DNA of 64,000 nucleotides, from positions 1 to 64,000 of the IMG/VR virus record IMGVR_UViG_3300032050_009888; one strand, 5' to 3'. The position numbers and the translations under genes were made by a program. This DNA comes from a virus. Under the pieces are notes generated by a model, which saw nothing but the letters and a program-made list of their open reading frames with translations, was not told the origin of the DNA and ran no database searches. This document shows, piece after piece, positions 1 through 64,000 of this stretch; the first letter of the stretch is position 1; every line of letters starts with the position of its first letter.

Positions 1-2
1 AG

Positions 3-122
3 GAATATAAGATGGAAGATACATTGGAAGCTTATAAAAAATTTTATATATTAGATAAAGTAGGTGTAAAAGGATTAGATTGGAAAAAATTAAATAATAA
101 ACCCGAATGGATAAAAAAATAG
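3..122 (+). CDS. C-terminal end of an unknown gene, or a 36-residue ORF
   Basis: The frame is open from the window edge to the TAG at 120-122, so this may be the tail of a gene that begins upstream. An ATG at 12 preceded by AGGA could also start a 36-residue protein. The peptide is lysine-rich (for example GLDWKKLNNKPEW) and has no recognisable domain. Its last 16 nt overlap the start of the dehydrogenase fragment at 107, so the two are probably translated in tandem. Function unknown. Confidence 0.4.
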   Translation, partial: EYKMEDTLEAYKKFYILDKVGVKGLDWKKLNNKPEWIKK

Positions 123-625
123 TAATTGTAGGTGCTGGCGTAGCAGGTATTAATGCTGCTACTAAATTAGTGGATAATGGTTATCCTGGAGAATTAATTA
201 CAATTATAGATAAAGGTAATGATCCTCATAATCGTTTACCTGAGGAAGTAATGACAGGTATGCTCGGCGCTGGTGGCTGGAGTGATGGTAAATTAACTTA
301 CCACACAGCAATTGGAGGTGTATTATCAAAATACTGTGGTGAGGATAAAGCAATGGAATTAATGGATCAAGTTATATCTAACTTTAGACGTTTCCATCCT
401 AAACCAGAAGAAATATTTTGTTCTGATCCACAAGAAGAACCTGATTTTATTAAACCATATTTTGGATTACGTTTATTCCCAGTATGGCATATTGGTTCAA
501 ATTACCTACATGAAATTGCTAAAGCATGGTATCAATATTTAGTTGATAAAGGTGTGAACTTTATGTGGGAAACAGAGGTAACAAATATAGATTTTGAGAC
601 TGGAGAAGCAATATTAAAAGATTAA
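107..625 (+). CDS. FAD-dependent dehydrogenase, N-terminal fragment (split gene, part 1)
   Basis: Residues 1-172 form the N-terminal half of a COG2509-type FAD-dependent dehydrogenase. The dinucleotide-binding motif VGAGVAGINAA is at about residues 8-18, and a second family block, GAGGWSDGKLTYH, follows near residue 55. The fragment stops after GEAILKD, exactly where uninterrupted relatives continue into the second half. That half is found at 2139-2936 and starts with RKIKFDTCIVGTGKAGIDFS. Together the two pieces make one full-length protein with no obvious loss of conserved sequence. The stop codon TAA (623-625) runs directly into a TATTTATA element. The fragments may associate as a two-chain enzyme, may be inactive, or may be joined at RNA level. 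The redox substrate is unknown. Family assignment is confident; activity is inference. Confidence 0.8.
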   Translation: MDKKIVIVGAGVAGINAATKLVDNGYPGELITIIDKGNDPHNRLPEEVMTGMLGAGGWSDGKLTYHTAIGGVLSKYCGEDKAMELMDQVISNFRRFHPKPEEIFCSDPQEEPDFIKPYFGLRLFPVWHIGSNYLHEIAKAWYQYLVDKGVNFMWETEVTNIDFETGEAILKD

Positions 626-633
626 TATTTATA
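626..633 (+). promoter_or_regulatory. TATTTATA element
   Basis: The octamer TATTTATA begins directly after the stop codon of the dehydrogenase fragment and ends 14 nt before the ATG at 648. It suggests that the inserted genes carry their own late-type expression signal. Confidence 0.5.
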
Positions 634-647
634 TCAAAACATAGATT

Positions 648-1028
648 ATGATAAAATTAATAGATCTATTAAATGAATCCCAATACTCTCAATTAGAATT
701 AACATCAATGGGTAAGTTACTTCTTAATTATCTTAATTCTGATGTTGAATCTGATAAACCTGAAAATTATCATTTATCTTCAAGAGATGAACAAATACTA
801 ATGGATATGGGGATGTATATTGATGGGTTATATGGAGATAATAAATTTTCTAACCTAGATATATTTGCTTTAGATATAGCATCTGGAGAATATCAAGATC
901 CACAGTTTGGGAAAAATGAAATTATCAAAAAAATTAATAGAGCTATTCAAAAAGGATGGGTAAAAATAGTACCATATAAGGGTAATCCTTTTAAAAATAG
1001 TGATTATAATGACAATGATGAATATTAA
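648..1028 (+). CDS. unknown protein inside the split dehydrogenase locus
   Basis: A 126-residue protein with no recognised domain. It starts MIKLIDLLNESQ, an amphipathic stretch with an (L/I)xE-type site (LNE|S) like those on several other small proteins here. The rest is acidic and ends in the low-complexity tail NDNDEY. It is the first gene between the two halves of the dehydrogenase and is followed by two short ORFs and the homing endonuclease. A TATTTATA element sits 14 nt upstream and the start is in the common context GATTATG. It may be cargo of the insertion or may predate it. Confidence 0.6.
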   Translation: MIKLIDLLNESQYSQLELTSMGKLLLNYLNSDVESDKPENYHLSSRDEQILMDMGMYIDGLYGDNKFSNLDIFALDIASGEYQDPQFGKNEIIKKINRAIQKGWVKIVPYKGNPFKNSDYNDNDEY

Positions 1029-1047
1029 TTTAAAAAAAAATAATGTT

Positions 1048-1293
1048 ATGAAAAGATTACACATAAAACTAATCAAATGGATATCCAATAAACTTGGATA
1101 TAAAATTGCAATACTCAAAGCAGCGAACGGAACAACTATAATTGAAGGTGATAAAGAATTATTACGCTATGTAGATATAACTGGTTACTTCTTTAAGAAA
1201 GAACCACTTAAAAGAACATTTCCTAAATTTGTAGAGCCTGAACCAATCAAACCATTAACCCCAGAACAGTTAAAAGAATTAGGTATTTCTTAG
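1048..1293 (+). CDS. small basic protein of unknown function
   Basis: 81 residues. The ATG at 1048 (context AATGTTATG) is preferred over the in-frame ATG at 1000, which would overlap the preceding gene and add a low-complexity MIIMTMMNINLKKNN leader. The N-terminus is basic (MKRLHIKLIKWISNK), followed by a compact region (ILKAANGTTIIEGDKELL) and a proline-rich C-terminus containing EPEPIKPLTPEQL. No family recognised. It lies within the insertion that splits the dehydrogenase. Confidence 0.55.
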   Translation: MKRLHIKLIKWISNKLGYKIAILKAANGTTIIEGDKELLRYVDITGYFFKKEPLKRTFPKFVEPEPIKPLTPEQLKELGIS

Positions 1294-1313
1294 ATTTTTT
1301 CTTAGATCTATAA

Positions 1314-1321
1314 TATTTATA
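1314..1321 (+). promoter_or_regulatory. TATTTATA element
   Basis: TATTTATA followed by ATCG and then the ATG at 1326, only 4 nt after the motif. If this is a promoter -10 element, the transcript would start at or inside the coding sequence. Confidence 0.45.
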
Positions 1322-1325
1322 ATCG

Positions 1326-1469
1326 ATGGGACGTATCAAAAAATACCAAACAGAAGATGAACGTATTCTCAAACAACGAGAATATAGTAAGAAATATTAC
1401 TGGTCTAATAAAGAAAAAATCGATGAAAAACTTAAACAAAAATATCACGAAAAGAAAACAAAACAATAA
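1326..1469 (+). CDS. 47-residue basic peptide, upstream of and overlapping the endonuclease
   Basis: The ORF runs ATG-TAA and encodes MGRIKKYQTEDERILKQREY and onward to residue 47, almost entirely charged, with a YYWSNKEKIDEKLKQKYHEK segment. It has a TATTTATA element directly upstream, so it is a better candidate for the first gene of this transcript than the GIY-YIG frame. It overlaps the endonuclease ORF in another frame. The KYYWSNKEK-type sequence resembles small basic proteins near phage homing endonucleases, but I cannot name a family. Possibly DNA-binding. Confidence 0.5.
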   Translation: MGRIKKYQTEDERILKQREYSKKYYWSNKEKIDEKLKQKYHEKKTKQ

Positions 1470-2142
1470 TTTTATAGTTTATATTCATATACGACATGAT
1501 ATAAATGAACCGTTTTATGTTGGGAAAGGAATACCCAAACGAGATAGATCAAAATATGGTAGAAATCAATATTGGCATAATATAGTAAATAAAAATAATG
1601 GTGTATTTGAATCTAAAATATTATTTGAAGGATTAAGTGAAGAAGAAGCATTATTAAAAGAAAGAGAAATAGAATTGGATTTAAAAAATAAAGGTTATAT
1701 ATTAGCTAATATAGCTGAATGTGGTGTTAAAGCTGGTACTACTGGAATGAAACACTCTGAAGAATCTAAAAGAAAAATATCTGAAGGATTAAAAGGTCAT
1801 GTATCACCTAATAAAGGTAAAAAGCAATCTAAAGAGACATGTGACAAGAAGAGTAAGTCTATGTTAGGTAAAAAAGTTAGATTAGGTGTAAAAGATTCTG
1901 ATGAAACTAGAAAAAAGAAAAGTGAAGCTTTTAAAGGAAGAATATATAGTGAAGAAAGTAAACAAAAGAAAAATGAAAAATTAAAAGATAAAAACCTTTA
2001 TGTCTTTTATAATTTATTAAATGATGAAAAGTTTAAAGGAACTAGGAGAGAATTTCAAGATAAATTTAATTTGAACAGTGGAAGGTTAAGCCATTTAATA
2101 AATAATAAAATTTCTAAATATAAAAATTGGATAAAAATATGA
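1423..2142 (+). CDS. GIY-YIG homing endonuclease with NUMOD3-type repeats
   Basis: The GIY-YIG nuclease core begins at FIVYIHIRHD and FYVGKG (about residues 18-36) and includes the EREIELDLKNKGY segment with a likely catalytic Glu. It is followed by NUMOD3-like DNA-binding modules (KHSEESKRKISEGLKG, then SPNKGKKQSKET and YSEESKQKKNEKL) and a C-terminal segment resembling a NUMOD1/HTH reading head. The frame is open from 1357, but the ATG at 1423 (239 aa) sits just before the nuclease domain and is preferred. The stop TGA overlaps the ATG of the second dehydrogenase half (ATGA), which implies translational coupling. Such enzymes cut uninterrupted alleles and spread themselves by repair, so it is the likely cause of the gene split. 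Free-standing endonucleases splitting phage genes are known (MobE in the nrdA of phage Aeh1). Confidence 0.85.
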   Translation: MKNLNKNITKRKQNNNFIVYIHIRHDINEPFYVGKGIPKRDRSKYGRNQYWHNIVNKNNGVFESKILFEGLSEEEALLKEREIELDLKNKGYILANIAECGVKAGTTGMKHSEESKRKISEGLKGHVSPNKGKKQSKETCDKKSKSMLGKKVRLGVKDSDETRKKKSEAFKGRIYSEESKQKKNEKLKDKNLYVFYNLLNDEKFKGTRREFQDKFNLNSGRLSHLINNKISKYKNWIKI

Positions 2143-2936
2143 GAAAAATTAAATTTGATACATGCATAGTAGGTACAGGTAAAGCAGGAATAGACTTCTC
2201 AGCTAAATTAGCTCAAAAGTACAATTTACCTACCGAAGTCAAGTCGACCCAGATTGGAGTGAGATTTGAAAGCCCACAAAAATACTTCCAAAAATTAATT
2301 GATATTAGCTATGATTTTAAACTATATCAAAAATATGATAACGTGTCGTTAAGATCATTTTGTACTAATAATAACGCGGCTTACGTTGCAGTAGAAGAAA
2401 CATATGGTGATATTACTTATAATGGTCATGCTAAGAAAGGTAAGGAATTTGAAAATCAAATGACCAATTTTGGTATATTAATGGAAATTAAGGGTATTGA
2501 AGATCCATTTGAATGGAGTAGAGATGTAGTACAAAAATGCCAAGCGGGATTAACTAACACAGATAATCCAATTGATTTCAAAACAACAGGAATATATTAC
2601 TCTCCATCTAGAACCCCAGGATTAACATCTGAAGGAACTATAGTATCATCAATATCAGTTCCAAATTTAGATACGTTTAAAGAAGCATTTGGTGAGTATG
2701 CTAGTTATATACTTGATTTCATTGACCAAATGAATAAAGTGTTTAAGTTTGGTGATGATTATGGAATTTATATTCCTGAGGTAAAATATTTAAGTCCTGA
2801 ACCATTAGTAAATTATAATGATTTATCATTAACTACATATTCTAATGTACACTTTGTAGGAGATGCTTTAAGTGCTCGTGGTATTACTGTTAGTGGAGCA
2901 CAAGGTATATATGTTGCTGAGTCATTACTTTCCTAA
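2139..2936 (+). CDS. FAD-dependent dehydrogenase, C-terminal fragment (split gene, part 2)
   Basis: 265 residues completing the dehydrogenase begun at 107. It opens with MRKIKFDTCIVGTGKAGIDF, the conserved second nucleotide-contacting block, continues through TQIGVRFESP, YDFKLYQKYDN, SLRSFCTNNNAAYV and TNFGILMEI, and ends with the FAD-proximal block NVHFVGDALSARGITVSGAQ. The ATG at 2139 overlaps the endonuclease stop by 4 nt; an in-frame TTG at 2127 is less likely. No TATTTATA element or separate leader precedes it, so expression should depend on the endonuclease message. A FAD dehydrogenase is an unusual phage accessory gene. No internal stop or frameshift is visible in either piece, which argues against simple decay. 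Confidence 0.8.
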   Translation: MRKIKFDTCIVGTGKAGIDFSAKLAQKYNLPTEVKSTQIGVRFESPQKYFQKLIDISYDFKLYQKYDNVSLRSFCTNNNAAYVAVEETYGDITYNGHAKKGKEFENQMTNFGILMEIKGIEDPFEWSRDVVQKCQAGLTNTDNPIDFKTTGIYYSPSRTPGLTSEGTIVSSISVPNLDTFKEAFGEYASYILDFIDQMNKVFKFGDDYGIYIPEVKYLSPEPLVNYNDLSLTTYSNVHFVGDALSARGITVSGAQGIYVAESLLS

Positions 2937-2944
2937 TATTTATA
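2937..2944 (+). promoter_or_regulatory. TATTTATA element
   Basis: The octamer follows the TAA of the dehydrogenase C-terminal half and lies only 3 nt before the ATG at 2948, the tightest spacing in the window. Confidence 0.5.
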
Positions 2945-2947
2945 AGT

Positions 2948-3469
2948 ATGGCTTCACTCCGTATTCTTATTAAAGAATTAATTGAAGATTTTATACTCCA
3001 AGAAATTGGGGAAGCCAATATTGAGCCTTTTCAATACTCAAAATTATCAGACGTTAAGTATTCTTTTGATTTTGATTATAAAGAAGGACATTTTAATGTT
3101 GAAGTTGATTTTGAAAAATTAGATGATATCTATAAGTCATATTATTTTTCTAAAGTACCTAATTTTAAAAATAAAATATTTTATAATATAGCTTTTAGTG
3201 TTAATGGAGATCAATATAAAGCTTCATCAACAGACCTAAAAACATTATTAAGAATAATGACCACTTTATCTATTATTATTAAAGATTTTATCTCAAATAT
3301 AGATCCTGATGGATTATATATTGAAGCGACAGACAAAGGAGATGACTTAATAAGAGGTAAATATCAAAAATCAGCTACATACCAAGCATATTTAGATAAA
3401 CAATTAGAAAAATTAACAAATTATAAAGTATATACTAATAGGAATGGGTTAAACATCGCGAAAGTATAA
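2948..3469 (+). CDS. unknown phage protein with helical, cleavage-site-like N-terminus
   Basis: 173 residues. Residues 1-22 (MASLRILIKELIEDFILQEI) form an amphipathic helix with (L/I)xE sites, like several head-region proteins here. The body has a beta-rich part (YSFDFDYKEGHFNVEVDF), then FSVNGDQYKASSTDLKTLLR and a helix IMTTLSIIIKDFI followed by DPDGLYIEATDKGD. This pattern resembles a widespread phage family of unknown function that I cannot name. Directly downstream of the split dehydrogenase and followed by a similar-looking gene at 3507. It may be a protein packaged in the head; that is inference from the N-terminus only. Confidence 0.6.
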   Translation: MASLRILIKELIEDFILQEIGEANIEPFQYSKLSDVKYSFDFDYKEGHFNVEVDFEKLDDIYKSYYFSKVPNFKNKIFYNIAFSVNGDQYKASSTDLKTLLRIMTTLSIIIKDFISNIDPDGLYIEATDKGDDLIRGKYQKSATYQAYLDKQLEKLTNYKVYTNRNGLNIAKV

Positions 3470-3479
3470 ATTTTTATAA

Positions 3480-3487
3480 TATTTATA
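3480..3487 (+). promoter_or_regulatory. TATTTATA element
   Basis: Located 10 nt after the stop codon of the preceding gene and 19 nt before the ATG at 3507; flanked as ATAATATTTATAAC. Confidence 0.5.
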
Positions 3488-3506
3488 ACTAAATATCAAC
3501 TTATAC

Positions 3507-4094
3507 ATGGGAAATTTAGTTCAATTTATTAGATCAATGGTTCAAGAGGAACTATCTGAAATGGCAGCTCCTTCATTTTCAATCAAAGTGCTTGATCAAG
3601 ATAAAGCAGAAAGACTTAAAAAATTACACTCAGGCCATTGGGTAGGCAAGTTAATGGACTTAATTATTAAGTCTGGTGAAAATGGTATTACTCGTGGTGA
3701 AGCAGCTAATGCTTTAGACATCAATCCTATGAAACTTAATGATGAGATTAAAGCTCTTCAAGACAGTGGTATTGTATCTAGAGGTAGATTAACACCAGAT
3801 AAACCAGAAAAAACACCAGGCCAACGTGGTAGAAAATCTAGTGATAAAAGTAGAGCAGGTGTTGTTAGAACTTTATTTCAGAACTTTAAAGACAATCCTG
3901 ATTTCACTCCAAGTGAAGATGATGTAACCTATGATATACCTAAAGGTTTAGGAACTGAAAAATTAGGCGATGCTGATGTTGCTAAGATTAAGAGTTCTGC
4001 TTTAGGATTAACTAAACGTGGAAGACCAAAAGTTACACAAGCTGAATCATTACATGAAATGTATTTACGTTTACAAGGTAAACTAAATGGCTAA
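3507..4094 (+). CDS. winged-helix DNA-binding protein with AT-hook-like tail and capsid-targeting-like N-terminus
   Basis: 195 residues. Residues 1-20 (MGNLVQFIRSMVQEELSEMA) look like an amphipathic targeting helix ending at an LSE|M prohead-protease-type site. Residues about 48-90 form a winged helix-turn-helix (GITRGEAANALDINPMKLND, then IKALQDSGIVSRG). Two short basic, glycine-containing motifs follow, GQRGRKSS and KRGRPK; the second has the GRP core of an AT-hook. The charged linker between them is probably disordered. A TATTTATA element precedes it and its last 8 nt overlap the next gene. The combination suggests a DNA-binding protein carried in the capsid and possibly injected, but a cytoplasmic regulator is also possible. 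A similar layout occurs at 10005. Confidence 0.65.
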   Translation: MGNLVQFIRSMVQEELSEMAAPSFSIKVLDQDKAERLKKLHSGHWVGKLMDLIIKSGENGITRGEAANALDINPMKLNDEIKALQDSGIVSRGRLTPDKPEKTPGQRGRKSSDKSRAGVVRTLFQNFKDNPDFTPSEDDVTYDIPKGLGTEKLGDADVAKIKSSALGLTKRGRPKVTQAESLHEMYLRLQGKLNG

Positions 4095-4563
4095 AATTGT
4101 AATTTTAAGCTGTACAAAGTCTAAAACAGACCATAGGGCTCCAGCACAGGAGCTCTACTCAGCTTCTCCTATGTTTAGAAAAACATTAGAATACGGTAAA
4201 TCACTTGAACCGGACAAAATGTTTATTTTATCTGCTAAACACCATTTAGTTCCTTTAAATAAAGAATTAGATCCTTATGATAAGACTCTTAAGGAAATAC
4301 CTAAAGATGAGAAGGAAAAATGGGGAGAAGAAACAATGAAACAGATGAAATCTGCTGGTCTTGATCTTAATAAAGATAAATTTATATTTTTAACAGGTGG
4401 TGAATATTTAAAACCTTTTAGAAATTATATAGCTAATTTGGAAACTCCAATGGAGGGTCGTAGATTAGGTGAGCGACTTAAATGGTTAAATAGCCAAATA
4501 AGTAAGCTTAATGAAATGTTTAAACGTGTTAAAAAAATTATCCATGAGTGCTTATCTAAATAA
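4087..4563 (+). CDS. DUF6884-like protein
   Basis: 158 residues. The opening KIVILSCTKSKTDHRAPAQE, then LYSASPMFRKTLEYGKSL, FILSAKHHLVPLNKELDPYD and FLTGGEYLKPF, match the DUF6884 pattern (a YaaA-like nucleotide-associated fold), with conserved Cys at the CTKSK motif and the SAKHHLV block. Biochemical role unknown. It starts by an 8-nt overlap with the winged-helix gene, so the two are translationally coupled, and overlaps the next small gene by 20 nt. Confidence 0.7.
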   Translation: MAKIVILSCTKSKTDHRAPAQELYSASPMFRKTLEYGKSLEPDKMFILSAKHHLVPLNKELDPYDKTLKEIPKDEKEKWGEETMKQMKSAGLDLNKDKFIFLTGGEYLKPFRNYIANLETPMEGRRLGERLKWLNSQISKLNEMFKRVKKIIHECLSK

Positions 4564-4774
4564 TTTAATAGACCTATATCTAAATGATATAGCTGATTTT
4601 GATGATAATAACTTACTAATAGCAGAATCAGTTTTAAAACCAGTTAAACAGCTTCTTACGGAAGGTAAACAAGATGAAGATAAAATATTATTAGAAGCAT
4701 TCCGTAAAAGTACCCCAGAACAAAAAATTATTTTAGAAGACTTTTTACTTTATGTAAGAGAAGGAGAGTTCTAA
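4544..4774 (+). CDS. small acidic unknown protein
   Basis: 76 residues, starting at the ATG at 4544 inside the end of the upstream gene; the longer frame from 4511 adds only a shadow of that gene. The sequence is helical and acidic, with LYLNDIADFDDNN, then VLKPVKQLLTEGKQ (an LTE|G site) and ILEDFLLYVREGEF. No family recognised. Tight packing (1 nt to the next ATG) places it in the 3507-5674 operon. Confidence 0.55.
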   Translation: MSAYLNNLIDLYLNDIADFDDNNLLIAESVLKPVKQLLTEGKQDEDKILLEAFRKSTPEQKIILEDFLLYVREGEF

Positions 4775-4775
4775 A

Positions 4776-5108
4776 ATGTCTACTATTAGAACACCTTTTC
4801 AATGGGGAAATGCTAATTTTGCCTATAATACAAACCCATTTCCTAATCAAAGTAAAAATCCATTTACTTGGGATGATGTAGCGTTAATTATAACAGTTCT
4901 TGAAGGATTAGGTGGAGGTGGTTCTCCTGAGGATCAATTTAAGGATAAGAAAAAACGTAAACAATTCATAACTTTAATAATGAAATGCGAGGCTATGGAT
5001 AAAGAATACAAGGAAACCAAAGAAGTCGTGGATCGTCAAATACGTATAACAGACATAGCCTTAGTGGCTAAAGAAGTATTAGGTATTAATATTAAAATAG
5101 ATTTATAA
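4776..5108 (+). CDS. conserved small phage protein of unknown function
   Basis: 110 residues. The N-terminus is rich in short aromatic motifs (FQWGNANFAYNTNPF, KNPFTWDDVALII) followed by a glycine-rich turn (GLGGGGSPED) and a basic helix (DKKKRKQFITLIMKC), ending VAKEVLGINIKIDL. Small proteins with this W-N-rich start and lysine-rich end occur near structural genes in many marine T4-like phages; I know no assigned function. The stop overlaps the next start (TAATG). Confidence 0.55.
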   Translation: MSTIRTPFQWGNANFAYNTNPFPNQSKNPFTWDDVALIITVLEGLGGGGSPEDQFKDKKKRKQFITLIMKCEAMDKEYKETKEVVDRQIRITDIALVAKEVLGINIKIDL

Positions 5109-5674
5109 TGTATACATTATTTACTGATAAAACTGAGCTTTTTGAATGTAATATTAAATTAGAAGGAGCATCACTTAAAAACAGTCAAGCTCGTCTAATT
5201 ATCGAATCAGAAGACATCAATCTTTTATTTAAAGGACAAATTACTACAGATGGTAAATGTATTATACCAATTAAAAAATTAAAAGGTCTATTAGAAGGCA
5301 GCACAAAAGGTGAAATAAAACTTGAAGTTATAGCAGATGATACGTATTTTACACCTTGGAAATCAGAATTTATAGTTGAAGCATCTAAAAAATTAACTGT
5401 TGAAGTTAAATCTCAAGATGCAGATCTTATAACTGAAAGTGCTCCTAAAGTTCAAGTTAGTGGAATTAAAGAAACAATTGATCCTATAACAGAACATATA
5501 GTTAAATTAGTTAAATTATTGATTAAAGAAGATGTTAACTTAAATAATTTAAGCATTAAAAAAGACAAAGTAAATAATATTATAGCAACTTATATTAAAG
5601 ATAATCCTATTCAAGAAACACAATTATCCGAAGTTATAGATGGAATAATCAGCAAGTTGCCTAAAACAAAATAA
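5108..5674 (+). CDS. unknown protein, beta-rich N-terminus and helical C-terminus
   Basis: 188 residues. Residues 1-100 alternate hydrophobic and polar residues in a beta pattern (ARLIIESEDINLLFKGQI, KCIIPIKKLKGLLEG, EIKLEVIADDTYFTPW). Residues 130-188 are helical and lysine-rich. It is coupled to the upstream gene by TAATG and is followed by a fibre-type gene 6 nt downstream. A virion-associated role is plausible from position only. The AT-rich DNA matches its neighbours. Confidence 0.5.
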   Translation: MYTLFTDKTELFECNIKLEGASLKNSQARLIIESEDINLLFKGQITTDGKCIIPIKKLKGLLEGSTKGEIKLEVIADDTYFTPWKSEFIVEASKKLTVEVKSQDADLITESAPKVQVSGIKETIDPITEHIVKLVKLLIKEDVNLNNLSIKKDKVNNIIATYIKDNPIQETQLSEVIDGIISKLPKTK

Positions 5675-5680
5675 TAAGTT

Positions 5681-6271
5681 ATGGCAGGACCGTTTGATTT
5701 AACAGGTCAAAATATAGAGAATACCTATCAAAGGATTCTACAAACGCCTGATGGAACTAATTTTTACGACGGTACCGGCTCAGCAGTAACTTTCACAGCT
5801 ACAGCAGTAGCGGGAGGACAAAACTCTCAAATTCAATTTAATAGTGGAAGTACATTAAGTGGCTCATCTAACTTTTCTTTTGATTATACTAACAATAGGT
5901 TAATTTTAACTGGGAGTCTTTATGTTACTAATAGCATATATTTAGGTAATTCATCCGCTCCTTCTCTTAATACTACTATATATACTGCCTCTATAACACC
6001 AGGTAGTTATATTTTATATTCATTTCCTACTTCTTCATATGATGGTTTTTGGTTTGAATACACAGTTAGATCAGGTTCAAATGCAAGAGCAGGACAAATG
6101 ATGGGCATTTGGAGTGGAAGTGACGTACATTACACAGAAACAACAACAACAGATTTTGGTACTACAACTGATATATCTTTTATGTCTACAGTTTTAGCAG
6201 GTAATATGATAATATCAAGTTCAATAACAACAGGTGGATGGACAATAAAAGGTATTATAAGATCTATATAA
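5681..6271 (+). CDS. tail-fibre-like structural protein, short form
   Basis: 196 residues. N-terminus MAGPFDLTGQNIENTYQRIL, then the shared module (SQIQFNSGSTLSGSSNFSF, then LILTGSL) that recurs at 6316, 30068 and 30789. The C-terminal ~80 residues contain SNARAG and GGWTIKG and are a paralogue of the C-terminus of the protein at 30068-30772. No signal peptide or enzyme motif. The start follows AATAAGTTATG. Likely a fibre or receptor-binding component; the role is inferred from repeats and position. Confidence 0.65.
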   Translation: MAGPFDLTGQNIENTYQRILQTPDGTNFYDGTGSAVTFTATAVAGGQNSQIQFNSGSTLSGSSNFSFDYTNNRLILTGSLYVTNSIYLGNSSAPSLNTTIYTASITPGSYILYSFPTSSYDGFWFEYTVRSGSNARAGQMMGIWSGSDVHYTETTTTDFGTTTDISFMSTVLAGNMIISSSITTGGWTIKGIIRSI

Positions 6272-6278
6272 TTTAACA

Positions 6279-6286
6279 TATTTATA
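6279..6286 (+). promoter_or_regulatory. TATTTATA element
   Basis: Lies 29 nt before the ATG at 6316. The intervening leader includes CCTGGACAGTGAAAGG, a G-rich stretch unusual for this A-rich genome. Confidence 0.5.
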
Positions 6287-6315
6287 ATTAACCTGGACAG
6301 TGAAAGGTAAACAAT

Positions 6316-9174
6316 ATGGCTAATGAATTTGTAATAAAAAATGGGTATATTTCTAAAGGAAATTCCCAATTAAGTGGCTCTTTAGATGTTAGTGGAAGCA
6401 TTTCAGCTTCATTAGGAGCAAACACAGTAGGATTTTATGGAACATCATCTTGGGCTGTATCCGCATCCTGGGCCCCAGGAGCAACACCTACAACTCCAGG
6501 TGGTTTAAACACTCAAATCCAATTTAATAGCGCAAGTGTATTTAGTGGTAGTTCAAATTTAACATTTGATTATAGTAATAATACATTAAAGTTAACTGGT
6601 AGTTTAGTCACAACTGGTTCAAATACATTTATTGGTACTCAAATAATAAGTGGCTCAATTAACTTTGGAGACGGCAGTAAAATTCAATCAATATCAGCTA
6701 GTTCAGGTGATGGTGGAGGATACACAACATTAACATTAAAACCAGATACAAGCATATTATCTGACCAATATATAGTATTAGATCCAACATCACCTAACCA
6801 TATCCATATTCGTGCTGGCGGTGTGATAGATTCATCAAGTGCTTATTTATATTTAGGTGGTGAAAAAGCAAATGTAGTTGTACAAAATTTAGATGGTTCT
6901 TTTAATGAAAAATATTGGGTTCAAATAAATGCCCAAACAGGTTCAACCCAATATACTTGGACCTTTGATGACGATGGGACTCTATTAGTCCCAGGTGATA
7001 TAACAGGAGCCGGAAACTTAGCAACGACTGGTTCAAATACATTTATTGGTACTCAAATTATAACAGGAAGTTTACTAACAACCGGCTCAAACATATTCAT
7101 TGGTACACAAACTGTAACCGGTAGTTTATTTACAACTGGTTCTAATACTTTAGTAGGTAACACAATATTATCTGGTACCCTACAGATACAAGGTGAATAC
7201 CCACCAGAAGCAGGTTCTGCATCAGTTTCTATTGTTGGTAATGTAGATTTAAATGGCTTTTTAAGATTTGACCCAGTAACATCAAACATTGACACAACAA
7301 TATCTGCCTCATACATCTATGTATCGGGTTCAACAAATGACTTATATTTTTCACAAAATGGTGTAGGATATACTAACACAACACGTTTACGCTGGATAGA
7401 AGGTAATTTATATACTGGTTTATTACATGGTGGTTTAATTACAACACAGTCATCTACAATATACCAAGTAGGTAGTGGTAGTGGTATTATTGTAGACCTT
7501 AATGCATCAATTGGTGATGATCCATATCCTACAATACAATTTTTAGAATGGAATAATTTAACCAATACTATTGATGCTTTAAGTGGATCATTTGATCAAC
7601 AGTTTGTAGCAATATCCTCCTCAGCAGGTACAGCAGTAATTAAAGCACAAGGAACACCATATGTTGATGGTGATTATAATGATTTTATTCCAATTGGTAT
7701 TGTACTTCATCAAAACAGATCTACAATAAATGGTGTTCAAACTTTCCCTGGTGTAGCATATGGATGGAAGCAAAGATCTTTTGATTTTATTAAAGCATTT
7801 GGAGCATTAAAAATTTCAGGATATGCTTTAACACCAAGTGGATCTTCAACAGGAAGTTTAGTATTAAGTGGTGGCACATCTTGGGTAGATGGTAGAAATT
7901 ATGTAGTTGATCCTAACCAACCAAGCTATATTGTAGAAGCAACAGGTATAACTACTTCTAAAATATTTAGATACTACCAATCAGGATCTAATTGGCAATC
8001 AAATTGGGGTTACAATACAAATGGAGGAGCTGGTTATGCTACAATAGATCCATCCCAATATTCAAACGCGGGTACATTAACACCTGTAGGTTCTAATAAA
8101 TGGACTATACAAAGAGTATATTATTTTCCTAATAGTGCAACAAAGGCATTATTTGTTTATTATGGAAATGCTGAATACGCCAATGAAGCAGATGCATTAG
8201 CAGCAGTAACTACTGAACCATTTACCGAAGCTCCTAATACAGCCGCCAGCTCCATTTATGTTGGTTATATGATATTAAGAAATGATGCTAATTTTACAGT
8301 ACCCGCGTCATATGAATTTTATCAAGCAGGGTTATTTAGAGGGTCCGGTACTGGTGGTGCTGGTGGAGGTGGAGCATCTACATTAGCAGGATTAACAGAC
8401 GTATCCATCTCAACCCCAGCAAATGGTGATTTGTTAATATATAATGGAGGAACAAATCTTTGGAATAACACAAAAACATTATCAGGAAGTTATACATTAT
8501 CTGGTTCATTAACAACAGATGATGGAGTATCAGTTATTAATTTAACAGCATCTTTTGTAAGTGCCTCTTCTATCACAGGTTCATTATTCGGTACAGCTAG
8601 TTACGCTTACACCGCTTCTTATTTAGATGGAGATAGTATTGTTATTAATAATAATGCTAATAATTCTATACTCACAGCCACAGGTAATGCTGATACATTA
8701 GATGCTGAATCCAATTTACAATTTGACGGATCAATTTTAACATTAACCGGAAATCAAATTACAGTTGGAAATCAATCTATAACAGGTTCACTACTAGTAT
8801 CAGGATCTTCAACATTTACAAACATAGGCCCAGCTGTATTTAGTGGTAGTGTTAATGTAACTAATGGTATAACAGGAAGTCTTTTTGGTACAGCTAGTTA
8901 TGCTTATACTGCCTCCTATGTTAATGGGATGATTACAAAAAATAACGCTGTAGCTGGTGGAACTTTTGCTGGTAATCCTAAAAAAGCAACAGTTACATTT
9001 GCCACACCATTCCCAAATGCTAGTTATAGTGTGACTGTAACTGGTGAAGAAGCAAGATCATGGATTATTGAATCTAAAGTATCGGGTAGTTTTATTATAA
9101 ATTCTAATAGTAATACTGCTTTAGCAAATAGTGTTTATTGGCAAGCTATTAGTTATGGAGAATTTAATCAATAA
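6316..9174 (+). CDS. large tail fibre protein
   Basis: 952 residues of Ser/Thr/Gly-rich fibre sequence. It has repeats of TTGSNTFIGTQ(I/T)(I/V)(S/T)GS (around 6610-7150), IQFNSASVFSGSSNLTFDY, and two copies of ITGSLFGTASYAYTASY (near 8575 and 8872). A central globular region follows (about 7200-8370) and includes a glycine linker GTGGAGGGGASTLAGLTDVS. The last ~80 residues (KATVTFATPFPNASYSVTV, then YWQAISYGEFNQ) match the compact C-terminal domain common at phage fibre tips. Function: host adsorption, as a trimeric fibre. A hairpin follows the stop codon. Functional call is by family pattern. Confidence 0.75.
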   Translation: MANEFVIKNGYISKGNSQLSGSLDVSGSISASLGANTVGFYGTSSWAVSASWAPGATPTTPGGLNTQIQFNSASVFSGSSNLTFDYSNNTLKLTGSLVTTGSNTFIGTQIISGSINFGDGSKIQSISASSGDGGGYTTLTLKPDTSILSDQYIVLDPTSPNHIHIRAGGVIDSSSAYLYLGGEKANVVVQNLDGSFNEKYWVQINAQTGSTQYTWTFDDDGTLLVPGDITGAGNLATTGSNTFIGTQIITGSLLTTGSNIFIGTQTVTGSLFTTGSNTLVGNTILSGTLQIQGEYPPEAGSASVSIVGNVDLNGFLRFDPVTSNIDTTISASYIYVSGSTNDLYFSQNGVGYTNTTRLRWIEGNLYTGLLHGGLITTQSSTIYQVGSGSGIIVDLNASIGDDPYPTIQFLEWNNLTNTIDALSGSFDQQFVAISSSAGTAVIKAQGTPYVDGDYNDFIPIGIVLHQNRSTINGVQTFPGVAYGWKQRSFDFIKAFGALKISGYALTPSGSSTGSLVLSGGTSWVDGRNYVVDPNQPSYIVEATGITTSKIFRYYQSGSNWQSNWGYNTNGGAGYATIDPSQYSNAGTLTPVGSNKWTIQRVYYFPNSATKALFVYYGNAEYANEADALAAVTTEPFTEAPNTAASSIYVGYMILRNDANFTVPASYEFYQAGLFRGSGTGGAGGGGASTLAGLTDVSISTPANGDLLIYNGGTNLWNNTKTLSGSYTLSGSLTTDDGVSVINLTASFVSASSITGSLFGTASYAYTASYLDGDSIVINNNANNSILTATGNADTLDAESNLQFDGSILTLTGNQITVGNQSITGSLLVSGSSTFTNIGPAVFSGSVNVTNGITGSLFGTASYAYTASYVNGMITKNNAVAGGTFAGNPKKATVTFATPFPNASYSVTVTGEEARSWIIESKVSGSFIINSNSNTALANSVYWQAISYGEFNQ

Positions 9175-9175
9175 A

Positions 9176-9189
9176 AAAGCTTGGCTTTT
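9176..9189 (+). terminator. possible terminator hairpin after fibre gene
   Basis: AAAAGC-TTG-GCTTTT directly follows the stop codon, with a further T-rich stretch (ACTTTTTAAG). The stem is short and AU-rich, so efficiency is uncertain. Confidence 0.4.
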
Positions 9190-9222
9190 ATGACTTTTTA
9201 AGTTATATTAAAAATAAAAGTT

Positions 9223-9450
9223 ATGGAATTAAATAAAATTAAAAGGTATAAGTCACCTGATGGTACCGTCCGTTATGTTAGTGACAATAAATTACATAAT
9301 CCTGAAGGTCCTGCTCTAATTCATCCTGATGGAAAAGAAGAGTATTATTTATTTGGTATTTTTTATACTAAAGATGACTTTAAAAAAGTTAAAAAAGATG
9401 GTACTGGTTTACCTTGGTATAAAACAGGAGCAGCTAAAATGAGACATTGA
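9223..9450 (+). CDS. small MORN-like protein
   Basis: 75 residues: RYKSPDGTVRYVSDNKLHNP, EGPALIHPDGKEEYYLFG and IFYTKDDFKKVKK. The HNPEGPALIHPDGKEEYY unit resembles short repeat proteins widespread in large phages (G-P-A-x-I-x-x-DG-x-x-x-Y/W), of unknown function. The start context is AAAAGTTATG. It is followed after 1 nt by the P-loop gene at 9452. Confidence 0.6.
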   Translation: MELNKIKRYKSPDGTVRYVSDNKLHNPEGPALIHPDGKEEYYLFGIFYTKDDFKKVKKDGTGLPWYKTGAAKMRH

Positions 9451-9451
9451 T

Positions 9452-9982
9452 ATGAAGATTGGATTTTGTGGAACAGTAAGTGTAGGCAAAACTACACTAG
9501 TAAACGCTTTAAAAGAATTACCTGAATTTAAAGACTATAAGTTTGCTACTGAGCGAAGTAAGTATTTAAGAGATTTAGGAATACCTTTAAACACAGATAG
9601 TACATTAAAAGGTCAAACTATATTCTTAGCTGAACGATGCTCAGAATTACTTCATGAAAATGTTATAACTGATAGAACAGTTATAGATGTAATGGCGTTT
9701 ACTTTTTGTGCTGAGTCTATAGATATTTTTGATAAAGATGGGTTTGAAGAATATGCTTCTAAGTTTATTGAGGAATATGATTGGATATTTTATGTTAGTC
9801 CTGCTGGTGTTGCTATTGAAGATAATAATGTTCGCACTACTAATGTAGATTATAGAAATCAAATAGATGATATGATTAAATACATCTGCTCTTCTAATTT
9901 AGATAAAATAGGGAATTTCGGAATAATATCAGGATCTACTGAGGATAGGTTAAAACAAATAAAATCTTATCTAGGTCTGTAA
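9452..9982 (+). CDS. P-loop NTPase (AAA_28 / NadR-like kinase fold)
   Basis: 176 residues. Walker A GTVSVGKTT spans residues 7-15, followed by FATERSKYLRDLGIPLN, the LAERCSELLHENVITDR block (a DRT-type motif as in deoxynucleoside and NadR-like kinases) and FYVSPAGV. The size and motif order fit the AAA_28 group of small ATPase/kinases. Possible substrates are nucleosides or cofactors, but no residue settles this. Tandem with the gene at 9223; its stop TAA runs straight into the next TATTTATA element. Confidence 0.65.
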   Translation: MKIGFCGTVSVGKTTLVNALKELPEFKDYKFATERSKYLRDLGIPLNTDSTLKGQTIFLAERCSELLHENVITDRTVIDVMAFTFCAESIDIFDKDGFEEYASKFIEEYDWIFYVSPAGVAIEDNNVRTTNVDYRNQIDDMIKYICSSNLDKIGNFGIISGSTEDRLKQIKSYLGL

Positions 9983-9990
9983 TATTTATA
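9983..9990 (+). promoter_or_regulatory. TATTTATA element
   Basis: Directly abuts the stop codon of the P-loop gene and is followed by ACAAAAACTATTCA, with 14 nt to the ATG at 10005. It would drive the terminase operon. Confidence 0.55.
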
Positions 9991-10004
9991 ACAAAAACTA
10001 TTCA

Positions 10005-10793
10005 ATGAAACGTAAAGACCTATATAGTTATATCCGTGAGGAAATTATAGAAACACTATCTGAAATAGATGTTGATAAAGCAGCTGGAGCTGTAGTTGTT
10101 AAAAAAGGAACACCAGCATCTGCCCCACCAGAAATCAAAAAATATACAACTCAAGGTATTGATGTTAATGTGGTAGCTGAAGAAGATATTGACGAAGCTC
10201 GTAAAGCAGGTGGTTACAAAATAGGTGACACAGGTAAATTTGCTGAAGCTAAAGAATTATATGGCGCGGGTCTTTATGCTGATGTATTAAAAGCAATTGA
10301 AGAAGCAGGTGAGGATGGTCTTACTCAAAAAGATTTAGGAGCTAAATTAGGTAAAGGTGATGGTTCATCTCTTAATTTTATTTTAAATAAATTTAAAGCT
10401 ATTGGAGTATTAGGTGGAGGTAAATTAGCAGCAGCTGAAAAACCATCTAAAGCAGCTCCTGAGGTTGAACCTGAAGCAGATGAAGAAGAAGATGATTTCT
10501 TTAAAGCAGATGATGAAGACACAACTCCTGAAGAAAAACCACAAGTCACTACTGATAAAGAAATTAAAAAAATAGCAGGTGATATTGATACTGGAAAAAG
10601 CAGTGAGCTTAATAAAGCAATTAATGTTATTAAAAATGTAACTGACAAACTCCAAAATATGAAGTCTGGATCAAAAGAATATAATGACAAAATGATCGCA
10701 TTAAGACAATATATTGGTAAAAATAAAAATCTTCTTAGAGGACAAGATATTAGTTTATTGACTAAGAAACTTATAGGAGGTGGAGAAATATAA
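10005..10793 (+). CDS. winged-helix protein next to terminase; candidate small terminase or packaged DNA-binding protein
   Basis: 262 residues. The N-terminus MKRKDLYSYIREEIIETLSE resembles a capsid-targeting helix with IIE and LSE sites. A winged-helix region lies at about residues 80-145 (YADVLKAIEEAGEDGLTQKD, then LNFILNKFKAIGVLGGGKLA). An acidic, probably disordered region follows (EPEADEEEDDFFKADDEDTT), then a helical lysine-rich C-terminus. Its stop shares one base with the start of the large terminase (TAATG). In T4 the small terminase gp16 is directly upstream of gp17, so position and DNA-binding domain fit, but length and tail differ. The targeting-like N-terminus points instead to a head-packaged protein. 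No confident family match. Confidence 0.55.
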   Translation: MKRKDLYSYIREEIIETLSEIDVDKAAGAVVVKKGTPASAPPEIKKYTTQGIDVNVVAEEDIDEARKAGGYKIGDTGKFAEAKELYGAGLYADVLKAIEEAGEDGLTQKDLGAKLGKGDGSSLNFILNKFKAIGVLGGGKLAAAEKPSKAAPEVEPEADEEEDDFFKADDEDTTPEEKPQVTTDKEIKKIAGDIDTGKSSELNKAINVIKNVTDKLQNMKSGSKEYNDKMIALRQYIGKNKNLLRGQDISLLTKKLIGGGEI

Positions 10794-12364
10794 TGTCGCA
10801 AGACTTAAAACAAATAATAAGAGAAGAATACGTAAAGTGCGCTCATGACCCGGCGCACTTTATGCGTAAGTATTGTCATATTCAACATCCACAACGTGGG
10901 CGAGTAATTTTTAATCTTTATCCATTTCAAAGTAAAGTATTAACATTATGGAGAGATAATCCATACTCTGTTGTTTTAAAATCTAGACAGTTAGGTATTT
11001 CAACATTAGCGGCTGGTTATTCTTTATGGTTAATGTTATTCCATAAAGATAAAAACGTATTATGTTTAGCTACTAAACAAGAAACAGCTAAAAACATGGT
11101 AACTAAAGTACGTTTTATGTACGATAATTTACCATCTTGGCTTAAATTACCAGCAGATGAAAATAATAAATTAAGTTTAAAACTAAATAATGGTTCTCAA
11201 ATCAAAGCAGTATCCGCAGCTGGTGATGCAGGTCGATCTGAAGCTGTATCTTTACTTATAGTTGATGAAGCAGCATTTATTGAGAATATAGGTGAAATTT
11301 GGGCTTCTGCTCAACAAACCTTAGCAACAGGTGGTGGTGCTATTGTATTATCTACTCCATATGGTACTGGTAATTGGTTTCATCAAACCTGGGTAAAAGC
11401 AGAATCACAAGAAAATGACTTTTTACCTATTAAATTACCTTGGTATGTTCATCCTGAACGAGATGAGACTTGGAGAAAACGCCAAGATGAATTACTAGGT
11501 GACCCTAGACTAGCAGCTCAAGAATGTGACTGTGATTTCACAACATCAGGAGATGTAGTTTACTACCCAGAACATTTGGAGTATATGATGACTACTCACG
11601 TTTGCGAACCTATGGAACGTAGAGGAATAGATAAAAATTTATGGATTTGGGAATCACCAGATTATACTAGGAATTATATGGTGATAGCAGATGTAGCTAG
11701 AGGTGATAGTAAAGACTTTTCTGCATTTCATATATTTGATGTTGAAACTAATGCACAAGTAGCTGAATATAAAGGACAATTACCACCTAAAGAATTTGGT
11801 TATATGTTAGTAGGTATAGCCTCTGAATATAATGAAGCATTATTAGTAGTAGAAAATAATAATATTGGATGGGCAACATTAGATGCTATTCAAGAAAGAA
11901 ATTATAGGAATCTCTATTATTCACCAAAGAGTGATACCCCACTTTCTGATTCGTATTTTAGTCAATATGAAGATCACTCTAAAATGATACCTGGTATTAC
12001 TATGAATTTAAGGAATCGTCCTTTAATTATTAATAAGGGTAGAGAGTATTTTGGTGATCATAGTGTTATAATTAGATCAAAAAGATTAATTGAAGAAATG
12101 AAAGTTTTTATTTGGAGAAATGGTAGAGCTGAAGCACAAGCTGGATATAACGATGATTTAGTTATGTCTTATAGTACCGCTATGTATCTTAGAGACACTG
12201 CTTTAAAAAATAAAACACAAGGAATTGAATTAACTAAAGCAACAATAAATAATATATCAAAACCAGCTCAATATCAAGGAGCATATTTCGCTACAGGTAA
12301 AGATAACCCATATCATATGCCTACAAACAATGGTGGAACTGAAGATATTAGTTGGTTACTTTAA
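10793..12364 (+). CDS. 17: terminase large subunit (gp17-like)
   Basis: 523 residues; the DNA-packaging motor ATPase and headful nuclease. Walker A is SRQLGIST (64-71), matching the T4-type SRQLGKTT. Walker B is LLIVDEAAF, with D158 and E159, and the coupling motif LSTP is at 186-189. The nuclease domain begins with MVIADVARGDSKDFSAF (D300), then LVVENNNIG (E354) and AGYNDDLVMSYS (D455), the three acidic residues of the RNase H-like site. The sequence is complete and of normal length for marine T4-like phages, slightly shorter than T4 gp17. The start overlaps the upstream stop by one base, and the portal gene follows 11 nt later. Confidence 0.96.
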   Translation: MSQDLKQIIREEYVKCAHDPAHFMRKYCHIQHPQRGRVIFNLYPFQSKVLTLWRDNPYSVVLKSRQLGISTLAAGYSLWLMLFHKDKNVLCLATKQETAKNMVTKVRFMYDNLPSWLKLPADENNKLSLKLNNGSQIKAVSAAGDAGRSEAVSLLIVDEAAFIENIGEIWASAQQTLATGGGAIVLSTPYGTGNWFHQTWVKAESQENDFLPIKLPWYVHPERDETWRKRQDELLGDPRLAAQECDCDFTTSGDVVYYPEHLEYMMTTHVCEPMERRGIDKNLWIWESPDYTRNYMVIADVARGDSKDFSAFHIFDVETNAQVAEYKGQLPPKEFGYMLVGIASEYNEALLVVENNNIGWATLDAIQERNYRNLYYSPKSDTPLSDSYFSQYEDHSKMIPGITMNLRNRPLIINKGREYFGDHSVIIRSKRLIEEMKVFIWRNGRAEAQAGYNDDLVMSYSTAMYLRDTALKNKTQGIELTKATINNISKPAQYQGAYFATGKDNPYHMPTNNGGTEDISWLL

Positions 12365-12375
12365 ATAAATAAAAC

Positions 12376-14247
12376 ATGGCTGATACTAGTGTATTTACAC
12401 GATTACGAAGACTATTTTCAACGGATGTAATTATTCGTAATGAAGGTGGAAACCAACTTAAAGTAATGGATGTTGATTCCATTCAAAGAAGTGGCAAATA
12501 TGAAACAAACTCTTTAGTTGATAGATTTAGTAGAGTTTATTCAACAAACGCAACCTCACTTTATGGTCAACAATTAAATGTTAACTATCAATATCTAAGA
12601 TCTCAACTCTACTCAGATTATGATGTGATGGATAATGATGCTATTATAGCGTCTGCTTTAGATATTGTAGCTGATGAATGTTCATTAAAAAATGAAATGG
12701 GAGAAGTACTCCAAATTCGTAGTTCAGATGAAGATATTCAAAAAATACTATATAATTTATTCTATGATGTTTTAAATGTTGAATTTAATCTTTGGTCTTG
12801 GACTCGCCAAATGTGTAAATATGGTGATTTCTTTTTAAAATTAGAAATCGCTGAAAAATTTGGTGTGTATAATGTAATTCCTTATACTGCTTATCATATT
12901 GAAAGACAAGAAGGATATGATTCAAATGCTCCAACAGCAGTAAGATTTAGATTCAACCCAGATGGATTTGTAGGAGGTACAGGTCAGTATACTGTTCCTA
13001 ATATGGGTGGAGGTAATAACATTAATGCTTCTGGTATCTTTTTTGACAATTATGAAATGGCTCATTTTAGATTGTTAACAGATGTTAACTATCTTCCATA
13101 TGGTCGTTCATATATAGAACCTGCTCGTAAATTATTTAAACAATATACATTAATGGAAGATGCTATGTTAATTCATAGGATCTCTCGCGCTCCTGAAAAA
13201 CGAATATTTTATGTTAACGTAGGAGCTATTCCTCCTAACGAGGTAGAAAACTTCATGCAAAAGACTATTAGAACCATGAAGAAAGTACCTTATATGGATC
13301 CACAAACTGGTGAATATAATTTAAAATACAACATGCAAAACTTGTTGGAAGACTTTTATATTCCTGTTCGAGGTAATGATCAAACAACTAAAATAGAAAC
13401 TACTAAAGGTTTAGAGTATAATAGTATAGAAGATGTAGTATATTTAAGAGAAAAGTTATTTGCCGCTCTTAAAGTACCTAAAGCATTTATGGGCTATGAA
13501 AAAGATTTATCAGGCAAAGCAACATTAGCAGCAGAAGATATTCGTTTTGCTCGTACAATTGATAGAATCCAACGTATTCTTTTATCAGAACTATATAAAA
13601 TAGCATTAGTACATTTATACACTCAAGGATATAGAGGTGAAACTTTAACTAATTTTGAAATCTCATTAACAACACCTTCAATCATTTATGATCAAGAGCG
13701 TATAATGTTAATGAAAGAAAAGGTAGAATTAGCTAAAAACATTATGGATGCTCAATTATTACCCACAGATTGGATTTACCATCATATATTCCACTTTAGT
13801 GAAGACCAATATGATGAATACAGAGATTTAATACTTCAAGATGCTAAACGTAGATTCAGATTAGCTCAGGTGACTAATGAAGGTAATGATCCATTAGAAA
13901 CAGGTAAATCTTATGGTACACCACATGACTTAGCAGCTTTATATGGTAAAGGTCGTGTTGTATCTGATCCTGCTAATGTTCCTGATGGTTATGGAGATGA
14001 TATAACTTTAGGAAGACCTAAAGAAAAAGTAAGTACTATTAATACTCAATATAATCCTTTAGGTAGAGATCGTTTAGGTAGAACAGCCATGAAAAATGAT
14101 GATGAAATGGCAGGTCAATCCAAACAATTGACAGAAAATACTTATCTAAAAAATAAACAATTTTTAAATGAAATAGAGAAAAAATTAGTTTTCCAATCAG
14201 ATAAGGCAAAAGAATCATTATTAGACGAAAAACAACTGCGAGGTTAA
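12376..14247 (+). CDS. 20: portal protein (gp20-like)
   Basis: 623 residues. It begins with VFTRLRRLFSTDVIIRNEGG and has the T4-type portal blocks NDAIIASALDIVADECSL, YGDFFLKLEI, RIFYVNVGAIPPNEVENF, KVPYMDPQTGEYNLKYNM, EDFYIPVRG and FMGYEKDLSGKATLAAEDIR. It forms the dodecameric ring at the packaging vertex, nucleates head assembly and docks terminase and neck. The start follows AAATAAATAAAAC without an SD. It is probably on the terminase message, since no TATTTATA element separates them. Confidence 0.95.
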   Translation: MADTSVFTRLRRLFSTDVIIRNEGGNQLKVMDVDSIQRSGKYETNSLVDRFSRVYSTNATSLYGQQLNVNYQYLRSQLYSDYDVMDNDAIIASALDIVADECSLKNEMGEVLQIRSSDEDIQKILYNLFYDVLNVEFNLWSWTRQMCKYGDFFLKLEIAEKFGVYNVIPYTAYHIERQEGYDSNAPTAVRFRFNPDGFVGGTGQYTVPNMGGGNNINASGIFFDNYEMAHFRLLTDVNYLPYGRSYIEPARKLFKQYTLMEDAMLIHRISRAPEKRIFYVNVGAIPPNEVENFMQKTIRTMKKVPYMDPQTGEYNLKYNMQNLLEDFYIPVRGNDQTTKIETTKGLEYNSIEDVVYLREKLFAALKVPKAFMGYEKDLSGKATLAAEDIRFARTIDRIQRILLSELYKIALVHLYTQGYRGETLTNFEISLTTPSIIYDQERIMLMKEKVELAKNIMDAQLLPTDWIYHHIFHFSEDQYDEYRDLILQDAKRRFRLAQVTNEGNDPLETGKSYGTPHDLAALYGKGRVVSDPANVPDGYGDDITLGRPKEKVSTINTQYNPLGRDRLGRTAMKNDDEMAGQSKQLTENTYLKNKQFLNEIEKKLVFQSDKAKESLLDEKQLRG

Positions 14248-14259
14248 ACAATCCTGATA

Positions 14260-14267
14260 TATTTATA
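14260..14267 (+). promoter_or_regulatory. TATTTATA element
   Basis: Thirteen nt after the portal stop codon and 18 nt before the ATG at 14286, followed by ACAAAAAC. Confidence 0.5.
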
Positions 14268-14285
14268 ACAAAAACATAACTTTAA

Positions 14286-15143
14286 ATGCTTATAAAACAT
14301 TCAAAATTTAAGAATACAGGTATTCTCTTTGAATTATTAGTAAGGCAGATAACATCCGACACTTTATCGGGTAAATCCTCAGAAGCCACGGGTATTCTTA
14401 AAAAGTTTTTCAGTAAAACTGAATTAGGACGCGAATATAAATTATATGAAAGTTTATTAAAGCGTACTAATTTAACTGAAGGGAAAGCTGAAATTATAAT
14501 CAATACTATCTTAGAAAGCTCCAAGCAATTAAACCGCTCAGCTCTTAAAAGACAAAAGTATAATTTAATTAATGAAATTAAAAAATATTATAATTTAGAG
14601 GACTTTTTTAAAAGTAAATTACCTAACTATAAGGCTCAAGCCTCAATCTATACTTTAATTGAAGCCTATAATAGTGAGAAAAAAGTGTTTCATGAGCAAA
14701 CAATTTCAAATAAATTAGTTTTACTTGAACATTTAACTTCATTAACATCAAAACCAAAAGAATCTAATGATGAAGTAATAAATGAATTTTCTACTTATGA
14801 CAAAGATACTCGTATCTTAACATATAAAATTTTATTAGACAAATTCAACAGTAAATACTCAGACTTTAGTAATACTAAAAAAACAATTCTTAAAGAGTTT
14901 ATTAATAGTGTAGATAACACAAGTAAACTTAAAGAATTTTATAATACTAAAATTGGTGATTTCAAAAATGAACTTGTTAAATTAAATAAAAAAACTAAAA
15001 ATGAAGTTACCAAAATTAAAATCAATGAGGTAACTAATTTATTACTTGAGTTAGGAAAAAATGATAAAGTAACTAATGATAATATAGTTAATTTATTACA
15101 ATACTGTGATTTAATTGAAGAACTTAAATCAGTAAATGGATAA
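14286..15143 (+). CDS. helical head-region protein of unknown function
   Basis: 285 residues, almost entirely helical and lysine-rich. It begins MLIKHSKFKNTGILFELLVR, then ITSDTLSGKSSEATGILKKF and LKRQKYNLINEIKKYYNLED, and ends YCDLIEELKSVNG. The start KHSKFKNTGILFELLVRQIT is a signature I associate with a conserved but unnamed protein beside the portal in marine T4-like phages. It lies where T4 has the head-core genes 67 and 68, so a prohead assembly role is plausible. Its last 8 nt overlap the next gene. Confidence 0.65.
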   Translation: MLIKHSKFKNTGILFELLVRQITSDTLSGKSSEATGILKKFFSKTELGREYKLYESLLKRTNLTEGKAEIIINTILESSKQLNRSALKRQKYNLINEIKKYYNLEDFFKSKLPNYKAQASIYTLIEAYNSEKKVFHEQTISNKLVLLEHLTSLTSKPKESNDEVINEFSTYDKDTRILTYKILLDKFNSKYSDFSNTKKTILKEFINSVDNTSKLKEFYNTKIGDFKNELVKLNKKTKNEVTKIKINEVTNLLLELGKNDKVTNDNIVNLLQYCDLIEELKSVNG

Positions 15144-15660
15144 ACCTAATTTAAATAAACTTAAAGAAGTAGTACTCAAAAAGTTAAAAGAAATGAGTGC
15201 TACTGGCGCTGGAGCAGGTGCTGGTACTTTCACTCCTGGCTCTGGAGCTCAATATGCTACTCCTTATGCTTTTAATCCTAATAAAAAAGCTAAAGGAGCC
15301 CAAAATATTTATTATTATAAGTTAGGTTGGAAACCAGTAAATGCTAAAAAGCTTCATAAAGCTTCTAAAACTATAGATCATAAAGATTTATGGAAAAAGA
15401 AATTAGAAGAAGAAGCAACTGACACTTACATTAATAATCTTAACTTAACTGATCCTGCTTTATCACAATTTATAGAAAAAAGAGTAAGTGATTTTGATAA
15501 AATAGAAGATAAATTAAACACTTTACTCCCTCTATTAAAACAAGCTAAAGCACAAACAATGGAGTACTATAAAAATTCTCCAGACTTTAAAATACAGTAT
15601 GGTACCGATTTAGCAGTTGATTATTTAGACGACATCATTAAACTCTTCAATAAAAAATGA
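15136..15660 (+). CDS. head-region protein with Gly/Ala segment and capsid-targeting-like N-terminus
   Basis: 174 residues. Residues 1-20 (MDKPNLNKLKEVVLKKLKEM) are an amphipathic lysine-rich helix ending in an LKE|M cleavage-type site. A flexible segment follows (SATGAGAGAGTFTPGSGAQ, then YATPYAFNPNKKAKG), then a basic segment YYYKLGWKPVNAKK and a helical C-terminus. The gene sits between portal and prohead protease, overlaps its upstream neighbour by 8 nt (ATGGATAA) and the downstream one by 4 nt (ATGA). Likely a prohead core or internal head protein processed by gp21; this is inference from the N-terminus and location. Confidence 0.6.
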   Translation: MDKPNLNKLKEVVLKKLKEMSATGAGAGAGTFTPGSGAQYATPYAFNPNKKAKGAQNIYYYKLGWKPVNAKKLHKASKTIDHKDLWKKKLEEEATDTYINNLNLTDPALSQFIEKRVSDFDKIEDKLNTLLPLLKQAKAQTMEYYKNSPDFKIQYGTDLAVDYLDDIIKLFNKK

Positions 15661-17192
15661 GAACACTACAAGAACAATATAACGCCATTAAAAATGGTAA
15701 CGGAAATAAAGCTCAATTCTTAAAACAAGCTAGACATTTGTTTCCTCAATATGTGAATCAATACTCTGATTTTGACACAGCCTCGGGTGTATTAAAATCT
15801 AAACAAATCATTAGTGAAGCAGCAGGTGGTGTTGTTTCTAAAGGATTTGATATTTGGGATTGGAAGAAAATTTTAGCAGAAGAGACTAAAGCAACTGAAA
15901 AAGAAACATCTAAAGAAGTATTAGATGCTCAAAAACACGCTTATAATAACTCAGACATGAAAAACGCTGATAACGTTAATTTTAACGAGATCATGAAAGG
16001 ATTTTATGCTGAATTAAAAGACGAGAAGAATAAAGAAAAAAGTGGTGATGAACTTAAAGCTATAGTTGTTAAAAACTTAGCTAAAGATCCTTTATATTAT
16101 ACTAAAAATGGTGAATTTGGAACTAAAGGAGTTGGATATACAACTGAAGCTCCTGGTTTAGGCGAACCTAAAGAACCAAAAGGTAAACATAAATCATCAG
16201 GTTATGGTGATTTAAAAGAAAATAAAGAAAAAAGAGAATTATCATTACAATTAATTGATAAAGAAGATAAAAAGGGATTAGCTCTTTATAAGAATACTAA
16301 AGATCAAAACGATTTATATTATTATGATGGAAAAGTATTATATAGTATTAGAGATGATGGATCAAAAGGACCTTCTGTTAGAATGAGTTTATTTAATATA
16401 ACTGGATTAAGAGAAGGAAAAATTAAAGAAAACACTGATATTTTAGATTATTATTTAAGTGTTATTGATTCTAATAATATGAGTAAGGACGAAGCGTTTG
16501 CTTATCTAGAAAATGAAGATCTCCCAGGAACTCAAATTGACACAATTATGAACTATGCTTTTCCTATAAAGGCGGATAAAGATATTCCATCTCAAGGAAT
16601 GACTGAAGCAGAACAAAAACTTCGTTCTTTAGTTCGTAATATTATTAAAGAAGAACTTAATAAATATGGAGAAGAGAAGGAAGATTGGAACGATCAAACT
16701 GGAGATTATGATGAAGCTAATTTAAGTGAAAATAATGAATCCCCGGTTAAAAAAGGTGATATTCTCTATCATAAAAATAGTGATTCTACACTTGAAGTAA
16801 CAAATATTGAACCCAAAAGTATTTCTATGAAAGTAATCAAAGTTTCAGATAAAACCCCAACTTACATTAAAGTAGGACAAAAATCTAAAACTAGTTATAG
16901 TGCTATAGGTAAAACTTATATTAAAAAAGAAATAAATTTAAACGAAGGATCAATCCCTGCTAAAGCAGAAAAAATAACAGATAAAGTAATTAAATGGTAT
17001 GAAAATCATCCTAATCCTAAAATGAAAGAGTTACTTAATTCTGTTGAGAAAAATATAGAAAATATGCTTTCTAAAACTGTAGGTAAAAATGCTATTAGTG
17101 TTGAAGAATTTGAAAAAATAGTTAAATCCAAATACGGAAAACCATTTGAAGATCCAAACTATAGCGTATTTAAAAAAGCGACAAATAAATAA
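15657..17192 (+). CDS. large head-region protein, possible prohead core component
   Basis: 511 residues. The N-terminal ~60 residues (EQYNAIKNGNGNKAQFLKQA, RHLFPQYVNQYSDFDTASGV, KQIISEAAGGVV) match the start of a conserved T4-like head-region protein and contain an ISE|A site. A lysine/glutamate-rich region follows, then a compact insert (GLALYKNTKDQNDLYYYDGK). Near residue 325 a second targeting-like helix occurs internally (KLRSLVRNIIKEELNKYGEE). A small beta domain follows at about residues 365-425 (KKGDILYHKNSDSTLEV), and the C-terminal ~70 residues are helical. The internal helix looks like the N-terminus of other packaged proteins, so this may be a fusion of two head proteins. Function not established. 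Confidence 0.6.
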   Translation: MRTLQEQYNAIKNGNGNKAQFLKQARHLFPQYVNQYSDFDTASGVLKSKQIISEAAGGVVSKGFDIWDWKKILAEETKATEKETSKEVLDAQKHAYNNSDMKNADNVNFNEIMKGFYAELKDEKNKEKSGDELKAIVVKNLAKDPLYYTKNGEFGTKGVGYTTEAPGLGEPKEPKGKHKSSGYGDLKENKEKRELSLQLIDKEDKKGLALYKNTKDQNDLYYYDGKVLYSIRDDGSKGPSVRMSLFNITGLREGKIKENTDILDYYLSVIDSNNMSKDEAFAYLENEDLPGTQIDTIMNYAFPIKADKDIPSQGMTEAEQKLRSLVRNIIKEELNKYGEEKEDWNDQTGDYDEANLSENNESPVKKGDILYHKNSDSTLEVTNIEPKSISMKVIKVSDKTPTYIKVGQKSKTSYSAIGKTYIKKEINLNEGSIPAKAEKITDKVIKWYENHPNPKMKELLNSVEKNIENMLSKTVGKNAISVEEFEKIVKSKYGKPFEDPNYSVFKKATNK

Positions 17193-17193
17193 T

Positions 17194-17793
17194 ATGAAAT
17201 CCTTATTAATAGAGACTCGCCCATTTAGTATATCACCAGTTGCTCTTACTGAAGGTAAGAGTGTGAATGGTAATCCTTTAGTTGAAGGTATTCTAGCTAC
17301 TTGTGAAGTAAAAAACGGAAATGGTAGATACTATGCTAAAGATTTATGGGAAAGAGAAATTAATAAGTATATGACTTTAGTTAAAGAAAGAAGAGCATGT
17401 GGTGAATTAGATCATCCTGACTCTCAAGTAATTAACTTAAAAAATGTATCACATAATATATCAAGCATTTGGTGGGACGGAGATAACATTATGGGTAAAA
17501 TAGAAATTTTACCAACTCCATCAGGTAATATTTTAACAGCTTTAATAGGATCAGGTATTAAAGTAGGGGTTTCATCTCGCGGAATGGGAAGCCTAAAACA
17601 AGTAGGTGAAGTATTAGAAGTACAAGATGATTTTGAACTATTATGTTGGGATTTTGTAAGTACACCTTCAAATCCAGGCTCATTTATGACTCCATTAAAT
17701 GAAGGATTATCATCTCCAATTAATCCTTATGGTAGAGTAAATTCTATAGTGACAGAAATTTTATGTGCTAACGGCACCTGTCCTATTTTTTAA
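17194..17793 (+). CDS. 21: prohead maturation protease (gp21-like)
   Basis: 199 residues. The serine-protease signature is clear: ACGELDHPDS with H74, then VSHNISSIWWDG, and VGVSSRGMGSL with the nucleophile S127 or S128. It cleaves scaffold, capsid and internal proteins at (L/I)xE sites during head maturation and then degrades itself; LIE at residues 5-7 and LTE at 18-20 could be self-cleavage sites. The ATG at 17194 is chosen because the frame upstream (from 17146) only shadows the previous gene. One base separates it from that gene. Confidence 0.93.
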   Translation: MKSLLIETRPFSISPVALTEGKSVNGNPLVEGILATCEVKNGNGRYYAKDLWEREINKYMTLVKERRACGELDHPDSQVINLKNVSHNISSIWWDGDNIMGKIEILPTPSGNILTALIGSGIKVGVSSRGMGSLKQVGEVLEVQDDFELLCWDFVSTPSNPGSFMTPLNEGLSSPINPYGRVNSIVTEILCANGTCPIF

Positions 17794-17952
17794 AAAAGCG
17801 CTTTTCTTTTCCTCGCTCTGCGACTTTATATAAATACGCATATACGTATCACAGAATATGCCCATTAATGAGGCATTACTTTTATATAATACATTACGCT
17901 TCGAACATCAGTTCATATTAAGCGTATTTCCAAATTAAAAACTTAAGGAAAA
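17794..17952 (+). promoter_or_regulatory. structured leader before the scaffold gene, with forward TATAAATA
   Basis: 159 nt without an ORF. It begins with the palindrome AAAAGCGCTTTT (17794-17805), possibly a weak terminator for the protease gene. TATAAATA at 17829-17836 equals the T4 late promoter core in the direction of the scaffold gene. Downstream are ATGCC/GGCAT (near 17858-17876) and a nested hairpin: TACGCTT (17895-17901) pairs with AAGCGTA (17920-17926), enclosing GAAC-ATCA-GTTC (17903-17914). The start codon follows AACTTAAGGAAAAATGG, which has a rare SD-like AAGGA. Together this looks like a separate, possibly RNA-regulated promoter for the scaffold and capsid genes. Confidence 0.55.
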
Positions 17953-19074
17953 ATGGCAACAAACAGAGATTTGCTTAAAGAAGCAATCGCAGATGCTAAA
18001 GCTGTTAAAGAAACTGCTATCGCAAATGCAAAAGCTGCTTTAGAAGAAGCATTTACTCCCTACCTCAAGGAAAAATTATCTGCTAAATTACAAGAAATGG
18101 AAGATAATGAAACTGAGTTAGAAGAAAGTGAAGTTTCTGAAGTAGAAAAAGAAAAGAAAATGGAAGAAGCAAAGAAAGAAGAAGACATGACCGAAGAAGT
18201 TTCTTTAGATGAACTATTAGCTGAATTAGAAGAATCTGATGACATGGACGAAACGTACATGGAAGAAGATGTTTATGAAGCTAAAGGTGAAGAAGAAGAA
18301 ATGTCAATCGAAGATATGTCTGAAGATGATCTTAAATCTTTCATTGAAGATGTAATTAAAGACATGGTATCAGCTGGTGAATTAGAAGCTGGCGAAGAAG
18401 GTGAAGAAGAAGTTGATATGGATATGGAAGCAGGCGCTGAAGAAGAGCTTGACGAAGTTTTCAATATTGATGAACTCTTAGCTGAAATGGAAAAAGAAGA
18501 ATCTCTTGAAGAGAAAAAAGAAAAAGAAAAAATGGAAGAAATTGAAATTGGCTCTGATGTTTATTTAAATCAAGCTGAAACAATCCTAGCTGTTCTTAGT
18601 ACTCTTGGTATAGTAGGCGCAGCCGCTCTAGCCACAGATGAAATCAGAACTGGTTTAGCTAATGCTCTTAAAAAGGGTAAAAAAGCAGCAGCTGATTTTA
18701 TTAAAGGTTTAAAAGGTAAAACTGCTGAAACTCAAGAAATGGAAGAACAATTAAATGAACTTCGTAATGAATTAAATGAAGTAAATTTATTGAACGCTAA
18801 ACTTCTTTACACTAACAAAATCTTCCGCAACAAGTCTTTAACTGAATCACAAAAGGTAAAGGTTTTAACTGCGTTTGATAAAGCAACAACTAAAAAAGAA
18901 GTTGAACTTGTTTATGAAACTTTAGTAGAAGGCTTAAAAACAACTACAAAAGCTCCTATTAAAGAATCATTAGGTTCTGCCTCTAAAGTATTAGGTGGTG
19001 CTACATCAAAACCAATCATTGAGAACGATGCTTTCGCTCGTATGCGTGAGTTAGCGTTTGGTGGTAACAAATAA
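17953..19074 (+). CDS. 22: prohead core scaffold protein (gp22-like) with unusual insert
   Basis: 373 residues. The N-terminus (RDLLKEAIADAKAVKETAIA) contains an LKE|A site. Residues about 50-195 are extremely acidic. The C-terminal third has the gp22 signature LLNAKLLYTNKIFRNKSLT, then ESQKVKVLTAFDKA and VELVYETLVEGL. Between these, residues about 206-256 form an odd segment: a hydrophobic helix (ETILAVLSTLGIVGAAALAT) and a cationic amphipathic helix (GLANALKKGKKAAADFIKGL). It forms the internal scaffold on which the capsid assembles and is then digested by gp21. The capsid gene follows 46 nt downstream. Confidence 0.88.
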   Translation: MATNRDLLKEAIADAKAVKETAIANAKAALEEAFTPYLKEKLSAKLQEMEDNETELEESEVSEVEKEKKMEEAKKEEDMTEEVSLDELLAELEESDDMDETYMEEDVYEAKGEEEEMSIEDMSEDDLKSFIEDVIKDMVSAGELEAGEEGEEEVDMDMEAGAEEELDEVFNIDELLAEMEKEESLEEKKEKEKMEEIEIGSDVYLNQAETILAVLSTLGIVGAAALATDEIRTGLANALKKGKKAAADFIKGLKGKTAETQEMEEQLNELRNELNEVNLLNAKLLYTNKIFRNKSLTESQKVKVLTAFDKATTKKEVELVYETLVEGLKTTTKAPIKESLGSASKVLGGATSKPIIENDAFARMRELAFGGNK

Positions 19075-19077
19075 CTT

Positions 19078-19120
19078 AATTTAAAAACAATTTAAAAACA
19101 AATTAAAAACTGAAAAAAAC
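19078..19120 (+). repeat. tandem 11-bp A-tract repeats in the capsid gene leader
   Basis: Two identical copies of AATTTAAAAAC (19078-19088, 19089-19099), one near copy AAATTAAAAAC (19100-19110) and a degenerate fourth TGAAAAAAAC (19111-19120) end exactly at the capsid ATG. Helix-phased A-tracts usually bend DNA; at RNA level this is an unstructured A-rich leader, the kind favoured for strong translation in Bacteroidota. Confidence 0.7.
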
Positions 19121-20791
19121 ATGAGTTCAATTCAATCATTACTCGAATCAGCTAATCCCTGGAAATCGCTTCAAGGCGATGCTGCCAAATTAGCTTCCAA
19201 GTGGTCCAAGACGGGCTTACTTGAAGGCTTTGGTTCAGAGGTTGAGCGCAATAATATGGCTCTTATCCTTGAAAATCAAGCAAAACAATTAGTAGTAGAA
19301 GCTAGCCAAACTGGTGCTTCTCCAACCGCAGGTACATTTACTGTAGGTCAATCTGAAAACTGGGCTGGTATTGCTCTTCCATTAGTACGTAAAGTATTTG
19401 GACAAATCGCCGCAAAAGAATTTGTTAGTGTACAGCCAATGAATTTACCTTCTGGTCTTGTATTCTTCCTTGACTTCCAATATGGAACTACTAAGAATCC
19501 ATTCACTTCTGGTGATTCTATGTATGGTGCTCGTAATCCATTAGGTCAATTCCCATTCCAAACTACTGGCACTACTGGTGGTTTATATGGGGCTGGTCGT
19601 TTTGCTTACTCCACTAACCAATTTACTGCTTCTGCTGTAACAGTTACAGCAGCTTCAGCTTCTTGGGCTGAAGTAGGATTTGATTCTGATTTATCAGCAT
19701 CAGCAGCTGCTGGTAGTATTAAGAAATTAACTATAGGTACTGCTTCATTATCAGCTTTTGATCCAGATGCAGTTCGTGGATTTATTATTACTTCAGGTTC
19801 AGTGTCTGTAGCTGATAATCTTTCCGCATTCCATGCTTATAATTATACTGCTGGTCAGATCAATTTCTTTGTTACGGCTTCTACTGCTGAAATCCCAACT
19901 TTAACAACAGCATTTACTGTCTTCTATAATAAAATTACAGCTGATAATAATCGTGGTGATTTTGAAGATGGACAAACATTTAGTACAAATACTGCGGTTG
20001 GTGCTACAGGTACTACAATCTCTATTCCTGAAGTTAATATCAAGATGCAATCTCAAGCTATTGTTGCTAAGACTAAAAAGTTAAAAGCAGTGTGGACGCC
20101 TGAATTCGCTCAAGATTTGAACGCTTACCAGAATATTGATGCTGAAGCTGAATTAACTAACATCATGAGCGAATACATTTCTATGGAAATTGACCTCGAA
20201 ATTCTTGATATGTTAATTGAAGATGCTGCTGCTGGTACTGAATACTGGTCTGTAAATAATAACACTTTCTTTGATGCTGCTACTTCAACTTTAGTTGAAA
20301 GATCAGTAGCTGGCGGTGGATATTACAACACTCAAGGCGGTTGGTTCCAAACTCTTGGAACTAAAATGCAGAAGATTTCTAACAAGATTCACCAATTAAC
20401 CCTCCGTGGTGGTGCAAACTTCTTAGTATGTTCTCCTACCGTAGCTACTGTACTCGAATCAATCCCAGGTTTTGCCGCTAACACTAATGGTGATGCTGCT
20501 AACATGGAATATGCTTTCGGTGTTCAGAAAGTTGGTGCTATCAATAACCGCTATACCGTTTATAAGAATCCATATATGACTGAAAACGTTATTTTAATGG
20601 GATTCCGTGGTAAGCAGTTCCTTGAGTCTGGTGCCGTATTCGCTCCATATATTCCGTTGATCATGACTCCTCTTGTGTACGATCCAAATACCTTCACTCC
20701 ACGTAAAGGTTTGATGACTCGTTACGCTAAGAAGATGTTACGTCCTGAATTCTATGGTAAGATTTATGTTAGTGGTTTAACTAGCCTCTAA
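19121..20791 (+). CDS. 23: major capsid protein (gp23-like)
   Basis: 556 residues. The head-shell subunit. The N-terminal ~60 residues are a scaffold-interacting propeptide with a VVE|A site at 60/61 (ENQAKQLVVEASQTGAS), matching T4 gp23 processing. The mature part shows PLVRKVFGQIAAKEFVSVQP, MNLPSGLVFFLDFQYG, TKKLKAVWTPEFAQDLNAY, ILDMLIEDAAAG and the C-terminal MTRYAKKMLRPEFYGKIYV. Residues about 150-290 are an Ala/Ser/Thr-rich surface region. Its codons include more C-ending choices than its neighbours, consistent with high expression. A strong terminator follows. Confidence 0.96.
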   Translation: MSSIQSLLESANPWKSLQGDAAKLASKWSKTGLLEGFGSEVERNNMALILENQAKQLVVEASQTGASPTAGTFTVGQSENWAGIALPLVRKVFGQIAAKEFVSVQPMNLPSGLVFFLDFQYGTTKNPFTSGDSMYGARNPLGQFPFQTTGTTGGLYGAGRFAYSTNQFTASAVTVTAASASWAEVGFDSDLSASAAAGSIKKLTIGTASLSAFDPDAVRGFIITSGSVSVADNLSAFHAYNYTAGQINFFVTASTAEIPTLTTAFTVFYNKITADNNRGDFEDGQTFSTNTAVGATGTTISIPEVNIKMQSQAIVAKTKKLKAVWTPEFAQDLNAYQNIDAEAELTNIMSEYISMEIDLEILDMLIEDAAAGTEYWSVNNNTFFDAATSTLVERSVAGGGYYNTQGGWFQTLGTKMQKISNKIHQLTLRGGANFLVCSPTVATVLESIPGFAANTNGDAANMEYAFGVQKVGAINNRYTVYKNPYMTENVILMGFRGKQFLESGAVFAPYIPLIMTPLVYDPNTFTPRKGLMTRYAKKMLRPEFYGKIYVSGLTSL

Positions 20792-20816
20792 TAGTAGTCT
20801 AGCATAAAGAAAAAGT

Positions 20817-20851
20817 AAGCCGAGCCCTAAAAAGCTCGGCTTCTTTTTTTT
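20817..20851 (+). terminator. strong rho-independent terminator after the capsid gene
   Basis: A 9-bp GC-rich stem (AAGCCGAGC, loop CCTAAAAA, GCTCGGCTT) followed by C and a run of eight T. It insulates the capsid gene from phoH. Confidence 0.93.
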
Positions 20852-20885
20852 AAAATAAATTTGGATATCTAATTTAAATTATGTA

Positions 20886-20893
20886 TATTTATC
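20886..20893 (+). promoter_or_regulatory. variant TATTTATC element
   Basis: A one-base variant (TATTTATC) of the common octamer, 10 nt before the phoH ATG at 20904. It follows the capsid terminator, so a new promoter is expected here. Confidence 0.4.
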
Positions 20894-20903
20894 AATAAAG
20901 ATT

Positions 20904-21587
20904 ATGTCATACAATAACGAAGAAATAGCAAAAGAGAAAAGAAAACCTAAGGGTGATATAAAATTTAAACTTTCTCTTAATGAAGAACAAAAAGAAGCTA
21001 AACAGACTATTTTAAATAATCCTGTTACTTTAATAAAAGGAATGGCTGGTAGTGGTAAAACATTATTAGCATGTCAAATAGCTTTAGATTTAGTTTTTAA
21101 ACGAGAAATGGAAAAAATTGTCATTACTCGTCCAACTGTTTCTAAAGAAGAAATTGGCTTTCTACCAGGCGATTTAAAAGAAAAAATGGATCCTTGGTTA
21201 GCTCCTATCTATTCTAACTTATATCTTTTATATGATAAGGATAAAATAGATAAAATGGTAATGGAAAATCAAATTGAAATTGTACCGTTCGCATTTATGA
21301 GAGGTAGAACTTTTCCAAATAGTTTTGTTATTGTAGATGAATGTCAAAATATTACTCACCAACAAACTGAAATGATGTTAGGTCGTTTAGGTAAAGGTGG
21401 CAAAATGGTATTTTGTGGTGATTTATCTCAAGTAGACTTAAAAAGTAAAAAAGATTCTGGTATAAGTTTTTTCGCTAGATTAGAAGAAAGAATCAAAGGT
21501 GTAAGAATTATCACACTTAAGAAAAATCACCGCCATGAGATTGTTGAAGAAATATTAAAAACTTACGAGGACTTTAGAGACTTATAG
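20904..21587 (+). CDS. phoH: PhoH-like ATPase
   Basis: 227 residues. An N-terminal lysine-rich stretch precedes a P-loop ATPase domain: Walker A GMAGSGKT (46-53), ITRPTVSKEEIGFLPGDLKE, FAFMRGRTFPNSFVIVDECQ (Walker B), MMLGRLGKGGKMVFCGDLSQ and ITLKKNHRHEIVEEIL. This is the compact phage form of PhoH, an RNA helicase-like ATPase common in marine phages whose role in infection is unclear. It stands between a terminator and the fibre cluster and has its own element upstream. Confidence 0.92.
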   Translation: MSYNNEEIAKEKRKPKGDIKFKLSLNEEQKEAKQTILNNPVTLIKGMAGSGKTLLACQIALDLVFKREMEKIVITRPTVSKEEIGFLPGDLKEKMDPWLAPIYSNLYLLYDKDKIDKMVMENQIEIVPFAFMRGRTFPNSFVIVDECQNITHQQTEMMLGRLGKGGKMVFCGDLSQVDLKSKKDSGISFFARLEERIKGVRIITLKKNHRHEIVEEILKTYEDFRDL

Positions 21588-21617
21588 TCAATACTACTCT
21601 TTTCCTGTATTTTTTAA

Positions 21618-21625
21618 TATTTATA
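21618..21625 (+). promoter_or_regulatory. TATTTATA element
   Basis: Preceded by TTTTTTAA and followed by AACAACAACTC; 19 nt before the ATG at 21645, at the head of the fibre gene cluster. Confidence 0.5.
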
Positions 21626-21644
21626 AACAACAACTCTACTATAC

Positions 21645-22046
21645 ATGGCAGCAGGAAAATATTCATTTGTTATAGAACAAGGAGCTACAATTAATTTTGA
21701 AGTTCAATATAAAGATTCAAATAATACTCCCGTAGACTTAACAGGATACTCAGGAAGAATGCAGTTTAGGAGTACATATGCTGATCTACCTAACTCAACA
21801 ATTTATTTAACTTTAAGTAGTTCATTGAATCCTGATGGAACTGGTTTAAATTTTAATGGACTAAATGGTACAACTCCAACAACTTCCGGTTCAATAGGAA
21901 TCTATATAGCTTCTTGTACAAGCTCAGCATTAACATTTAATACCGCTTATTATGATTTAGAAATATATTCTGGATCAAATTGTCCTTATACTGTACGTTT
22001 ATTAGAAGGTCAAGTTAAATTAAGTCAAGAGGTAACTAGATTCTAA
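21645..22046 (+). CDS. Ig-like tail/fibre-associated protein
   Basis: 133 residues. The motifs KYSFVIEQGATINFEVQYKD, PVDLTGYSGRMQFRS, YYDLEIYSG and VRLLEGQVKLSQEVTRF match a common small phage beta-sandwich protein resembling the N-terminal domain of upper-baseplate (BppU-type) proteins. It probably serves as an adapter between baseplate and fibres. The stop TAA shares one base with the next ATG, so it is translated together with the collagen-like fibre at 22046. Confidence 0.7.
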   Translation: MAAGKYSFVIEQGATINFEVQYKDSNNTPVDLTGYSGRMQFRSTYADLPNSTIYLTLSSSLNPDGTGLNFNGLNGTTPTTSGSIGIYIASCTSSALTFNTAYYDLEIYSGSNCPYTVRLLEGQVKLSQEVTRF

Positions 22047-23236
22047 TGTATACAATTATTGTAAATACACCTGGTCCTCAAGGGTCCCAAGGTCCTCAAG
22101 GTCCATCTGGTTCACAAGGCCAATCAGCTGATACTGGATCTCTTGTTACAACTTCCTCATTTAATTCTTTTACTAGTTCATATTATGTTGATAGTGCTTC
22201 TTTTAATAGCAGAATAAATAATATAACTTTTGATACTTCTTCATTAGCAACTACTGGATCTAATACATTTATAGGTAACCAAACTATAACAGGATCAGTT
22301 GATATAACTGGTTCTTTAACAGTTAATGATATAAATGTAGGCCAAAATAGTATAAATTTTATAAATAATACTAATACTATTTTAACAACATTAAGTGTTG
22401 ATAATAATGGAAATTTATTATTAAGTACAGGTTCTATTATATTATCTCAAGGAGCTTCTTTAACAGGATCTATTTTTGGAACTGCAAGCTGGGCTAATAA
22501 CTTTAATGAAACAGATCCAATATTTGTTTCTAAATCAGGTTCTTTTATAACAACTTCTTCTTTTAATAATTTTACATCTTCTTATAACACAGGATCTTTT
22601 ACAGGTTCCTTTATAGGATCTTTACAAGGAACAGCCAGTTGGGCTGGAGTCGCCATAACCTCATCTCATGCTCTTTCTATTCCAAATAATTTAAATTTAA
22701 GTGCTTCAAATTTATTTGTAACAAATAATATAGAAGCAGCTTCAATAACAGCTCAATCTGCTTCATTTGGGTATGTAGAGTCAATCACTGGTTCAGCAGT
22801 TTATATAGGTCAAGAATTTATTATTCTAAACACCCAACCTCCAGCTGCTAGATATGCTGGTTTAATAATAATTGACTCAGGATCAGCTAATCATACATCT
22901 TCTTTATTATGGGATTCATCTACTAATCATTTTATTTATCAAAATGCTAGTGGATCTTCTTACTCAGGAGGAGGATTTATATCTGGACCTAGAAATACAG
23001 GTTCTTTAGAAGATATAACTTACCCAACATTAAATAAAATAGTTAGAGGACAAGGCGGAGATCATATATATGATTCAAATATAACAGATAATGATACTAA
23101 AGTCTCTATTAGTATTAATACTGATATTACTGGTTCTTTAATAGTAACAAGTGGTATAACTGGTAGTTTATTTGGAACAAGCAGTTGGGCAATAAATGCT
23201 TTAACAGCATCTTATATCGATGGGGGTTTTTACTAA
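22046..23236 (+). CDS. tail fibre protein with collagen-like N-terminus
   Basis: 396 residues. Residues 9-30 are Gly-X-Y triplets (GPQGSQGPQGPSGSQG), a short collagen-like trimerising segment. It is followed by repeated fibre motifs: TTSSFNSFTSSYYVDSASF, TTGSNTFIGNQTITGSV, GSIFGTASWA, GSFTGSFIGSLQGTASWAG, and near the end ITGSLFGTSSWAINALTASY. A region near residues 255-360 (AVYIGQEFIILNTQPPAARY) is probably a small globular domain. It is coupled to the Ig-like protein upstream. Likely a trimeric side fibre. Confidence 0.75.
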   Translation: MYTIIVNTPGPQGSQGPQGPSGSQGQSADTGSLVTTSSFNSFTSSYYVDSASFNSRINNITFDTSSLATTGSNTFIGNQTITGSVDITGSLTVNDINVGQNSINFINNTNTILTTLSVDNNGNLLLSTGSIILSQGASLTGSIFGTASWANNFNETDPIFVSKSGSFITTSSFNNFTSSYNTGSFTGSFIGSLQGTASWAGVAITSSHALSIPNNLNLSASNLFVTNNIEAASITAQSASFGYVESITGSAVYIGQEFIILNTQPPAARYAGLIIIDSGSANHTSSLLWDSSTNHFIYQNASGSSYSGGGFISGPRNTGSLEDITYPTLNKIVRGQGGDHIYDSNITDNDTKVSISINTDITGSLIVTSGITGSLFGTSSWAINALTASYIDGGFY

Positions 23237-23238
23237 AA

Positions 23239-23246
23239 TATTTATA
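23239..23246 (+). promoter_or_regulatory. TATTTATA element
   Basis: Two nt after the stop codon of the collagen-like fibre and 7 nt before the ATG at 23254. Confidence 0.5.
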
Positions 23247-23253
23247 ACAAATT

Positions 23254-24432
23254 ATGGGTTTAAGAATATCAAATAGAAATTTAAGTTTAGGTAAGATCAA
23301 AACTGTAACTACTCCTCCTGCTCCAGTAGTTGATTTTATTGGAAGTCCATTAGTAGTTAATATAGGTGAAACAGCTAGTTTCACAGATTTATCTACTAAT
23401 AATCCAACAGCTTGGTATTGGTCTATACCAGGTGCTACTCCCACAACAAGTAGTCTTCAAAATCCAACTTTCCAATTTAATTCTTTAGGATCACAAAGTG
23501 TAACATTAAGTGCTACAAATTTAGGAGGTACAATTTCATTAACTAAAACTAATTATATATTAGTAAATTTTCCATATTTACTTGATTTATATCCAAATGC
23601 TGAAGTAGCTTACTCTGTTAGAAAACTTAGAAGCGGATACACAGGTAATTGCTTAAGAGTTAGAAGAAGCTCAGATAATACATTTCAAGATATAGGATTT
23701 GTTAATAATGTCTTAGACACAGCCTCATTACTTACATTTGCAGGTGTTGGAGACGCTTTTGTAGATAGATGGTATGACCAGTCTTTAAATGGTAGGAATT
23801 TAACTGAAGGTAGTAACTTCAACCAACCAAGAATTGTAAATGCTGGTGTGTTAGCAACCTCTAGTGGAAAACCAGCTATAAATTACTATGGTGGTGATAG
23901 ATGCTCCTTGTCTTTTCCAGATCCTGTGACTTTCTTAAATAATAAACAATATGTTTATGCCTTTACTGTTGCTCAAATATTAGATGTAACAGCTACTAGA
24001 CATACTATTTTAAATATAACAACTCCAACAGATACTCTTTCTAGATTCTTTATAGCAGCTGATAGCGCAGGAGCTAATACTTTATTTGTTGGAGGTCGAA
24101 GATTAAACGCAGATACATTACAATCTTCCTCAGCGGGCACACATGGTAATGTAGCAAATGTAATAACAGGTATAGCTGATTATGCTACAGCTAATGCTTA
24201 TCTTTATAAAAACGGAACATTAGTTGGATCAAAATCTCCATTCCAAACAGTTGGTTCTATAGAAAATACTAACTCAGCTTTATTTTATAATAGAGCAGGT
24301 CAAGGAAGAGGAGATACATCTGGAAATATAAGTAGTGGATTTTTATCTGAACTTGTAATATATACCACAGATCAATCAGCTAATAGAGCTGGAATAGAAA
24401 CAAGAATAAATAACTTCTTTAATGCTTATTAA
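23254..24432 (+). CDS. tail protein with PKD domain and arabinofuranosidase-B-like domain
   Basis: 392 residues. Residues about 24-103 are a PKD-type Ig fold (PVVDFIGSPLVVNIGETASF, TDLSTNNPTAWYWSIPGA, NPTFQFNSLGSQSVTLSATN). The rest matches a lectin/LamG-like domain often described as arabinofuranosidase-B-like: VAYSVRKLRSGYTGNCLRVR, DNTFQDIGFVNN, FVDRWYDQSLNGRNLTEGS and QPRIVNAGVL. PKD modules are common in Bacteroidota surface proteins. It probably binds cell-surface glycan; I cannot say whether it is catalytic. The stop TAA overlaps the next ATG (TAATGG). Confidence 0.75.
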   Translation: MGLRISNRNLSLGKIKTVTTPPAPVVDFIGSPLVVNIGETASFTDLSTNNPTAWYWSIPGATPTTSSLQNPTFQFNSLGSQSVTLSATNLGGTISLTKTNYILVNFPYLLDLYPNAEVAYSVRKLRSGYTGNCLRVRRSSDNTFQDIGFVNNVLDTASLLTFAGVGDAFVDRWYDQSLNGRNLTEGSNFNQPRIVNAGVLATSSGKPAINYYGGDRCSLSFPDPVTFLNNKQYVYAFTVAQILDVTATRHTILNITTPTDTLSRFFIAADSAGANTLFVGGRRLNADTLQSSSAGTHGNVANVITGIADYATANAYLYKNGTLVGSKSPFQTVGSIENTNSALFYNRAGQGRGDTSGNISSGFLSELVIYTTDQSANRAGIETRINNFFNAY

Positions 24433-25976
24433 TGGCTGATAAAATACTACATAAACGAAGCAATACAGTTGGATCAATACCAACAACATCTTCCTTAAAT
24501 TTAGGAGAAATAGCTATTAATACAAATGATGGTAAAATCTTTATCCATAAATCTAGCTCAGCTGGAGAAAGTATACAATCTGCTCTTATAACAGATAGTA
24601 CAAATACAGGATCACTTACTTTATTAGGTTCTTTAATTTTATCAGGAAGTTTAGATATTAATAGTGGCAGTTCTTTAGATATCTCAGCTAATTTCATAGA
24701 TTTTGATTTTGATTTATTTGCTCTTTCAGGTTCTTTAGAAGTTACAGGTAGTGTTGCTGTAACACAAGGAATTACTGGTTCTTTGTTTGGAACAGCAAGT
24801 TGGGCTCAAAGTTCTTCTCAAGCATTAACTGCTTCATTTATAAATCCACTTAGGCAAAATGTATTAGTAACAGGATCTACTTTTATAACAGGATCATTTA
24901 ATTTAAATAATAATTCAAATAATAGTTTTGTATTAACTGGTTCAAGAACAACAACAGGTAGTGGTGAAACATTTAGCTCTATCAGTCCTACAATTACACT
25001 CCGTAATACAGCTAATGATTCTATATCTGTTATGAATTTTGCTCCAACAATAACAGCTACAGCTAATGCTCAAACTGCTATTGGTTTAAATATAAATGCT
25101 ACTATTAATACTTTTGGATCTAGTACTAACTTAACAAGAGCTTGGCCTTTATTAGTTAATGGTATGGGTATTAGAGGTGGAGAATTTGGCAATGTTATTA
25201 TAGGTAATAACTACCAAGCTGGTAGTGCTTTATATAGTAGAATTAATATTGGATTTAATACAGGTAACTCAGCTGGAGTCTTGATAGGCCATGAAGCAGG
25301 AGCCAGTGTTAGTTCTGGAAACAGTAATATCTTTATAGGATATCGATCAATGTTCTCAGCCGCTACTAATATTCAAAATACTATATCTATTGGAGAACAA
25401 GCTGCTAGAAGCATAACAGGAAATAATAATGTTGTTTTAGGGCATACTGCTCTTTGGTATCAAGGTAATGGATCAACTAATATAACTAATGCTTCTAATG
25501 GAGTTTATATCGGAACAGAAGTAAGAGGATTTGATAATTCTGATAGTAATAGTATTGTTATTGGTTATCAAACATCTGGCCAAGGAGCTAATACTGTTGT
25601 TATAGGTAATAATAGTATAGTTAGAACTGTATTAAAAGGAAATATAGGAGTAGGTTTTACACCTACATCAGATGTTGCTCAAGTATCAGCTTCAATTCAT
25701 ATAACTGGTTCTTCAACAGCAAGATTATTAGAAATAGATTCTCCAACTACAAATAATATTTTGTTTATAACAGGATCTGGTAGAGTAGGTATAGGGACAG
25801 GAACTCCAACATCAACATTAGACATAAGTGGCTCAGCTACTATTTCTAATTTATTAACATTAACACCTCAAGATCCTTTACCTAGTTCTCCTCCTACAGG
25901 AGCATTAGCTGTGTCTTCTAGTATACCTCCAAAAATATATTTCTATGATGGTACAACTTGGAATGCATTATATTAA
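24432..25976 (+). CDS. tail fibre protein with head-domain-like repeats
   Basis: 514 residues. The N-terminus (ILHKRSNTVGSIPTTSSLNL, GEIAINTNDGKIFIHKS) is the common phage fibre attachment module. A VTQGITGSLFGTASWA repeat follows. Residues about 270-400 contain irregular units resembling YadA-type adhesin heads (INIGFNTGNSAGVLIGHEAG, IFIGYRSMFSAA, NVVLGHTALWYQ, SIVIGYQTSGQGANTVVIG). The end (VGIGTGTPTSTLDISGSATI, then PPKIYFYDGTTWNALY) is typical of fibre C-termini. Probably adsorption. Confidence 0.75.
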   Translation: MADKILHKRSNTVGSIPTTSSLNLGEIAINTNDGKIFIHKSSSAGESIQSALITDSTNTGSLTLLGSLILSGSLDINSGSSLDISANFIDFDFDLFALSGSLEVTGSVAVTQGITGSLFGTASWAQSSSQALTASFINPLRQNVLVTGSTFITGSFNLNNNSNNSFVLTGSRTTTGSGETFSSISPTITLRNTANDSISVMNFAPTITATANAQTAIGLNINATINTFGSSTNLTRAWPLLVNGMGIRGGEFGNVIIGNNYQAGSALYSRINIGFNTGNSAGVLIGHEAGASVSSGNSNIFIGYRSMFSAATNIQNTISIGEQAARSITGNNNVVLGHTALWYQGNGSTNITNASNGVYIGTEVRGFDNSDSNSIVIGYQTSGQGANTVVIGNNSIVRTVLKGNIGVGFTPTSDVAQVSASIHITGSSTARLLEIDSPTTNNILFITGSGRVGIGTGTPTSTLDISGSATISNLLTLTPQDPLPSSPPTGALAVSSSIPPKIYFYDGTTWNALY

Positions 25977-25984
25977 TATTTATA
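25977..25984 (+). promoter_or_regulatory. TATTTATA element
   Basis: The octamer begins with the base after the TAA of the upstream fibre gene and lies 11 nt before the ATG at 25996. Confidence 0.5.
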
Positions 25985-25995
25985 AAAAATAAATA

Positions 25996-26523
25996 ATGCA
26001 GAATAATACTGTTAGAAGCGAAATAACATACAACAATGTAACAGTAGTAACAACTGATAACCAAATCAATGTTACTCAACCTGTTACAAATGTTGTAGAA
26101 GTTATTTCTGTTGGCCCTCAAGGCCCATCAGGTTATTCTGGTCCTTTTATAGATGTAGGTAATAATACTTATGCTACTATATATGATATAGAGATAACAG
26201 GATCATTATCAGCAGGTCCAACAATAATTTCAGGTTCATTAACAATAACAGAAGGATCTTTATTATTTGGAACAGCAAGTTGGGCTATAAATTCTTTAAC
26301 AGCATCTTATGTTAATCCACTACATCAAATAGTTTTTATAACAGGTGGATTAAACATTTTAAATCAAACTGCTGAAACTTCTTTATCAATAACATCAGGA
26401 TCTACACCTGTTTTAACAGTAACAGGATCTGGAGTAACAGTATTTGGACCTTTAAATTATACACCCCCTGCAACCGAAGGAGGTATATATTTTAATGGAA
26501 CTGATTTCTTTTTAGGATTTTAA
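25996..26523 (+). CDS. small fibre-like protein
   Basis: 175 residues. N-terminal beta-type sequence (TVRSEITYNNVTVVTTDNQI), a short GPQGPSGYSGP collagen-like piece, then the shared unit SLLFGTASWAINSLTASYVN and a hydrophobic C-terminus ending GGIYFNGTDFFLGF. It looks like a shortened version of the neighbouring fibres and is probably a structural subunit or an assembly partner. Confidence 0.6.
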   Translation: MQNNTVRSEITYNNVTVVTTDNQINVTQPVTNVVEVISVGPQGPSGYSGPFIDVGNNTYATIYDIEITGSLSAGPTIISGSLTITEGSLLFGTASWAINSLTASYVNPLHQIVFITGGLNILNQTAETSLSITSGSTPVLTVTGSGVTVFGPLNYTPPATEGGIYFNGTDFFLGF

Positions 26524-26525
26524 CA

Positions 26526-26533
26526 TATTTATA
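26526..26533 (+). promoter_or_regulatory. TATTTATA element
   Basis: Two nt after the upstream stop codon, 28 nt before the ATG at 26562, in an A-rich leader. Confidence 0.5.
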
Positions 26534-26561
26534 ATTAAACATAAAACTAAAATAACATATA

Positions 26562-27917
26562 ATGGCAACTTGGAAAAAAGTCATAGTCTCAGGTAGTGAT
26601 GCTGTATTAAATCAACTTACAGTAAGTACTAACCAAATAATAAGCCAAAACGGTACTAAATTAACCGGCTCATTTACCGGCTCATTTACAGGTGATGGTA
26701 GTAATTTAACTGGAATACAAGCTACAAGTATTAATGCTGATACTATAACTGATATAGGTAATCAAGGTGATTTTTTATATGTATCTCAATCCAATGGTAT
26801 AAGGAAAATTACTTATGAGAATTTCTTAACAGATTTAACAAATGGTGCTAGCTCAAACTTAGAAGTAGACTCAGCAGATGGTATTAAGTTAAAACCTCAA
26901 ATATCTGTTGCTGGAGTAACTGCTTCATTTACTGGCTCATTTAAAGGTGATGGTAGTGGATTAACAGGAGTTGTAGCCTCTAGTGCTAATTCTTTAACCA
27001 ATGGATCAGGAATTGACACTCTTTCTTATAACGGATCCACAGCCACAACAATAAGAATTAAAACAGGCTCAGTATTTGCTGATAATGTTATTTTAAAATG
27101 GGACACAGCAGCATCAGCATTTGAATCATCATCACTATCAGATGTGAATGGAGTTGTATCTGGACAATCCTCTATTCAATTAACTGGAAATAATTCTATT
27201 TTAACAGGTTCATTTACTGGATCATTTAAAGGTGATGGTAGTGGTTTAACAGGTGTAGGTGTTACTGTTACTGCTAATACAGCAGGTAATGTTTTATTTG
27301 CTACAGGAGAAAACTCAGTTTTATCTGGTAGTGCTAAGTTAAGCTATGATCAAGGTAATGAACGTTTAACAATAACTAAAGAAATAAGATTTAGTGCCTC
27401 AATTGCTAATCAAACCGCTACTTTTTCTTCACTTGCTAATATAATAACAGCTAGTATATTTGCTGGAGCTGGTTCTTCACCAAATACTGTTTTATTAGGT
27501 AATCCTACTTCTACAACATTTATTGGAAATGATTTAATAATTAATGGTGATTTAATAGCTAATGGTTCTAGCTCGTTCATCAACACCCAAAACTTATTAG
27601 TATCTGATAGATTTATTACTCTTGCTTCTTCATCCACTAGTAATACAGATGGTGGTATTATAATCCAAAATTCTCTTTCTCCAGCAGGTACAGGATCAGG
27701 ATTTGCTTTTTACCTTGAAACAGCAACAGCCGCTCCAAGATGGTCTGTAACTTCTTCTCTTAATTTAAACGCTACTAGTGGAACACCTGATGAATATATG
27801 GTAACAGCTAAGATAGCAGCAGGTAATCCATCAGGTAATCCAACCTGGGGAGGAACAGACGGTGCTGGTAACATGTATATAAACACTGCTGATGATAGTA
27901 TTTGGATTTATTCATAA
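26562..27917 (+). CDS. tail fibre protein, WKKVIVSGSDA family
   Basis: 451 residues. It begins MATWKKVIVSGSDAVLNQLT, an N-terminal module shared with the protein at 28462. Three copies of a GSFTGSF(T/K)GDGS(N/G)LTG unit follow (near residues 37, 123 and 220), alternating with spacer domains such as TITDIGNQGDFLYVSQSNGI. The C-terminus (IIIQNSLSPAGTGSGFAFYL, then DDSIWIYS) resembles the terminal domain of several phage fibres. Likely anchored to the same baseplate site as the 28462 product. Confidence 0.7.
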   Translation: MATWKKVIVSGSDAVLNQLTVSTNQIISQNGTKLTGSFTGSFTGDGSNLTGIQATSINADTITDIGNQGDFLYVSQSNGIRKITYENFLTDLTNGASSNLEVDSADGIKLKPQISVAGVTASFTGSFKGDGSGLTGVVASSANSLTNGSGIDTLSYNGSTATTIRIKTGSVFADNVILKWDTAASAFESSSLSDVNGVVSGQSSIQLTGNNSILTGSFTGSFKGDGSGLTGVGVTVTANTAGNVLFATGENSVLSGSAKLSYDQGNERLTITKEIRFSASIANQTATFSSLANIITASIFAGAGSSPNTVLLGNPTSTTFIGNDLIINGDLIANGSSSFINTQNLLVSDRFITLASSSTSNTDGGIIIQNSLSPAGTGSGFAFYLETATAAPRWSVTSSLNLNATSGTPDEYMVTAKIAAGNPSGNPTWGGTDGAGNMYINTADDSIWIYS

Positions 27918-27940
27918 AAAATTATTACATTAATTAAGTT

Positions 27941-28132
27941 ATGGGACTAATAGATAAAATAGTAAGAAACGATCAATCTAAAGATCAAAATCAATTAAAT
28001 ATTCAAGAACTTCAACTTGTTCTCTCTTTATTAAGACAATCGTCTGTAAGGGGAGATCAAGTTGAAGCTTTTTACAATTTAGTTATAAAATTACAAAATC
28101 AATTCTTTGCTCTAACACCAGAGCAAAAATAA
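27941..28132 (+). CDS. small helical protein between fibre genes
   Basis: 63 residues; mostly helix, with ELQLVLSLLRQSSVRGDQVE and a second helix FYNLVIKLQNQF. It is similar in pattern and size to the next protein (28145) and starts at AAGTTATG. Neither has a named family; they might be fibre chaperones or baseplate accessory proteins. Confidence 0.55.
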   Translation: MGLIDKIVRNDQSKDQNQLNIQELQLVLSLLRQSSVRGDQVEAFYNLVIKLQNQFFALTPEQK

Positions 28133-28144
28133 AAATTATAAGTT

Positions 28145-28378
28145 ATGGATTTATTCTCAGTAGATTTCACTTTAGGTGAATTAGCTTTACTTCGTCAATC
28201 ATTAGATGTTATTACTATTACAGGTAAAGATGCTAAATTTGTTGCTTCATTACAAACAAAATTAGAGATGGAAGCACAAGCTATTCAAAATATGCTTCAA
28301 CAAGCAGAAGCAGAAAAACAATTAGCTTTAGCTAAAGTATTAGAAGCCGATAAAAAGAAAGCATCTAAACCACAATAA
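28145..28378 (+). CDS. small helical protein, related to the one at 27941
   Basis: 77 residues: FTLGELALLRQSLDVITITG and KDAKFVASLQTKLEMEAQAI share the E-L-x-L-L-R-Q-S start and Lys/Leu-rich second helix of the upstream gene. A coiled-coil tail rich in Ala/Lys follows (QQAEAEKQLALAKVLEADKK). The start is again AAGTTATG, 12 nt after the previous stop. Likely tandem relatives. Function unknown. Confidence 0.55.
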   Translation: MDLFSVDFTLGELALLRQSLDVITITGKDAKFVASLQTKLEMEAQAIQNMLQQAEAEKQLALAKVLEADKKKASKPQ

Positions 28379-28383
28379 TTACA

Positions 28384-28391
28384 TATTTATA
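28384..28391 (+). promoter_or_regulatory. TATTTATA element with a long leader
   Basis: Followed by an unusually long 70-nt leader before the ATG at 28462. The leader is less AT-rich than usual (TTGGCCCGTAAGGGAAG) and has a hairpin ACTGAA-CACTTT-TTCAGT at 28420-28437. Confidence 0.5.
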
Positions 28392-28461
28392 ATAAATTAT
28401 TGGCCCGTAAGGGAAGTGGACTGAACACTTTTTCAGTAACCAACCGTAATTAGAATTTGTA

Positions 28462-30066
28462 ATGCCAAATTGGAAAAAAGTCATAGTATCAGGGTCGGAT
28501 GCTACCCTAAACTCATTATTAGTAACAAATGCTGTAACAGCGTCAATTTTTTCAGGATCACAATTTACAGGAAGTTTTTATGGAACTGCAAGTTGGTCTC
28601 AAAACACTATAACTGCTAGTGTAGTTAGTTTGCAAAATGTTTTAAATTATGATAGAGCATTAACTAACCATAATAATTTTCAAGGATCACAATCAGGTGT
28701 AGGTATATCCTCAGGAAATAATATTAATGCTTTTGGTCAACAAGCAGCTTACTCAGCATCAGGAAACCATATTAATGCTTTTGGTTTCCAAGCTGCTAGT
28801 GGAAGTACAGGTAATGATGTTATAGCTATTGGTAGACAAGCAGCTTTTGGAAACACTCAACAAGCTAATATAGCTATAGGAATACAATCCGCACAATACA
28901 ACTCAGGAATTGGTGTAATAGCTATAGGGGTAAATGCATTAAGCCCTTTATCAACTGTAGGAAATTCAAAAAACTTTGCAATAGCTATAGGATATTTAGC
29001 TGCTGGTAATACTAATACTATAAATAATATAGTTGCTATAGGAATACAAGCTGGTCAAAGTAATTTTGGAAACGGTACCAATTGGAATGTTATAGGATAT
29101 CAAGCAGCATACCAAAGTTCTGGTAGTTATATTAATGCTATAGGTCAATTTGCTGGTGCTAATAATTCTGGTGATTGTCAAGATTGGAATGTTTTAGGAG
29201 CTGATGCTGGTAGATATTCTATAGGTAGTAATATTAATGCTTTTGGTAGAGAAGCATTTTATCAAAGTGAAAACCCATTTGGTGATAATACAAGAGTAGT
29301 TAATGCTTTTGGATTCAGAGCAGCTAAACAAAGCCAAGGATCAGGCATAAACGCTATGGGATTTGCTGCGTCTCAATTAAACACAGGTAGCCATGTTAAT
29401 GCTTTTGGTTTTGGAGCAGCATACAATAATAAGAAAAATTTTGTTAATGCTATAGGATACCAATCCGCATACCAAAACTCAGGCAGTGATATTAATGCTT
29501 TAGGAAATCAAGCAGCTTATTTAAATACAGGCAGTTACGTTGATGCTATAGGTAGCCAAGCAGGAAAAAATAACTCAGGAGATAATGTTATAGCTATAGG
29601 ACGTGATGCCGCTTATCCTAATGCTGGATCTCAACTGGTTGCTATAGGTAGACAAGCAGCATATAATAATACAGGAAACAATGTTACAGCTTTAGGATAC
29701 AGTGTAGCTTACCAAAACAGTGGAAATAATATTAATATTATAGGTAACAGTGCCGCTTACCAAAATACTGGGGATAATGTTAGTGCTATAGGTAATAGCG
29801 CAGCAGTATACAACTCAGGATCAAATGTTGTAGCTATAGGAGAGAACGCAGCTCAATACAACTCAGGATCAAATGTTATAGCATTAGGTGCTAACTCAGC
29901 TCAAAATAATCCTAGATCAAATTCATTTATAATTAGTAACAGTGTTCTTCCAACATATTCAGATTATTCTACAGCATACGCTGACATATCAACTGATGGA
30001 ATAGCTGGAAATACTTATTTATACCATGATCAGAGCACAAATTCAATTGGAGCAGTAAGATTATAA
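28462..30066 (+). CDS. beta-roll adhesin-like fibre with about 24 short repeats
   Basis: 534 residues. It begins MPNWKKVIVSGSDATLNSLL, the anchor module shared with 26562, then a GSQFTGSFYGTASWSQ unit. Residues about 83-488 are tandem repeats, for example QNSGSDINALGNQAAY, with a strict 16-residue period from about repeat 13 onward and some longer spacers earlier. Conserved positions are N-x-G, a beta triplet (I/V-x-A), (I/F/L)-G and AA(Y/x). This resembles the left-handed beta-roll of YadA-type heads (hep/Hag motif), which is normally about 14 residues. It ends in a short capping domain. It probably forms a rigid trimeric fibre for receptor contact. Confidence 0.75.
   Translation: MPNWKKVIVSGSDATLNSLLVTNAVTASIFSGSQFTGSFYGTASWSQNTITASVVSLQNVLNYDRALTNHNNFQGSQSGVGISSGNNINAFGQQAAYSASGNHINAFGFQAASGSTGNDVIAIGRQAAFGNTQQANIAIGIQSAQYNSGIGVIAIGVNALSPLSTVGNSKNFAIAIGYLAAGNTNTINNIVAIGIQAGQSNFGNGTNWNVIGYQAAYQSSGSYINAIGQFAGANNSGDCQDWNVLGADAGRYSIGSNINAFGREAFYQSENPFGDNTRVVNAFGFRAAKQSQGSGINAMGFAASQLNTGSHVNAFGFGAAYNNKKNFVNAIGYQSAYQNSGSDINALGNQAAYLNTGSYVDAIGSQAGKNNSGDNVIAIGRDAAYPNAGSQLVAIGRQAAYNNTGNNVTALGYSVAYQNSGNNINIIGNSAAYQNTGDNVSAIGNSAAVYNSGSNVVAIGENAAQYNSGSNVIALGANSAQNNPRSNSFIISNSVLPTYSDYSTAYADISTDGIAGNTYLYHDQSTNSIGAVRL
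28708..29925 (+). repeat. about 24 coding repeats, 48-bp period in the regular part
   Basis: Each unit encodes a variant of NSGSxINAxGxQAAY. The regular part runs from about 29335 to 29915. Codons differ between units (for example GCTATAGG, GCTTTTGG, GCATTAGG), so the array is old enough to have diverged at DNA level while keeping the protein pattern. Confidence 0.75.
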
Positions 30067-30067
30067 G

Positions 30068-30772
30068 ATGGCTGGATATAGTAAAAGTGTAATATCTAAA
30101 ATAGTAGCAAACAATGCTATTAGCGCTTCTTATGCTTTATCATCCTCTTATGCTCAAAATGCTTCTAATGGTAAAGGAACTTTTAGTGGTTCATTCACAG
30201 GCTCATTTACAGGTAATTTATTAGGCACAGCTAGTCAAGCTTTAACAGCTTCATATGTTCCTTTACTAGCAGGACCTAATATTACTATTAACTACCAATC
30301 AAATGGTATAGCTATTACCGGATCATCAGCCGGAGTTGGAACCCCAGGTGGCTCAAACACCCAAATCCAATTTAACTCAGCCTCAGTATTTAGTGGTTCA
30401 TCAAATTTAGCTTTTGATTATACTAATAATAATCTATTATTAACTGGATCTTTTACATTAAATCAAACATTAACTTATTTTTCCTCTGTTACATCTTCTG
30501 TGTCTGGTGATAATAATTTATTTATACTAAACACAGGTTCTTATACCTCAGCTTTTGGAAAATATACTTTATATAGTAGTTCAAATGCCAGAGCAGGAGA
30601 ATTTACAACAACATGGAATGGAGGAACAGTTAGATATTTTGATAATTCAACTACAGATATAGGAGATACTTCAACTATAATATTTTACTCAAGTATATCC
30701 TCAGGACAAATATATATAATATTTAGTGGAGGAACAGGTTGGACAGTTAAAATGTTAACAACCTTTATTTAA
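30068..30772 (+). CDS. tail-fibre-like protein, paralogue of 5681
   Basis: 234 residues. N-terminal repeats NAISASYALSSSYAQNAS and FSGSFTGSFTGNLLGTASQA lead into the SNTQIQFNSASVFSGSSNLA module. The C-terminal ~80 residues (KYTLYSSSNARAGEFTTTWN, then SGGTGWTVKM) are a clear relative of the C-terminus at 5681-6271. It starts one base after the previous stop. Probably a minor fibre or tip protein. Confidence 0.65.
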   Translation: MAGYSKSVISKIVANNAISASYALSSSYAQNASNGKGTFSGSFTGSFTGNLLGTASQALTASYVPLLAGPNITINYQSNGIAITGSSAGVGTPGGSNTQIQFNSASVFSGSSNLAFDYTNNNLLLTGSFTLNQTLTYFSSVTSSVSGDNNLFILNTGSYTSAFGKYTLYSSSNARAGEFTTTWNGGTVRYFDNSTTDIGDTSTIIFYSSISSGQIYIIFSGGTGWTVKMLTTFI

Positions 30773-30776
30773 ACAA

Positions 30777-30784
30777 TATTTATA
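30777..30784 (+). promoter_or_regulatory. TATTTATA element
   Basis: Four nt (ACAT) separate it from the ATG of the giant fibre gene at 30789. Confidence 0.5.
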
Positions 30785-30788
30785 ACAT

Positions 30789-33700
30789 ATGGCAATATTT
30801 TACGCAAATAGTGGTAGTTTTGATGTTTTAAATGTTACAGGTAGTTTATATGTATCTGGTACATTTACTGCAACTCAAGGTTTATATATAGATAATTTAA
30901 TTACAGTAGGATTACCAAGTAGTAGTACTCAATTCAATTCAATTAAAGCCGCGGTAGATAGTATTATAGATGCTACTGCTTTTAATACATATACAGTTGA
31001 GGTAGCACCAGGTGTTTATATTGAAGATACAATTACTGTACCTTCTTATGTAGCAGTTAGAGGAGATAGTTCTATATCAACAATAGTATCCGCCTCAAAT
31101 CCTAATAATGGAGTATTCATATTAAGTGATCAATCAATGATCATTGATATGCAAATACAAGGTTCAACAGGTACAGGAGCAACAGCTGTATTATATTCAT
31201 CAGCGACTACACCTCAACTTAACGCTATTTCTTATGTTGAAAATGTAAGATTTGGTTCAAATTATACCAATGCTAAAGTATTAGGTGTACCTGGTGGTAA
31301 TTGTATTATGCAATGCTCAAATGTAAAATACGGTGGCGCTACAGAAAATAATAAATCTTTTGATATTGGATTCCAAGTAACAGGGTCAGGAGGCGGTATT
31401 GGTAGAATGCAGTTACGAAATGTAACTTCTACTAATGGTGGTATTACAGGATCAGCAGATCAAATATTTGCTTTAGCAGATGCTCCAGGTTGTACATTTA
31501 TTGTAAATGGTTGTTTGTTAACTAAAGCAGTTGGTTCTACTTTAGGTACTGGATTTAAAGTTTATAATGGAGGTCAATTACGATTAACAGGTGTTAATTT
31601 TCAAAGATGGGCCAAAGGTATTTGGGCACCACAAACAGGATCAGCTCCTTCCATTGATGCAATCGCTCTTAACTTTGAAAATTGTACTTTAGATGTAGCA
31701 ATTGAACATTCTGGATCAACTGGTAAGATTCAAGGAACAGATACTTTTCTAAAAACACAAATTAATTTAAGTGCTTCCTTATATGAAGTAGGACAAGATC
31801 CACGAATTATTACAGTTGGTACAAAAGGCGCAGACTTTACTTCTATTAGTGCTTCTGTAGCATATATTACAGATTCAGCAGCGAATAACAGATATGTTAT
31901 TCAAGTTGGACCAGGTCAATTTATAGAAAAAGAAATTAATTTAGTAGGTAAACCATATGTAAGTATTGTTGGTAGTAGTATTCAAACTACTCAAATCTTC
32001 CCAAGCTCATCAAATCAGCATTTGATTAAAATGGGAGTAAATAATGAAGTGTCATTTTTATCATTAACAAATGCTCCAACCGGATACTCAGCTTTATATG
32101 TTGATGATGTTGGTGATTTTGCTCAAGCACATAAATTATCTTTTTATGATTGTGATACTTGTATTACAGTTATATCAAGAACTCAAGACACTAAATTTTA
32201 TGGTGAGTATATAGACTTTAATGGTATTTATAGAACAGGTAGTTTTGTTAGTTCATCTAATGGTTTTCAATCACTTGCAAGTTTAGAAAACTATTATCAA
32301 TTCCCAGTTAGCGCCCCAGGTCTAATAGGAAATTATGGTACTGGAAATGTAGCAGAAATTGATATTTATACTGCTGGATTAATAGGAGAAGGCGATACTA
32401 ACTCAGTCGCTATACGATTAGAAAATGGAGCAGATCTGCAAGGTACTGCTATGGACATACCAGCTTGGGGATACGCAGTATATATTCCAGCTGCTAGCTC
32501 TGCTAGCTTTAATATTGTTGGTACTATGATTCATGATTCAGTGAATCTAGATTTTAATATATTACATCCAAGTGCATCTTGTAGATTCCAAGGTACAGCA
32601 GATCATACTAAAATCACTAATGCTAGCCCTAATTTTTATTGGACATTCTTAGATGAAACTGATGGTGAACTTGATATAACAAGAAACTTAGCTGTAACAT
32701 TTGCAGATGGAACTCACACTGATGCCTCAACCTTAATCTTCCGTGGTAGTCCAATGGGAGTTATGCAAGGAGGTGTAATAACAACTTCATCAGCTAACCC
32801 AAATGCTTTAGAAATTGATATAACTGGAGGATTTGGATATTTAGAAACTGCAACACAAGGAGTTTATAAGAGAGTAGATTTTAATGAGTTTCCTGGTTTT
32901 ACTGATTTAACTGATGACTCAGAAAATTATATTTCTGTGGATAAAGATGGTAACATAAAATCAAATTCAACTGAACCAGATAATATCACTGAAATAATAT
33001 TAGGTAGAATATACGCAGCTGGTGGAAGAGTTCAATTTGTAGATCAAAGTCCACGTAATGCTTCACACACAACAAACTTATTATCTACTTTTAATAGAAC
33101 CGCATTAGGACCTGTATTTACTCAAGGAAGTACAGTTACTGCTAATGGAGGAAATAAATTAGATGTATCAAGTGATGGTATTTACTTTTTTGGTGAAAAT
33201 CAATTTAATCCTACTGGTGGAACAACAATAACTTTTGACAGATATTATAGAGATACAGGTCAATCAGATAGTTGGGCTAGACAAGCTACAGATACTGTTC
33301 CGATTAATCAATGGGATTCTGGTTCTAATGCTTTAGTTGCTTTGTCAGCTTCTTATTATACTAAACATACTTTATATTTAATTGGTGATGGAGCAGAAGA
33401 AAAATATTTTTTAGTAACAGGACAACAGCAATTTTCATCATTAGTTTCAGCAGAAAGCTCGGATTTAGCAACTCCACCAAACTTTTTTGTAGATGGTGTA
33501 GTGCCATTAGCAGCAGTTTATGTTCAGTCAGGATCAGGAATAACACAAATAGAAGATATAAGACCAATTATTGGTTTTAGAGCAGGTGGAGTGAACGCAG
33601 CCTCATTCCATGGTAATTTGCTAGGATTAGCTAACGATGATCACTTACAATATCTTTTAGTTAATGGTACTCGAGCTATGAGTGGTCCATTAACTGCTTC

Positions 33701-35537
33701 TATTGTTAGTGCTTCATCAGGATTCATAGGTAATTTAACAGGAACCGCATCTACCGCTTCTTTTGTAACATCATCTAATGTGTACGGACCACATGGTGGA
33801 AACTCAGTATTATCATCATCATTTGCAGTATCTGCTTCTTGGGCTCCAGGTGGTAGCGGAGCAATAATTAATAACAATACTGACAATTATGTAGTCACAG
33901 CTACAGGTACTGCTAATACATTAAATGGTGAAGTTAATTTACAATTTAATGGCTCAACATTAACTATAGTTGGTAATGTGACTGCGTCTTCATTTACTGG
34001 TTCTTTACAGGGAACTGCATCTTATGTAACCGGTTCAGTATTTGGATCAGGAAATCCTGCATTATCAGCATCATATGCTTTATCAGCCTCATATGTAACA
34101 GGATCAATATTTACATCAACAAATCCAGCATTATCAGCATCATATGCTTTATCAGCTTCATACGCTCCTGGTAGTGGTGTAACTATTAACAATAATACTA
34201 ACAATAACTTATTAACTGCTACTGGCAACGCTAATGAAGTAAATGGTGAAGCCAATTTAACATTTGATGGCACTCTATTATCTTTAACTGGTAGGGCTAA
34301 CATATCAACATCTGTAACTGCGTCTTCATTTACTGGATCATTTGTTGGAAATGGCTCAGGATTAACAGGAGTATCAGCAACCGCAGCTCCTGCTGGTCCA
34401 CCTAACGCTATACAATTTAATGATGCGGGAACAGTATCCGGATCAGGTAATTTTACATTTAACAAAACAACAAATAGTGTAGATATAACAGGAAGTTTAT
34501 CTGGTTCTTTCTTAACAAGAGGTTTAAGATTTGGAGAAGTAACAGATACACCTGGTACCACACAAAATGATTACTCGCCAACTGGATGGAATGATGGTGA
34601 TCCTAATATGGCTACTACTATTAATATTAGTGGTAGCACAGACATAAAAATAACTGGTCTAGCTGGAGGAACAGCAGGAAGAGTAGCTGTATTAAAAAAT
34701 ACATCTGTTTCCTTTTTAGTTCTTCTAGAAGACGACTCAGCATCTTCTACAGCAGCAAATAGATTTGACTTTAGAAATCCAATTTTCTTGTTACCTAATG
34801 CTAGTATAACTTTAGTCTATGATAATCATAGTCAAAGATGGGAACCTATAGCGGCATCAGGTGGTATAGGTTATGGAGCTTTCTTTAATCAACAAGAAGA
34901 ATTTTTAGGTTCAATTGGTCAGTGGGGATCAGCAGTCAATGGAACCGGTGCTTCTGTTCAGATTAGTACCTACTTACAAAATACTACTGAAAAACCATTA
35001 GGTATGTGGCAAGCTGATACTGGTACAACAAATGCTGGTAGAGCACATATTGGATCACCTCAAGCAACATCAGTATTTCCTACTTTAGGTCAAGGAATTT
35101 GTTTAGCTCGTTTAGCAGTTGAGGCATTATCCAGCGTCACTGACAGGTACCAAATTTTCTTTGGATGGCATGATGCTGTAGGTGCTACAAACGTAACTGA
35201 TGGTGTATATTGGTTATATGATGATGCTGCCTCAATCGCTTGGCAAGGGGCAACAGCTAATAACTCTGTTAGAACAACAACCGGAGCAGCTGGGCCAACA
35301 GTAGATGTTAACTATATTTGGTTAGGAATTTATGTTAATAGTAGTTGGACTAGAGCTACATATTTTTATTCAAATGATAGTATAACATGGACTATTGCTG
35401 GTTCACAAACTACCAACTTACCTACATTAGCTAGAAACACAGGATTTGGAGTAACAATTAATAAAACAATTGGAACTACTGTAAGAAACGTTTCTATAGA
35501 TTTTCTAGCTAATAGATATGATATTACTAGAGGATAA
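30789..35537 (+). CDS. giant tail fibre with beta-helix domain
   Basis: 1582 residues, the longest gene here. The N-terminus (GSFDVLNVTGSLYVSGTFTA) is fibre-type. Residues about 45-330 look like a right-handed beta-helix of the pectate-lyase-like kind (FNSIKAAVDSIIDATAFNTY, VEVAPGVYIEDTITVPSYVA, VRGDSSISTIVSAS). A second similar segment occurs at about residues 345-460. The DDHLQYLLVNGTRAMSGPL motif near residue 950 is common in fibres. Then come repeats such as PALSASYALSASYVTGS (around 34060-34170), a GNGSGLTGV unit, and a ~320-residue C-terminal globular domain. No catalytic depolymerase residues can be assigned by eye. Likely the long tail fibre or receptor-binding protein. Confidence 0.75.
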   Translation: MAIFYANSGSFDVLNVTGSLYVSGTFTATQGLYIDNLITVGLPSSSTQFNSIKAAVDSIIDATAFNTYTVEVAPGVYIEDTITVPSYVAVRGDSSISTIVSASNPNNGVFILSDQSMIIDMQIQGSTGTGATAVLYSSATTPQLNAISYVENVRFGSNYTNAKVLGVPGGNCIMQCSNVKYGGATENNKSFDIGFQVTGSGGGIGRMQLRNVTSTNGGITGSADQIFALADAPGCTFIVNGCLLTKAVGSTLGTGFKVYNGGQLRLTGVNFQRWAKGIWAPQTGSAPSIDAIALNFENCTLDVAIEHSGSTGKIQGTDTFLKTQINLSASLYEVGQDPRIITVGTKGADFTSISASVAYITDSAANNRYVIQVGPGQFIEKEINLVGKPYVSIVGSSIQTTQIFPSSSNQHLIKMGVNNEVSFLSLTNAPTGYSALYVDDVGDFAQAHKLSFYDCDTCITVISRTQDTKFYGEYIDFNGIYRTGSFVSSSNGFQSLASLENYYQFPVSAPGLIGNYGTGNVAEIDIYTAGLIGEGDTNSVAIRLENGADLQGTAMDIPAWGYAVYIPAASSASFNIVGTMIHDSVNLDFNILHPSASCRFQGTADHTKITNASPNFYWTFLDETDGELDITRNLAVTFADGTHTDASTLIFRGSPMGVMQGGVITTSSANPNALEIDITGGFGYLETATQGVYKRVDFNEFPGFTDLTDDSENYISVDKDGNIKSNSTEPDNITEIILGRIYAAGGRVQFVDQSPRNASHTTNLLSTFNRTALGPVFTQGSTVTANGGNKLDVSSDGIYFFGENQFNPTGGTTITFDRYYRDTGQSDSWARQATDTVPINQWDSGSNALVALSASYYTKHTLYLIGDGAEEKYFLVTGQQQFSSLVSAESSDLATPPNFFVDGVVPLAAVYVQSGSGITQIEDIRPIIGFRAGGVNAASFHGNLLGLANDDHLQYLLVNGTRAMSGPLTASIVSASSGFIGNLTGTASTASFVTSSNVYGPHGGNSVLSSSFAVSASWAPGGSGAIINNNTDNYVVTATGTANTLNGEVNLQFNGSTLTIVGNVTASSFTGSLQGTASYVTGSVFGSGNPALSASYALSASYVTGSIFTSTNPALSASYALSASYAPGSGVTINNNTNNNLLTATGNANEVNGEANLTFDGTLLSLTGRANISTSVTASSFTGSFVGNGSGLTGVSATAAPAGPPNAIQFNDAGTVSGSGNFTFNKTTNSVDITGSLSGSFLTRGLRFGEVTDTPGTTQNDYSPTGWNDGDPNMATTINISGSTDIKITGLAGGTAGRVAVLKNTSVSFLVLLEDDSASSTAANRFDFRNPIFLLPNASITLVYDNHSQRWEPIAASGGIGYGAFFNQQEEFLGSIGQWGSAVNGTGASVQISTYLQNTTEKPLGMWQADTGTTNAGRAHIGSPQATSVFPTLGQGICLARLAVEALSSVTDRYQIFFGWHDAVGATNVTDGVYWLYDDAASIAWQGATANNSVRTTTGAAGPTVDVNYIWLGIYVNSSWTRATYFYSNDSITWTIAGSQTTNLPTLARNTGFGVTINKTIGTTVRNVSIDFLANRYDITRG

Positions 35538-35557
35538 TATTTAATATTTTTTATTCG

Positions 35558-35565
35558 TATTTATA
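35558..35565 (+). promoter_or_regulatory. TATTTATA element
   Basis: Context CGTATTTATAGTAAAC, slightly different from the common ATATTTATAAC; 14 nt before the ATG at 35580. A weak A/T hairpin (AATATT-T-AATATT plus T run, near 35536-35552) precedes it and may end the fibre transcript. Confidence 0.4.
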
Positions 35566-35579
35566 GTAAACATCATACT

Positions 35580-36425
35580 ATGAAACACATATTATGGCTT
35601 ATTTTGTTAATAGGCTTTGAAGTAAAAGCACAATTGCCTGGTCCAGTAATTGGCACAGCTGTAGCTATACCAGCAGGATCTTTTAATTGTACCCAATCAA
35701 CATTCCCAGCACCAGTTGGTGTTTCCAATGAAGGTGATCCTGTCACAATGTGTTTTAATTATTATAATGTAGGTCCAATAAATTTAAGTTATTTATTAGT
35801 AAATGGACTATGTGGACCATTTCCACTTTATAATTCCTTAAGTTTTCAAATATTTGATTCAACAGGTACACAGTTTATAACATCTGGTACAATTGTTCCT
35901 ATAGCAAATAATATTACTATTACAAGTCTAACACCTAGTACCTATTATACTATATGTTATACTTGGGTTCCTAATTGCCCACAGTTTTCAGGATGTCCTT
36001 TAATTTATACATCTGCTTTACCAATTGAATTACTTTATTTTAATGGAGAAATAAAGGATAATAATGTTATTTTAAAATGGGCCACAGCTACTGAAACTAA
36101 TGTTGATAAATTTATAATTGAAAAAACTTATGATGCTATTACTTTTACAACTGTAACTGAAATTAAAGTTGAAGGTAATTCTACAAATACAAACTTTTAT
36201 GAGACTATAGACTATAATGAAACTAATGAATTAGTTTACTATAAACTTGTAGAAGTAACAATTGAAGGACAAAGAATAGATCAAAGTATAATAGTTGTAA
36301 ATAGAAAAAATCAAAACATCCCAACTCAAATTTTTGATATAACAGGAAAAGAATTAAATGATTATAAATCTGGTTTTAATATAGTAAGACAAGGAGAAAA
36401 ATATTACAAAATTATAAAGCTATGA
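35580..36425 (+). CDS. secreted protein with Bacteroidota T9SS-like C-terminus
   Basis: 281 residues. Residues 1-17 (MKHILWLILLIGFEVKA) are a signal peptide with likely cleavage before Q18, the KA|Q pattern common in Bacteroidota. Residues about 20-145 form a cysteine-containing beta domain. Residues about 148-245 (LPIELLYFNGEIKDNNVILK, WATATETNVDKFIIEK) match the domain that precedes the type IX secretion sorting signal in many Bacteroidota proteins. The last ~35 residues (PTQIFDITGKELNDYKSG, then KYYKIIKL) resemble a type A sorting domain. This host-like gene sits between fibre and neck genes and overlaps the next gene by 4 nt. It is likely acquired from a host and could modify the host surface or be a virion component. 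Confidence 0.75.
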   Translation: MKHILWLILLIGFEVKAQLPGPVIGTAVAIPAGSFNCTQSTFPAPVGVSNEGDPVTMCFNYYNVGPINLSYLLVNGLCGPFPLYNSLSFQIFDSTGTQFITSGTIVPIANNITITSLTPSTYYTICYTWVPNCPQFSGCPLIYTSALPIELLYFNGEIKDNNVILKWATATETNVDKFIIEKTYDAITFTTVTEIKVEGNSTNTNFYETIDYNETNELVYYKLVEVTIEGQRIDQSIIVVNRKNQNIPTQIFDITGKELNDYKSGFNIVRQGEKYYKIIKL

Positions 36426-37123
36426 AATCTATAATTATAAGAGTTATACTCTTATTTTTAATAGTTATATTTCCAATAGTTTTAAAAGCACAATTATACG
36501 GACCATCACTTAAATTTGGTACAGGATACACACTTTTACCAAGAGGTGAAAATAACTACCCGGATTACACTTTTTTAGGACCAGGTAACTTGTATGGTGG
36601 AGTTAGTAAGTATAGAACACTAGCATTAGAGTACACATACTATCATGATTATGACTCATATTATAGTGGTTTTCATTATGGATTTACTACTGGTATTTGG
36701 TTAGAAAATTCTAAAAACGGTGTTTTAAATATTAATACATTTGAAAAAAAGTATGAAGAAATAATCTCTATTGGAATACCTTTATTACTTGCTAATAAAC
36801 GTTTTGCCTGGCAAAATCACGCTAGATTTGGTATAATACCTTTTATGGACGTTAAGCAAAAAGCAAGTGAAGATTTTCCTTGGAATGCCCGACCATACCA
36901 TTTAGACTTATATTTTAGTTTTGGGTTTGATAATATAATAAAAAGAACTAGAACAGATGGATGGTCTTGGAGTATTGAAGTAGATAGTCGATATAACATA
37001 TTAAACCACTCATATAAAGGTGATTTAGATAACCAAGTTAAATTATGGAAGATGGGAGTCAAGGTAGGAATATATTATCAGTTTGATTGGTATCATTATC
37101 GTGGTTGGGATAATAATTACTAA
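36422..37123 (+). CDS. exported, outer-membrane barrel-like protein
   Basis: 233 residues. Residues 1-23 are a signal peptide (MKSIIIRVILLFLIVIFPIV, then LKA|Q). The mature part has alternating aromatic/hydrophobic strands typical of small outer-membrane beta-barrels: SLKFGTGYTLLPRG, YGGVSKYRTLALEYTYYHDY, YGFTTGIWLENSK, FGIIPFMDV, LDLYFSFGFDN, WSWSIEVDSRYN and MGVKVGIYYQFDWYHY. The start overlaps the stop of the secreted-protein gene (ATGA), so the two are co-translated. Roles such as blocking superinfection are possible but not shown by the sequence. Confidence 0.65.
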   Translation: MKSIIIRVILLFLIVIFPIVLKAQLYGPSLKFGTGYTLLPRGENNYPDYTFLGPGNLYGGVSKYRTLALEYTYYHDYDSYYSGFHYGFTTGIWLENSKNGVLNINTFEKKYEEIISIGIPLLLANKRFAWQNHARFGIIPFMDVKQKASEDFPWNARPYHLDLYFSFGFDNIIKRTRTDGWSWSIEVDSRYNILNHSYKGDLDNQVKLWKMGVKVGIYYQFDWYHYRGWDNNY

Positions 37124-37131
37124 TTTTATCA

Positions 37132-37139
37132 TATTTATA
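37132..37139 (+). promoter_or_regulatory. TATTTATA element
   Basis: Eight nt after the barrel-like gene and 15 nt before the neck gene ATG at 37155. It restarts the conserved virion gene order. Confidence 0.5.
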
Positions 37140-37154
37140 ATAAACTAATATACC

Positions 37155-38300
37155 ATGAACATTCCTATATATCCTGGTTCTTCTTCATTTTACCCTGGAA
37201 TGACTCCATTTGGGTTTTATGACTATGATTATCAATTTCAAATAGATGCTGATAAAGTAGTTACATTTTGTGCTAGAAGATTAGGATATCCTATTATGGA
37301 GGTTGAACTCCAAGATATAAATTTCTATGCTGCTTTTGAAGAAGCAATTACAACTTATGGAAATGAATTATATGCTTTTCAAGTAAGAGATAATTTATTA
37401 AGCGTAATAGGAGCTCCTACAGCTTCAAATATGAATCATGCTATTGTAACTCCATCTTTTACTGGAATCATTAGATTAACTGAACAATATGGAGAAGAAG
37501 CAGGTGTAGGAGGAAATGTAAATTGGTATAGTGGTTCATTTACTACCACAGCTGGAGTTCAAGATTATGATTTTAATTTGTGGGCTATAGAGAATAATGT
37601 AACTGGTGGGATGGAAATTAAAAGAGTATTTTGGGAACCACCACCTGCTGTCAACCAAGTTTACAACTTAAGTATATTCTCAGGCCTAGGAGGTGTACCC
37701 GCGGTTGGTGCTTATGGTCTATTTGGATCAACAGGATTCTTAATGTACCCTACAAGTTTATTACTTCAATCTGCTCAAGCAGTTGAAATGCAAAACCAAA
37801 TTTCTCTAGCAGGATATTCATTTGAATTAATAAATAACAAATTAAGAATATTTCCAATTCCTCCTCATGATGGAGGACATATTTGGTTTCAATATATTTC
37901 TTTAGAAGAAAGAGCAAATAGTATAATTGATAATTCATCACAAGCCCAAGGGTCAGTGACAAATCCTTCAAATGTTAATTTTACTAATCCTGTTTACTCT
38001 CAAATAAACTCAATTGGTCGCCAGTGGATATTTGAATATGTTTTAGCTATATGTAAAGAAATGTTAGGGTATGTTCGTGGAAAATATCAAGCTACAATTC
38101 CTATTCCTAACAGAGAAATATCTTTAAATTCAAATGACTTAATCACAGCAGCCACAGCTGAAAAACAAGCATTACTTGAAAGATTAAGAGGATATTTAGA
38201 TGAAACTTCTCGTCAAGCTTTATTAGCTAGAAAACAAGCAGAAGGTGATTCTACAATGAGTGAACTTGGAAAAGTACCAATGGTAATTTATATAGGATAA
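37155..38300 (+). CDS. 13: neck protein (gp13-like)
   Basis: 381 residues. The region DADKVVTFCARRLGYPIMEV, ELQDINFYAAFEEAITTYGN matches T4-type gp13 head-completion proteins. Later motifs are EIKRVFWEPPP, LINNKLRIFPIPPHDGG, IWFQYISLEERAN and EYVLAICKEMLGYVRGKY. It joins the filled head to the tail together with gp14. It is followed after 1 nt by the gp14-like gene, and the order gp13-gp14-gp15-gp18-gp19 supports the call. It is longer than T4 gp13 (309 aa), with an added proline-rich N-terminus (YPGSSSFYPGMTPFGF). Confidence 0.85.
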   Translation: MNIPIYPGSSSFYPGMTPFGFYDYDYQFQIDADKVVTFCARRLGYPIMEVELQDINFYAAFEEAITTYGNELYAFQVRDNLLSVIGAPTASNMNHAIVTPSFTGIIRLTEQYGEEAGVGGNVNWYSGSFTTTAGVQDYDFNLWAIENNVTGGMEIKRVFWEPPPAVNQVYNLSIFSGLGGVPAVGAYGLFGSTGFLMYPTSLLLQSAQAVEMQNQISLAGYSFELINNKLRIFPIPPHDGGHIWFQYISLEERANSIIDNSSQAQGSVTNPSNVNFTNPVYSQINSIGRQWIFEYVLAICKEMLGYVRGKYQATIPIPNREISLNSNDLITAATAEKQALLERLRGYLDETSRQALLARKQAEGDSTMSELGKVPMVIYIG

Positions 38301-38301
38301 A

Positions 38302-38814
38302 ATGGCATTATTCGGCTCTAGTCGTGACGTTTCATTTGTAAGAAGACTCAATAGAGAGTTGATGGGAAATATTATTTCTCAACAATGTGCTTTTTACAAA
38401 TACAAATTAGTTGAAACTAAAATTAACATGTATGGAGAAGCATCTGGTGGAAAAATGTATGATGGTCCTACTTTATTAAATGCTTTAATAACAGTAGGTG
38501 ATAATACAAGCCCAGTAAGTGATTTAGGAGTAGATTTTGATTGGCCTATGACTTTTGCCTTTTTAAGAGATGATTTAGTAGATTCTGGAGTTCATCCTGA
38601 AGTTGGAGATGTGATATTATATCAAGAAAGCTATTGGGAAGTCGACAATACTAACATTACTCAATTTTTTGCTGGTAAAGATCCTGATTATCCTTATAAT
38701 CAAAATCCTTTAAACCCAGGATTAGAAAATTTTGGATATAATGTATCTGTAACTTGTACTTGTCATTATGTTCCTGCTGATAGAGTTAATATTATTAGAA
38801 CTAGATTATTATGA
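38302..38814 (+). CDS. 14: neck protein (gp14-like)
   Basis: 170 residues. Motifs DVSFVRRLNRELMGNIISQQ, CAFYKYKLVETKINMYGEAS, FDWPMTFAFLRDDLV, PEVGDVILYQESYWEVDNTN and FGYNVSVTCTCHYVPADRVN. The YKLVETK-x-N-x-YGE block and position directly after gp13 support gp14, a head-tail joining protein. The stop overlaps the next start by 4 nt (ATGA). Confidence 0.82.
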   Translation: MALFGSSRDVSFVRRLNRELMGNIISQQCAFYKYKLVETKINMYGEASGGKMYDGPTLLNALITVGDNTSPVSDLGVDFDWPMTFAFLRDDLVDSGVHPEVGDVILYQESYWEVDNTNITQFFAGKDPDYPYNQNPLNPGLENFGYNVSVTCTCHYVPADRVNIIRTRLL

Positions 38815-39671
38815 GCGATCAAGGAAGAAAACCAATACCAAAAACTCAAAGAGAAATTCTTCTTTCTCAACAAGAGCCTTATAATCCCCCAGCAGGATCT
38901 CCAGGATTTTCTTCAACAGGAAATCCTAATTTAGCAGTTAACCCTAATAGAGCTGAACAGATTTCTTTTAGAGGAGATACTACAAAGCCTTTTTCTATTG
39001 GTATTCAAGATATAGATGAAGCAGTTTTTTATTATTTTACAAATGTAATTAAACCATATGTGATTCAAAATGGTACAAGAATAGAAGTTCCTGTGATATA
39101 CGGTTCTCCTGAAAAGTGGGCTTCATTTCAAAAATTTGGATATTTTAGAGATTCTCAAGGTAGGGTAATGATGCCTATTATAATGTTTAAAAGAAACAAC
39201 ATTGAAAAAGTAAGAACAGTAGCAAATAAATTAGACGCTAATAATCCTCATAACATTTCTGTTCAAAGAAAAAAATACTCATCTAGAGATTCATATAGTA
39301 ACTTTAATATTTTAAATAATGTTACTCCTGAACCTATTAATTATGCTGTTGTAGTTCCTGATTATCTTACTTTAACTTATAGTTGTGCTGTTAATACTTA
39401 CTATATGGATCAATTAAATAAAATTGTTGAAGCAATTGAATACGCATCAGATTCATATTGGGGTGATCCTCAGCGTTTTCAGTTTAGAGCGATGATTGAT
39501 TCGTTTGCTATAAAAACCGAATTATCAGATAATGGTGAAAGAATTGTAAATAGTTCTTTTGATATAAAATTAAGAGGATATATTATTCCTGATGTGCCTC
39601 AAAAGGATTTAACTGCTTTGAAAAAACTACCAACAAAGACTTCTATTAAAATAAATGAACAACTTGAATAA
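38811..39671 (+). CDS. 15: tail completion / sheath terminator protein (gp15-like)
   Basis: 286 residues. After a disordered N-terminus (QGRKPIPKTQREILLSQQEP), the sequence shows SIGIQDIDEAVFYYFTNVIK, NGTRIEVPVIYGSPEKWASF, MMPIIMFKRNNIEKV, PDYLTLTYSCAVNTYYMDQL and FDIKLRGYIIPD. The length fits gp15 (272 aa in T4), which caps the sheath, and it lies between gp14 and gp18 as expected. Identification rests on gene order plus size; sequence identity to T4 is not obvious by eye. Confidence 0.7.
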   Translation: MSDQGRKPIPKTQREILLSQQEPYNPPAGSPGFSSTGNPNLAVNPNRAEQISFRGDTTKPFSIGIQDIDEAVFYYFTNVIKPYVIQNGTRIEVPVIYGSPEKWASFQKFGYFRDSQGRVMMPIIMFKRNNIEKVRTVANKLDANNPHNISVQRKKYSSRDSYSNFNILNNVTPEPINYAVVVPDYLTLTYSCAVNTYYMDQLNKIVEAIEYASDSYWGDPQRFQFRAMIDSFAIKTELSDNGERIVNSSFDIKLRGYIIPDVPQKDLTALKKLPTKTSIKINEQLE

Positions 39672-39673
39672 TA

Positions 39674-39681
39674 TATTTATA
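39674..39681 (+). promoter_or_regulatory. TATTTATA element
   Basis: Two nt after the gp15-like stop codon, 16 nt before the ATG at 39698. Confidence 0.5.
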
Positions 39682-39697
39682 ATAAAAAATTAAATTT

Positions 39698-39946
39698 ATG
39701 GAAACAAAAGTTTTAACACAAGAAGAAGTTCAAAATTTAAAAGATGTAAGAGAAAGAAGAATCCAAATCACAGAAAATTTTGGAGTTTTAGAGTCAAGAA
39801 TACAAGAATTTCAATTACAAAAAGAAATTCTTAAACAAGAATTAAAAAATCTAATTGAACAAGAAACTCAATTAGGTGGAGCTTTACAACAAAAATATGG
39901 TAATGGATCTATTGATCTAGAAAAAGGAGAATTCATTTCTAATTAA
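39698..39946 (+). CDS. small coiled-coil protein
   Basis: 82 residues with a heptad pattern through most of its length (VLTQEEVQNLKDVRERRIQI, VLESRIQEFQLQKEIL, KQELKNLIEQETQLGG), then KYGNGSIDLEKGEFISN. The form resembles prefoldin-type small chaperones found next to sheath genes in many phages. No known function; perhaps a tail assembly helper. Confidence 0.6.
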   Translation: METKVLTQEEVQNLKDVRERRIQITENFGVLESRIQEFQLQKEILKQELKNLIEQETQLGGALQQKYGNGSIDLEKGEFISN

Positions 39947-39967
39947 TATTTTTGATAGGTTTCACCA

Positions 39968-39975
39968 TATTTATA
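39968..39975 (+). promoter_or_regulatory. TATTTATA element
   Basis: Thirty nt before the sheath ATG at 40006. The leader after it is A-rich (ACAAAAATCAATTAAAATAA), as expected for a strongly translated structural gene. Confidence 0.55.
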
Positions 39976-40005
39976 ACAAAAATCAATTAAAATAACTAAA
40001 TAAAC

Positions 40006-42132
40006 ATGGCAGAAACTTTAATATCACCTGGTGTTTTAGCAAGAGAAAATGATTCATCTTTTGTAAGCAAAAGACCTGTTACTGTAGGAGCAGCGATAAT
40101 TGGACCAACAGTTAAAGGTCCTGTTGAAATTCCAACAGTAGTTACTACATATAGTGAATATGTTAATAAATTTGGTACTACTCTTCAAAGCGGAAGCGCC
40201 GCAAATTTAAAAACATATTCTTATTTTACCTCAATAGCAGCGTATAATTATTTCCAAAATGGTGGAACGTCATTATTAGTAGCAAGAGTAGTATCAGGCT
40301 CATACACTCCAGCGACTAGCTCAGCTGTTAATAATAATGTAGCAGCCGCTTCAGGTACCCCAGCAACTGCTACTGTTATTTTTAACGCTAGTGATACTGG
40401 ATCTTATCAAGGAATGGCTATAACAATAGGAAGTAATTCTTGGTATTTATCTGGATACCCAGCTAACTATTCTACATACTATAATAATACATTAGATTAT
40501 GCTTATTTTAATACTAGCTCAGGAGCAACTTGGGTAGATAGTTTAGTTATAGCTATTAATAACTGGGCTGGCGGAAATGAATTATCTCAATATGTTGTTG
40601 CTAGTTCACCAGGCGCTGGACAATTAACTTTAACAGGCAATGCTGGAGATACAAGTATAAATGGAGCTAGTATATATTTTACAGATTATGTAGGTGAACA
40701 ACTAACAAACCCAGGTAATTTTGTAATAACAGCTAGTGGCGCAACTGCTAATACTCCTTCTGAAGCATTTGTTTTAGAGACATTCTCTGAAGGTGTTATT
40801 ATGAATAATACTGGAGCAACAACCACAAATAATGTATTAGTAAGTGGATCAGTAGATAATGTTAGATGGCAGATTCTTAACTCAAATACCTCATCCGGTA
40901 CCTTTGATTTATTAATTAGAAGAGGTGATGATAATATTCTTCAACCTGTAGTATTAGAAACATGGACTAATTTAAGTTTAGATCCTAATACTTCTAATTA
41001 TGTTTCTAGAGTATTAGGTGATATGGTTGAAGCTTATGACTCAGTTAATAATCAAGTAACATTTACTGGTACTTTCCCTAATAGATCCAATTATGTAAGA
41101 GTTAAACAAGTTAATTATACTACACCTAATTATCTTAACTCTAACGGTACATTATCAAATGCCTCTTATACATCATCAATTCCTATTAACGCTAGCGGAA
41201 CATTTGGAGCAGCTTTAGGCACAGTAGCTGGTGGTGCTAATTTTTATAATGCTATTAATAGTACTAATACTCAAGGAGTACAAGGATCTGATTATAGTAA
41301 CATGATCAATTTGTTAGCTAATCAAGATGATTATAGATTTAACATATTATTAACTCCTGGTTTATATGATGGTGATTATACTCAACAAGTATCTAGCATC
41401 ATAAACAATACTCAAGATCGTGGTGATAATATTTATGTTCTTGATCTTGTAAAGTATGGCCAACAAATCACACAAGTTGTCCCAGCGGCTGCTAATCGTA
41501 ATACATCATATGCTGCTTCATATTGGCCTTGGGTACAAATTATTGAACCTTCAACAGGTGAATTAGTTTGGGTTCCTGCTTCAACAGTAATAGCTGGAGT
41601 ATATGCTTATAACGACTCAGTAGCAGAACCTTGGTTCGCACCAGCTGGTATTAACAGAGGTGGTTTATCTACAGTAGTAAGAGCTGAAAAGAAATTATCT
41701 CAAGCCAACCGCGATTCATTATACACTGGAAAAGTAAATCCAATAGCAACATTCCCTGGAACTGGAGTTGTAGTATATGGTCAGAAAACATTACAAACTA
41801 GAGCTTCAGCTCTTGATCGTGTAAATGTTCGTCGCTTGTTGATTGCTCTTAAATCATATATTTCTCAAATCGCTAATAACTTAGTGTTTGAACAAAACAC
41901 AGCTGCTACAAGAAATCAATTCTTAGCTCAAGTTAATCCATATTTAACTAGTGTTCAACAGCGTCAAGGTTTATACGCGTTTAAAGTAATTATGAATGAG
42001 ACTAACAATACACCTGATGTAATTGATAGAAATGAATTAATAGGTCAAATTTATCTTCAACCTACTAAGACTGCTGAATTCATTTACTTAGACTTCAACA
42101 TTACTCCAACTGGTGCTTCTTTCCCAGCGTAA
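40006..42132 (+). CDS. 18: tail sheath protein (gp18-like)
   Basis: 708 residues. The N-terminus (LISPGVLARENDSSFVSKRP, VTVGAAIIGPTVKGPVEIPT) and the YNYFQNGGTSLLVARVV motif are classic contractile sheath. The C-terminal domain (ARVLDRVNVRR-like block ASALDRVNVRRLLIALKSYI, NLVFEQNTAATRNQFL, IYLQPTKTAEFIYLDFNITP) forms the conserved core that interlocks subunits. The middle (residues about 100-400) is Ser/Thr/Gly-rich and probably surface-exposed. It contracts to drive the tube through the envelope. Confidence 0.95.
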   Translation: MAETLISPGVLARENDSSFVSKRPVTVGAAIIGPTVKGPVEIPTVVTTYSEYVNKFGTTLQSGSAANLKTYSYFTSIAAYNYFQNGGTSLLVARVVSGSYTPATSSAVNNNVAAASGTPATATVIFNASDTGSYQGMAITIGSNSWYLSGYPANYSTYYNNTLDYAYFNTSSGATWVDSLVIAINNWAGGNELSQYVVASSPGAGQLTLTGNAGDTSINGASIYFTDYVGEQLTNPGNFVITASGATANTPSEAFVLETFSEGVIMNNTGATTTNNVLVSGSVDNVRWQILNSNTSSGTFDLLIRRGDDNILQPVVLETWTNLSLDPNTSNYVSRVLGDMVEAYDSVNNQVTFTGTFPNRSNYVRVKQVNYTTPNYLNSNGTLSNASYTSSIPINASGTFGAALGTVAGGANFYNAINSTNTQGVQGSDYSNMINLLANQDDYRFNILLTPGLYDGDYTQQVSSIINNTQDRGDNIYVLDLVKYGQQITQVVPAAANRNTSYAASYWPWVQIIEPSTGELVWVPASTVIAGVYAYNDSVAEPWFAPAGINRGGLSTVVRAEKKLSQANRDSLYTGKVNPIATFPGTGVVVYGQKTLQTRASALDRVNVRRLLIALKSYISQIANNLVFEQNTAATRNQFLAQVNPYLTSVQQRQGLYAFKVIMNETNNTPDVIDRNELIGQIYLQPTKTAEFIYLDFNITPTGASFPA

Positions 42133-42148
42133 TTCTTTAAAACACAGA

Positions 42149-42156
42149 TATTTATA
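42149..42156 (+). promoter_or_regulatory. TATTTATA element
   Basis: Sixteen nt after the sheath stop, 22 nt before the tube ATG at 42179, followed by ACAAACAAAAATATAAAC. Confidence 0.55.
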
Positions 42157-42178
42157 ACAAACAAAAATATAAACTACA

Positions 42179-42667
42179 ATGGCAGTATTAGATCCAAATG
42201 AAATATTTTTTACAGCGTTTGAACCAAAAGTAAAAAATCGCTTTATAATGTATGTTGATGGTATTCCTTCATATGTTATTAAGAAAATAGGAGCTGTGAG
42301 CGTGGAAATGGGCGAAATTAAATTAAACCATATTAACGTTTACCGTAAAATTAAAGGCAGAGCTCAATGGGCTGATTTAGAAATGACTTTATTTGACCCT
42401 ATTACTCCTTCTGGTGCTCAAGCGGTAATGGAATGGGTACGTTTACATCATGAATCAGTTACAGGACGTGATGGTTACTCTGATTTCTATAAAAAAGATG
42501 TAACAATTAATATATTAGGTCCTGTAGGTGATATTGTATCTGAATGGATTATTAAAGGAGCATTTATTAAAACAGCTAATTTTGGTGATTATAGCTATGA
42601 TGAAGATGCTGCAGCTCAAGAAATAACTGTTACATTAGGAATGGATTATTGTATATTGAATTTCTAG
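42179..42667 (+). CDS. 19: tail tube protein (gp19-like)
   Basis: 162 residues, the usual size for gp19. Motifs: NEIFFTAFEPKVKNRFIMYV, IPSYVIKKIGAVSVEMGEIK, YRKIKGRAQWADLEMTLFDP, VMEWVRLHHESVTGRDGYSD and the C-terminal DAAAQEITVTLGMDYCILNF. It polymerises as hexameric rings inside the sheath. Followed by a strong terminator. Confidence 0.95.
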   Translation: MAVLDPNEIFFTAFEPKVKNRFIMYVDGIPSYVIKKIGAVSVEMGEIKLNHINVYRKIKGRAQWADLEMTLFDPITPSGAQAVMEWVRLHHESVTGRDGYSDFYKKDVTINILGPVGDIVSEWIIKGAFIKTANFGDYSYDEDAAAQEITVTLGMDYCILNF

Positions 42668-42688
42668 TTAGTAAAAATAAAAGTGAAG

Positions 42689-42716
42689 AAGCTCACCGAT
42701 TTTGGTGAGCTTTTTT
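42689..42716 (+). terminator. rho-independent terminator after the tube gene
   Basis: A perfect 9-bp stem AAGCTCACC / GGTGAGCTT with loop GATTTT, followed by TTTTATTT. Confidence 0.92.
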
Positions 42717-42726
42717 ATTTCGGACA

Positions 42727-42734
42727 TATTTATA
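42727..42734 (+). promoter_or_regulatory. TATTTATA element
   Basis: Embedded in a small inverted repeat CGGACATATTTATATCCG (42721-42738), directly after the tube terminator and 34 nt before the ATG at 42769. Confidence 0.5.
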
Positions 42735-42768
42735 TCCGAATATAATAAGTTACATTTAAATAAAAGCT

Positions 42769-43494
42769 ATGGACGCAATTAAAAATTTTCCAACAGAAGT
42801 TATTGAATTACCTTCAAAAGGTCTAGTATACTCAGAATCAAATCCTTTATCAAGCGGCAAAGTTGAAATGAAATATATGACCGCTAAAGAAGAAGATATT
42901 CTTACAAATCAATCATATATTCAAAAAGGTATTGTATTAGATAAATTATTACAAGCTTTAATTGTGTCTAAAATTGATTATAATGATTTAATTATAGGAG
43001 ATAAAAATGCTATTATGGTGGCAGCTCGTGTATTAGGTTATGGTAAAGATTATAGTTTTGAATATAATGGCTCAGACTACACAGTCGATTTATCTAAAAT
43101 AGATAATAAACCTTTTGAAATTCAAAATAAAGGAGTTAATGAATTTAATTATACTTTACCATCAACAAATACAAACATCACTTATAAAATCTTAACTCAT
43201 GGTGATGAACAAAAGATACAAGCCGAAATTGATGGTCTTAAAAAAATAAATAAAAACGCTTCCCCAGATCTTTCAACACGATTAAAATATATGATCACAT
43301 CAGTTGGGGGAGATCGAGATCCTAAAACAATACGAGAGTTTGTAGATAATTATCTATTAGCTCGAGATTCAAGAGAATTAAGAAAACATATTAGAGATAC
43401 TCAACCCGATGTAGATCTAACTTTTTTTCCCGATGGGAGTGAAAACCGAATCGACATTCCTGTCGGAGTTAAGTTTTTTTGGCCTGACTTCTGA
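42769..43494 (+). CDS. 26: T4_baseplate (gp26-type) protein, possible tail assembly chaperone
   Basis: 241 residues. The start FPTEVIELPSKGLVYSESNP, then GKVEMKYMTAKEEDILTNQS and VLDKLLQALIVSKIDYND is the pattern of the T4_baseplate family (gp26). Further blocks are ILTHGDEQKIQAEIDGLKK and TIREFVDNYLLARDSRELRK. A run of seven T (43474-43480) lies four codons before the stop, where ribosomes could slip into the frame of the next ORF, which overlaps by 62 nt. The gene sits directly before the tape measure gene, the place of frameshifting G/GT-type tail chaperones in other phages. It could therefore be a chaperone rather than a baseplate part; the two labels are not settled by sequence alone. 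Confidence 0.8.
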   Translation: MDAIKNFPTEVIELPSKGLVYSESNPLSSGKVEMKYMTAKEEDILTNQSYIQKGIVLDKLLQALIVSKIDYNDLIIGDKNAIMVAARVLGYGKDYSFEYNGSDYTVDLSKIDNKPFEIQNKGVNEFNYTLPSTNTNITYKILTHGDEQKIQAEIDGLKKINKNASPDLSTRLKYMITSVGGDRDPKTIREFVDNYLLARDSRELRKHIRDTQPDVDLTFFPDGSENRIDIPVGVKFFWPDF

Positions 43495-43795
43495 GACCGC
43501 GCCTCTATATAGAGTCAATCTATTCACCCTAATCCATGAAATAGTATTCCATGGAAAGGGTGGGTATGATTGGGAAACCATTTACAACATGCCTAGGTGG
43601 TTACGCCAGTTTACTTATAATAAAATAAACGATTACTATAAAAGAGAAGCAGAAGAATATGAAAATGCTAAAAGTAAAGGTGACAATAAATCAACACTAG
43701 TTGATCCATCAGGTAAAATAAATAAAGAAGCATTTAGAGAAGCTTCACCTAAATCTACATCTGGACCTCAATCATCTAAAGTAAAATATAAATAA
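43433..43795 (+). CDS. overlapping ORF, likely frameshift extension of the gp26-type gene
   Basis: The open frame encodes 120 residues. The part inside the overlap (43433-43494) has no conserved look, while the part after it, LFTLIHEIVFHGKGGYDWET then IYNMPRWLRQFTYNKINDYY, is a clear conserved domain followed by a charged disordered tail. Translation could start at the ATG at 43433 or arise by slipping from the upstream frame at the seven-T run; this frame is +1 relative to the upstream gene. The tape measure gene follows at 43838. I favour the frameshift reading, with independent initiation as the alternative. Confidence 0.65.
   Translation: MGVKTESTFLSELSFFGLTSETAPLYRVNLFTLIHEIVFHGKGGYDWETIYNMPRWLRQFTYNKINDYYKREAEEYENAKSKGDNKSTLVDPSGKINKEAFREASPKSTSGPQSSKVKYK
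43474..43480 (+). other. candidate programmed frameshift site (TTTTTTT)
   Basis: Upstream frame reads AAG TTT TTT TGG; downstream frame reads AGT TTT TTT GGC. A Phe-tRNA on the second TTT can re-pair with TTT after a +1 slip, and also after a -2 slip. A second seven-T run (43422-43428) lies 52 nt upstream, before the ORF overlap. Confidence 0.5.
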
Positions 43796-43811
43796 AAATT
43801 ATATTTTTCAA

Positions 43812-43819
43812 TATTTATA
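43812..43819 (+). promoter_or_regulatory. TATTTATA element
   Basis: Context CAATATTTATAACATATA; 18 nt before the tape measure ATG at 43838. Confidence 0.5.
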
Positions 43820-43837
43820 ACATATATACTTTAGTAA

Positions 43838-46177
43838 ATGGCCCCAGATCCAAATGAAATAAATAGAAAAATCCAGGAAGAAATAAATAAACTTACTGGA
43901 CAGACTAAAAGAAATTGGCAAGATATATATGATACCTTAAGGAATTCAGGAGCTAGTCTTGATCAAATGCAAGATTTACTTGAAAGTGTAGAGGATTTAG
44001 TTGATAAAATAAGAGGAAGTTTAGATTATACTGCTAGTGCTTTTAGAAATATTGTTAAAGAAATACAAATAGGTAATAAAGCTTTACAATTCCAAGAAAC
44101 TCTTATATCTAGAGCTAATACTGTAGCTAGACAAACTTTAGAAATAAGAAAAGGCGACACTTTTGCTAGCGCCTCTAAAATACAAAGCCTTCAACGAGAA
44201 TCCCAATTAAATTTAGATCAATTAAAGTCTCTTAGAGACTCAGGAAAATTACAAGGAGATCAATTAACTCTTATTGATGAACAAATAAGTGGATTAGAAA
44301 CTGTAATTAAAGAACTTGAAGATATTGATGATAATAATAAAAAAATAAATAAAGGATTTATAGGAACTGTCCCTGCTTTAGCTAAAATGTTTTCTAATGT
44401 AGGGATAGTAGGTAATTCTTTAACAGAAGCATATCAAACAACAGTACAATTAGGTCAAGGAGCTTTAGCAGCTGGGGTTGAATTTAATACTATGGGTACT
44501 TTTACCCAAGCGTTTGGATCACAGCTTAAAGAAGCTTTAGGTCCTATGGCTTTACTAATTATGCTTGTTGAACAACTTAAAGATGCATTTTTAGTAGCTG
44601 ATACATCTACTGGTGATTTAGCTAAAGATTTTAATATAACATATGATGCTGCTGCTGGTGTAAGACAAGAACTTATAGAAATAGGTAATTTATCTGGTGA
44701 CGCAGCTTTAACTTCTAAAAAATTACAAGAATCAACTGTAGCAATAGGTAAAGCTTTAGGTTCTAATGCTATTTTAAATGAAAAAGATTTAGTCTTTATG
44801 ACTAAAATGCGAGAGCAAGCTGGTTTCACCAATGATGAGTTGGTAGAAATGCAAAAATATACTTTAGCAACCGGAGGTAATTTAGAAGAAAACACTAAAA
44901 ATTTAATGTTTGCTGCCAAAACAACAGCATTAAATAATGGTGTTTTACTAAATGAAAAAGACATAATGCGAGATATAGCTAAAACCTCTGACGCTGTTAA
45001 ATTATCAATAGCAGGAGGAGCAACAGCATTAGGTAGAGCTGCAGCACAGGCTAAAGTTTTTGGAATGAATCTAGACCAATTAAATAATATAGCAGGCGGT
45101 TTGATGGATTTTGAATCATCAATTAGTGCTGAATTAGAAGCACAACTTTTAACAGGTAAAGATATCAATTTAGAGCAAGCTCGCTTATATGCTTTAAATA
45201 ATGATATGGAGGGATTATCCAAAGAAATAGCTAAAAACTATGGCAGTGTAGAACAATTCAGTAAAATGAATAGACTACAGCAAGAAGCAACAGCTAAAGC
45301 TGTAGGTATGTCTCGTGAAGAGTTAGCTAAAACCTTAACTGATGCTGAAGCGTTAAAAGGAATATCAGGTGACCAAGCTAAAAATGCTCAAGCTGCTTTA
45401 AATGCTGCTAGAGCTAGAGGAATGTCTGAAGAAGAAATAGCTCAAACTGGGGTTGATAATCTAATGAAACAACAAGATCTTCAACAACGATTTAATCAAT
45501 CTGTTGAAAAATTAAAAGAAATATTTGTTTCTATAGCTGAACCTATTTTAAAAATAGTCTCACCTCTAGCGGATTTAGTATCAACAGTTCTCCCAGCTAT
45601 TAATTTACTTTTATCTCCATTAGTTGAAGGGTTTAATTTAATATCACAAGCTGTTGGTGCTTTTGTTGGGGGTTTAAAAGAAGGTAATCCTTTAGCTTTA
45701 ACTTTAGCAGGAACAATGGCTTTAATAGCTTCCCGATCTATTATAGCTGCTATAAGTGGAATATGGCTTGCTCTTTCTAAAATACCTCTTGGTGTAGGAT
45801 TAGCTTTAGCTGGTACAGCAACAGCTGGATTTATTAGTATGTTGGCTAAAGGTAAAACCGCTATGCCTGTTGGAGATATGTATAGTCCTCCTGATGGAAA
45901 AACACAAGTTTCAACTAAAGAAGGAGGATTATTTGAATTAAGTAAAAATGATACTTTAATAGCAGGACCTATTAGAGATAGATCAAATAATCAACAAGGA
46001 AGAGGTAATGAAGTTGGAGAAAATCTCGCGGTGAGAGAATTACAAGAAATAAAAAGTATATTAAAAAGAACATATGATTTAGAAAAATCTTCAAAATCAA
46101 CAATAAGCGGAACTGATGAATTATCAACGGATAAACGTGGAACAAAAGCAAATGTTAATACTTACAAACTTCAATAA
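43838..46177 (+). CDS. tape measure protein
   Basis: 779 residues. Residues 1-170 are coiled-coil (DQMQDLLESVEDLVDKIRGS, SLQRESQLNLDQLKSLRDSG). The middle is Ala-rich and helical (AALNAARARGMSEEEIAQTG). Residues about 565-675 include several hydrophobic helices (PILKIVSPLADLVSTVLPAI, LTLAGTMALIASRSIIAAIS, GVGLALAGTATAGFISML) typical of tape measure proteins that interact with the host inner membrane. The tail is polar and disordered. It sets tail length and probably forms the DNA channel. It replaces T4 gp29 in position. Confidence 0.85.
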   Translation: MAPDPNEINRKIQEEINKLTGQTKRNWQDIYDTLRNSGASLDQMQDLLESVEDLVDKIRGSLDYTASAFRNIVKEIQIGNKALQFQETLISRANTVARQTLEIRKGDTFASASKIQSLQRESQLNLDQLKSLRDSGKLQGDQLTLIDEQISGLETVIKELEDIDDNNKKINKGFIGTVPALAKMFSNVGIVGNSLTEAYQTTVQLGQGALAAGVEFNTMGTFTQAFGSQLKEALGPMALLIMLVEQLKDAFLVADTSTGDLAKDFNITYDAAAGVRQELIEIGNLSGDAALTSKKLQESTVAIGKALGSNAILNEKDLVFMTKMREQAGFTNDELVEMQKYTLATGGNLEENTKNLMFAAKTTALNNGVLLNEKDIMRDIAKTSDAVKLSIAGGATALGRAAAQAKVFGMNLDQLNNIAGGLMDFESSISAELEAQLLTGKDINLEQARLYALNNDMEGLSKEIAKNYGSVEQFSKMNRLQQEATAKAVGMSREELAKTLTDAEALKGISGDQAKNAQAALNAARARGMSEEEIAQTGVDNLMKQQDLQQRFNQSVEKLKEIFVSIAEPILKIVSPLADLVSTVLPAINLLLSPLVEGFNLISQAVGAFVGGLKEGNPLALTLAGTMALIASRSIIAAISGIWLALSKIPLGVGLALAGTATAGFISMLAKGKTAMPVGDMYSPPDGKTQVSTKEGGLFELSKNDTLIAGPIRDRSNNQQGRGNEVGENLAVRELQEIKSILKRTYDLEKSSKSTISGTDELSTDKRGTKANVNTYKLQ

Positions 46178-46184
46178 ATAATCA

Positions 46185-46192
46185 TATTTATA
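46185..46192 (+). promoter_or_regulatory. TATTTATA element
   Basis: Seven nt after the tape measure stop codon and 21 nt before the ATG at 46214. Confidence 0.5.
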
Positions 46193-46213
46193 ATAAATTA
46201 AACCCTAATAAAC

Positions 46214-46501
46214 ATGCCAGGACTTCGCGATAAATTAGCAACTGATGGTTCCGTATTATCATACGGAAATGGTCAAACTCCAAACACAAATCCAGGAGCA
46301 ACCCAACAATCTAAACTTCATGCTGATGGTAATCAAGCAGGATACTCATTAAATGGATCAGATTTTACTGATGTAAATGGTGCTTTTCAAGCCTATAATG
46401 ATGGAACAAATAATGTTCTTCCTATGCCATCACAATTAGATTTAGATGGTCAAAAACCATCATCATACTCAGATAATGGACCTCTTGAAGGCCGTTACTA
46501 A
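46214..46501 (+). CDS. small Gly/Asn-rich baseplate-region protein
   Basis: 95 residues: RDKLATDGSVLSYGNGQTPN, KLHADGNQAGYSLNGSDFTD, VNGAFQAYNDGTNN and MPSQLDLDGQKPSSYSDNGP. Short DG/NG turns dominate and no helix or transmembrane segment is seen. Similar small proteins lie between tape measure and baseplate genes in related phages. Probably a minor virion protein; function unknown. Confidence 0.55.
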   Translation: MPGLRDKLATDGSVLSYGNGQTPNTNPGATQQSKLHADGNQAGYSLNGSDFTDVNGAFQAYNDGTNNVLPMPSQLDLDGQKPSSYSDNGPLEGRY

Positions 46502-46511
46502 AATTTAAAAT

Positions 46512-48590
46512 ATGGCTTTACTAGATCTTAAAACAGATTTAAAAGATTTAAAATTTGGTAATGATGAACGCGGTGGAGGAAATAGTGGGCAACCTTACGT
46601 CGCTACTAGAATCCCAGCTACTAACGAAGCTCTCCAAACTGGATTTTCTGGAGCAACTCTCCCTCTTTTAGGAGCGGGAGCTGGAGCAGCTGTAGGTGCT
46701 ATTGGTGGATCTATTTTAGGAGCATCAGGTACAGGAGCTATAATAGGAGCAGCGGCTGGATTAGGAGCAGGTTTAATAGCTGGAAACCAACAAGGTGATT
46801 CATTTAGAATACCTACAGCTGGTACTGGTGGTCCTGATTTTTTAGTTCGAGGAGGTACTTTATTACCTAATATTATAGTAAATGATGAAATTCGTTTAGC
46901 TAAATTTTTTGCTAGTACTGAGGGACTTTTATTTACAGTTAAACAAAATCTTTTATCAAGATTAGCAGTTAAGACTCAAGTTAGTCCAAAATTATTAAAT
47001 GGAGATGTTTATACTCCTCTTAGCTCTTTAATTGAGGCAGCTGGTATTCCGTTTGGAATTCATGTTAATAAACAAGGTTTAAACCCATTTGAAGAAACAG
47101 GAGCATATTCTACTAATCAAAGTTTATATGGAGTTAAGATTAATTCAACACAACCCCAAAAAGAAAACAGATTAGTAGAATTATATGGAGCAAAATTCTT
47201 ATACGCCAACTCAAATAATGCAATCCCAGAAGTATTCTTACAAAATAATATTTCTCCTGATCCTCTTAATATTCTTTCCTACTCAGGAGGGCCAGATTCT
47301 CCTTTAGGTATAGGTAAAACTCAAATAAGAGCAGCTAATAATTTAGTTTTTAAATTAAACGCAGATAAACAACTTCAAAGACCAAATATTAATTATTTAA
47401 CATTTGATTATTGGGATTTAAATACAGAATTAGGTAATACTGATGATGCCGCGACTGTATTTAGTGTTATTCAACAATCAACCCGCTCTGGTCCAAATGC
47501 AAGTTTAGGAGCTGTATCAAACGCACTTCCTGCAGAACTTCCTACTGTTAACGTATTTGCAGCTGGAGCAGAAGGAGAGTTAAATAATCCTAGAAATGTT
47601 AAATCATATATTCCTTCTAGTAAACAAATAGATTTTAGAAAACCTTTATTAAGAAAGATTATCGACAACAAGGCAACCAATACACTTATATCTAAAGCTC
47701 CTTTATACAACCCAGGTTATGGGGCTACTATAGAACAAAGAACAAATCTAGGTGACCCAGGAAATGCTACAGATAAAGATGTAACTAGTTATACTAATGG
47801 AACATATTCAGGAGCTGCTTCTAAAAATTCTTTTGATAAAATAAATGCTTTACCAATATATAAAAAAGACAAACCAGCAGAAATAGGAAATGATTTAATT
47901 AATTTTAGAATAGGAGTTATAGATATAGATAAACCTGGTGGAGATAAAACATATATTCATTTTAGAGCTTTTTTAGATCAAATATCAGATAGTTACACAT
48001 CTGATTGGAATTCTATAAAATATTTAGGAAGAGGAGAAAATTTTTATAATTATCAGGGTTTTGATAGAAAAGTTTCATTATCTTGGACAGTAGCAGCTCA
48101 ATCAAAAGTTGAGTTAATACCTATGTATAAAAAATTAAATTATTTAGCTTCTCTTTGCACCCCAGATTATAGTGCTTTTGGATATATGAGAGGAAATATA
48201 GTCACATTAACTATCGGAGGATATTTTTATGAACAACCAGGAATAATAACTGGGTTAAGTTATGAAATGAATGACGAAAATTCTTCTTGGGAGATAGCTA
48301 TAAATGATGAAGGAAATCCTGACCCTAGTGTTAAACAATTACCTCATTTAATTAAAGTTAGAGGATTTGAATTTATTCCAATTCATCCATTTATCCCAAG
48401 AAAACAAGTAAATACACTTAACTTTGACCCAACCCAACCTAACATTTTAGAATCAGGAAATAATAAAAACATATACGGAGATCAAAGATATATAGCTTTA
48501 GTAGATGGTACAAAGGTTTCAAATTATGGAGATGCAAATTCTAACCCTACTCCACCACCCACTCCTTTAAATACTCCTCGTTATGCATAA
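46512..48590 (+). CDS. baseplate/tube-initiation protein with glycine-zipper segment
   Basis: 692 residues. Residues about 45-95 are a glycine-rich hydrophobic stretch (LPLLGAGAGAAVGAIGGSIL, IIGAAAGLGAGLIAGN) like membrane-inserting glycine zippers. The C-terminal ~250 residues resemble tail-tube-related baseplate proteins (gp48/gp54 region of T4): RIGVIDIDKPGGDKTYIHFR, FLDQISDSYTSDWNSIKYLG, RKVSLSWTVAAQSKVELIPM, LASLCTPDYSAFGYMRGNIV and GIITGLSYEMND. It likely caps the hub to start tube growth. The zipper could help penetrate the host membrane. The homology call is moderate. Confidence 0.65.
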   Translation: MALLDLKTDLKDLKFGNDERGGGNSGQPYVATRIPATNEALQTGFSGATLPLLGAGAGAAVGAIGGSILGASGTGAIIGAAAGLGAGLIAGNQQGDSFRIPTAGTGGPDFLVRGGTLLPNIIVNDEIRLAKFFASTEGLLFTVKQNLLSRLAVKTQVSPKLLNGDVYTPLSSLIEAAGIPFGIHVNKQGLNPFEETGAYSTNQSLYGVKINSTQPQKENRLVELYGAKFLYANSNNAIPEVFLQNNISPDPLNILSYSGGPDSPLGIGKTQIRAANNLVFKLNADKQLQRPNINYLTFDYWDLNTELGNTDDAATVFSVIQQSTRSGPNASLGAVSNALPAELPTVNVFAAGAEGELNNPRNVKSYIPSSKQIDFRKPLLRKIIDNKATNTLISKAPLYNPGYGATIEQRTNLGDPGNATDKDVTSYTNGTYSGAASKNSFDKINALPIYKKDKPAEIGNDLINFRIGVIDIDKPGGDKTYIHFRAFLDQISDSYTSDWNSIKYLGRGENFYNYQGFDRKVSLSWTVAAQSKVELIPMYKKLNYLASLCTPDYSAFGYMRGNIVTLTIGGYFYEQPGIITGLSYEMNDENSSWEIAINDEGNPDPSVKQLPHLIKVRGFEFIPIHPFIPRKQVNTLNFDPTQPNILESGNNKNIYGDQRYIALVDGTKVSNYGDANSNPTPPPTPLNTPRYA

Positions 48591-48605
48591 TACTAAAATA
48601 TAATC

Positions 48606-48953
48606 ATGAATCGTTATTTAGGTATACCAATTATAAATGTTGATAACAAAAAATGTTATCAAACCTCTCGTTATCCTGAGATCCCATTGTCAGATCAAGA
48701 TATATATGTTTATACAACTCAAGGGGATAGATTTGATACATTAGCTAATCAATATTATGGAGACCAATCTTATTGGTGGATAATATCTATAGCTAACACT
48801 GCTATAGCTGGAACTGATTTACCAACAGACCTACCTCAAGATTCTTTACTTATACCTGAAGGATCACAAATACGAATCCCAGCACCCGGAAATTTTGGAA
48901 CATCATTTCCTGTTAGTGCAATTAATAGTTATGAAAATTTTAATAAAACATAA
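48606..48953 (+). CDS. LysM-like baseplate protein (gp53-type)
   Basis: 115 residues. DIYVYTTQGDRFDTLANQYY, then GDQSYWWIISIANTA and LLIPEGSQIRIPAPGNFG match the LysM-like fold of small baseplate wedge proteins (T4 gp53). It probably stabilises the baseplate or binds peptidoglycan. It lies between two large baseplate genes, 2 nt before the hub gene. Confidence 0.75.
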   Translation: MNRYLGIPIINVDNKKCYQTSRYPEIPLSDQDIYVYTTQGDRFDTLANQYYGDQSYWWIISIANTAIAGTDLPTDLPQDSLLIPEGSQIRIPAPGNFGTSFPVSAINSYENFNKT

Positions 48954-48955
48954 AA

Positions 48956-51900
48956 ATGAATATTTTTGGTGAAGGTTTTCCTAGTGAAATTGACAGTCAG
49001 ATTTTACAAAGACAAAAAATCTATGGTAGAGGGTTTTCAGGATCTTTTGCTAGATCTTTAGATGATATAACTTATTTAAATTCTAAAACTTCTTGGTGCT
49101 CATTAACATCTGGGGTTGATATTTCTTCTTCGATTTCTATAAATAATCCAACTATAAAAAGTTTAGGACTTAATGGTCCTGACTTAGCTAAAAAGTTTGT
49201 TTTATTTAACGGAACTTCTGAATACCCAAATGGAATAGATAATCAAAGATCAGGAATCACAGATTCTACTAGTATTTATGGAAACAAAAATGGAATATCA
49301 AACGCAGCTTATGGTATAGGAGGAACAGAATTTGGTATAAATCCTATGATGGGTATAACATCAGCTAATATAAAACATGAAAACAGAGGTTCATTAAAGC
49401 GAGCTACAGTTAATATAAAAGTATGGAATAAATATCAATTTGAAATAATTGATTCTTTATATTTACGTGTAGGAATGAGTGTTCTTTTAGAATGGGGACA
49501 TACTTTAGTAGTTGATAATTCTGGAAATTTAATTACATGGGGAAACGGTTCTCCTTATAAAAGTTTATCTAATTCATTTTTAACTAATGGAGGAGTAAAT
49601 AATTGGGAAGATTGGTTACTTTCTATATATAATAAAAGATTAGCGACTCATGGGAATTATGATGGTATGTTAGCTAAAGTATCTAATTTTAAATGGGCAT
49701 TTAATCCCGATGGTAGTTATGATGTCACTGTATTTTTAGTTAGCGAAGGAGATGTTATAGAATCTTTAAAAACAAATATTCTAACCTCCTCCCCAGGAAC
49801 TACTCCTGATCCAAAACGCCAAGCTTCTGATGCTACATCTAGAAAAGATGCAATTGATGAAGATATTTCAGGAGATATTATAACTGCTTTTGCTTTTAAT
49901 AGCAATATAGGAAATTTTCTATATATGTGTAAACAATTTGTAGATGATGTTCCTAAATTTGGAGGTGATCAACTTAATATACAATCATTCATAGGATTAT
50001 CTTCATATAATATAATAGAAGCTACATGGATTAACCCTAGTAATCAAACCCAACTCACATCCCGTAATAATTTAATAAATGATCCTATTAAAGGATGTAT
50101 TCCTTTTGATATAAATAAATGGGAAGATAAAGACCAACATGACATTATAAAATGTGTTTTTGATGATTTAGGAGGATCTGGTTTATTTACAAATGGTCAA
50201 ATAGATGATAAAAGATATTATATTAGACTAGGAGCTTTTTTAAGATTTTTAGAATTATATGTTGTACCAACTAAATACACTAAAAGTAATAAACCAAGTA
50301 AATTGTTACAATTTGATTGGGATATAAATACTAATCTTTTTATTCTACATCCTCTTCAAACCCATTCTGACCCTAGAATATGTTTAATAAATAGAGATAT
50401 AACATTAGAATTACCTCCAGTCCTTGGCTCCTCAGTTACACGTGATTATATATTTGGGATGCCTAATAATATAAGAAAAAATCCTATTGTTAATCAAACT
50501 GTTACTTCTTATGTTCGTACAAATGATGCCAAAGCTGCTAATGAAGAAATTACTTATGGTAATATTATGAACATATATTTAGATACTACTTTTATTTTAA
50601 AAACATTAAATGAAAAACAAAATGATAAAGGTGAAATAGTATTAATTGATTTTTTAAAAAGTTTATTAGGTGGTATTAATGGAGGACTAGGTGGTATTAA
50701 TGATTTTGATGTATTTTATGATGAAACTCAAAATTATATCAAAATAATTGATAAAAATCCTTTACCTTATCTTAATAAAGTAATAACTGCTATTAATAGT
50801 AATTTTCCTACTAGTTTTAAATTTAATCATAATAAATCTTATAATGATCCATCCAATAATTCCACATTACAAGTTTATGGATATAATGGTGATCAAGCAG
50901 GATTTGTGAACGATCTCTCTCTAACCACAGAATTATCACCCCAGTTTTCAACTATGATAACTGTGGGAGCAGCAGCAAGAGGTTCTGTTGTTGGAGAAAA
51001 TGATACTGCTATATCTAAATTAAATTATGGTTTTGAAGATAGATATAAACTTACTATATCAAATAGTCCAAATGATCCAACTTCACCTTATGATTCTGCG
51101 GACTTGATTAAAAGAGAAGAAGAATACAGTAATATGTACATAGATTATAAAAACTTCTTAATAAAATTAAGTGAAGGATACCCACCACAAGGAACTAATG
51201 AAAATAGAAGAATAGTTATAGCTAAAAGTGATGATATTGATAATTTTAAAACAACATTATCTAATTTAATTCAGAAAGAAGTAGAGCTTGAAAAAGCAAG
51301 AGACGCAATTAATGGAACCAATGATGGGGGAACATCTCAAGGCACTGGATTTATTCCTTTTAATTTAAGTTTAACATTAGACGGAATATCAGGTATAAAA
51401 ATTAACCAACAATTTTTGTTAGATACTAGTTATCTTCCAACTAATTATCCTGAGACTATGACTTTTTTAATAAAGAATTTATCTCATGAACTTAGTAATA
51501 ATAGATGGGTTACAAAAATAGAAACATATGCCATATCTAAACAAAAAGGAACTCCGGTTAAAACTCGTGTAAGAGTAGCCCCACCACCAACCTCAACTCC
51601 CCAACCAACACCCACACCAACTCCTACCCCAACTCCTACCCCAACTACACCTACATCAACTCCTAAATTAAGAAAAGCAGTTAAAGACCAAACTGATTGG
51701 ACATATGCTAATTTCTCTCCCCCAGGTAGGGGTACCTACTTATGTGCTGGTTGGACATGGAATATAGGTAAAAAAATAAAAAATTATATAGATACTAACA
51801 GTTCTAACCCTATCCCATACTCTTGGAGTGGAGGAGGAGATGCTGAAAGTGTATTATTAAGAACAAATCTTAAAAATAATGGGCTGTGGGATGAAATATA

Positions 51901-52219
51901 CTTAGGAGAAGCACCAGGCAACAACATAAAAAATATAATAGACTCTCAATCTTGGAATTTAGGAGATGTAGCTATATATTTTTCATCTTATATAACATCT
52001 AACCCTCAACCTGGTGATCCAAAAAGATTTACATTTAGACATGCCCAAATCTTTACAGGAGATATTTATAAAGGAACAACTTGGCTAGGAAAAGGATGGG
52101 GAGGATGGACATCTGATAGAAAAACAAACTTTGGTACCTCATATGTATATGGAAATAGAGGAAATGGTTATACTTTTAAAATTTGGAGATACGCTGTTAA
52201 ACCTGGATATTTAATATAA
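48956..52219 (+). CDS. baseplate hub protein fused to a CHAP/NlpC-like cell-wall hydrolase
   Basis: 1087 residues. The N-terminal ~860 residues are hub-like (FGINPMMGITSANIKHENRG, KRATVNIKVWNKYQFEIIDS, LYLRVGMSVLLEWGHTLVVD, FDVFYDETQNYIKIIDKNPL, QQFLLDTSYLPTNYPETMTF). A Pro-Thr linker (residues about 875-901) joins it to a ~170-residue C-terminal domain. That domain has GTYLCAGWTWNIG with Cys930, LGDVAIYFSS, RHAQIFTGDIYKG with His1029 and GWTSDRKTNFGTSYVYG, the order of a CHAP or NlpC/P60 cysteine amidase. It would digest peptidoglycan at the tail tip, the role gp5 lysozyme plays in T4. Hub call by position and size; hydrolase by motif. Confidence 0.75.
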   Translation: MNIFGEGFPSEIDSQILQRQKIYGRGFSGSFARSLDDITYLNSKTSWCSLTSGVDISSSISINNPTIKSLGLNGPDLAKKFVLFNGTSEYPNGIDNQRSGITDSTSIYGNKNGISNAAYGIGGTEFGINPMMGITSANIKHENRGSLKRATVNIKVWNKYQFEIIDSLYLRVGMSVLLEWGHTLVVDNSGNLITWGNGSPYKSLSNSFLTNGGVNNWEDWLLSIYNKRLATHGNYDGMLAKVSNFKWAFNPDGSYDVTVFLVSEGDVIESLKTNILTSSPGTTPDPKRQASDATSRKDAIDEDISGDIITAFAFNSNIGNFLYMCKQFVDDVPKFGGDQLNIQSFIGLSSYNIIEATWINPSNQTQLTSRNNLINDPIKGCIPFDINKWEDKDQHDIIKCVFDDLGGSGLFTNGQIDDKRYYIRLGAFLRFLELYVVPTKYTKSNKPSKLLQFDWDINTNLFILHPLQTHSDPRICLINRDITLELPPVLGSSVTRDYIFGMPNNIRKNPIVNQTVTSYVRTNDAKAANEEITYGNIMNIYLDTTFILKTLNEKQNDKGEIVLIDFLKSLLGGINGGLGGINDFDVFYDETQNYIKIIDKNPLPYLNKVITAINSNFPTSFKFNHNKSYNDPSNNSTLQVYGYNGDQAGFVNDLSLTTELSPQFSTMITVGAAARGSVVGENDTAISKLNYGFEDRYKLTISNSPNDPTSPYDSADLIKREEEYSNMYIDYKNFLIKLSEGYPPQGTNENRRIVIAKSDDIDNFKTTLSNLIQKEVELEKARDAINGTNDGGTSQGTGFIPFNLSLTLDGISGIKINQQFLLDTSYLPTNYPETMTFLIKNLSHELSNNRWVTKIETYAISKQKGTPVKTRVRVAPPPTSTPQPTPTPTPTPTPTPTTPTSTPKLRKAVKDQTDWTYANFSPPGRGTYLCAGWTWNIGKKIKNYIDTNSSNPIPYSWSGGGDAESVLLRTNLKNNGLWDEIYLGEAPGNNIKNIIDSQSWNLGDVAIYFSSYITSNPQPGDPKRFTFRHAQIFTGDIYKGTTWLGKGWGGWTSDRKTNFGTSYVYGNRGNGYTFKIWRYAVKPGYLI
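51580..51660 (+). repeat. Pro-Thr coding repeat linker
   Basis: Short direct repeats of a CCAACTCCTACC-type unit encode PTPTPTPTPTPT between the hub and hydrolase domains. Such tracts can expand or contract by slippage and act as flexible linkers. Confidence 0.75.
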
Positions 52220-52225
52220 TATAAA

Positions 52226-52879
52226 ATGTACTATCCTTTATCCCAAATAATAACAAATCTGTATACAAATGGATCAGAGTTTAGTATAGCTCCTGATGGA
52301 AATGAAAATACTATTTATATTGGATATTATTGGAAAACCTCTAAAGGAGATTTTTTCACAGGTAGAACCCCAGATGATTCACCTATAGTAAAGTTATATC
52401 CTTTAGCTTTAAATCCTATAAAAGAAAATAATATACTACCTTTAGCAAAAGATAACATTAGTGTTAATTTTTTAACTGAAGAAATTTTTCCTGAAGATGC
52501 TATTATAAATGATAATCTTTTAACTTATGTTAAGATATCTAATTTTAATAACTCTAAACCTCAATTGCCTTACTACTCAATTACTTTACCATCAGATAAA
52601 GATTATCAAACAGGAGAATTTATAAGATTTTTTTGTAAGAAAGCTAATGAAAATAATTATATAGAAATAGATAAAGAGTATTATAATAAATTAGTTAAAA
52701 ACGATCGATCTGTAACATTTGAGTATTATATACCTTTTAATATATCTTGGCGATTAACTGGTGATAAAGAACAAGTATATAAAGTAAATAAAAATGTAGT
52801 TGAATTAACTATGAAACAACAAAAATTACCTATGTTTGATTTATATATTAAAAAAGATTATACAAAATATTATAAGTAA
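52226..52879 (+). CDS. unknown protein ending the tail operon
   Basis: 217 residues. It opens MYYPLSQIITNLYTNGSEFS, then NTIYIGYYWKTSKGDFFTGR, SITLPSDKDYQTGEFIRFFC, DKEYYNKLVKNDRSVTFEYY and NISWRLTGDKEQVYKVN. The Y-x-x-L-x-Q-I-x-T-N-L-Y-T-N-G start recurs in unassigned proteins near baseplate genes of similar phages. It is 6 nt downstream of the hub gene and is followed by a strong terminator, so it belongs to the late tail transcript. No domain recognised. Confidence 0.55.
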   Translation: MYYPLSQIITNLYTNGSEFSIAPDGNENTIYIGYYWKTSKGDFFTGRTPDDSPIVKLYPLALNPIKENNILPLAKDNISVNFLTEEIFPEDAIINDNLLTYVKISNFNNSKPQLPYYSITLPSDKDYQTGEFIRFFCKKANENNYIEIDKEYYNKLVKNDRSVTFEYYIPFNISWRLTGDKEQVYKVNKNVVELTMKQQKLPMFDLYIKKDYTKYYK

Positions 52880-52897
52880 TACGGCTTAGGACCCGTT

Positions 52898-52947
52898 ATA
52901 GCTTCGGCTATCAAGCATCTCGAATTCGCTACTCGAGATGCTTTTTT
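52898..52947 (+). terminator. double hairpin terminator at the end of the tail operon
   Basis: A UUCG tetraloop hairpin (ATAGC-TTCG-GCTAT, 52898-52911) precedes a 10-bp stem AGCATCTCGA (52914-52923) / TCGAGATGCT (52933-52942) and a run of T. It separates the late tail genes from the replication genes. Confidence 0.9.
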
Positions 52948-53004
52948 AATTTAATTTGGCTTTTTAAAAATATTTTATTATATTAATATCAACAAATAAA
53001 GGTT

Positions 53005-54282
53005 ATGTTTTATATAGTAGAAACTTCTGAACAGTTAGATGAATTTTTCAATATAGGATACGATAAAGTATTTATCGAACCAATATTATTTAATGATAAT
53101 ATTCACCCTGCTCTAAACCATATATCTTCACTTTATATAAAACCCTTAAACAACGATAAAGGATATATTTTATGTCTTAATCATACTGAGGCATTAAGGT
53201 TGAATAAAACGCCTATATCACATTTATTAGCGTCATTTAAGGAAATATATGTACGTGATCGTAAGTCATTTATATACTTTTTCCCATTAAAAAATACTAT
53301 TGATATTTCATTTTATGCTCCTGAGTATCAAGAACCAACTACATCTGCTCATGATTTTTTCTATCAAAAGCATGGTGATAAAGAAAATATAAACACTATC
53401 ATACCATTAGTTAAACATTATGAAAAATGTGAATTAATTTATAATAAAATTAAAGATTATTGTTTAATAGATAATGTTAAATTTAATAATAAATTAACTA
53501 GTGTGTTTTTTGCAATTGAAAGAAACGGTATTAAAATAAATAAAAAAACATTTGATAAATATTTTGAACTAAACAATGAAAAATTTAACATTCAAGACGA
53601 TACAATTTATACACAGTATAACTTATATACTACAACCGGAAGGCCTTCCAATAGTTTTAATAGTCTCAATTTTGCCGCGTTAGCAAAAGATAATGGATGT
53701 AGAAAATCATTCATACCTGAAAATGATAAATTTATTGAAATAGATATAAGTGCTTATCATCCAACATTAGCGGCTCAACTTATAGGATATGATTTTGGAG
53801 ATGAAACGCCTTATGAATATTTTGCTAGAGAAGCAGGTATAGAGGTAAGTGAAGCAAAAATATTAATGTTTAGACAATTATATGGTGGAGTTTATAATGA
53901 ATACAAACATATAGACTTTTTTCAATTAATCGAAGAACACGTTAACTTATTATGGACAGAATATATTACTAACAAATATATAATATGCCCAATATCAGGA
54001 CATAAATTATCAAGTGATATTAAAGATATTAACCCTCAAAAATTATTCAACTACACACTTCAAAATTTGGAGACTTCAACTAATGTTTGTATCGTGTGGG
54101 AAATTATAAAATTATTAAAAAATAAAAAAACAAAAATTGTATTATATACCTATGATTCAATTCTATTAGATTATTATGAAGATGATAATATTTTAGAACA
54201 AATTAAAGATGTGTTTAAAAAATATAAATTAAAAATTAAACTAACAAAAGGTGATAACTACGATAAAATGACAAAAATGTAA
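53005..54282 (+). CDS. short family A DNA polymerase
   Basis: 425 residues. The polymerase core is complete in order: TTTGRPSNSFNSLNF (about 209-223), motif A KFIEIDISAYHPTLAAQLIG with D247, motif B EAKILMFRQLYGGVY (K285, Y293) and motif C VLYTYDSILLDYYE with D384. In Pol I motif C is HDE, here YDS, so the acidic residue after the catalytic Asp is missing. The N-terminal ~150 residues have no visible DxE exonuclease site. It is far shorter than Pol I-type enzymes, and T4-like phages usually use the family B enzyme gp43. It could be the replicase, a repair polymerase or a degenerate copy. Upstream is an A/T-rich region and an AAAGGTTATG start. Confidence 0.75.
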   Translation: MFYIVETSEQLDEFFNIGYDKVFIEPILFNDNIHPALNHISSLYIKPLNNDKGYILCLNHTEALRLNKTPISHLLASFKEIYVRDRKSFIYFFPLKNTIDISFYAPEYQEPTTSAHDFFYQKHGDKENINTIIPLVKHYEKCELIYNKIKDYCLIDNVKFNNKLTSVFFAIERNGIKINKKTFDKYFELNNEKFNIQDDTIYTQYNLYTTTGRPSNSFNSLNFAALAKDNGCRKSFIPENDKFIEIDISAYHPTLAAQLIGYDFGDETPYEYFAREAGIEVSEAKILMFRQLYGGVYNEYKHIDFFQLIEEHVNLLWTEYITNKYIICPISGHKLSSDIKDINPQKLFNYTLQNLETSTNVCIVWEIIKLLKNKKTKIVLYTYDSILLDYYEDDNILEQIKDVFKKYKLKIKLTKGDNYDKMTKM

Positions 54283-54287
54283 TAACT

Positions 54288-54746
54288 ATGGAAAGAATCG
54301 CGTTTGACCCCTCAGTTGATATTTATAACCAGTATGACTTTACAACTGACGGTGACTTTATGAATAACAGATTATTCGCTACTTTTACGCAACTTGACGC
54401 AATTGAAAACTTAATAGATGATCTTTCATCTTCCTATGATATAATGTATAATAAAATGTTTGTGCTGTTTGTTAAAAGCACAAATGAATACGTTATTACA
54501 TATAATGTAGATCAAGGCAATGTCAACTCAATTCCAGTAAATACTATTTTAGTTCATCGTAAGAAAGAATCAAATACGTTATATACTATAAATGCTCTTA
54601 ATGATTTAATTAAAAAACTAAATGGTGGAGCAGTTGATCCAAATTTTAAAATAAATTGGCAACATTATAAAAATTGTATTTTACTTACTCAACATGGAGA
54701 GGTAAAACAGTTAAACACAAAAATATATAAGATTGTAGATCTTTAA
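54288..54746 (+). CDS. unknown protein in the replication region
   Basis: 152 residues. It begins MERIAFDPSVDIYNQYDFTT, then NRLFATFTQLDAIENLIDDL, SSSYDIMYNKMFVLFVKSTN and NTILVHRKKESNTLYTINAL, and ends QHGEVKQLNTKIYKIVDL. Mixed alpha/beta, with no recognised motif. It follows the polymerase gene by 5 nt and may be co-expressed with it. Function unknown. Confidence 0.55.
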   Translation: MERIAFDPSVDIYNQYDFTTDGDFMNNRLFATFTQLDAIENLIDDLSSSYDIMYNKMFVLFVKSTNEYVITYNVDQGNVNSIPVNTILVHRKKESNTLYTINALNDLIKKLNGGAVDPNFKINWQHYKNCILLTQHGEVKQLNTKIYKIVDL

Positions 54747-54884
54747 TATTTATTATAGACCATAATTCATTACTTATTCACACTGCGTAACTAATAAGGC
54801 GGTAGAAAGAGCTTTAAGACTCTGTTTGGCCTTCAAAAATAAAAGCAGTATATTATAAAATAGTAAACTTAAAATTTATATAAA
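54747..54884 (+). other. intergenic region before the SSB gene
   Basis: 138 nt without a convincing ORF. It begins with ATATTTATTATAG, a variant of the late element at the gene end, then carries AGAG-CTTTAAGA-CTCT within GGCGGTAGAAAGAG...TTTGGCC and TTCAAAAATAAAA. The last part (AGTAAACTTAAAATTTATAT) is probably the promoter or leader of the strongly expressed SSB gene. No tRNA cloverleaf fits. Confidence 0.4.
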
Positions 54885-55763
54885 ATGGACTTAAAAAGTA
54901 TTAAAAACAAATTAAATGCCTTACAAACACAAGGGCAAAAGAAAGAAAAGGTAGATTATTCAAAGTACCTATGGAAGCCAAAACAAGAAGGCAAGTATCA
55001 AATCAGAATTGTTCCATCTAAATTAGACAAAAACAATCCGTTTAAAGAAGTATTTGTACATTACGGTTTTTCAAAATTTCCTATCTACGCTTTAACTAAC
55101 TGGGGTGAAAAAGATCCAATCGTAGAATTTGCAAAACAACTTAAGCAAACTAATGACAAAGAAAATTGGAAACTATCTAAAAAGTTAGAACCAAAAATGA
55201 GGGTATTTGCTCCTGTAATTGTTAGGGGTGAAGAAGACAAAGGTGTTCGTATGTGGGAGTTTGGTAAAGAAATTTACATGCAACTACTAGGAATTGCTGA
55301 TGATGAAGATTATGGTGATTACACTGACATTAGTGAAGGTCGTGATTTTACTTTAGAAGCAGTTATGGGTGATATTGGTGGTCGTCAAGGTTTAAAAACA
55401 TCAATTCGTATTAAGCCAAAAACATCTCCTTTAAGTACTGATAAGAAGGAAATTGAAAAGTTTCTAACTGAACAACCTAATATTTTAGAATTACAGCGTA
55501 AAACTGAATTCGATAAATTAAAGGAAATTCTTCAAAATTGGTTAAACCCAGAAGACGCTACTGATACTGAAACTGAAACTGAAACTGAAGAAGAAGAGGA
55601 AGTAGAAGAAACAAAACCAGTTAGTAAAGGTGATCTACCTTGGGAAGATGAAGATGAAGATGAAGAAGAGGTAGAAGTTAAAAAACCTGCTAAAAATTAC
55701 GAATTAAAGACCACTAAAAAGTCTAAAGCAGATAAGTTCGACGAATTATTTGACGAAGACTAA
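54885..55763 (+). CDS. 32: single-stranded DNA-binding protein (gp32-like)
   Basis: 292 residues. Motifs DYSKYLWKPKQEGKYQIRIV, PSKLDKNNPFKEVFVHYGF, VRMWEFGKEIYMQLLGIADD, EDYGDYTDISEGRDFTLEAV and QGLKTSIRIKPKTSPLS fit the OB-fold of T4-like gp32. The C-terminus is the typical acidic, partly repetitive tail (TETETETEEEEEVEETKP, LPWEDEDEDEEEVEVKK) that contacts replication partners. Unlike T4 gp32 there is no cysteine, so the zinc site is absent. It covers ssDNA during replication and recombination and sits directly upstream of uvsX. Confidence 0.9.
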   Translation: MDLKSIKNKLNALQTQGQKKEKVDYSKYLWKPKQEGKYQIRIVPSKLDKNNPFKEVFVHYGFSKFPIYALTNWGEKDPIVEFAKQLKQTNDKENWKLSKKLEPKMRVFAPVIVRGEEDKGVRMWEFGKEIYMQLLGIADDEDYGDYTDISEGRDFTLEAVMGDIGGRQGLKTSIRIKPKTSPLSTDKKEIEKFLTEQPNILELQRKTEFDKLKEILQNWLNPEDATDTETETETEEEEEVEETKPVSKGDLPWEDEDEDEEEVEVKKPAKNYELKTTKKSKADKFDELFDED

Positions 55764-55775
55764 AATTAACAAGTT

Positions 55776-56870
55776 ATGGCTAAAAAATCAACTTCGCTAA
55801 CCGAAGCGGTTAGTGCTCAATTAAAATCTAGTTTTGATTTAGATAAATTTAAAGAGAAAAAATCTTTAAATAACAAAGTGAAATTCAAAGATCAGAAGTG
55901 GATTCCATTTTCTGATGCGTTGCAAAAAGCACTTTCATTACCCGGGATTCCTATGGGTCACATAACTATGGTTCGAGGTAAAAGTAATACTGGAAAGTCT
56001 ACTACTTCTATCGAAGCTATAGTTAGTGCCCAAAAGATGGGTGTTTTACCTATTTTAATGATCACAGAAATGAAACATGACTGGGAACATTTTAAACAAA
56101 TGGGTTTTCAAATGGATGAAGTAAAAGATGAAGACGGTAATGTTATTAATTATGACGGATTCTTTATTTACCGAGATAGAAGTACTTTAAATTCAATTGA
56201 GGAAATAGCAGTGTTTATGGCTGATTTGATTGATGAACAGTCTAAAGGAAACTTACCATATGATTTATTATTTGTATGGGACTCAGTAGGTTCAATACCA
56301 TGTCAAATGAGTATAGAACAAGGTAAAAATAATCCAATGTGGAATGCAGGAGCAATTGCAACTCAATTTGGTAATTTTATTAATCAAAAGATTGTATTAT
56401 CAAGGAAAGAAGAACAACCATATACAAATACATTCTTGATTATCAATAAAACAGGAGTAGCACCAGCTGAAGGTCCTATGGCTAGACCTAGGATGACTAA
56501 TAAAGGTGGTGATACATTCTTTTATGATGCTTCATTAGTACTTACTTTTGGTAATGTGACTAATAGTGGTACATCAAAGATTAAAGCTGTTAAAGATAAA
56601 AAAGAAGTAGAATTTGCATTACGTACTAAAATTTCTTGTGATAAAAATCACGTTAATGGAATCACAACTAAAGGAACAATTGTAAGTACAGTTCATGGTT
56701 TTATTGAAGACTCTCCTAACGCGATCACCAAGTATAAAAAAGATCATTCAAATGAATGGTTAGATATATTAGGTAAAGGTGAAGCTAAAATAACTGAGGA
56801 TAACTCAGATTGGGAAGAAAAGAAAAATGTTAATGACATTGTTGATTTTGAAGACGAGGTAAACGATTAA
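55776..56870 (+). CDS. uvsX: RecA-like recombinase (UvsX)
   Basis: 364 residues. Walker A GKSNTGKST (68-76), a TEMKHDWEHFK block, Walker B LLFVWDSVGS with D169, and the L1/L2 region (MWNAGAIATQFGNFINQKIV, TFLIINKTGVAPAEGPMARP, MTNKGGDTFFYDASLVLTF). It forms filaments on ssDNA for strand exchange and recombination-dependent replication. The start is AACAAGTTATG, and the stop shares one base with the nuclease gene (TAATG). Confidence 0.93.
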   Translation: MAKKSTSLTEAVSAQLKSSFDLDKFKEKKSLNNKVKFKDQKWIPFSDALQKALSLPGIPMGHITMVRGKSNTGKSTTSIEAIVSAQKMGVLPILMITEMKHDWEHFKQMGFQMDEVKDEDGNVINYDGFFIYRDRSTLNSIEEIAVFMADLIDEQSKGNLPYDLLFVWDSVGSIPCQMSIEQGKNNPMWNAGAIATQFGNFINQKIVLSRKEEQPYTNTFLIINKTGVAPAEGPMARPRMTNKGGDTFFYDASLVLTFGNVTNSGTSKIKAVKDKKEVEFALRTKISCDKNHVNGITTKGTIVSTVHGFIEDSPNAITKYKKDHSNEWLDILGKGEAKITEDNSDWEEKKNVNDIVDFEDEVND

Positions 56871-57925
56871 TGAATAACAAAGACTTACTTAAACTTCTGG
56901 ATGGTATTCATGAAGATGAGAGAACAATCCTTAAGGATGAAAATAGAGTTCTAATTATAGATGGTTTAAATTTATTTTTAAGAAACTTTGCTGTACTTAA
57001 CTATATCAATCAACAAGGTACTCATGTTGGAGGTTTAGGTGGTTTTATACGTTCATTAGGTTCATTAGTTAAACAGATTCAACCTACTGCTGTTTATGTA
57101 GTATTCGATGGAATAGGCTCTTCCTTAAATAGGAAGAGTCTTATTCCTGAATACAAATCAGGTAGAAATGTAAATCGTATTAATGCTAATATATTTGATC
57201 ATTTAGATGATGAAAATGAATCTAAAGCAGATCAAATAGGAAGACTAATACAATATCTAAGATGTTTACCTATTAAAATTTTATCTATAGATAAAGTTGA
57301 AGCAGATGACATTATAGCTTTTTTAAGTGTTGAAATGACTAAAAATGAAAAAACAAAAGCATTTATAGTATCTTCAGATAAAGATTTTCTACAATTAGTA
57401 GATGATCGAATCACAGTTTATAGTGCTATTGAAAAGGAATTTTACACACCTAAAAAAGTAAAAGAAAAATATGGCATTGAACCCCATAACTTCTTAACAT
57501 ATAAAGTATTGATGGGTGATAACTCAGATAAAATACCAGGTATAAAAGGGTTAGGTCCTAAAAAATTACCTAAAATGTTCCCTCAGTTATTTGAAGAAAA
57601 ATTATATACATTAGATGATGTTTTTAAAATGTCTGAGGACAACTATAAAAACCATGATGTCTATTGTAAGGTTATAATGGATTTTGATAAATTAAAGGAT
57701 AGTAAAAAAGTTATGGATTTAGGTAATCCTATTTTAGATGACAAAGAAAAAGAGTTTATATTAGATATTGTTAAAAGCTTGGCTTTTAAATTAAATATAC
57801 CTAAATTTATCGAGTTATATAATCAAGATGGATTAGGTAATATTTTAAAGAATATAGAATATTGGCTTAGAGACAATTGGAATATAATTGATAGATATAA
57901 TAAAGCAAAGCAAAATAAGTTATGA
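56870..57925 (+). CDS. rnh: RNase H / 5'-3' exonuclease (T4 Rnh family)
   Basis: 351 residues. FEN/PIN-type nuclease: VLIIDGLNLFLRNFA (D31), YVVFDG (D80), KVEADDIIAFL (E144, D146, D147), FIVSSDKDFLQLV (D170, D172) and a helix-hairpin-helix GDNSDKIPGIKGLGPKKLPK (D217, D220). All the acidic metal ligands are present. It removes RNA primers from lagging-strand fragments. It overlaps uvsX by one base and the helicase by 4 nt (ATGA), so the three genes form a tight operon. Confidence 0.9.
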   Translation: MNNKDLLKLLDGIHEDERTILKDENRVLIIDGLNLFLRNFAVLNYINQQGTHVGGLGGFIRSLGSLVKQIQPTAVYVVFDGIGSSLNRKSLIPEYKSGRNVNRINANIFDHLDDENESKADQIGRLIQYLRCLPIKILSIDKVEADDIIAFLSVEMTKNEKTKAFIVSSDKDFLQLVDDRITVYSAIEKEFYTPKKVKEKYGIEPHNFLTYKVLMGDNSDKIPGIKGLGPKKLPKMFPQLFEEKLYTLDDVFKMSEDNYKNHDVYCKVIMDFDKLKDSKKVMDLGNPILDDKEKEFILDIVKSLAFKLNIPKFIELYNQDGLGNILKNIEYWLRDNWNIIDRYNKAKQNKL

Positions 57926-59298
57926 CATTAAGTAGTTTAGAAAATTATGGAATCGGATTCCAAACAAAGGTTATATCTGCTTTATTAACTGATAAACCAT
58001 TCTTACAGAATGTGAATGACGTTTTAACAGATGAATATTTTAGTAACAGTGCACACAAATGGATAGTAAATGAGGTAATAAAATATTACATTAAATACCA
58101 TACCAATCCAACTATGGATGTTCTTAAAGTAGAAATGAAAAAACTTGAAAATGAAGTACTTCAAGTATCTATTAAAGAACAATTAAAAGAAGCATATAGG
58201 TCATCTGATGAAAGTGATTTGACTTATGTAAAGCAAGAATTTACTAATTTTTGTAAAAATCAACAACTAAAAAAAGCGCTTTTAAATTCAGTTGATTTAT
58301 TAAAAGCAGGTGACTATGATTCAATTAGGCTGCTAGTTGATAGCGCTTTACGCTCAGGTCAGGACAAAAATATTGGCCATGAGTATAATAAAGATACTGA
58401 GTCAAGGTATCGTGAAGAAGAACGTGTGCCTATTCCAACACCTTGGAATGAAATTAATGCTTTACTACAGGGTGGATTAGGCGAAGGAGATTTTGGACTT
58501 ATATTCGGTAATCCAGGTGGTGGTAAAAGTTGGAGTTTAGTAGCGTTAGGCGCATACGCTGTGACAGCGGGTTTTAATGTTATACATTATACATTAGAGT
58601 TAGGTGAAAGTTATGTTGGAAGACGATATGACTCTTATTTCACACAAATACCTGTGAACAAAATTATTAAACATAAAGATAAAGTAGGAGAAGTAACATC
58701 AGAATTACCCGGAGAATTAATTATTAAAGAATATCCAATGGGTAAAGCATCAATGAGTACTATTGAATCTCATATTAAGAAATGTATAGATTTAGATTTC
58801 AAACCAGATTTAATTATTATTGACTATGTTGATCTTTTATCATCTAGAAGAAAAAATAAGGAACGGAAGGAAGAAATAGATGATATTTATACAAGTACTA
58901 AAGGTTTAGCTCGTGAACTTAAATTACCTATTTGGAGTGTATCACAAGTAAATAGAGCAGGTGCTAAAGATAGTATTATTGAAGGTGATAAAGCCGCCGG
59001 TTCTTATGATAAAATGATGATTGCTGATTTCGCAATATCTTTATCAAGACAAAAGAAAGATAAAGTTAATGGAACAGGTAGGTTCCATATCATGAAAAAC
59101 AGATATGGAATGGACGGTATGACCTTTAACGCTAAAGTAGATACATCTACTGGACATATTGATATATTGAATGAAATGAGTGAAGATGAAGAAGAAATGG
59201 AAATTAAGAGTACTAAAAAAATAAGTGGAACTGATTTTGATAGTTTAGATAGAGAATATTTAGCAAAACAATTTTTTGAATTAAGCAATAACACCTAA
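57922..59298 (+). CDS. 41: replicative DNA helicase (gp41/DnaB-like)
   Basis: 458 residues. The N-terminal helical domain (residues 1-150) is followed by the RecA-like motor: Walker A GNPGGGKSWS (196-205), HYTLELGESYVGRRYD, Walker B LIIIDYVDLL (D301), then PIWSVSQVNRAGAKD and the arginine-containing FHIMKNRYGMDGM. An acidic C-terminus (MSEDEEEMEIKSTKK) may contact SSB or primase. It unwinds the fork as a hexamer. No primase is visible in this window. Confidence 0.92.
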   Translation: MTLSSLENYGIGFQTKVISALLTDKPFLQNVNDVLTDEYFSNSAHKWIVNEVIKYYIKYHTNPTMDVLKVEMKKLENEVLQVSIKEQLKEAYRSSDESDLTYVKQEFTNFCKNQQLKKALLNSVDLLKAGDYDSIRLLVDSALRSGQDKNIGHEYNKDTESRYREEERVPIPTPWNEINALLQGGLGEGDFGLIFGNPGGGKSWSLVALGAYAVTAGFNVIHYTLELGESYVGRRYDSYFTQIPVNKIIKHKDKVGEVTSELPGELIIKEYPMGKASMSTIESHIKKCIDLDFKPDLIIIDYVDLLSSRRKNKERKEEIDDIYTSTKGLARELKLPIWSVSQVNRAGAKDSIIEGDKAAGSYDKMMIADFAISLSRQKKDKVNGTGRFHIMKNRYGMDGMTFNAKVDTSTGHIDILNEMSEDEEEMEIKSTKKISGTDFDSLDREYLAKQFFELSNNT

Positions 59299-59299
59299 T

Positions 59300-60250
59300 A
59301 TGATTACTGAACCAAGAATTTATTATAAACCATTTGAATATCAAGATGCGTTTGATTTCTATAAAAATCAACATCGAGCACACTGGCTAGCAGACGAAGT
59401 ACCTTTAGCATCAGATTTAAATGATTGGAAACTAAAATTAGATGAATCTGAAAAGAATTTAATAGGAAACATCTTAAAATCATTTGCTCAAACTGAGGTA
59501 CACGTTAACGATTACTGGTCAACAAAAGTATCAGTTTGGTTTCCTAAACCTGAAATACAAGCAATGGCTCGTGTATTTGCTGATTTTGAAAGTATTCATG
59601 CTGAAGCATATGCTCGATTAAATGAAGAATTAGGTTTAGATGACTTTAAAGCATTTATGGAAGATGAAGTATCCAAAGCCAAAATTGATCGTTTAATTGA
59701 AGTACCAGGTGAAACATTAGAAGAAAGAGCATTATCATTAGCTATATTCTCAGCATTCACTGAAGGTGTAAATTTATTCTCTTCGTTTGCTGTATTAATG
59801 AGTTTCCAATTAAGAAACTTAATGAAAGGTACAGGTCAAATAGTTGAATGGAGTGTTCGAGATGAAAGTTTACATTCAAAAGCAGGATGTTGGTTGTATA
59901 GAACATTACTTAAAGAATGTCCTGAATTAGATACTCCTGAAATGAGAAATAGAATTGTTGAGGCTTGTGAATTGTCTGTTCAATTAGAATTTGATTTTAT
60001 TGAAAAGGCTTTTGAAATGGGTAATATAGAAGGCTTAAATAAAGAACAATTAAAAGCATTTATTAAAGCAAGAGCAAATGAAAAAATAATAGAATTAGGA
60101 TACTCAGCAATTTATAATGATATTGATCCTAATTTAGTTAAACAAATGGAATGGTTTGGACATTTAACAAGTGGTAAAACACATCAAGACTTTTTTGCAG
60201 GTCGTGTTACTAGTTATGCTAAATCAACAGCAGATTGGAATGATTTATAA
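59300..60250 (+). CDS. nrdB: ribonucleotide reductase class I small subunit
   Basis: 316 residues. The diiron ligands are visible: E66 (QTEVHVNDYW), E97 and H100 with the radical tyrosine Y104 (FADFESIHAEAYARL), E155 (FTEGVNLFSSF), E189 and H192 (VRDESLHSKAGCW). Y104 matches Tyr122 of E. coli, so a tyrosyl-radical enzyme is expected. It generates the radical that NrdA uses to reduce ribonucleotides, supplying dNTPs for replication. It is 1 nt after the helicase gene. Confidence 0.95.
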   Translation: MITEPRIYYKPFEYQDAFDFYKNQHRAHWLADEVPLASDLNDWKLKLDESEKNLIGNILKSFAQTEVHVNDYWSTKVSVWFPKPEIQAMARVFADFESIHAEAYARLNEELGLDDFKAFMEDEVSKAKIDRLIEVPGETLEERALSLAIFSAFTEGVNLFSSFAVLMSFQLRNLMKGTGQIVEWSVRDESLHSKAGCWLYRTLLKECPELDTPEMRNRIVEACELSVQLEFDFIEKAFEMGNIEGLNKEQLKAFIKARANEKIIELGYSAIYNDIDPNLVKQMEWFGHLTSGKTHQDFFAGRVTSYAKSTADWNDL

Positions 60251-60261
60251 AATATAAAGTT

Positions 60262-60525
60262 ATGGCATTAAAAGGACAATCAATTAGAAATGGAGTTACT
60301 ATACTAATGAATGGTAAAGTAGCTCAAAAACAAGAAGTAATAGAATTAAGTAACACTTGGACTAACAATCAAGAAACTTTATTTAAAAAAGCCCTTAAAC
60401 AAGGGGGAGAACTAACAATTAATAAAGTACACTTTAAAATTATAGCCCAAGAAACTATTCTAAATTCAAAAGGAGAAAAAGACCCAGGTGTGATTCAAGT
60501 ACCAGGAGCAGATTTAAGATTTTAA
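60262..60525 (+). CDS. small unknown protein between nrdB and nrdA
   Basis: 87 residues. It starts MALKGQSIRNGVTILMNGKV, then AQKQEVIELSNTWTNNQETL, FKKALKQGGELTINKVHFKI and GVIQVPGADLRF. No glutaredoxin-type CxxC or other recognised motif. The start follows AAAGTTATG, and 10 nt separates it from nrdA. It may be co-transcribed with the reductase genes, but a role in reduction is not shown by its sequence. Confidence 0.6.
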   Translation: MALKGQSIRNGVTILMNGKVAQKQEVIELSNTWTNNQETLFKKALKQGGELTINKVHFKIIAQETILNSKGEKDPGVIQVPGADLRF

Positions 60526-60535
60526 TAACTAAAAA

Positions 60536-62260
60536 ATGAGCATTCAAGTAGATACAAGTATGTGGGTGAAAAATAAGAATTATCCTGATTGGATGGATGA
60601 TATAGCTGTTAGTATGATTTCAAAAGGATATTTACTACCAGATGAAGATGTGTTTGACGCATTTAAAAGAGTAAGTAAAGCAGCCGCTAGAAGACTAAAG
60701 CGTAAAGATTTACAACCTTATTTTTATGAGGCAATAGTTAAAAACTGGCTATGTTTAGCTTCACCTGTTTTATCAAATATGGGAACAGAAAGAGGAATGC
60801 CTATATCATGTTTTGGAATTGATGTAGGTGACTCAATTGAAGGTATAGCTGATGCTAACTCAGAACTAATGAGATTATCTTCTCAAGGTGGAGGAGTTGG
60901 TATTGGAGTATCTCGTATTAGAGGTAGAGGAAAATCTATTCGTGATAATGGTGTTAGTGAAGGAGTAGTTCCTTGGTGTAAAATTTATGACTCAACTATT
61001 TTAGCTACTAATCAAGGCTCAGTTAGAAGGGGAGCAGCATCTGTTAATTTAAATATTAACCATCCTGATATTGAAGAATTTTTACAAATTCGTAGGCCTA
61101 AAGGAGATGTTAATCGTCAATGTTTGAATCTTCATCAATGTGTAGTTGTTGATGATGTTTTTATGACTAAACTAGAAAATAAAGACGAAAAAGCATTAAA
61201 ACTATGGGGTGAAATTCTTAAAACACGTCTTGAAACAGGTGAACCTTATATTATGTTTGAGGATAATATGAATAATCAAAATCCTGAAGCGTATAAAAGG
61301 AATAACTTAAAAGTTTCAATGACTAATATTTGTAGTGAAATTTCACTTTACACAGATGAATTACACTCATTTATTTGTTGTTTATCCTCACTTAACTTAG
61401 CCCGTTGGGATGAATGGAAGGATTATAAGTTTGATAATGGAATGACATTACCTGAACTTGCTTGTTGGTTTTTAGAAGGTGCACTTCAAGAATTTATTGA
61501 TAGAGCTAAAAACATCAAGTTTATGGAAAACACAGTTCGCTCAGCTACTAAAGGTAGAGCAATTGGAATTGGTGTTTTAGGATGGCACACTTATTTACAA
61601 TCAAAAGGATTACCGTTTGTAGGTATTCAAGCAAGTGCTCATACAAGAATTATCTCAGAATTTATTTATAAAGAAGCTTTAAAAGCAAGTAAAGCACAAG
61701 CTGAACTTTATGGTGAACCAGAATGGTGTAAAGGAACAGGTTTAAGACATACTCACCATATTGCAATTGCTCCTACAGTATCAAACGCTCACATTTCAGG
61801 AGGTGTATCACCTTCAATTGAGCCTATTCCTGCTAATGTTTATAATTTAAAAACAGCGAAAGGAGTATTTATTAAACGCAATAGAATTCTTGAAGAATTA
61901 CTTGAGAAAAAAGGATATAATATTGATAGTGTTTGGGATCAAATCCTAAAAGATCAAGGATCAGTTTTTAATATTCCTGATTATATTTTAAGTGAAGAAG
62001 AAAAAGAAGTATTTTTAACATTTAAAGAGATTAATCAATTAGAAATTGTTCGTCAAAATGCTATTCGCCAAAAACATGTTGATCAAGCTATCTCATTAAA
62101 CTTATGTTTTGATCCAAATGATACTCCAAAATGGATATCTCAAGTACATAAAGAAGCTCATAAGTTAGGAATTAAAACTTTATATTATTTAAGAACAGAA
62201 AGCGTTCTAAGAGGAGATAATTTACAAAGACTCTCAGAATGTATATCATGTGAAGGTTAA
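60536..62260 (+). CDS. nrdA: ribonucleotide reductase class I large subunit, no ATP cone
   Basis: 574 residues, shorter than typical NrdA because the N-terminal ATP-cone is missing. Catalytic residues are present: C92 (MPISCFGID), N264, C266 and E268 (TNICSEIS), C281 (FICCLSSLNLA), the tyrosine pair in TLYYLRTES near the end, and the C-terminal redox pair C569 and C572 (SECISCEG). The specificity region includes RLSSQGGGVGIGVSRIRGRG. Lack of the cone suggests no dATP shut-off by that domain. It works with NrdB upstream. Confidence 0.94.
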   Translation: MSIQVDTSMWVKNKNYPDWMDDIAVSMISKGYLLPDEDVFDAFKRVSKAAARRLKRKDLQPYFYEAIVKNWLCLASPVLSNMGTERGMPISCFGIDVGDSIEGIADANSELMRLSSQGGGVGIGVSRIRGRGKSIRDNGVSEGVVPWCKIYDSTILATNQGSVRRGAASVNLNINHPDIEEFLQIRRPKGDVNRQCLNLHQCVVVDDVFMTKLENKDEKALKLWGEILKTRLETGEPYIMFEDNMNNQNPEAYKRNNLKVSMTNICSEISLYTDELHSFICCLSSLNLARWDEWKDYKFDNGMTLPELACWFLEGALQEFIDRAKNIKFMENTVRSATKGRAIGIGVLGWHTYLQSKGLPFVGIQASAHTRIISEFIYKEALKASKAQAELYGEPEWCKGTGLRHTHHIAIAPTVSNAHISGGVSPSIEPIPANVYNLKTAKGVFIKRNRILEELLEKKGYNIDSVWDQILKDQGSVFNIPDYILSEEEKEVFLTFKEINQLEIVRQNAIRQKHVDQAISLNLCFDPNDTPKWISQVHKEAHKLGIKTLYYLRTESVLRGDNLQRLSECISCEG

Positions 62261-62261
62261 A

Positions 62262-63257
62262 ATGAAGAAATATATACTACCCATGCTGATAGCGCTCTCG
62301 GCCCTGGCCGTGAGTGCTACAGCTGCATTTTACTCAGTTACTGGTTTATCAAAACTATTTGCTGGAGCAAGTTTAGCAGTTATTATTATGGCTTCTTCTT
62401 TAGAAGTAGCTAAATTAGTTATAGCCTCATTCCTATATCAATATTGGAAAGAGATAAATAAAGCTTTAAAAGTATATTTAACAATAGCTTTAGGAGTATT
62501 AATCATAATTACATCAGCAGGCATTTATGGATTCTTATCTTCTGCTTATGAGGTAACTGCTTCTAAAAATACAGTTGTTGAAAAACAAATAGCAGCCTTA
62601 GAAACTAAAAAAGAGAATTATACTAAAACCAGAGATGTCTATATTAAAGATAAAGACCAAATCTCTAAAAGTACATCAGATTTAAGAACTGCTCTATCAA
62701 CAGGTACTATTACTCAATATAAAGATAAATCAGGCCAAATTATGAATGTGGCTAATACTGGTAATAGAAAAGCATTTGAAAAACAATTAGAAAGTACTGT
62801 TAAAGAAGAAGAAAAATTAACAACTAAAATTGATGTTTTAAATGATAGTATTTTAAGTTTAGATAATCAAATACTAGAAGCAGAATCAAATGCTGAGGTA
62901 GCAGCTGAATTAGGTCCATTAAAATACCTAAGTAAAATATCTGGTATGTCAATGGATCTTATTATTAATTGGTTTATTTTAATTATTGTATTTGTGTTTG
63001 ATCCATTAGCAATTAGTTTAGTTATAGCTGCTAATTTGGCCTTTAAAAAGCTTCAACACCTAGAACCAGAACAGAAACTAGCCATATATAATGAAAGACC
63101 AACTGAGGTACCCAAGGAACCTATGATACAATTAGATCCGAATCAGGCACCAGTTATGGCTCCTTCTGTTCCTCCTCCACCAGTGAATAAATCGTTTTTT
63201 AATTTTGTACCTCCTATTTTTAAAAGAAAAAATAATGATGAAATAAAGACTTACTAG
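62262..63257 (+). CDS. membrane protein with coiled-coil
   Basis: 332 residues. Three N-terminal hydrophobic helices (YILPMLIALSALAVSATAAF, LFAGASLAVIIMASSLEVAK, LTIALGVLIIITSAGIYGFL) precede a ~120-residue charged coiled-coil (VVEKQIAALETKKENYTKTR). A fourth transmembrane helix follows (NWFILIIVFVFDPLAISLVI) and then a proline-rich cytoplasmic tail (APVMAPSVPPPPVNKSFFNF). The ATG at 62262 is preferred to the GTG at 62250 because it clears the nrdA stop. The DPLAISLVIAAN signature recurs in similar membrane proteins near nrd genes of T4-like phages. Role unknown; membrane remodelling or exclusion are possibilities. Confidence 0.65.
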   Translation: MKKYILPMLIALSALAVSATAAFYSVTGLSKLFAGASLAVIIMASSLEVAKLVIASFLYQYWKEINKALKVYLTIALGVLIIITSAGIYGFLSSAYEVTASKNTVVEKQIAALETKKENYTKTRDVYIKDKDQISKSTSDLRTALSTGTITQYKDKSGQIMNVANTGNRKAFEKQLESTVKEEEKLTTKIDVLNDSILSLDNQILEAESNAEVAAELGPLKYLSKISGMSMDLIINWFILIIVFVFDPLAISLVIAANLAFKKLQHLEPEQKLAIYNERPTEVPKEPMIQLDPNQAPVMAPSVPPPPVNKSFFNFVPPIFKRKNNDEIKTY

Positions 63258-63284
63258 GTTTGGCTTCTAAGAATTAAATTTTTA

Positions 63285-63292
63285 TATTTATA
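63285..63292 (+). promoter_or_regulatory. TATTTATA element
   Basis: Followed by ATAAACAATAAGTTATG, a leader repeated almost exactly at 63921; 14 nt to the ATG at 63307. It shows the late-type signal returns after the replication block. Confidence 0.5.
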
Positions 63293-63306
63293 ATAAACAA
63301 TAAGTT

Positions 63307-63915
63307 ATGATGACATCACCAAACCTTAATTTTTTAGCTCAAATCGAAGAATACCCAGAAATGACTCCAATATTGGAGAACAAATATCAGGGTTTTATTA
63401 AAAAAGAAGGAATTTATGAACCATGGGGTAAAGATATTGTAGAAAAATACCTTCCACATAAGTCTTTAAAATATCTTATAGAAAATAATCTTATAACTCA
63501 AGATAAAAATGGGGATTGGATTTTAGTTGAATATGGCGCTGGGGTTTCTAATTCTCCTGATTGGTTACATTGGTTAGAAACTGGATATAAAAGAAATTGG
63601 AGTGTATATAAATGGAAACAAGGCACAGATATAGATGAAAAATTTACTTTTTATTCAATGGAAACAAAAGATGGATGGAACAGAACATATCTATCAGTTA
63701 AATTAAATAATCATCTTTATTCTAAAATTACTAATCCAAATGGTTTTTGGGTAGAAACAGTTGAAAGAACAGATATATGTGATGGATCAGGAAAAGAACA
63801 ATTATATTATAAAGATAATTTTGGAAGTATTCAAGGTAAAATGCCTGTAAAAATAGAGAAAAAAATTCAAGAATTAAAAAATAAAAATATAGAATTTGGA
63901 TATTACAAATTTTAA
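63307..63915 (+). CDS. unknown protein
   Basis: 202 residues. It opens MMTSPNLNFLAQIEEYPEMT, then KYQGFIKKEGIYEPWGKDIV, PDWLHWLETGYKRNWSVYKW and FTFYSMETKDGWNRTYLSVK. A short lysine-rich helical end follows. Soluble, no signal peptide, no family recognised. It shares its promoter and start region with the gene at 63943. Function unknown. Confidence 0.5.
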   Translation: MMTSPNLNFLAQIEEYPEMTPILENKYQGFIKKEGIYEPWGKDIVEKYLPHKSLKYLIENNLITQDKNGDWILVEYGAGVSNSPDWLHWLETGYKRNWSVYKWKQGTDIDEKFTFYSMETKDGWNRTYLSVKLNNHLYSKITNPNGFWVETVERTDICDGSGKEQLYYKDNFGSIQGKMPVKIEKKIQELKNKNIEFGYYKF

Positions 63916-63920
63916 TTTTA

Positions 63921-63928
63921 TATTTATA
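63921..63928 (+). promoter_or_regulatory. TATTTATA element (second copy of the same leader)
   Basis: The octamer plus ATAAACAATAAGTTATGAT is the same as the leader at 63285-63309; 14 nt to the ATG at 63943. Confidence 0.5.
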
Positions 63929-63942
63929 ATAAACAATAAGTT

Positions 63943-64000
63943 ATGATAAAAACATCTCATGAATTACCTTTATGTCTTTTAAATAAAAGTTATGATTGGA
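63943..64000 (+). CDS. 5' end of a gene that leaves the window
   Basis: The frame encodes MIKTSHELPLCLLNKSYDW up to the edge. The segment SHELPLCLLNKS is suggestive of a conserved phage protein, but too little is present to name a family. Preceded by the duplicated TATTTATA leader. Confidence 0.45.
   Translation, partial: MIKTSHELPLCLLNKSYDW

Follow-up and report, generated by a model that had tools for sequence, protein, structure and literature searches.

Whether a phage can carry a protein derived from the type IX secretion system (T9SS) cargo of Bacteroidota, and what such a protein would do during infection, is the question raised by one 281-aa open reading frame (ORF) and the gene that follows it. 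The window analyzed here is a 64-kb stretch of a 76,427-base IMG/VR virus record. The phage is T4-like, with matching tail sheath and tail tube genes, and the nearest named relative of the sheath (47% identical) belongs to Flavobacterium phage immuto, in which a syntenic counterpart was looked for and none was seen. A previous sequence-only reading had located the ORF, hereafter the cargo ORF, in the tail gene region behind a late-type element, and both observations held. Upstream of the cargo ORF is a long tail-fibre-like ORF (30789..35537). Downstream, beyond the cargo and the next gene, come a neck/head-tail adaptor gene (37155..38300; PHROG 211, 1.3e-9) and then the tail sheath and tail tube genes. 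The element TATTTATARTAAAC precedes the ATG as an exact copy (Table 1) and, with up to two mismatches, occurs at 33 sites in the window, against 9.6 expected. These sites (e.g., 35558, 37132, 63285, and 63921) often lie immediately 5' of start codons, and the repeated element is likely a late promoter or a start-site element.

Other phages have homologues that are 83%, 57%, and 47% identical, which, together with a dN/dS ratio of 0.20, place the cargo ORF beyond chance; as judged by this comparison, it is a real gene under purifying selection, and its product is very likely exported. The signal peptide proposed earlier was recovered by a crude hydropathy scan, and all homologues of the protein have a signal-like N-terminus; the scan found such N-termini in seven ORFs of the phage, including the cargo and the next gene. 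The explanation that we favor, with a probability of about two in five, is that these genes belong to a late, horizontally exchanged phage module that remodels the outer surface of the host.

Table 1. Coordinates of the features of the cargo gene and its neighbor in the window
Feature	Position	Strand	Basis or remarks
Late-promoter-like element TATTTATAGTAAAC	35558..35571	+	exact match; ends 8 nt before cargo ATG
Cargo ORF	35580..36425	+	281 aa, ATG start; homologues in L001/L002, L003, L008, L004, L011, L013; dN/dS 0.20
Predicted Sec signal peptide, residues 1-18	35580..35633	+	crude hydropathy scan; signal-like N-terminus in all homologues
N-domain, residues 19-146	35634..36017	+	six conserved Cys: C37, C58, C78, C126, C133, C139
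FN3-like 'LPVELL' domain, residues 147-240	36018..36299	+	seven strands, AF2 pLDDT about 70-82
Halved type A CTD (tail), residues 241-281	36300..36422	+	alignment with bacterial CTDs; tail-length survey
IFDITGKEL, counterpart of motif L-beta3beta4 (RgpB FDMNGRR)	36330..36356	+	HMM match and alignment
GFNIVRQGEKYYKIIKL, counterpart of C-terminal beta6-beta7 signal (motif C-t)	36372..36422	+	alignment
Predicted 8-stranded outer-membrane beta-barrel, 233 aa	36422..37123	+	signal peptide ending VLKAQ; AF2 pLDDT 72, pTM 0.70

A cargo-derived protein with a shortened tail

The cargo protein begins with MKHILWLILLIGFEVKA followed by QLPG, contains LPIELLYFNGEIKDNNVILK internally, and ends in IFDITGKELNDYKSGFNIVRQGEKYYKIIKL; we infer cleavage of the signal between KA and Q, or one residue later. 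Searches of the protein against Pfam, NCBIfam, and PHROG gave no convincing family match, and a fold search with its model returned generic FN3/Ig matches alone, at low TM-score. In alignment, the N-domain is the best conserved region among distant homologues, and within the material examined here it was seen in phages only: a pattern scan of genome contigs found none, and among 296 Bacteroidota genomes there was no clear relative, with three weak matches at E values of 0.004 to 0.01. A bacterial origin of this domain was set aside on these results; the one weak match inspected (L154) resembles an unrelated repetitive Ig-type protein. Because the AF2 model of the N-domain is of low confidence, neither a ligand nor a receptor can be named.

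In Bacteroidota T9SS cargo, the type A sorting domain comes directly after an FN3-like domain, and it is to this FN3-like domain that the C-terminal half is homologous; in the homologue L011 this region also gave a weak fn3 match. Its relatives in genomes are all from Bacteroidota and all end in a full-size C-terminal domain (CTD), with 8 to 67 copies of the FN3-like domain in each of the seven genomes searched. The T9SS-like relation suggested earlier is upheld by this homology and by tail motifs beyond chance; the sorting-domain assignment is not, since the window protein matched none of TIGR04183, TIGR04131, and PF18962 and its tail is about half a CTD. The lack of a sorting-domain match, which the sequence-only reading had itself named as refuting, is what the curated models show. 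The type B model (TIGR04131) gave no match in NCBIfam at E values up to 10, and the homologue L008 reached 16.5 bits against a cut-off of 23. The models work on true members, as the bacterial positive controls L019 and L027 exceed the cut-offs of TIGR04183 and PF18962. On the curated models, both a standard type A CTD and a standard type B CTD were rejected.

The protein shares with T9SS type A cargo (TIGR04183/PF18962) a predicted N-terminal Sec signal (crude hydropathy scan), the FN3-like 'LPVELL' domain, and counterparts of the L-beta3beta4 motif and the C-terminal hairpin, which are modest for the window tail by itself (8 of 500 shuffles). In contrast, the seven-stranded Ig-like CTD of about 65 to 100 residues is replaced by about 41 residues after the FN3-like domain, about half the usual length and without a curated match. 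Such a tail is too short for the seven-stranded sandwich, which is reported to be important for secretion (PMC11285876). Since the protein has neither a curated CTD match nor seven strands, we term it type A cargo-derived, a protein that possibly works like a type A cargo and is not one. Its derivation from Bacteroidota T9SS cargo is strongly supported by the sequence comparisons.

In alignment with bacterial CTDs, the tail retains the beta3-beta4 loop and the C-terminal beta6-beta7 hairpin and is without beta1, beta2 (PNP motif), and beta5. Measured from the YYRL motif to the stop, tails in several phage lineages comprise 61 to 69 residues, versus 92 to 117 in 45 bacterial cargos, a shortness that the sequence-only reading had missed. 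The value is 61 in L004, L011, and L013, about 62 in the window and L003, 63 to 66 in L018 and L096-L100, and 68 to 69 in L008 and L015. Two huge phages have tails of full length, 104 residues in L016 and 112 in L017, and the L017 protein exceeds the TIGR04183 cut-off.

The likeness of the tails to bacterial CTDs was scored with an HMM of 52 such CTDs, with the FN3 part removed, using 500 shuffles per tail. The observed score was reached by no shuffle for L003, L008, and L097, by 2 for L004, 5 for L011, 7 for L098 and L099, and 8 for the window, and by 28 to 63 for L015, L018, L096, and L100. The best local match fell at the beta3-beta4 segment in 11 of the 12 tails tested; the score comes from this part, and the likeness of the hairpin rests on alignment. 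When 325 ORF C-termini from three phages were ranked with the same HMM, the window, L013, and L008 proteins came second, third, and fifth. Ranked first was a further secreted cargo from the L008 phage (L136:2495-6907, minus strand), which lies in a 1,470-aa frame and ends in a full-length CTD; it scored 16.0 bits against TIGR04183 (positions 7-69 of 72), under the cut-off. A protein with a full-length T9SS-type CTD and one with a halved CTD occur in this single phage. The L008 phage also encodes an exported coiled-coil and barrel-like 362-aa protein, followed by an LPITL-type secreted protein ending after WDLLGRQIK (L136:10355-12748).

A bacterial form of the short tail was sought in two overlapping sets of Bacteroidota genomes, of 198 and 395, and none was found among the matches listed. 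Bacterial matches ended before the end of the model, the closest (1-111 of 115) having a 104-residue tail, whereas the phage controls ran to the model end, covering at least positions 2-133 of 136. As the best 11 to 21 candidates per genome were scored, rare bacterial short forms may exist. A 39-residue tail query, which has little power, gave no match in 247 Bacteroidota genomes.

The carriage of T9SS-like cargo by a phage had been called unusual, which is an overstatement. Phage-borne T9SS cargo has been published (PMC7468147; PMC6949934), and the L017 protein (L017:2464-3573; LR756500.1, a 462-kb phage) is a clear phage-borne type A cargo at 5.3e-8 against TIGR04183. The cryophage (PMC7468147) and BACON-phage (PMC6949934) proteins are, like ours, phage-borne and related to host T9SS cargo; however, their assignment rested on standard sorting domains (enzymes, PA14, BACON), whereas the protein here has a halved tail and a conserved barrel. 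The novelty lies in the halved signal, which within the sample studied appears confined to phages, in the barrel coupled to the cargo, and in the presence of the module in both T4-like and crAss-like phages.

The adjacent outer-membrane barrel

The next gene, which the sequence-only reading had missed, is translationally coupled to the cargo gene, its start codon and the cargo stop codon overlapping in ATGA. Its AF2 model, built from five sequences, is an eight-stranded barrel that matches OprG, OmpW, and OmpA, with Foldseek E values of about 1e-5 to 1e-4 for OprG and OmpW; against OmpW/OmpA (VIA), Z was 14 to 16 and rmsd 3.0 to 4.0 over 160 to 177 aligned residues. The model indicates a common fold, not family membership. 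Phages encoding OmpW-like or OmpA-fold barrels are known, and the predicted eight-stranded outer-membrane fold is what the product shares with OmpW, OprG, and OmpA; it differs from them in a structural-alignment identity of about 10 to 14%, a conserved end, YHxRxWxNNY, after the last strand, and its pairing with a cargo gene. The barrel lies directly downstream of the cargo gene in the same order in L003, L004, L011, and L013, with lengths of 167 to 233 aa and eight predicted strands. No barrel homologue turned up in 296 Bacteroidota genomes, a search that had no positive control from bacteria.

The gene order recalls type B cargos, which need a shuttle encoded directly downstream (PMC12618676), and the barrel could likewise be a dedicated shuttle or anchor that receives the short-tailed cargo at the translocon and keeps it on the cell surface, which would be a more specific form of the surface-remodeling explanation. 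The overlapping cargo-then-barrel order in two unrelated phage groups speaks for such a role, and the succession of a secreted-protein gene and an outer-membrane barrel gene is as in the type B/SprF-like system (PMC12618676). However, the tail here is not a type B CTD, the barrel is small and predicted to be eight-stranded (167 to 233 aa), and the L008 phage has the cargo without a barrel homologue on its 45-kb contig, which leaves a dedicated shuttle quite unlikely. Searches of Pfam (at E values to 1 with the window barrel and to 10 with the L004 barrel) and of NCBIfam (to 10) gave no match at all, PorP/SprF included. A PorP/SprF identity was rejected on this result and on the small size of the barrel; the lack of PorP/SprF chains in the fold list was not counted as evidence.

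A module shared by unrelated phages

The cargo/barrel pair occurs in the same order in T4-like phages (the window and L001-L003) and in crAss-like phages (L004, L011, and L013). The major head protein (PHROG, 6.4e-95) identifies the L004 phage as crAss-like, and L011 and L013 have the same gene neighborhood. The L004 phage matches only 3 of the 81 ORFs of the window phage, those for the cargo (47%), the barrel (33%), and a lipoprotein (40%). Matches in the L008 phage are the cargo at 57%, the lipoprotein at 77%, and three further genes, and L096, L097, L099, and L100, like the L008 phage, carry such proteins without this barrel. The lipoprotein gene of our phage (L006:8652-9221; record 72651-73220, outside the window) lies directly after the endolysin gene, and its product contains the conserved TSGVLDKRGGGG...NPNxPxYNPC. 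The lipoprotein is common to otherwise unrelated crAss-like and other phages at 40 to 87% identity; a fragment with neighbors of crAss-like type has it at 87%, so the exchange between the groups appears to be recent. As far as sequence can tell, the occurrence of the pair and the lipoprotein in unrelated phages and the overlap of the cargo and barrel genes are strongly supported.

A position among tail genes would suit a virion component, such as a tail fibre tip or decoration. However, the signal peptide and six Cys fit an exported protein better than one built into virions in the cytoplasm, the neighboring downstream gene encodes a predicted outer-membrane barrel, and relatives stand in different contexts in unrelated phages, so that a place in the virion is very improbable.

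The dN/dS values of the cargo, its tail, and the barrel are, respectively, 0.20, 0.32, and 0.14 when the window is compared with L003 and 0.16, 0.15, and 0.05 when L004 is compared with L013; the tail and the barrel are thus under purifying selection. Synonymous divergence was 0.77 and 1.17 in the N-domain versus 0.17 to 0.24 and 0.15 to 0.29 in the C-terminal half. Since the divergence of the N-domain is far above that of the C-terminal half, these values suggest an exchange of N-domains on an export half that stays the same. Other phages, on the IMG/VR contigs L095-L100, encode secreted FN3-like proteins with varied N-modules (CUB, fn3 repeats) and the short tail NTLGQEVD...GxxIxxYEDGSxxKxI.

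Possible function of the module

How the T9SS recognizes its cargo is debated: it may need the entire domain of seven strands, or chiefly one loop together with the C-terminal hairpin. The motifs L-beta3beta4 and C-t are relevant for T9SS function (PMC11285876), and the smallest part of HBP35 that delivers GFP to the surface is reported to be its last 22 residues, motifs A-C being dispensable (PMC3120885); a signal in the last 22 residues also appears in PMC4804311. PMC11285876, for its part, also argues that the whole seven-stranded sandwich matters for secretion. A naturally halved signal of near-constant length in several phage lineages makes this debate directly testable and could yield a short secretion tag for Bacteroidota.

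Under the surface-remodeling explanation, the cargo and the barrel would be made together late in infection and exported by Sec, the barrel going into the outer membrane. The halved CTD is proposed to serve still as a minimal T9SS signal, and the host T9SS would probably move the cargo to the surface by means of this reduced signal. There the N-domain would be displayed, either uncleaved or held by the barrel. In the least certain step, it would most likely block a phage receptor, as superinfection exclusion or to keep progeny off debris. A surface-directed trio, its spread in unrelated phages, and the apparent swapping of N-domains would fit a variable surface target, as in receptor blocking; superinfection exclusion is perhaps its role, a suggestion drawn from the surface direction of the module. 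That phages of Bacteroidota have evolved a sufficient signal of about 40 residues, cut down to the two recognition motifs, and that a small phage barrel replaces the host shuttle or anchor is, as a joint claim, unlikely; if true, it would let phage proteins compete with host cargo for the T9SS.

The absence of a curated CTD match and the loss of half the CTD would suit a cargo that is exported by Sec and stays in the periplasm, its T9SS signal decayed, the FN3-like domain and hairpin forming a structural end, and its role with the barrel lying in the envelope, for example, around lysis. The crAss-like relatives lend this some weight: by inspection, their pair is preceded by a short TM/coiled-coil protein and followed by a small lipoprotein-like ORF, a two-TM holin-like protein, and a u-spanin-like protein (lipobox, C-terminal TM). 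In the window phage, however, the pair is not near the endolysin. Furthermore, the tail retains the very segments that are linked to recognition by the T9SS, which are kept in many phages under purifying selection, and a signal in decay would hardly be expected to reach such similar lengths in several lineages. We regard a periplasmic cargo as a tentative possibility. Within the surface-remodeling explanation, the occurrence of the three envelope proteins in unrelated phages suggests a conserved means by which infecting phages alter the surface of the host.

Two further observations on this phage were made by eye. Two halves of an FAD-dependent oxidoreductase-like gene occupy 107-625 and 2127-2936 of the window and are separated by other ORFs and a GIY-YIG-like homing endonuclease gene (1357-2142). 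Additionally, QueC-, QueE-, and FolE-like genes (L006:735-1553, 2505-3350, and 3385-4035) suggest a preQ0/7-deazaguanine modification of the phage DNA.
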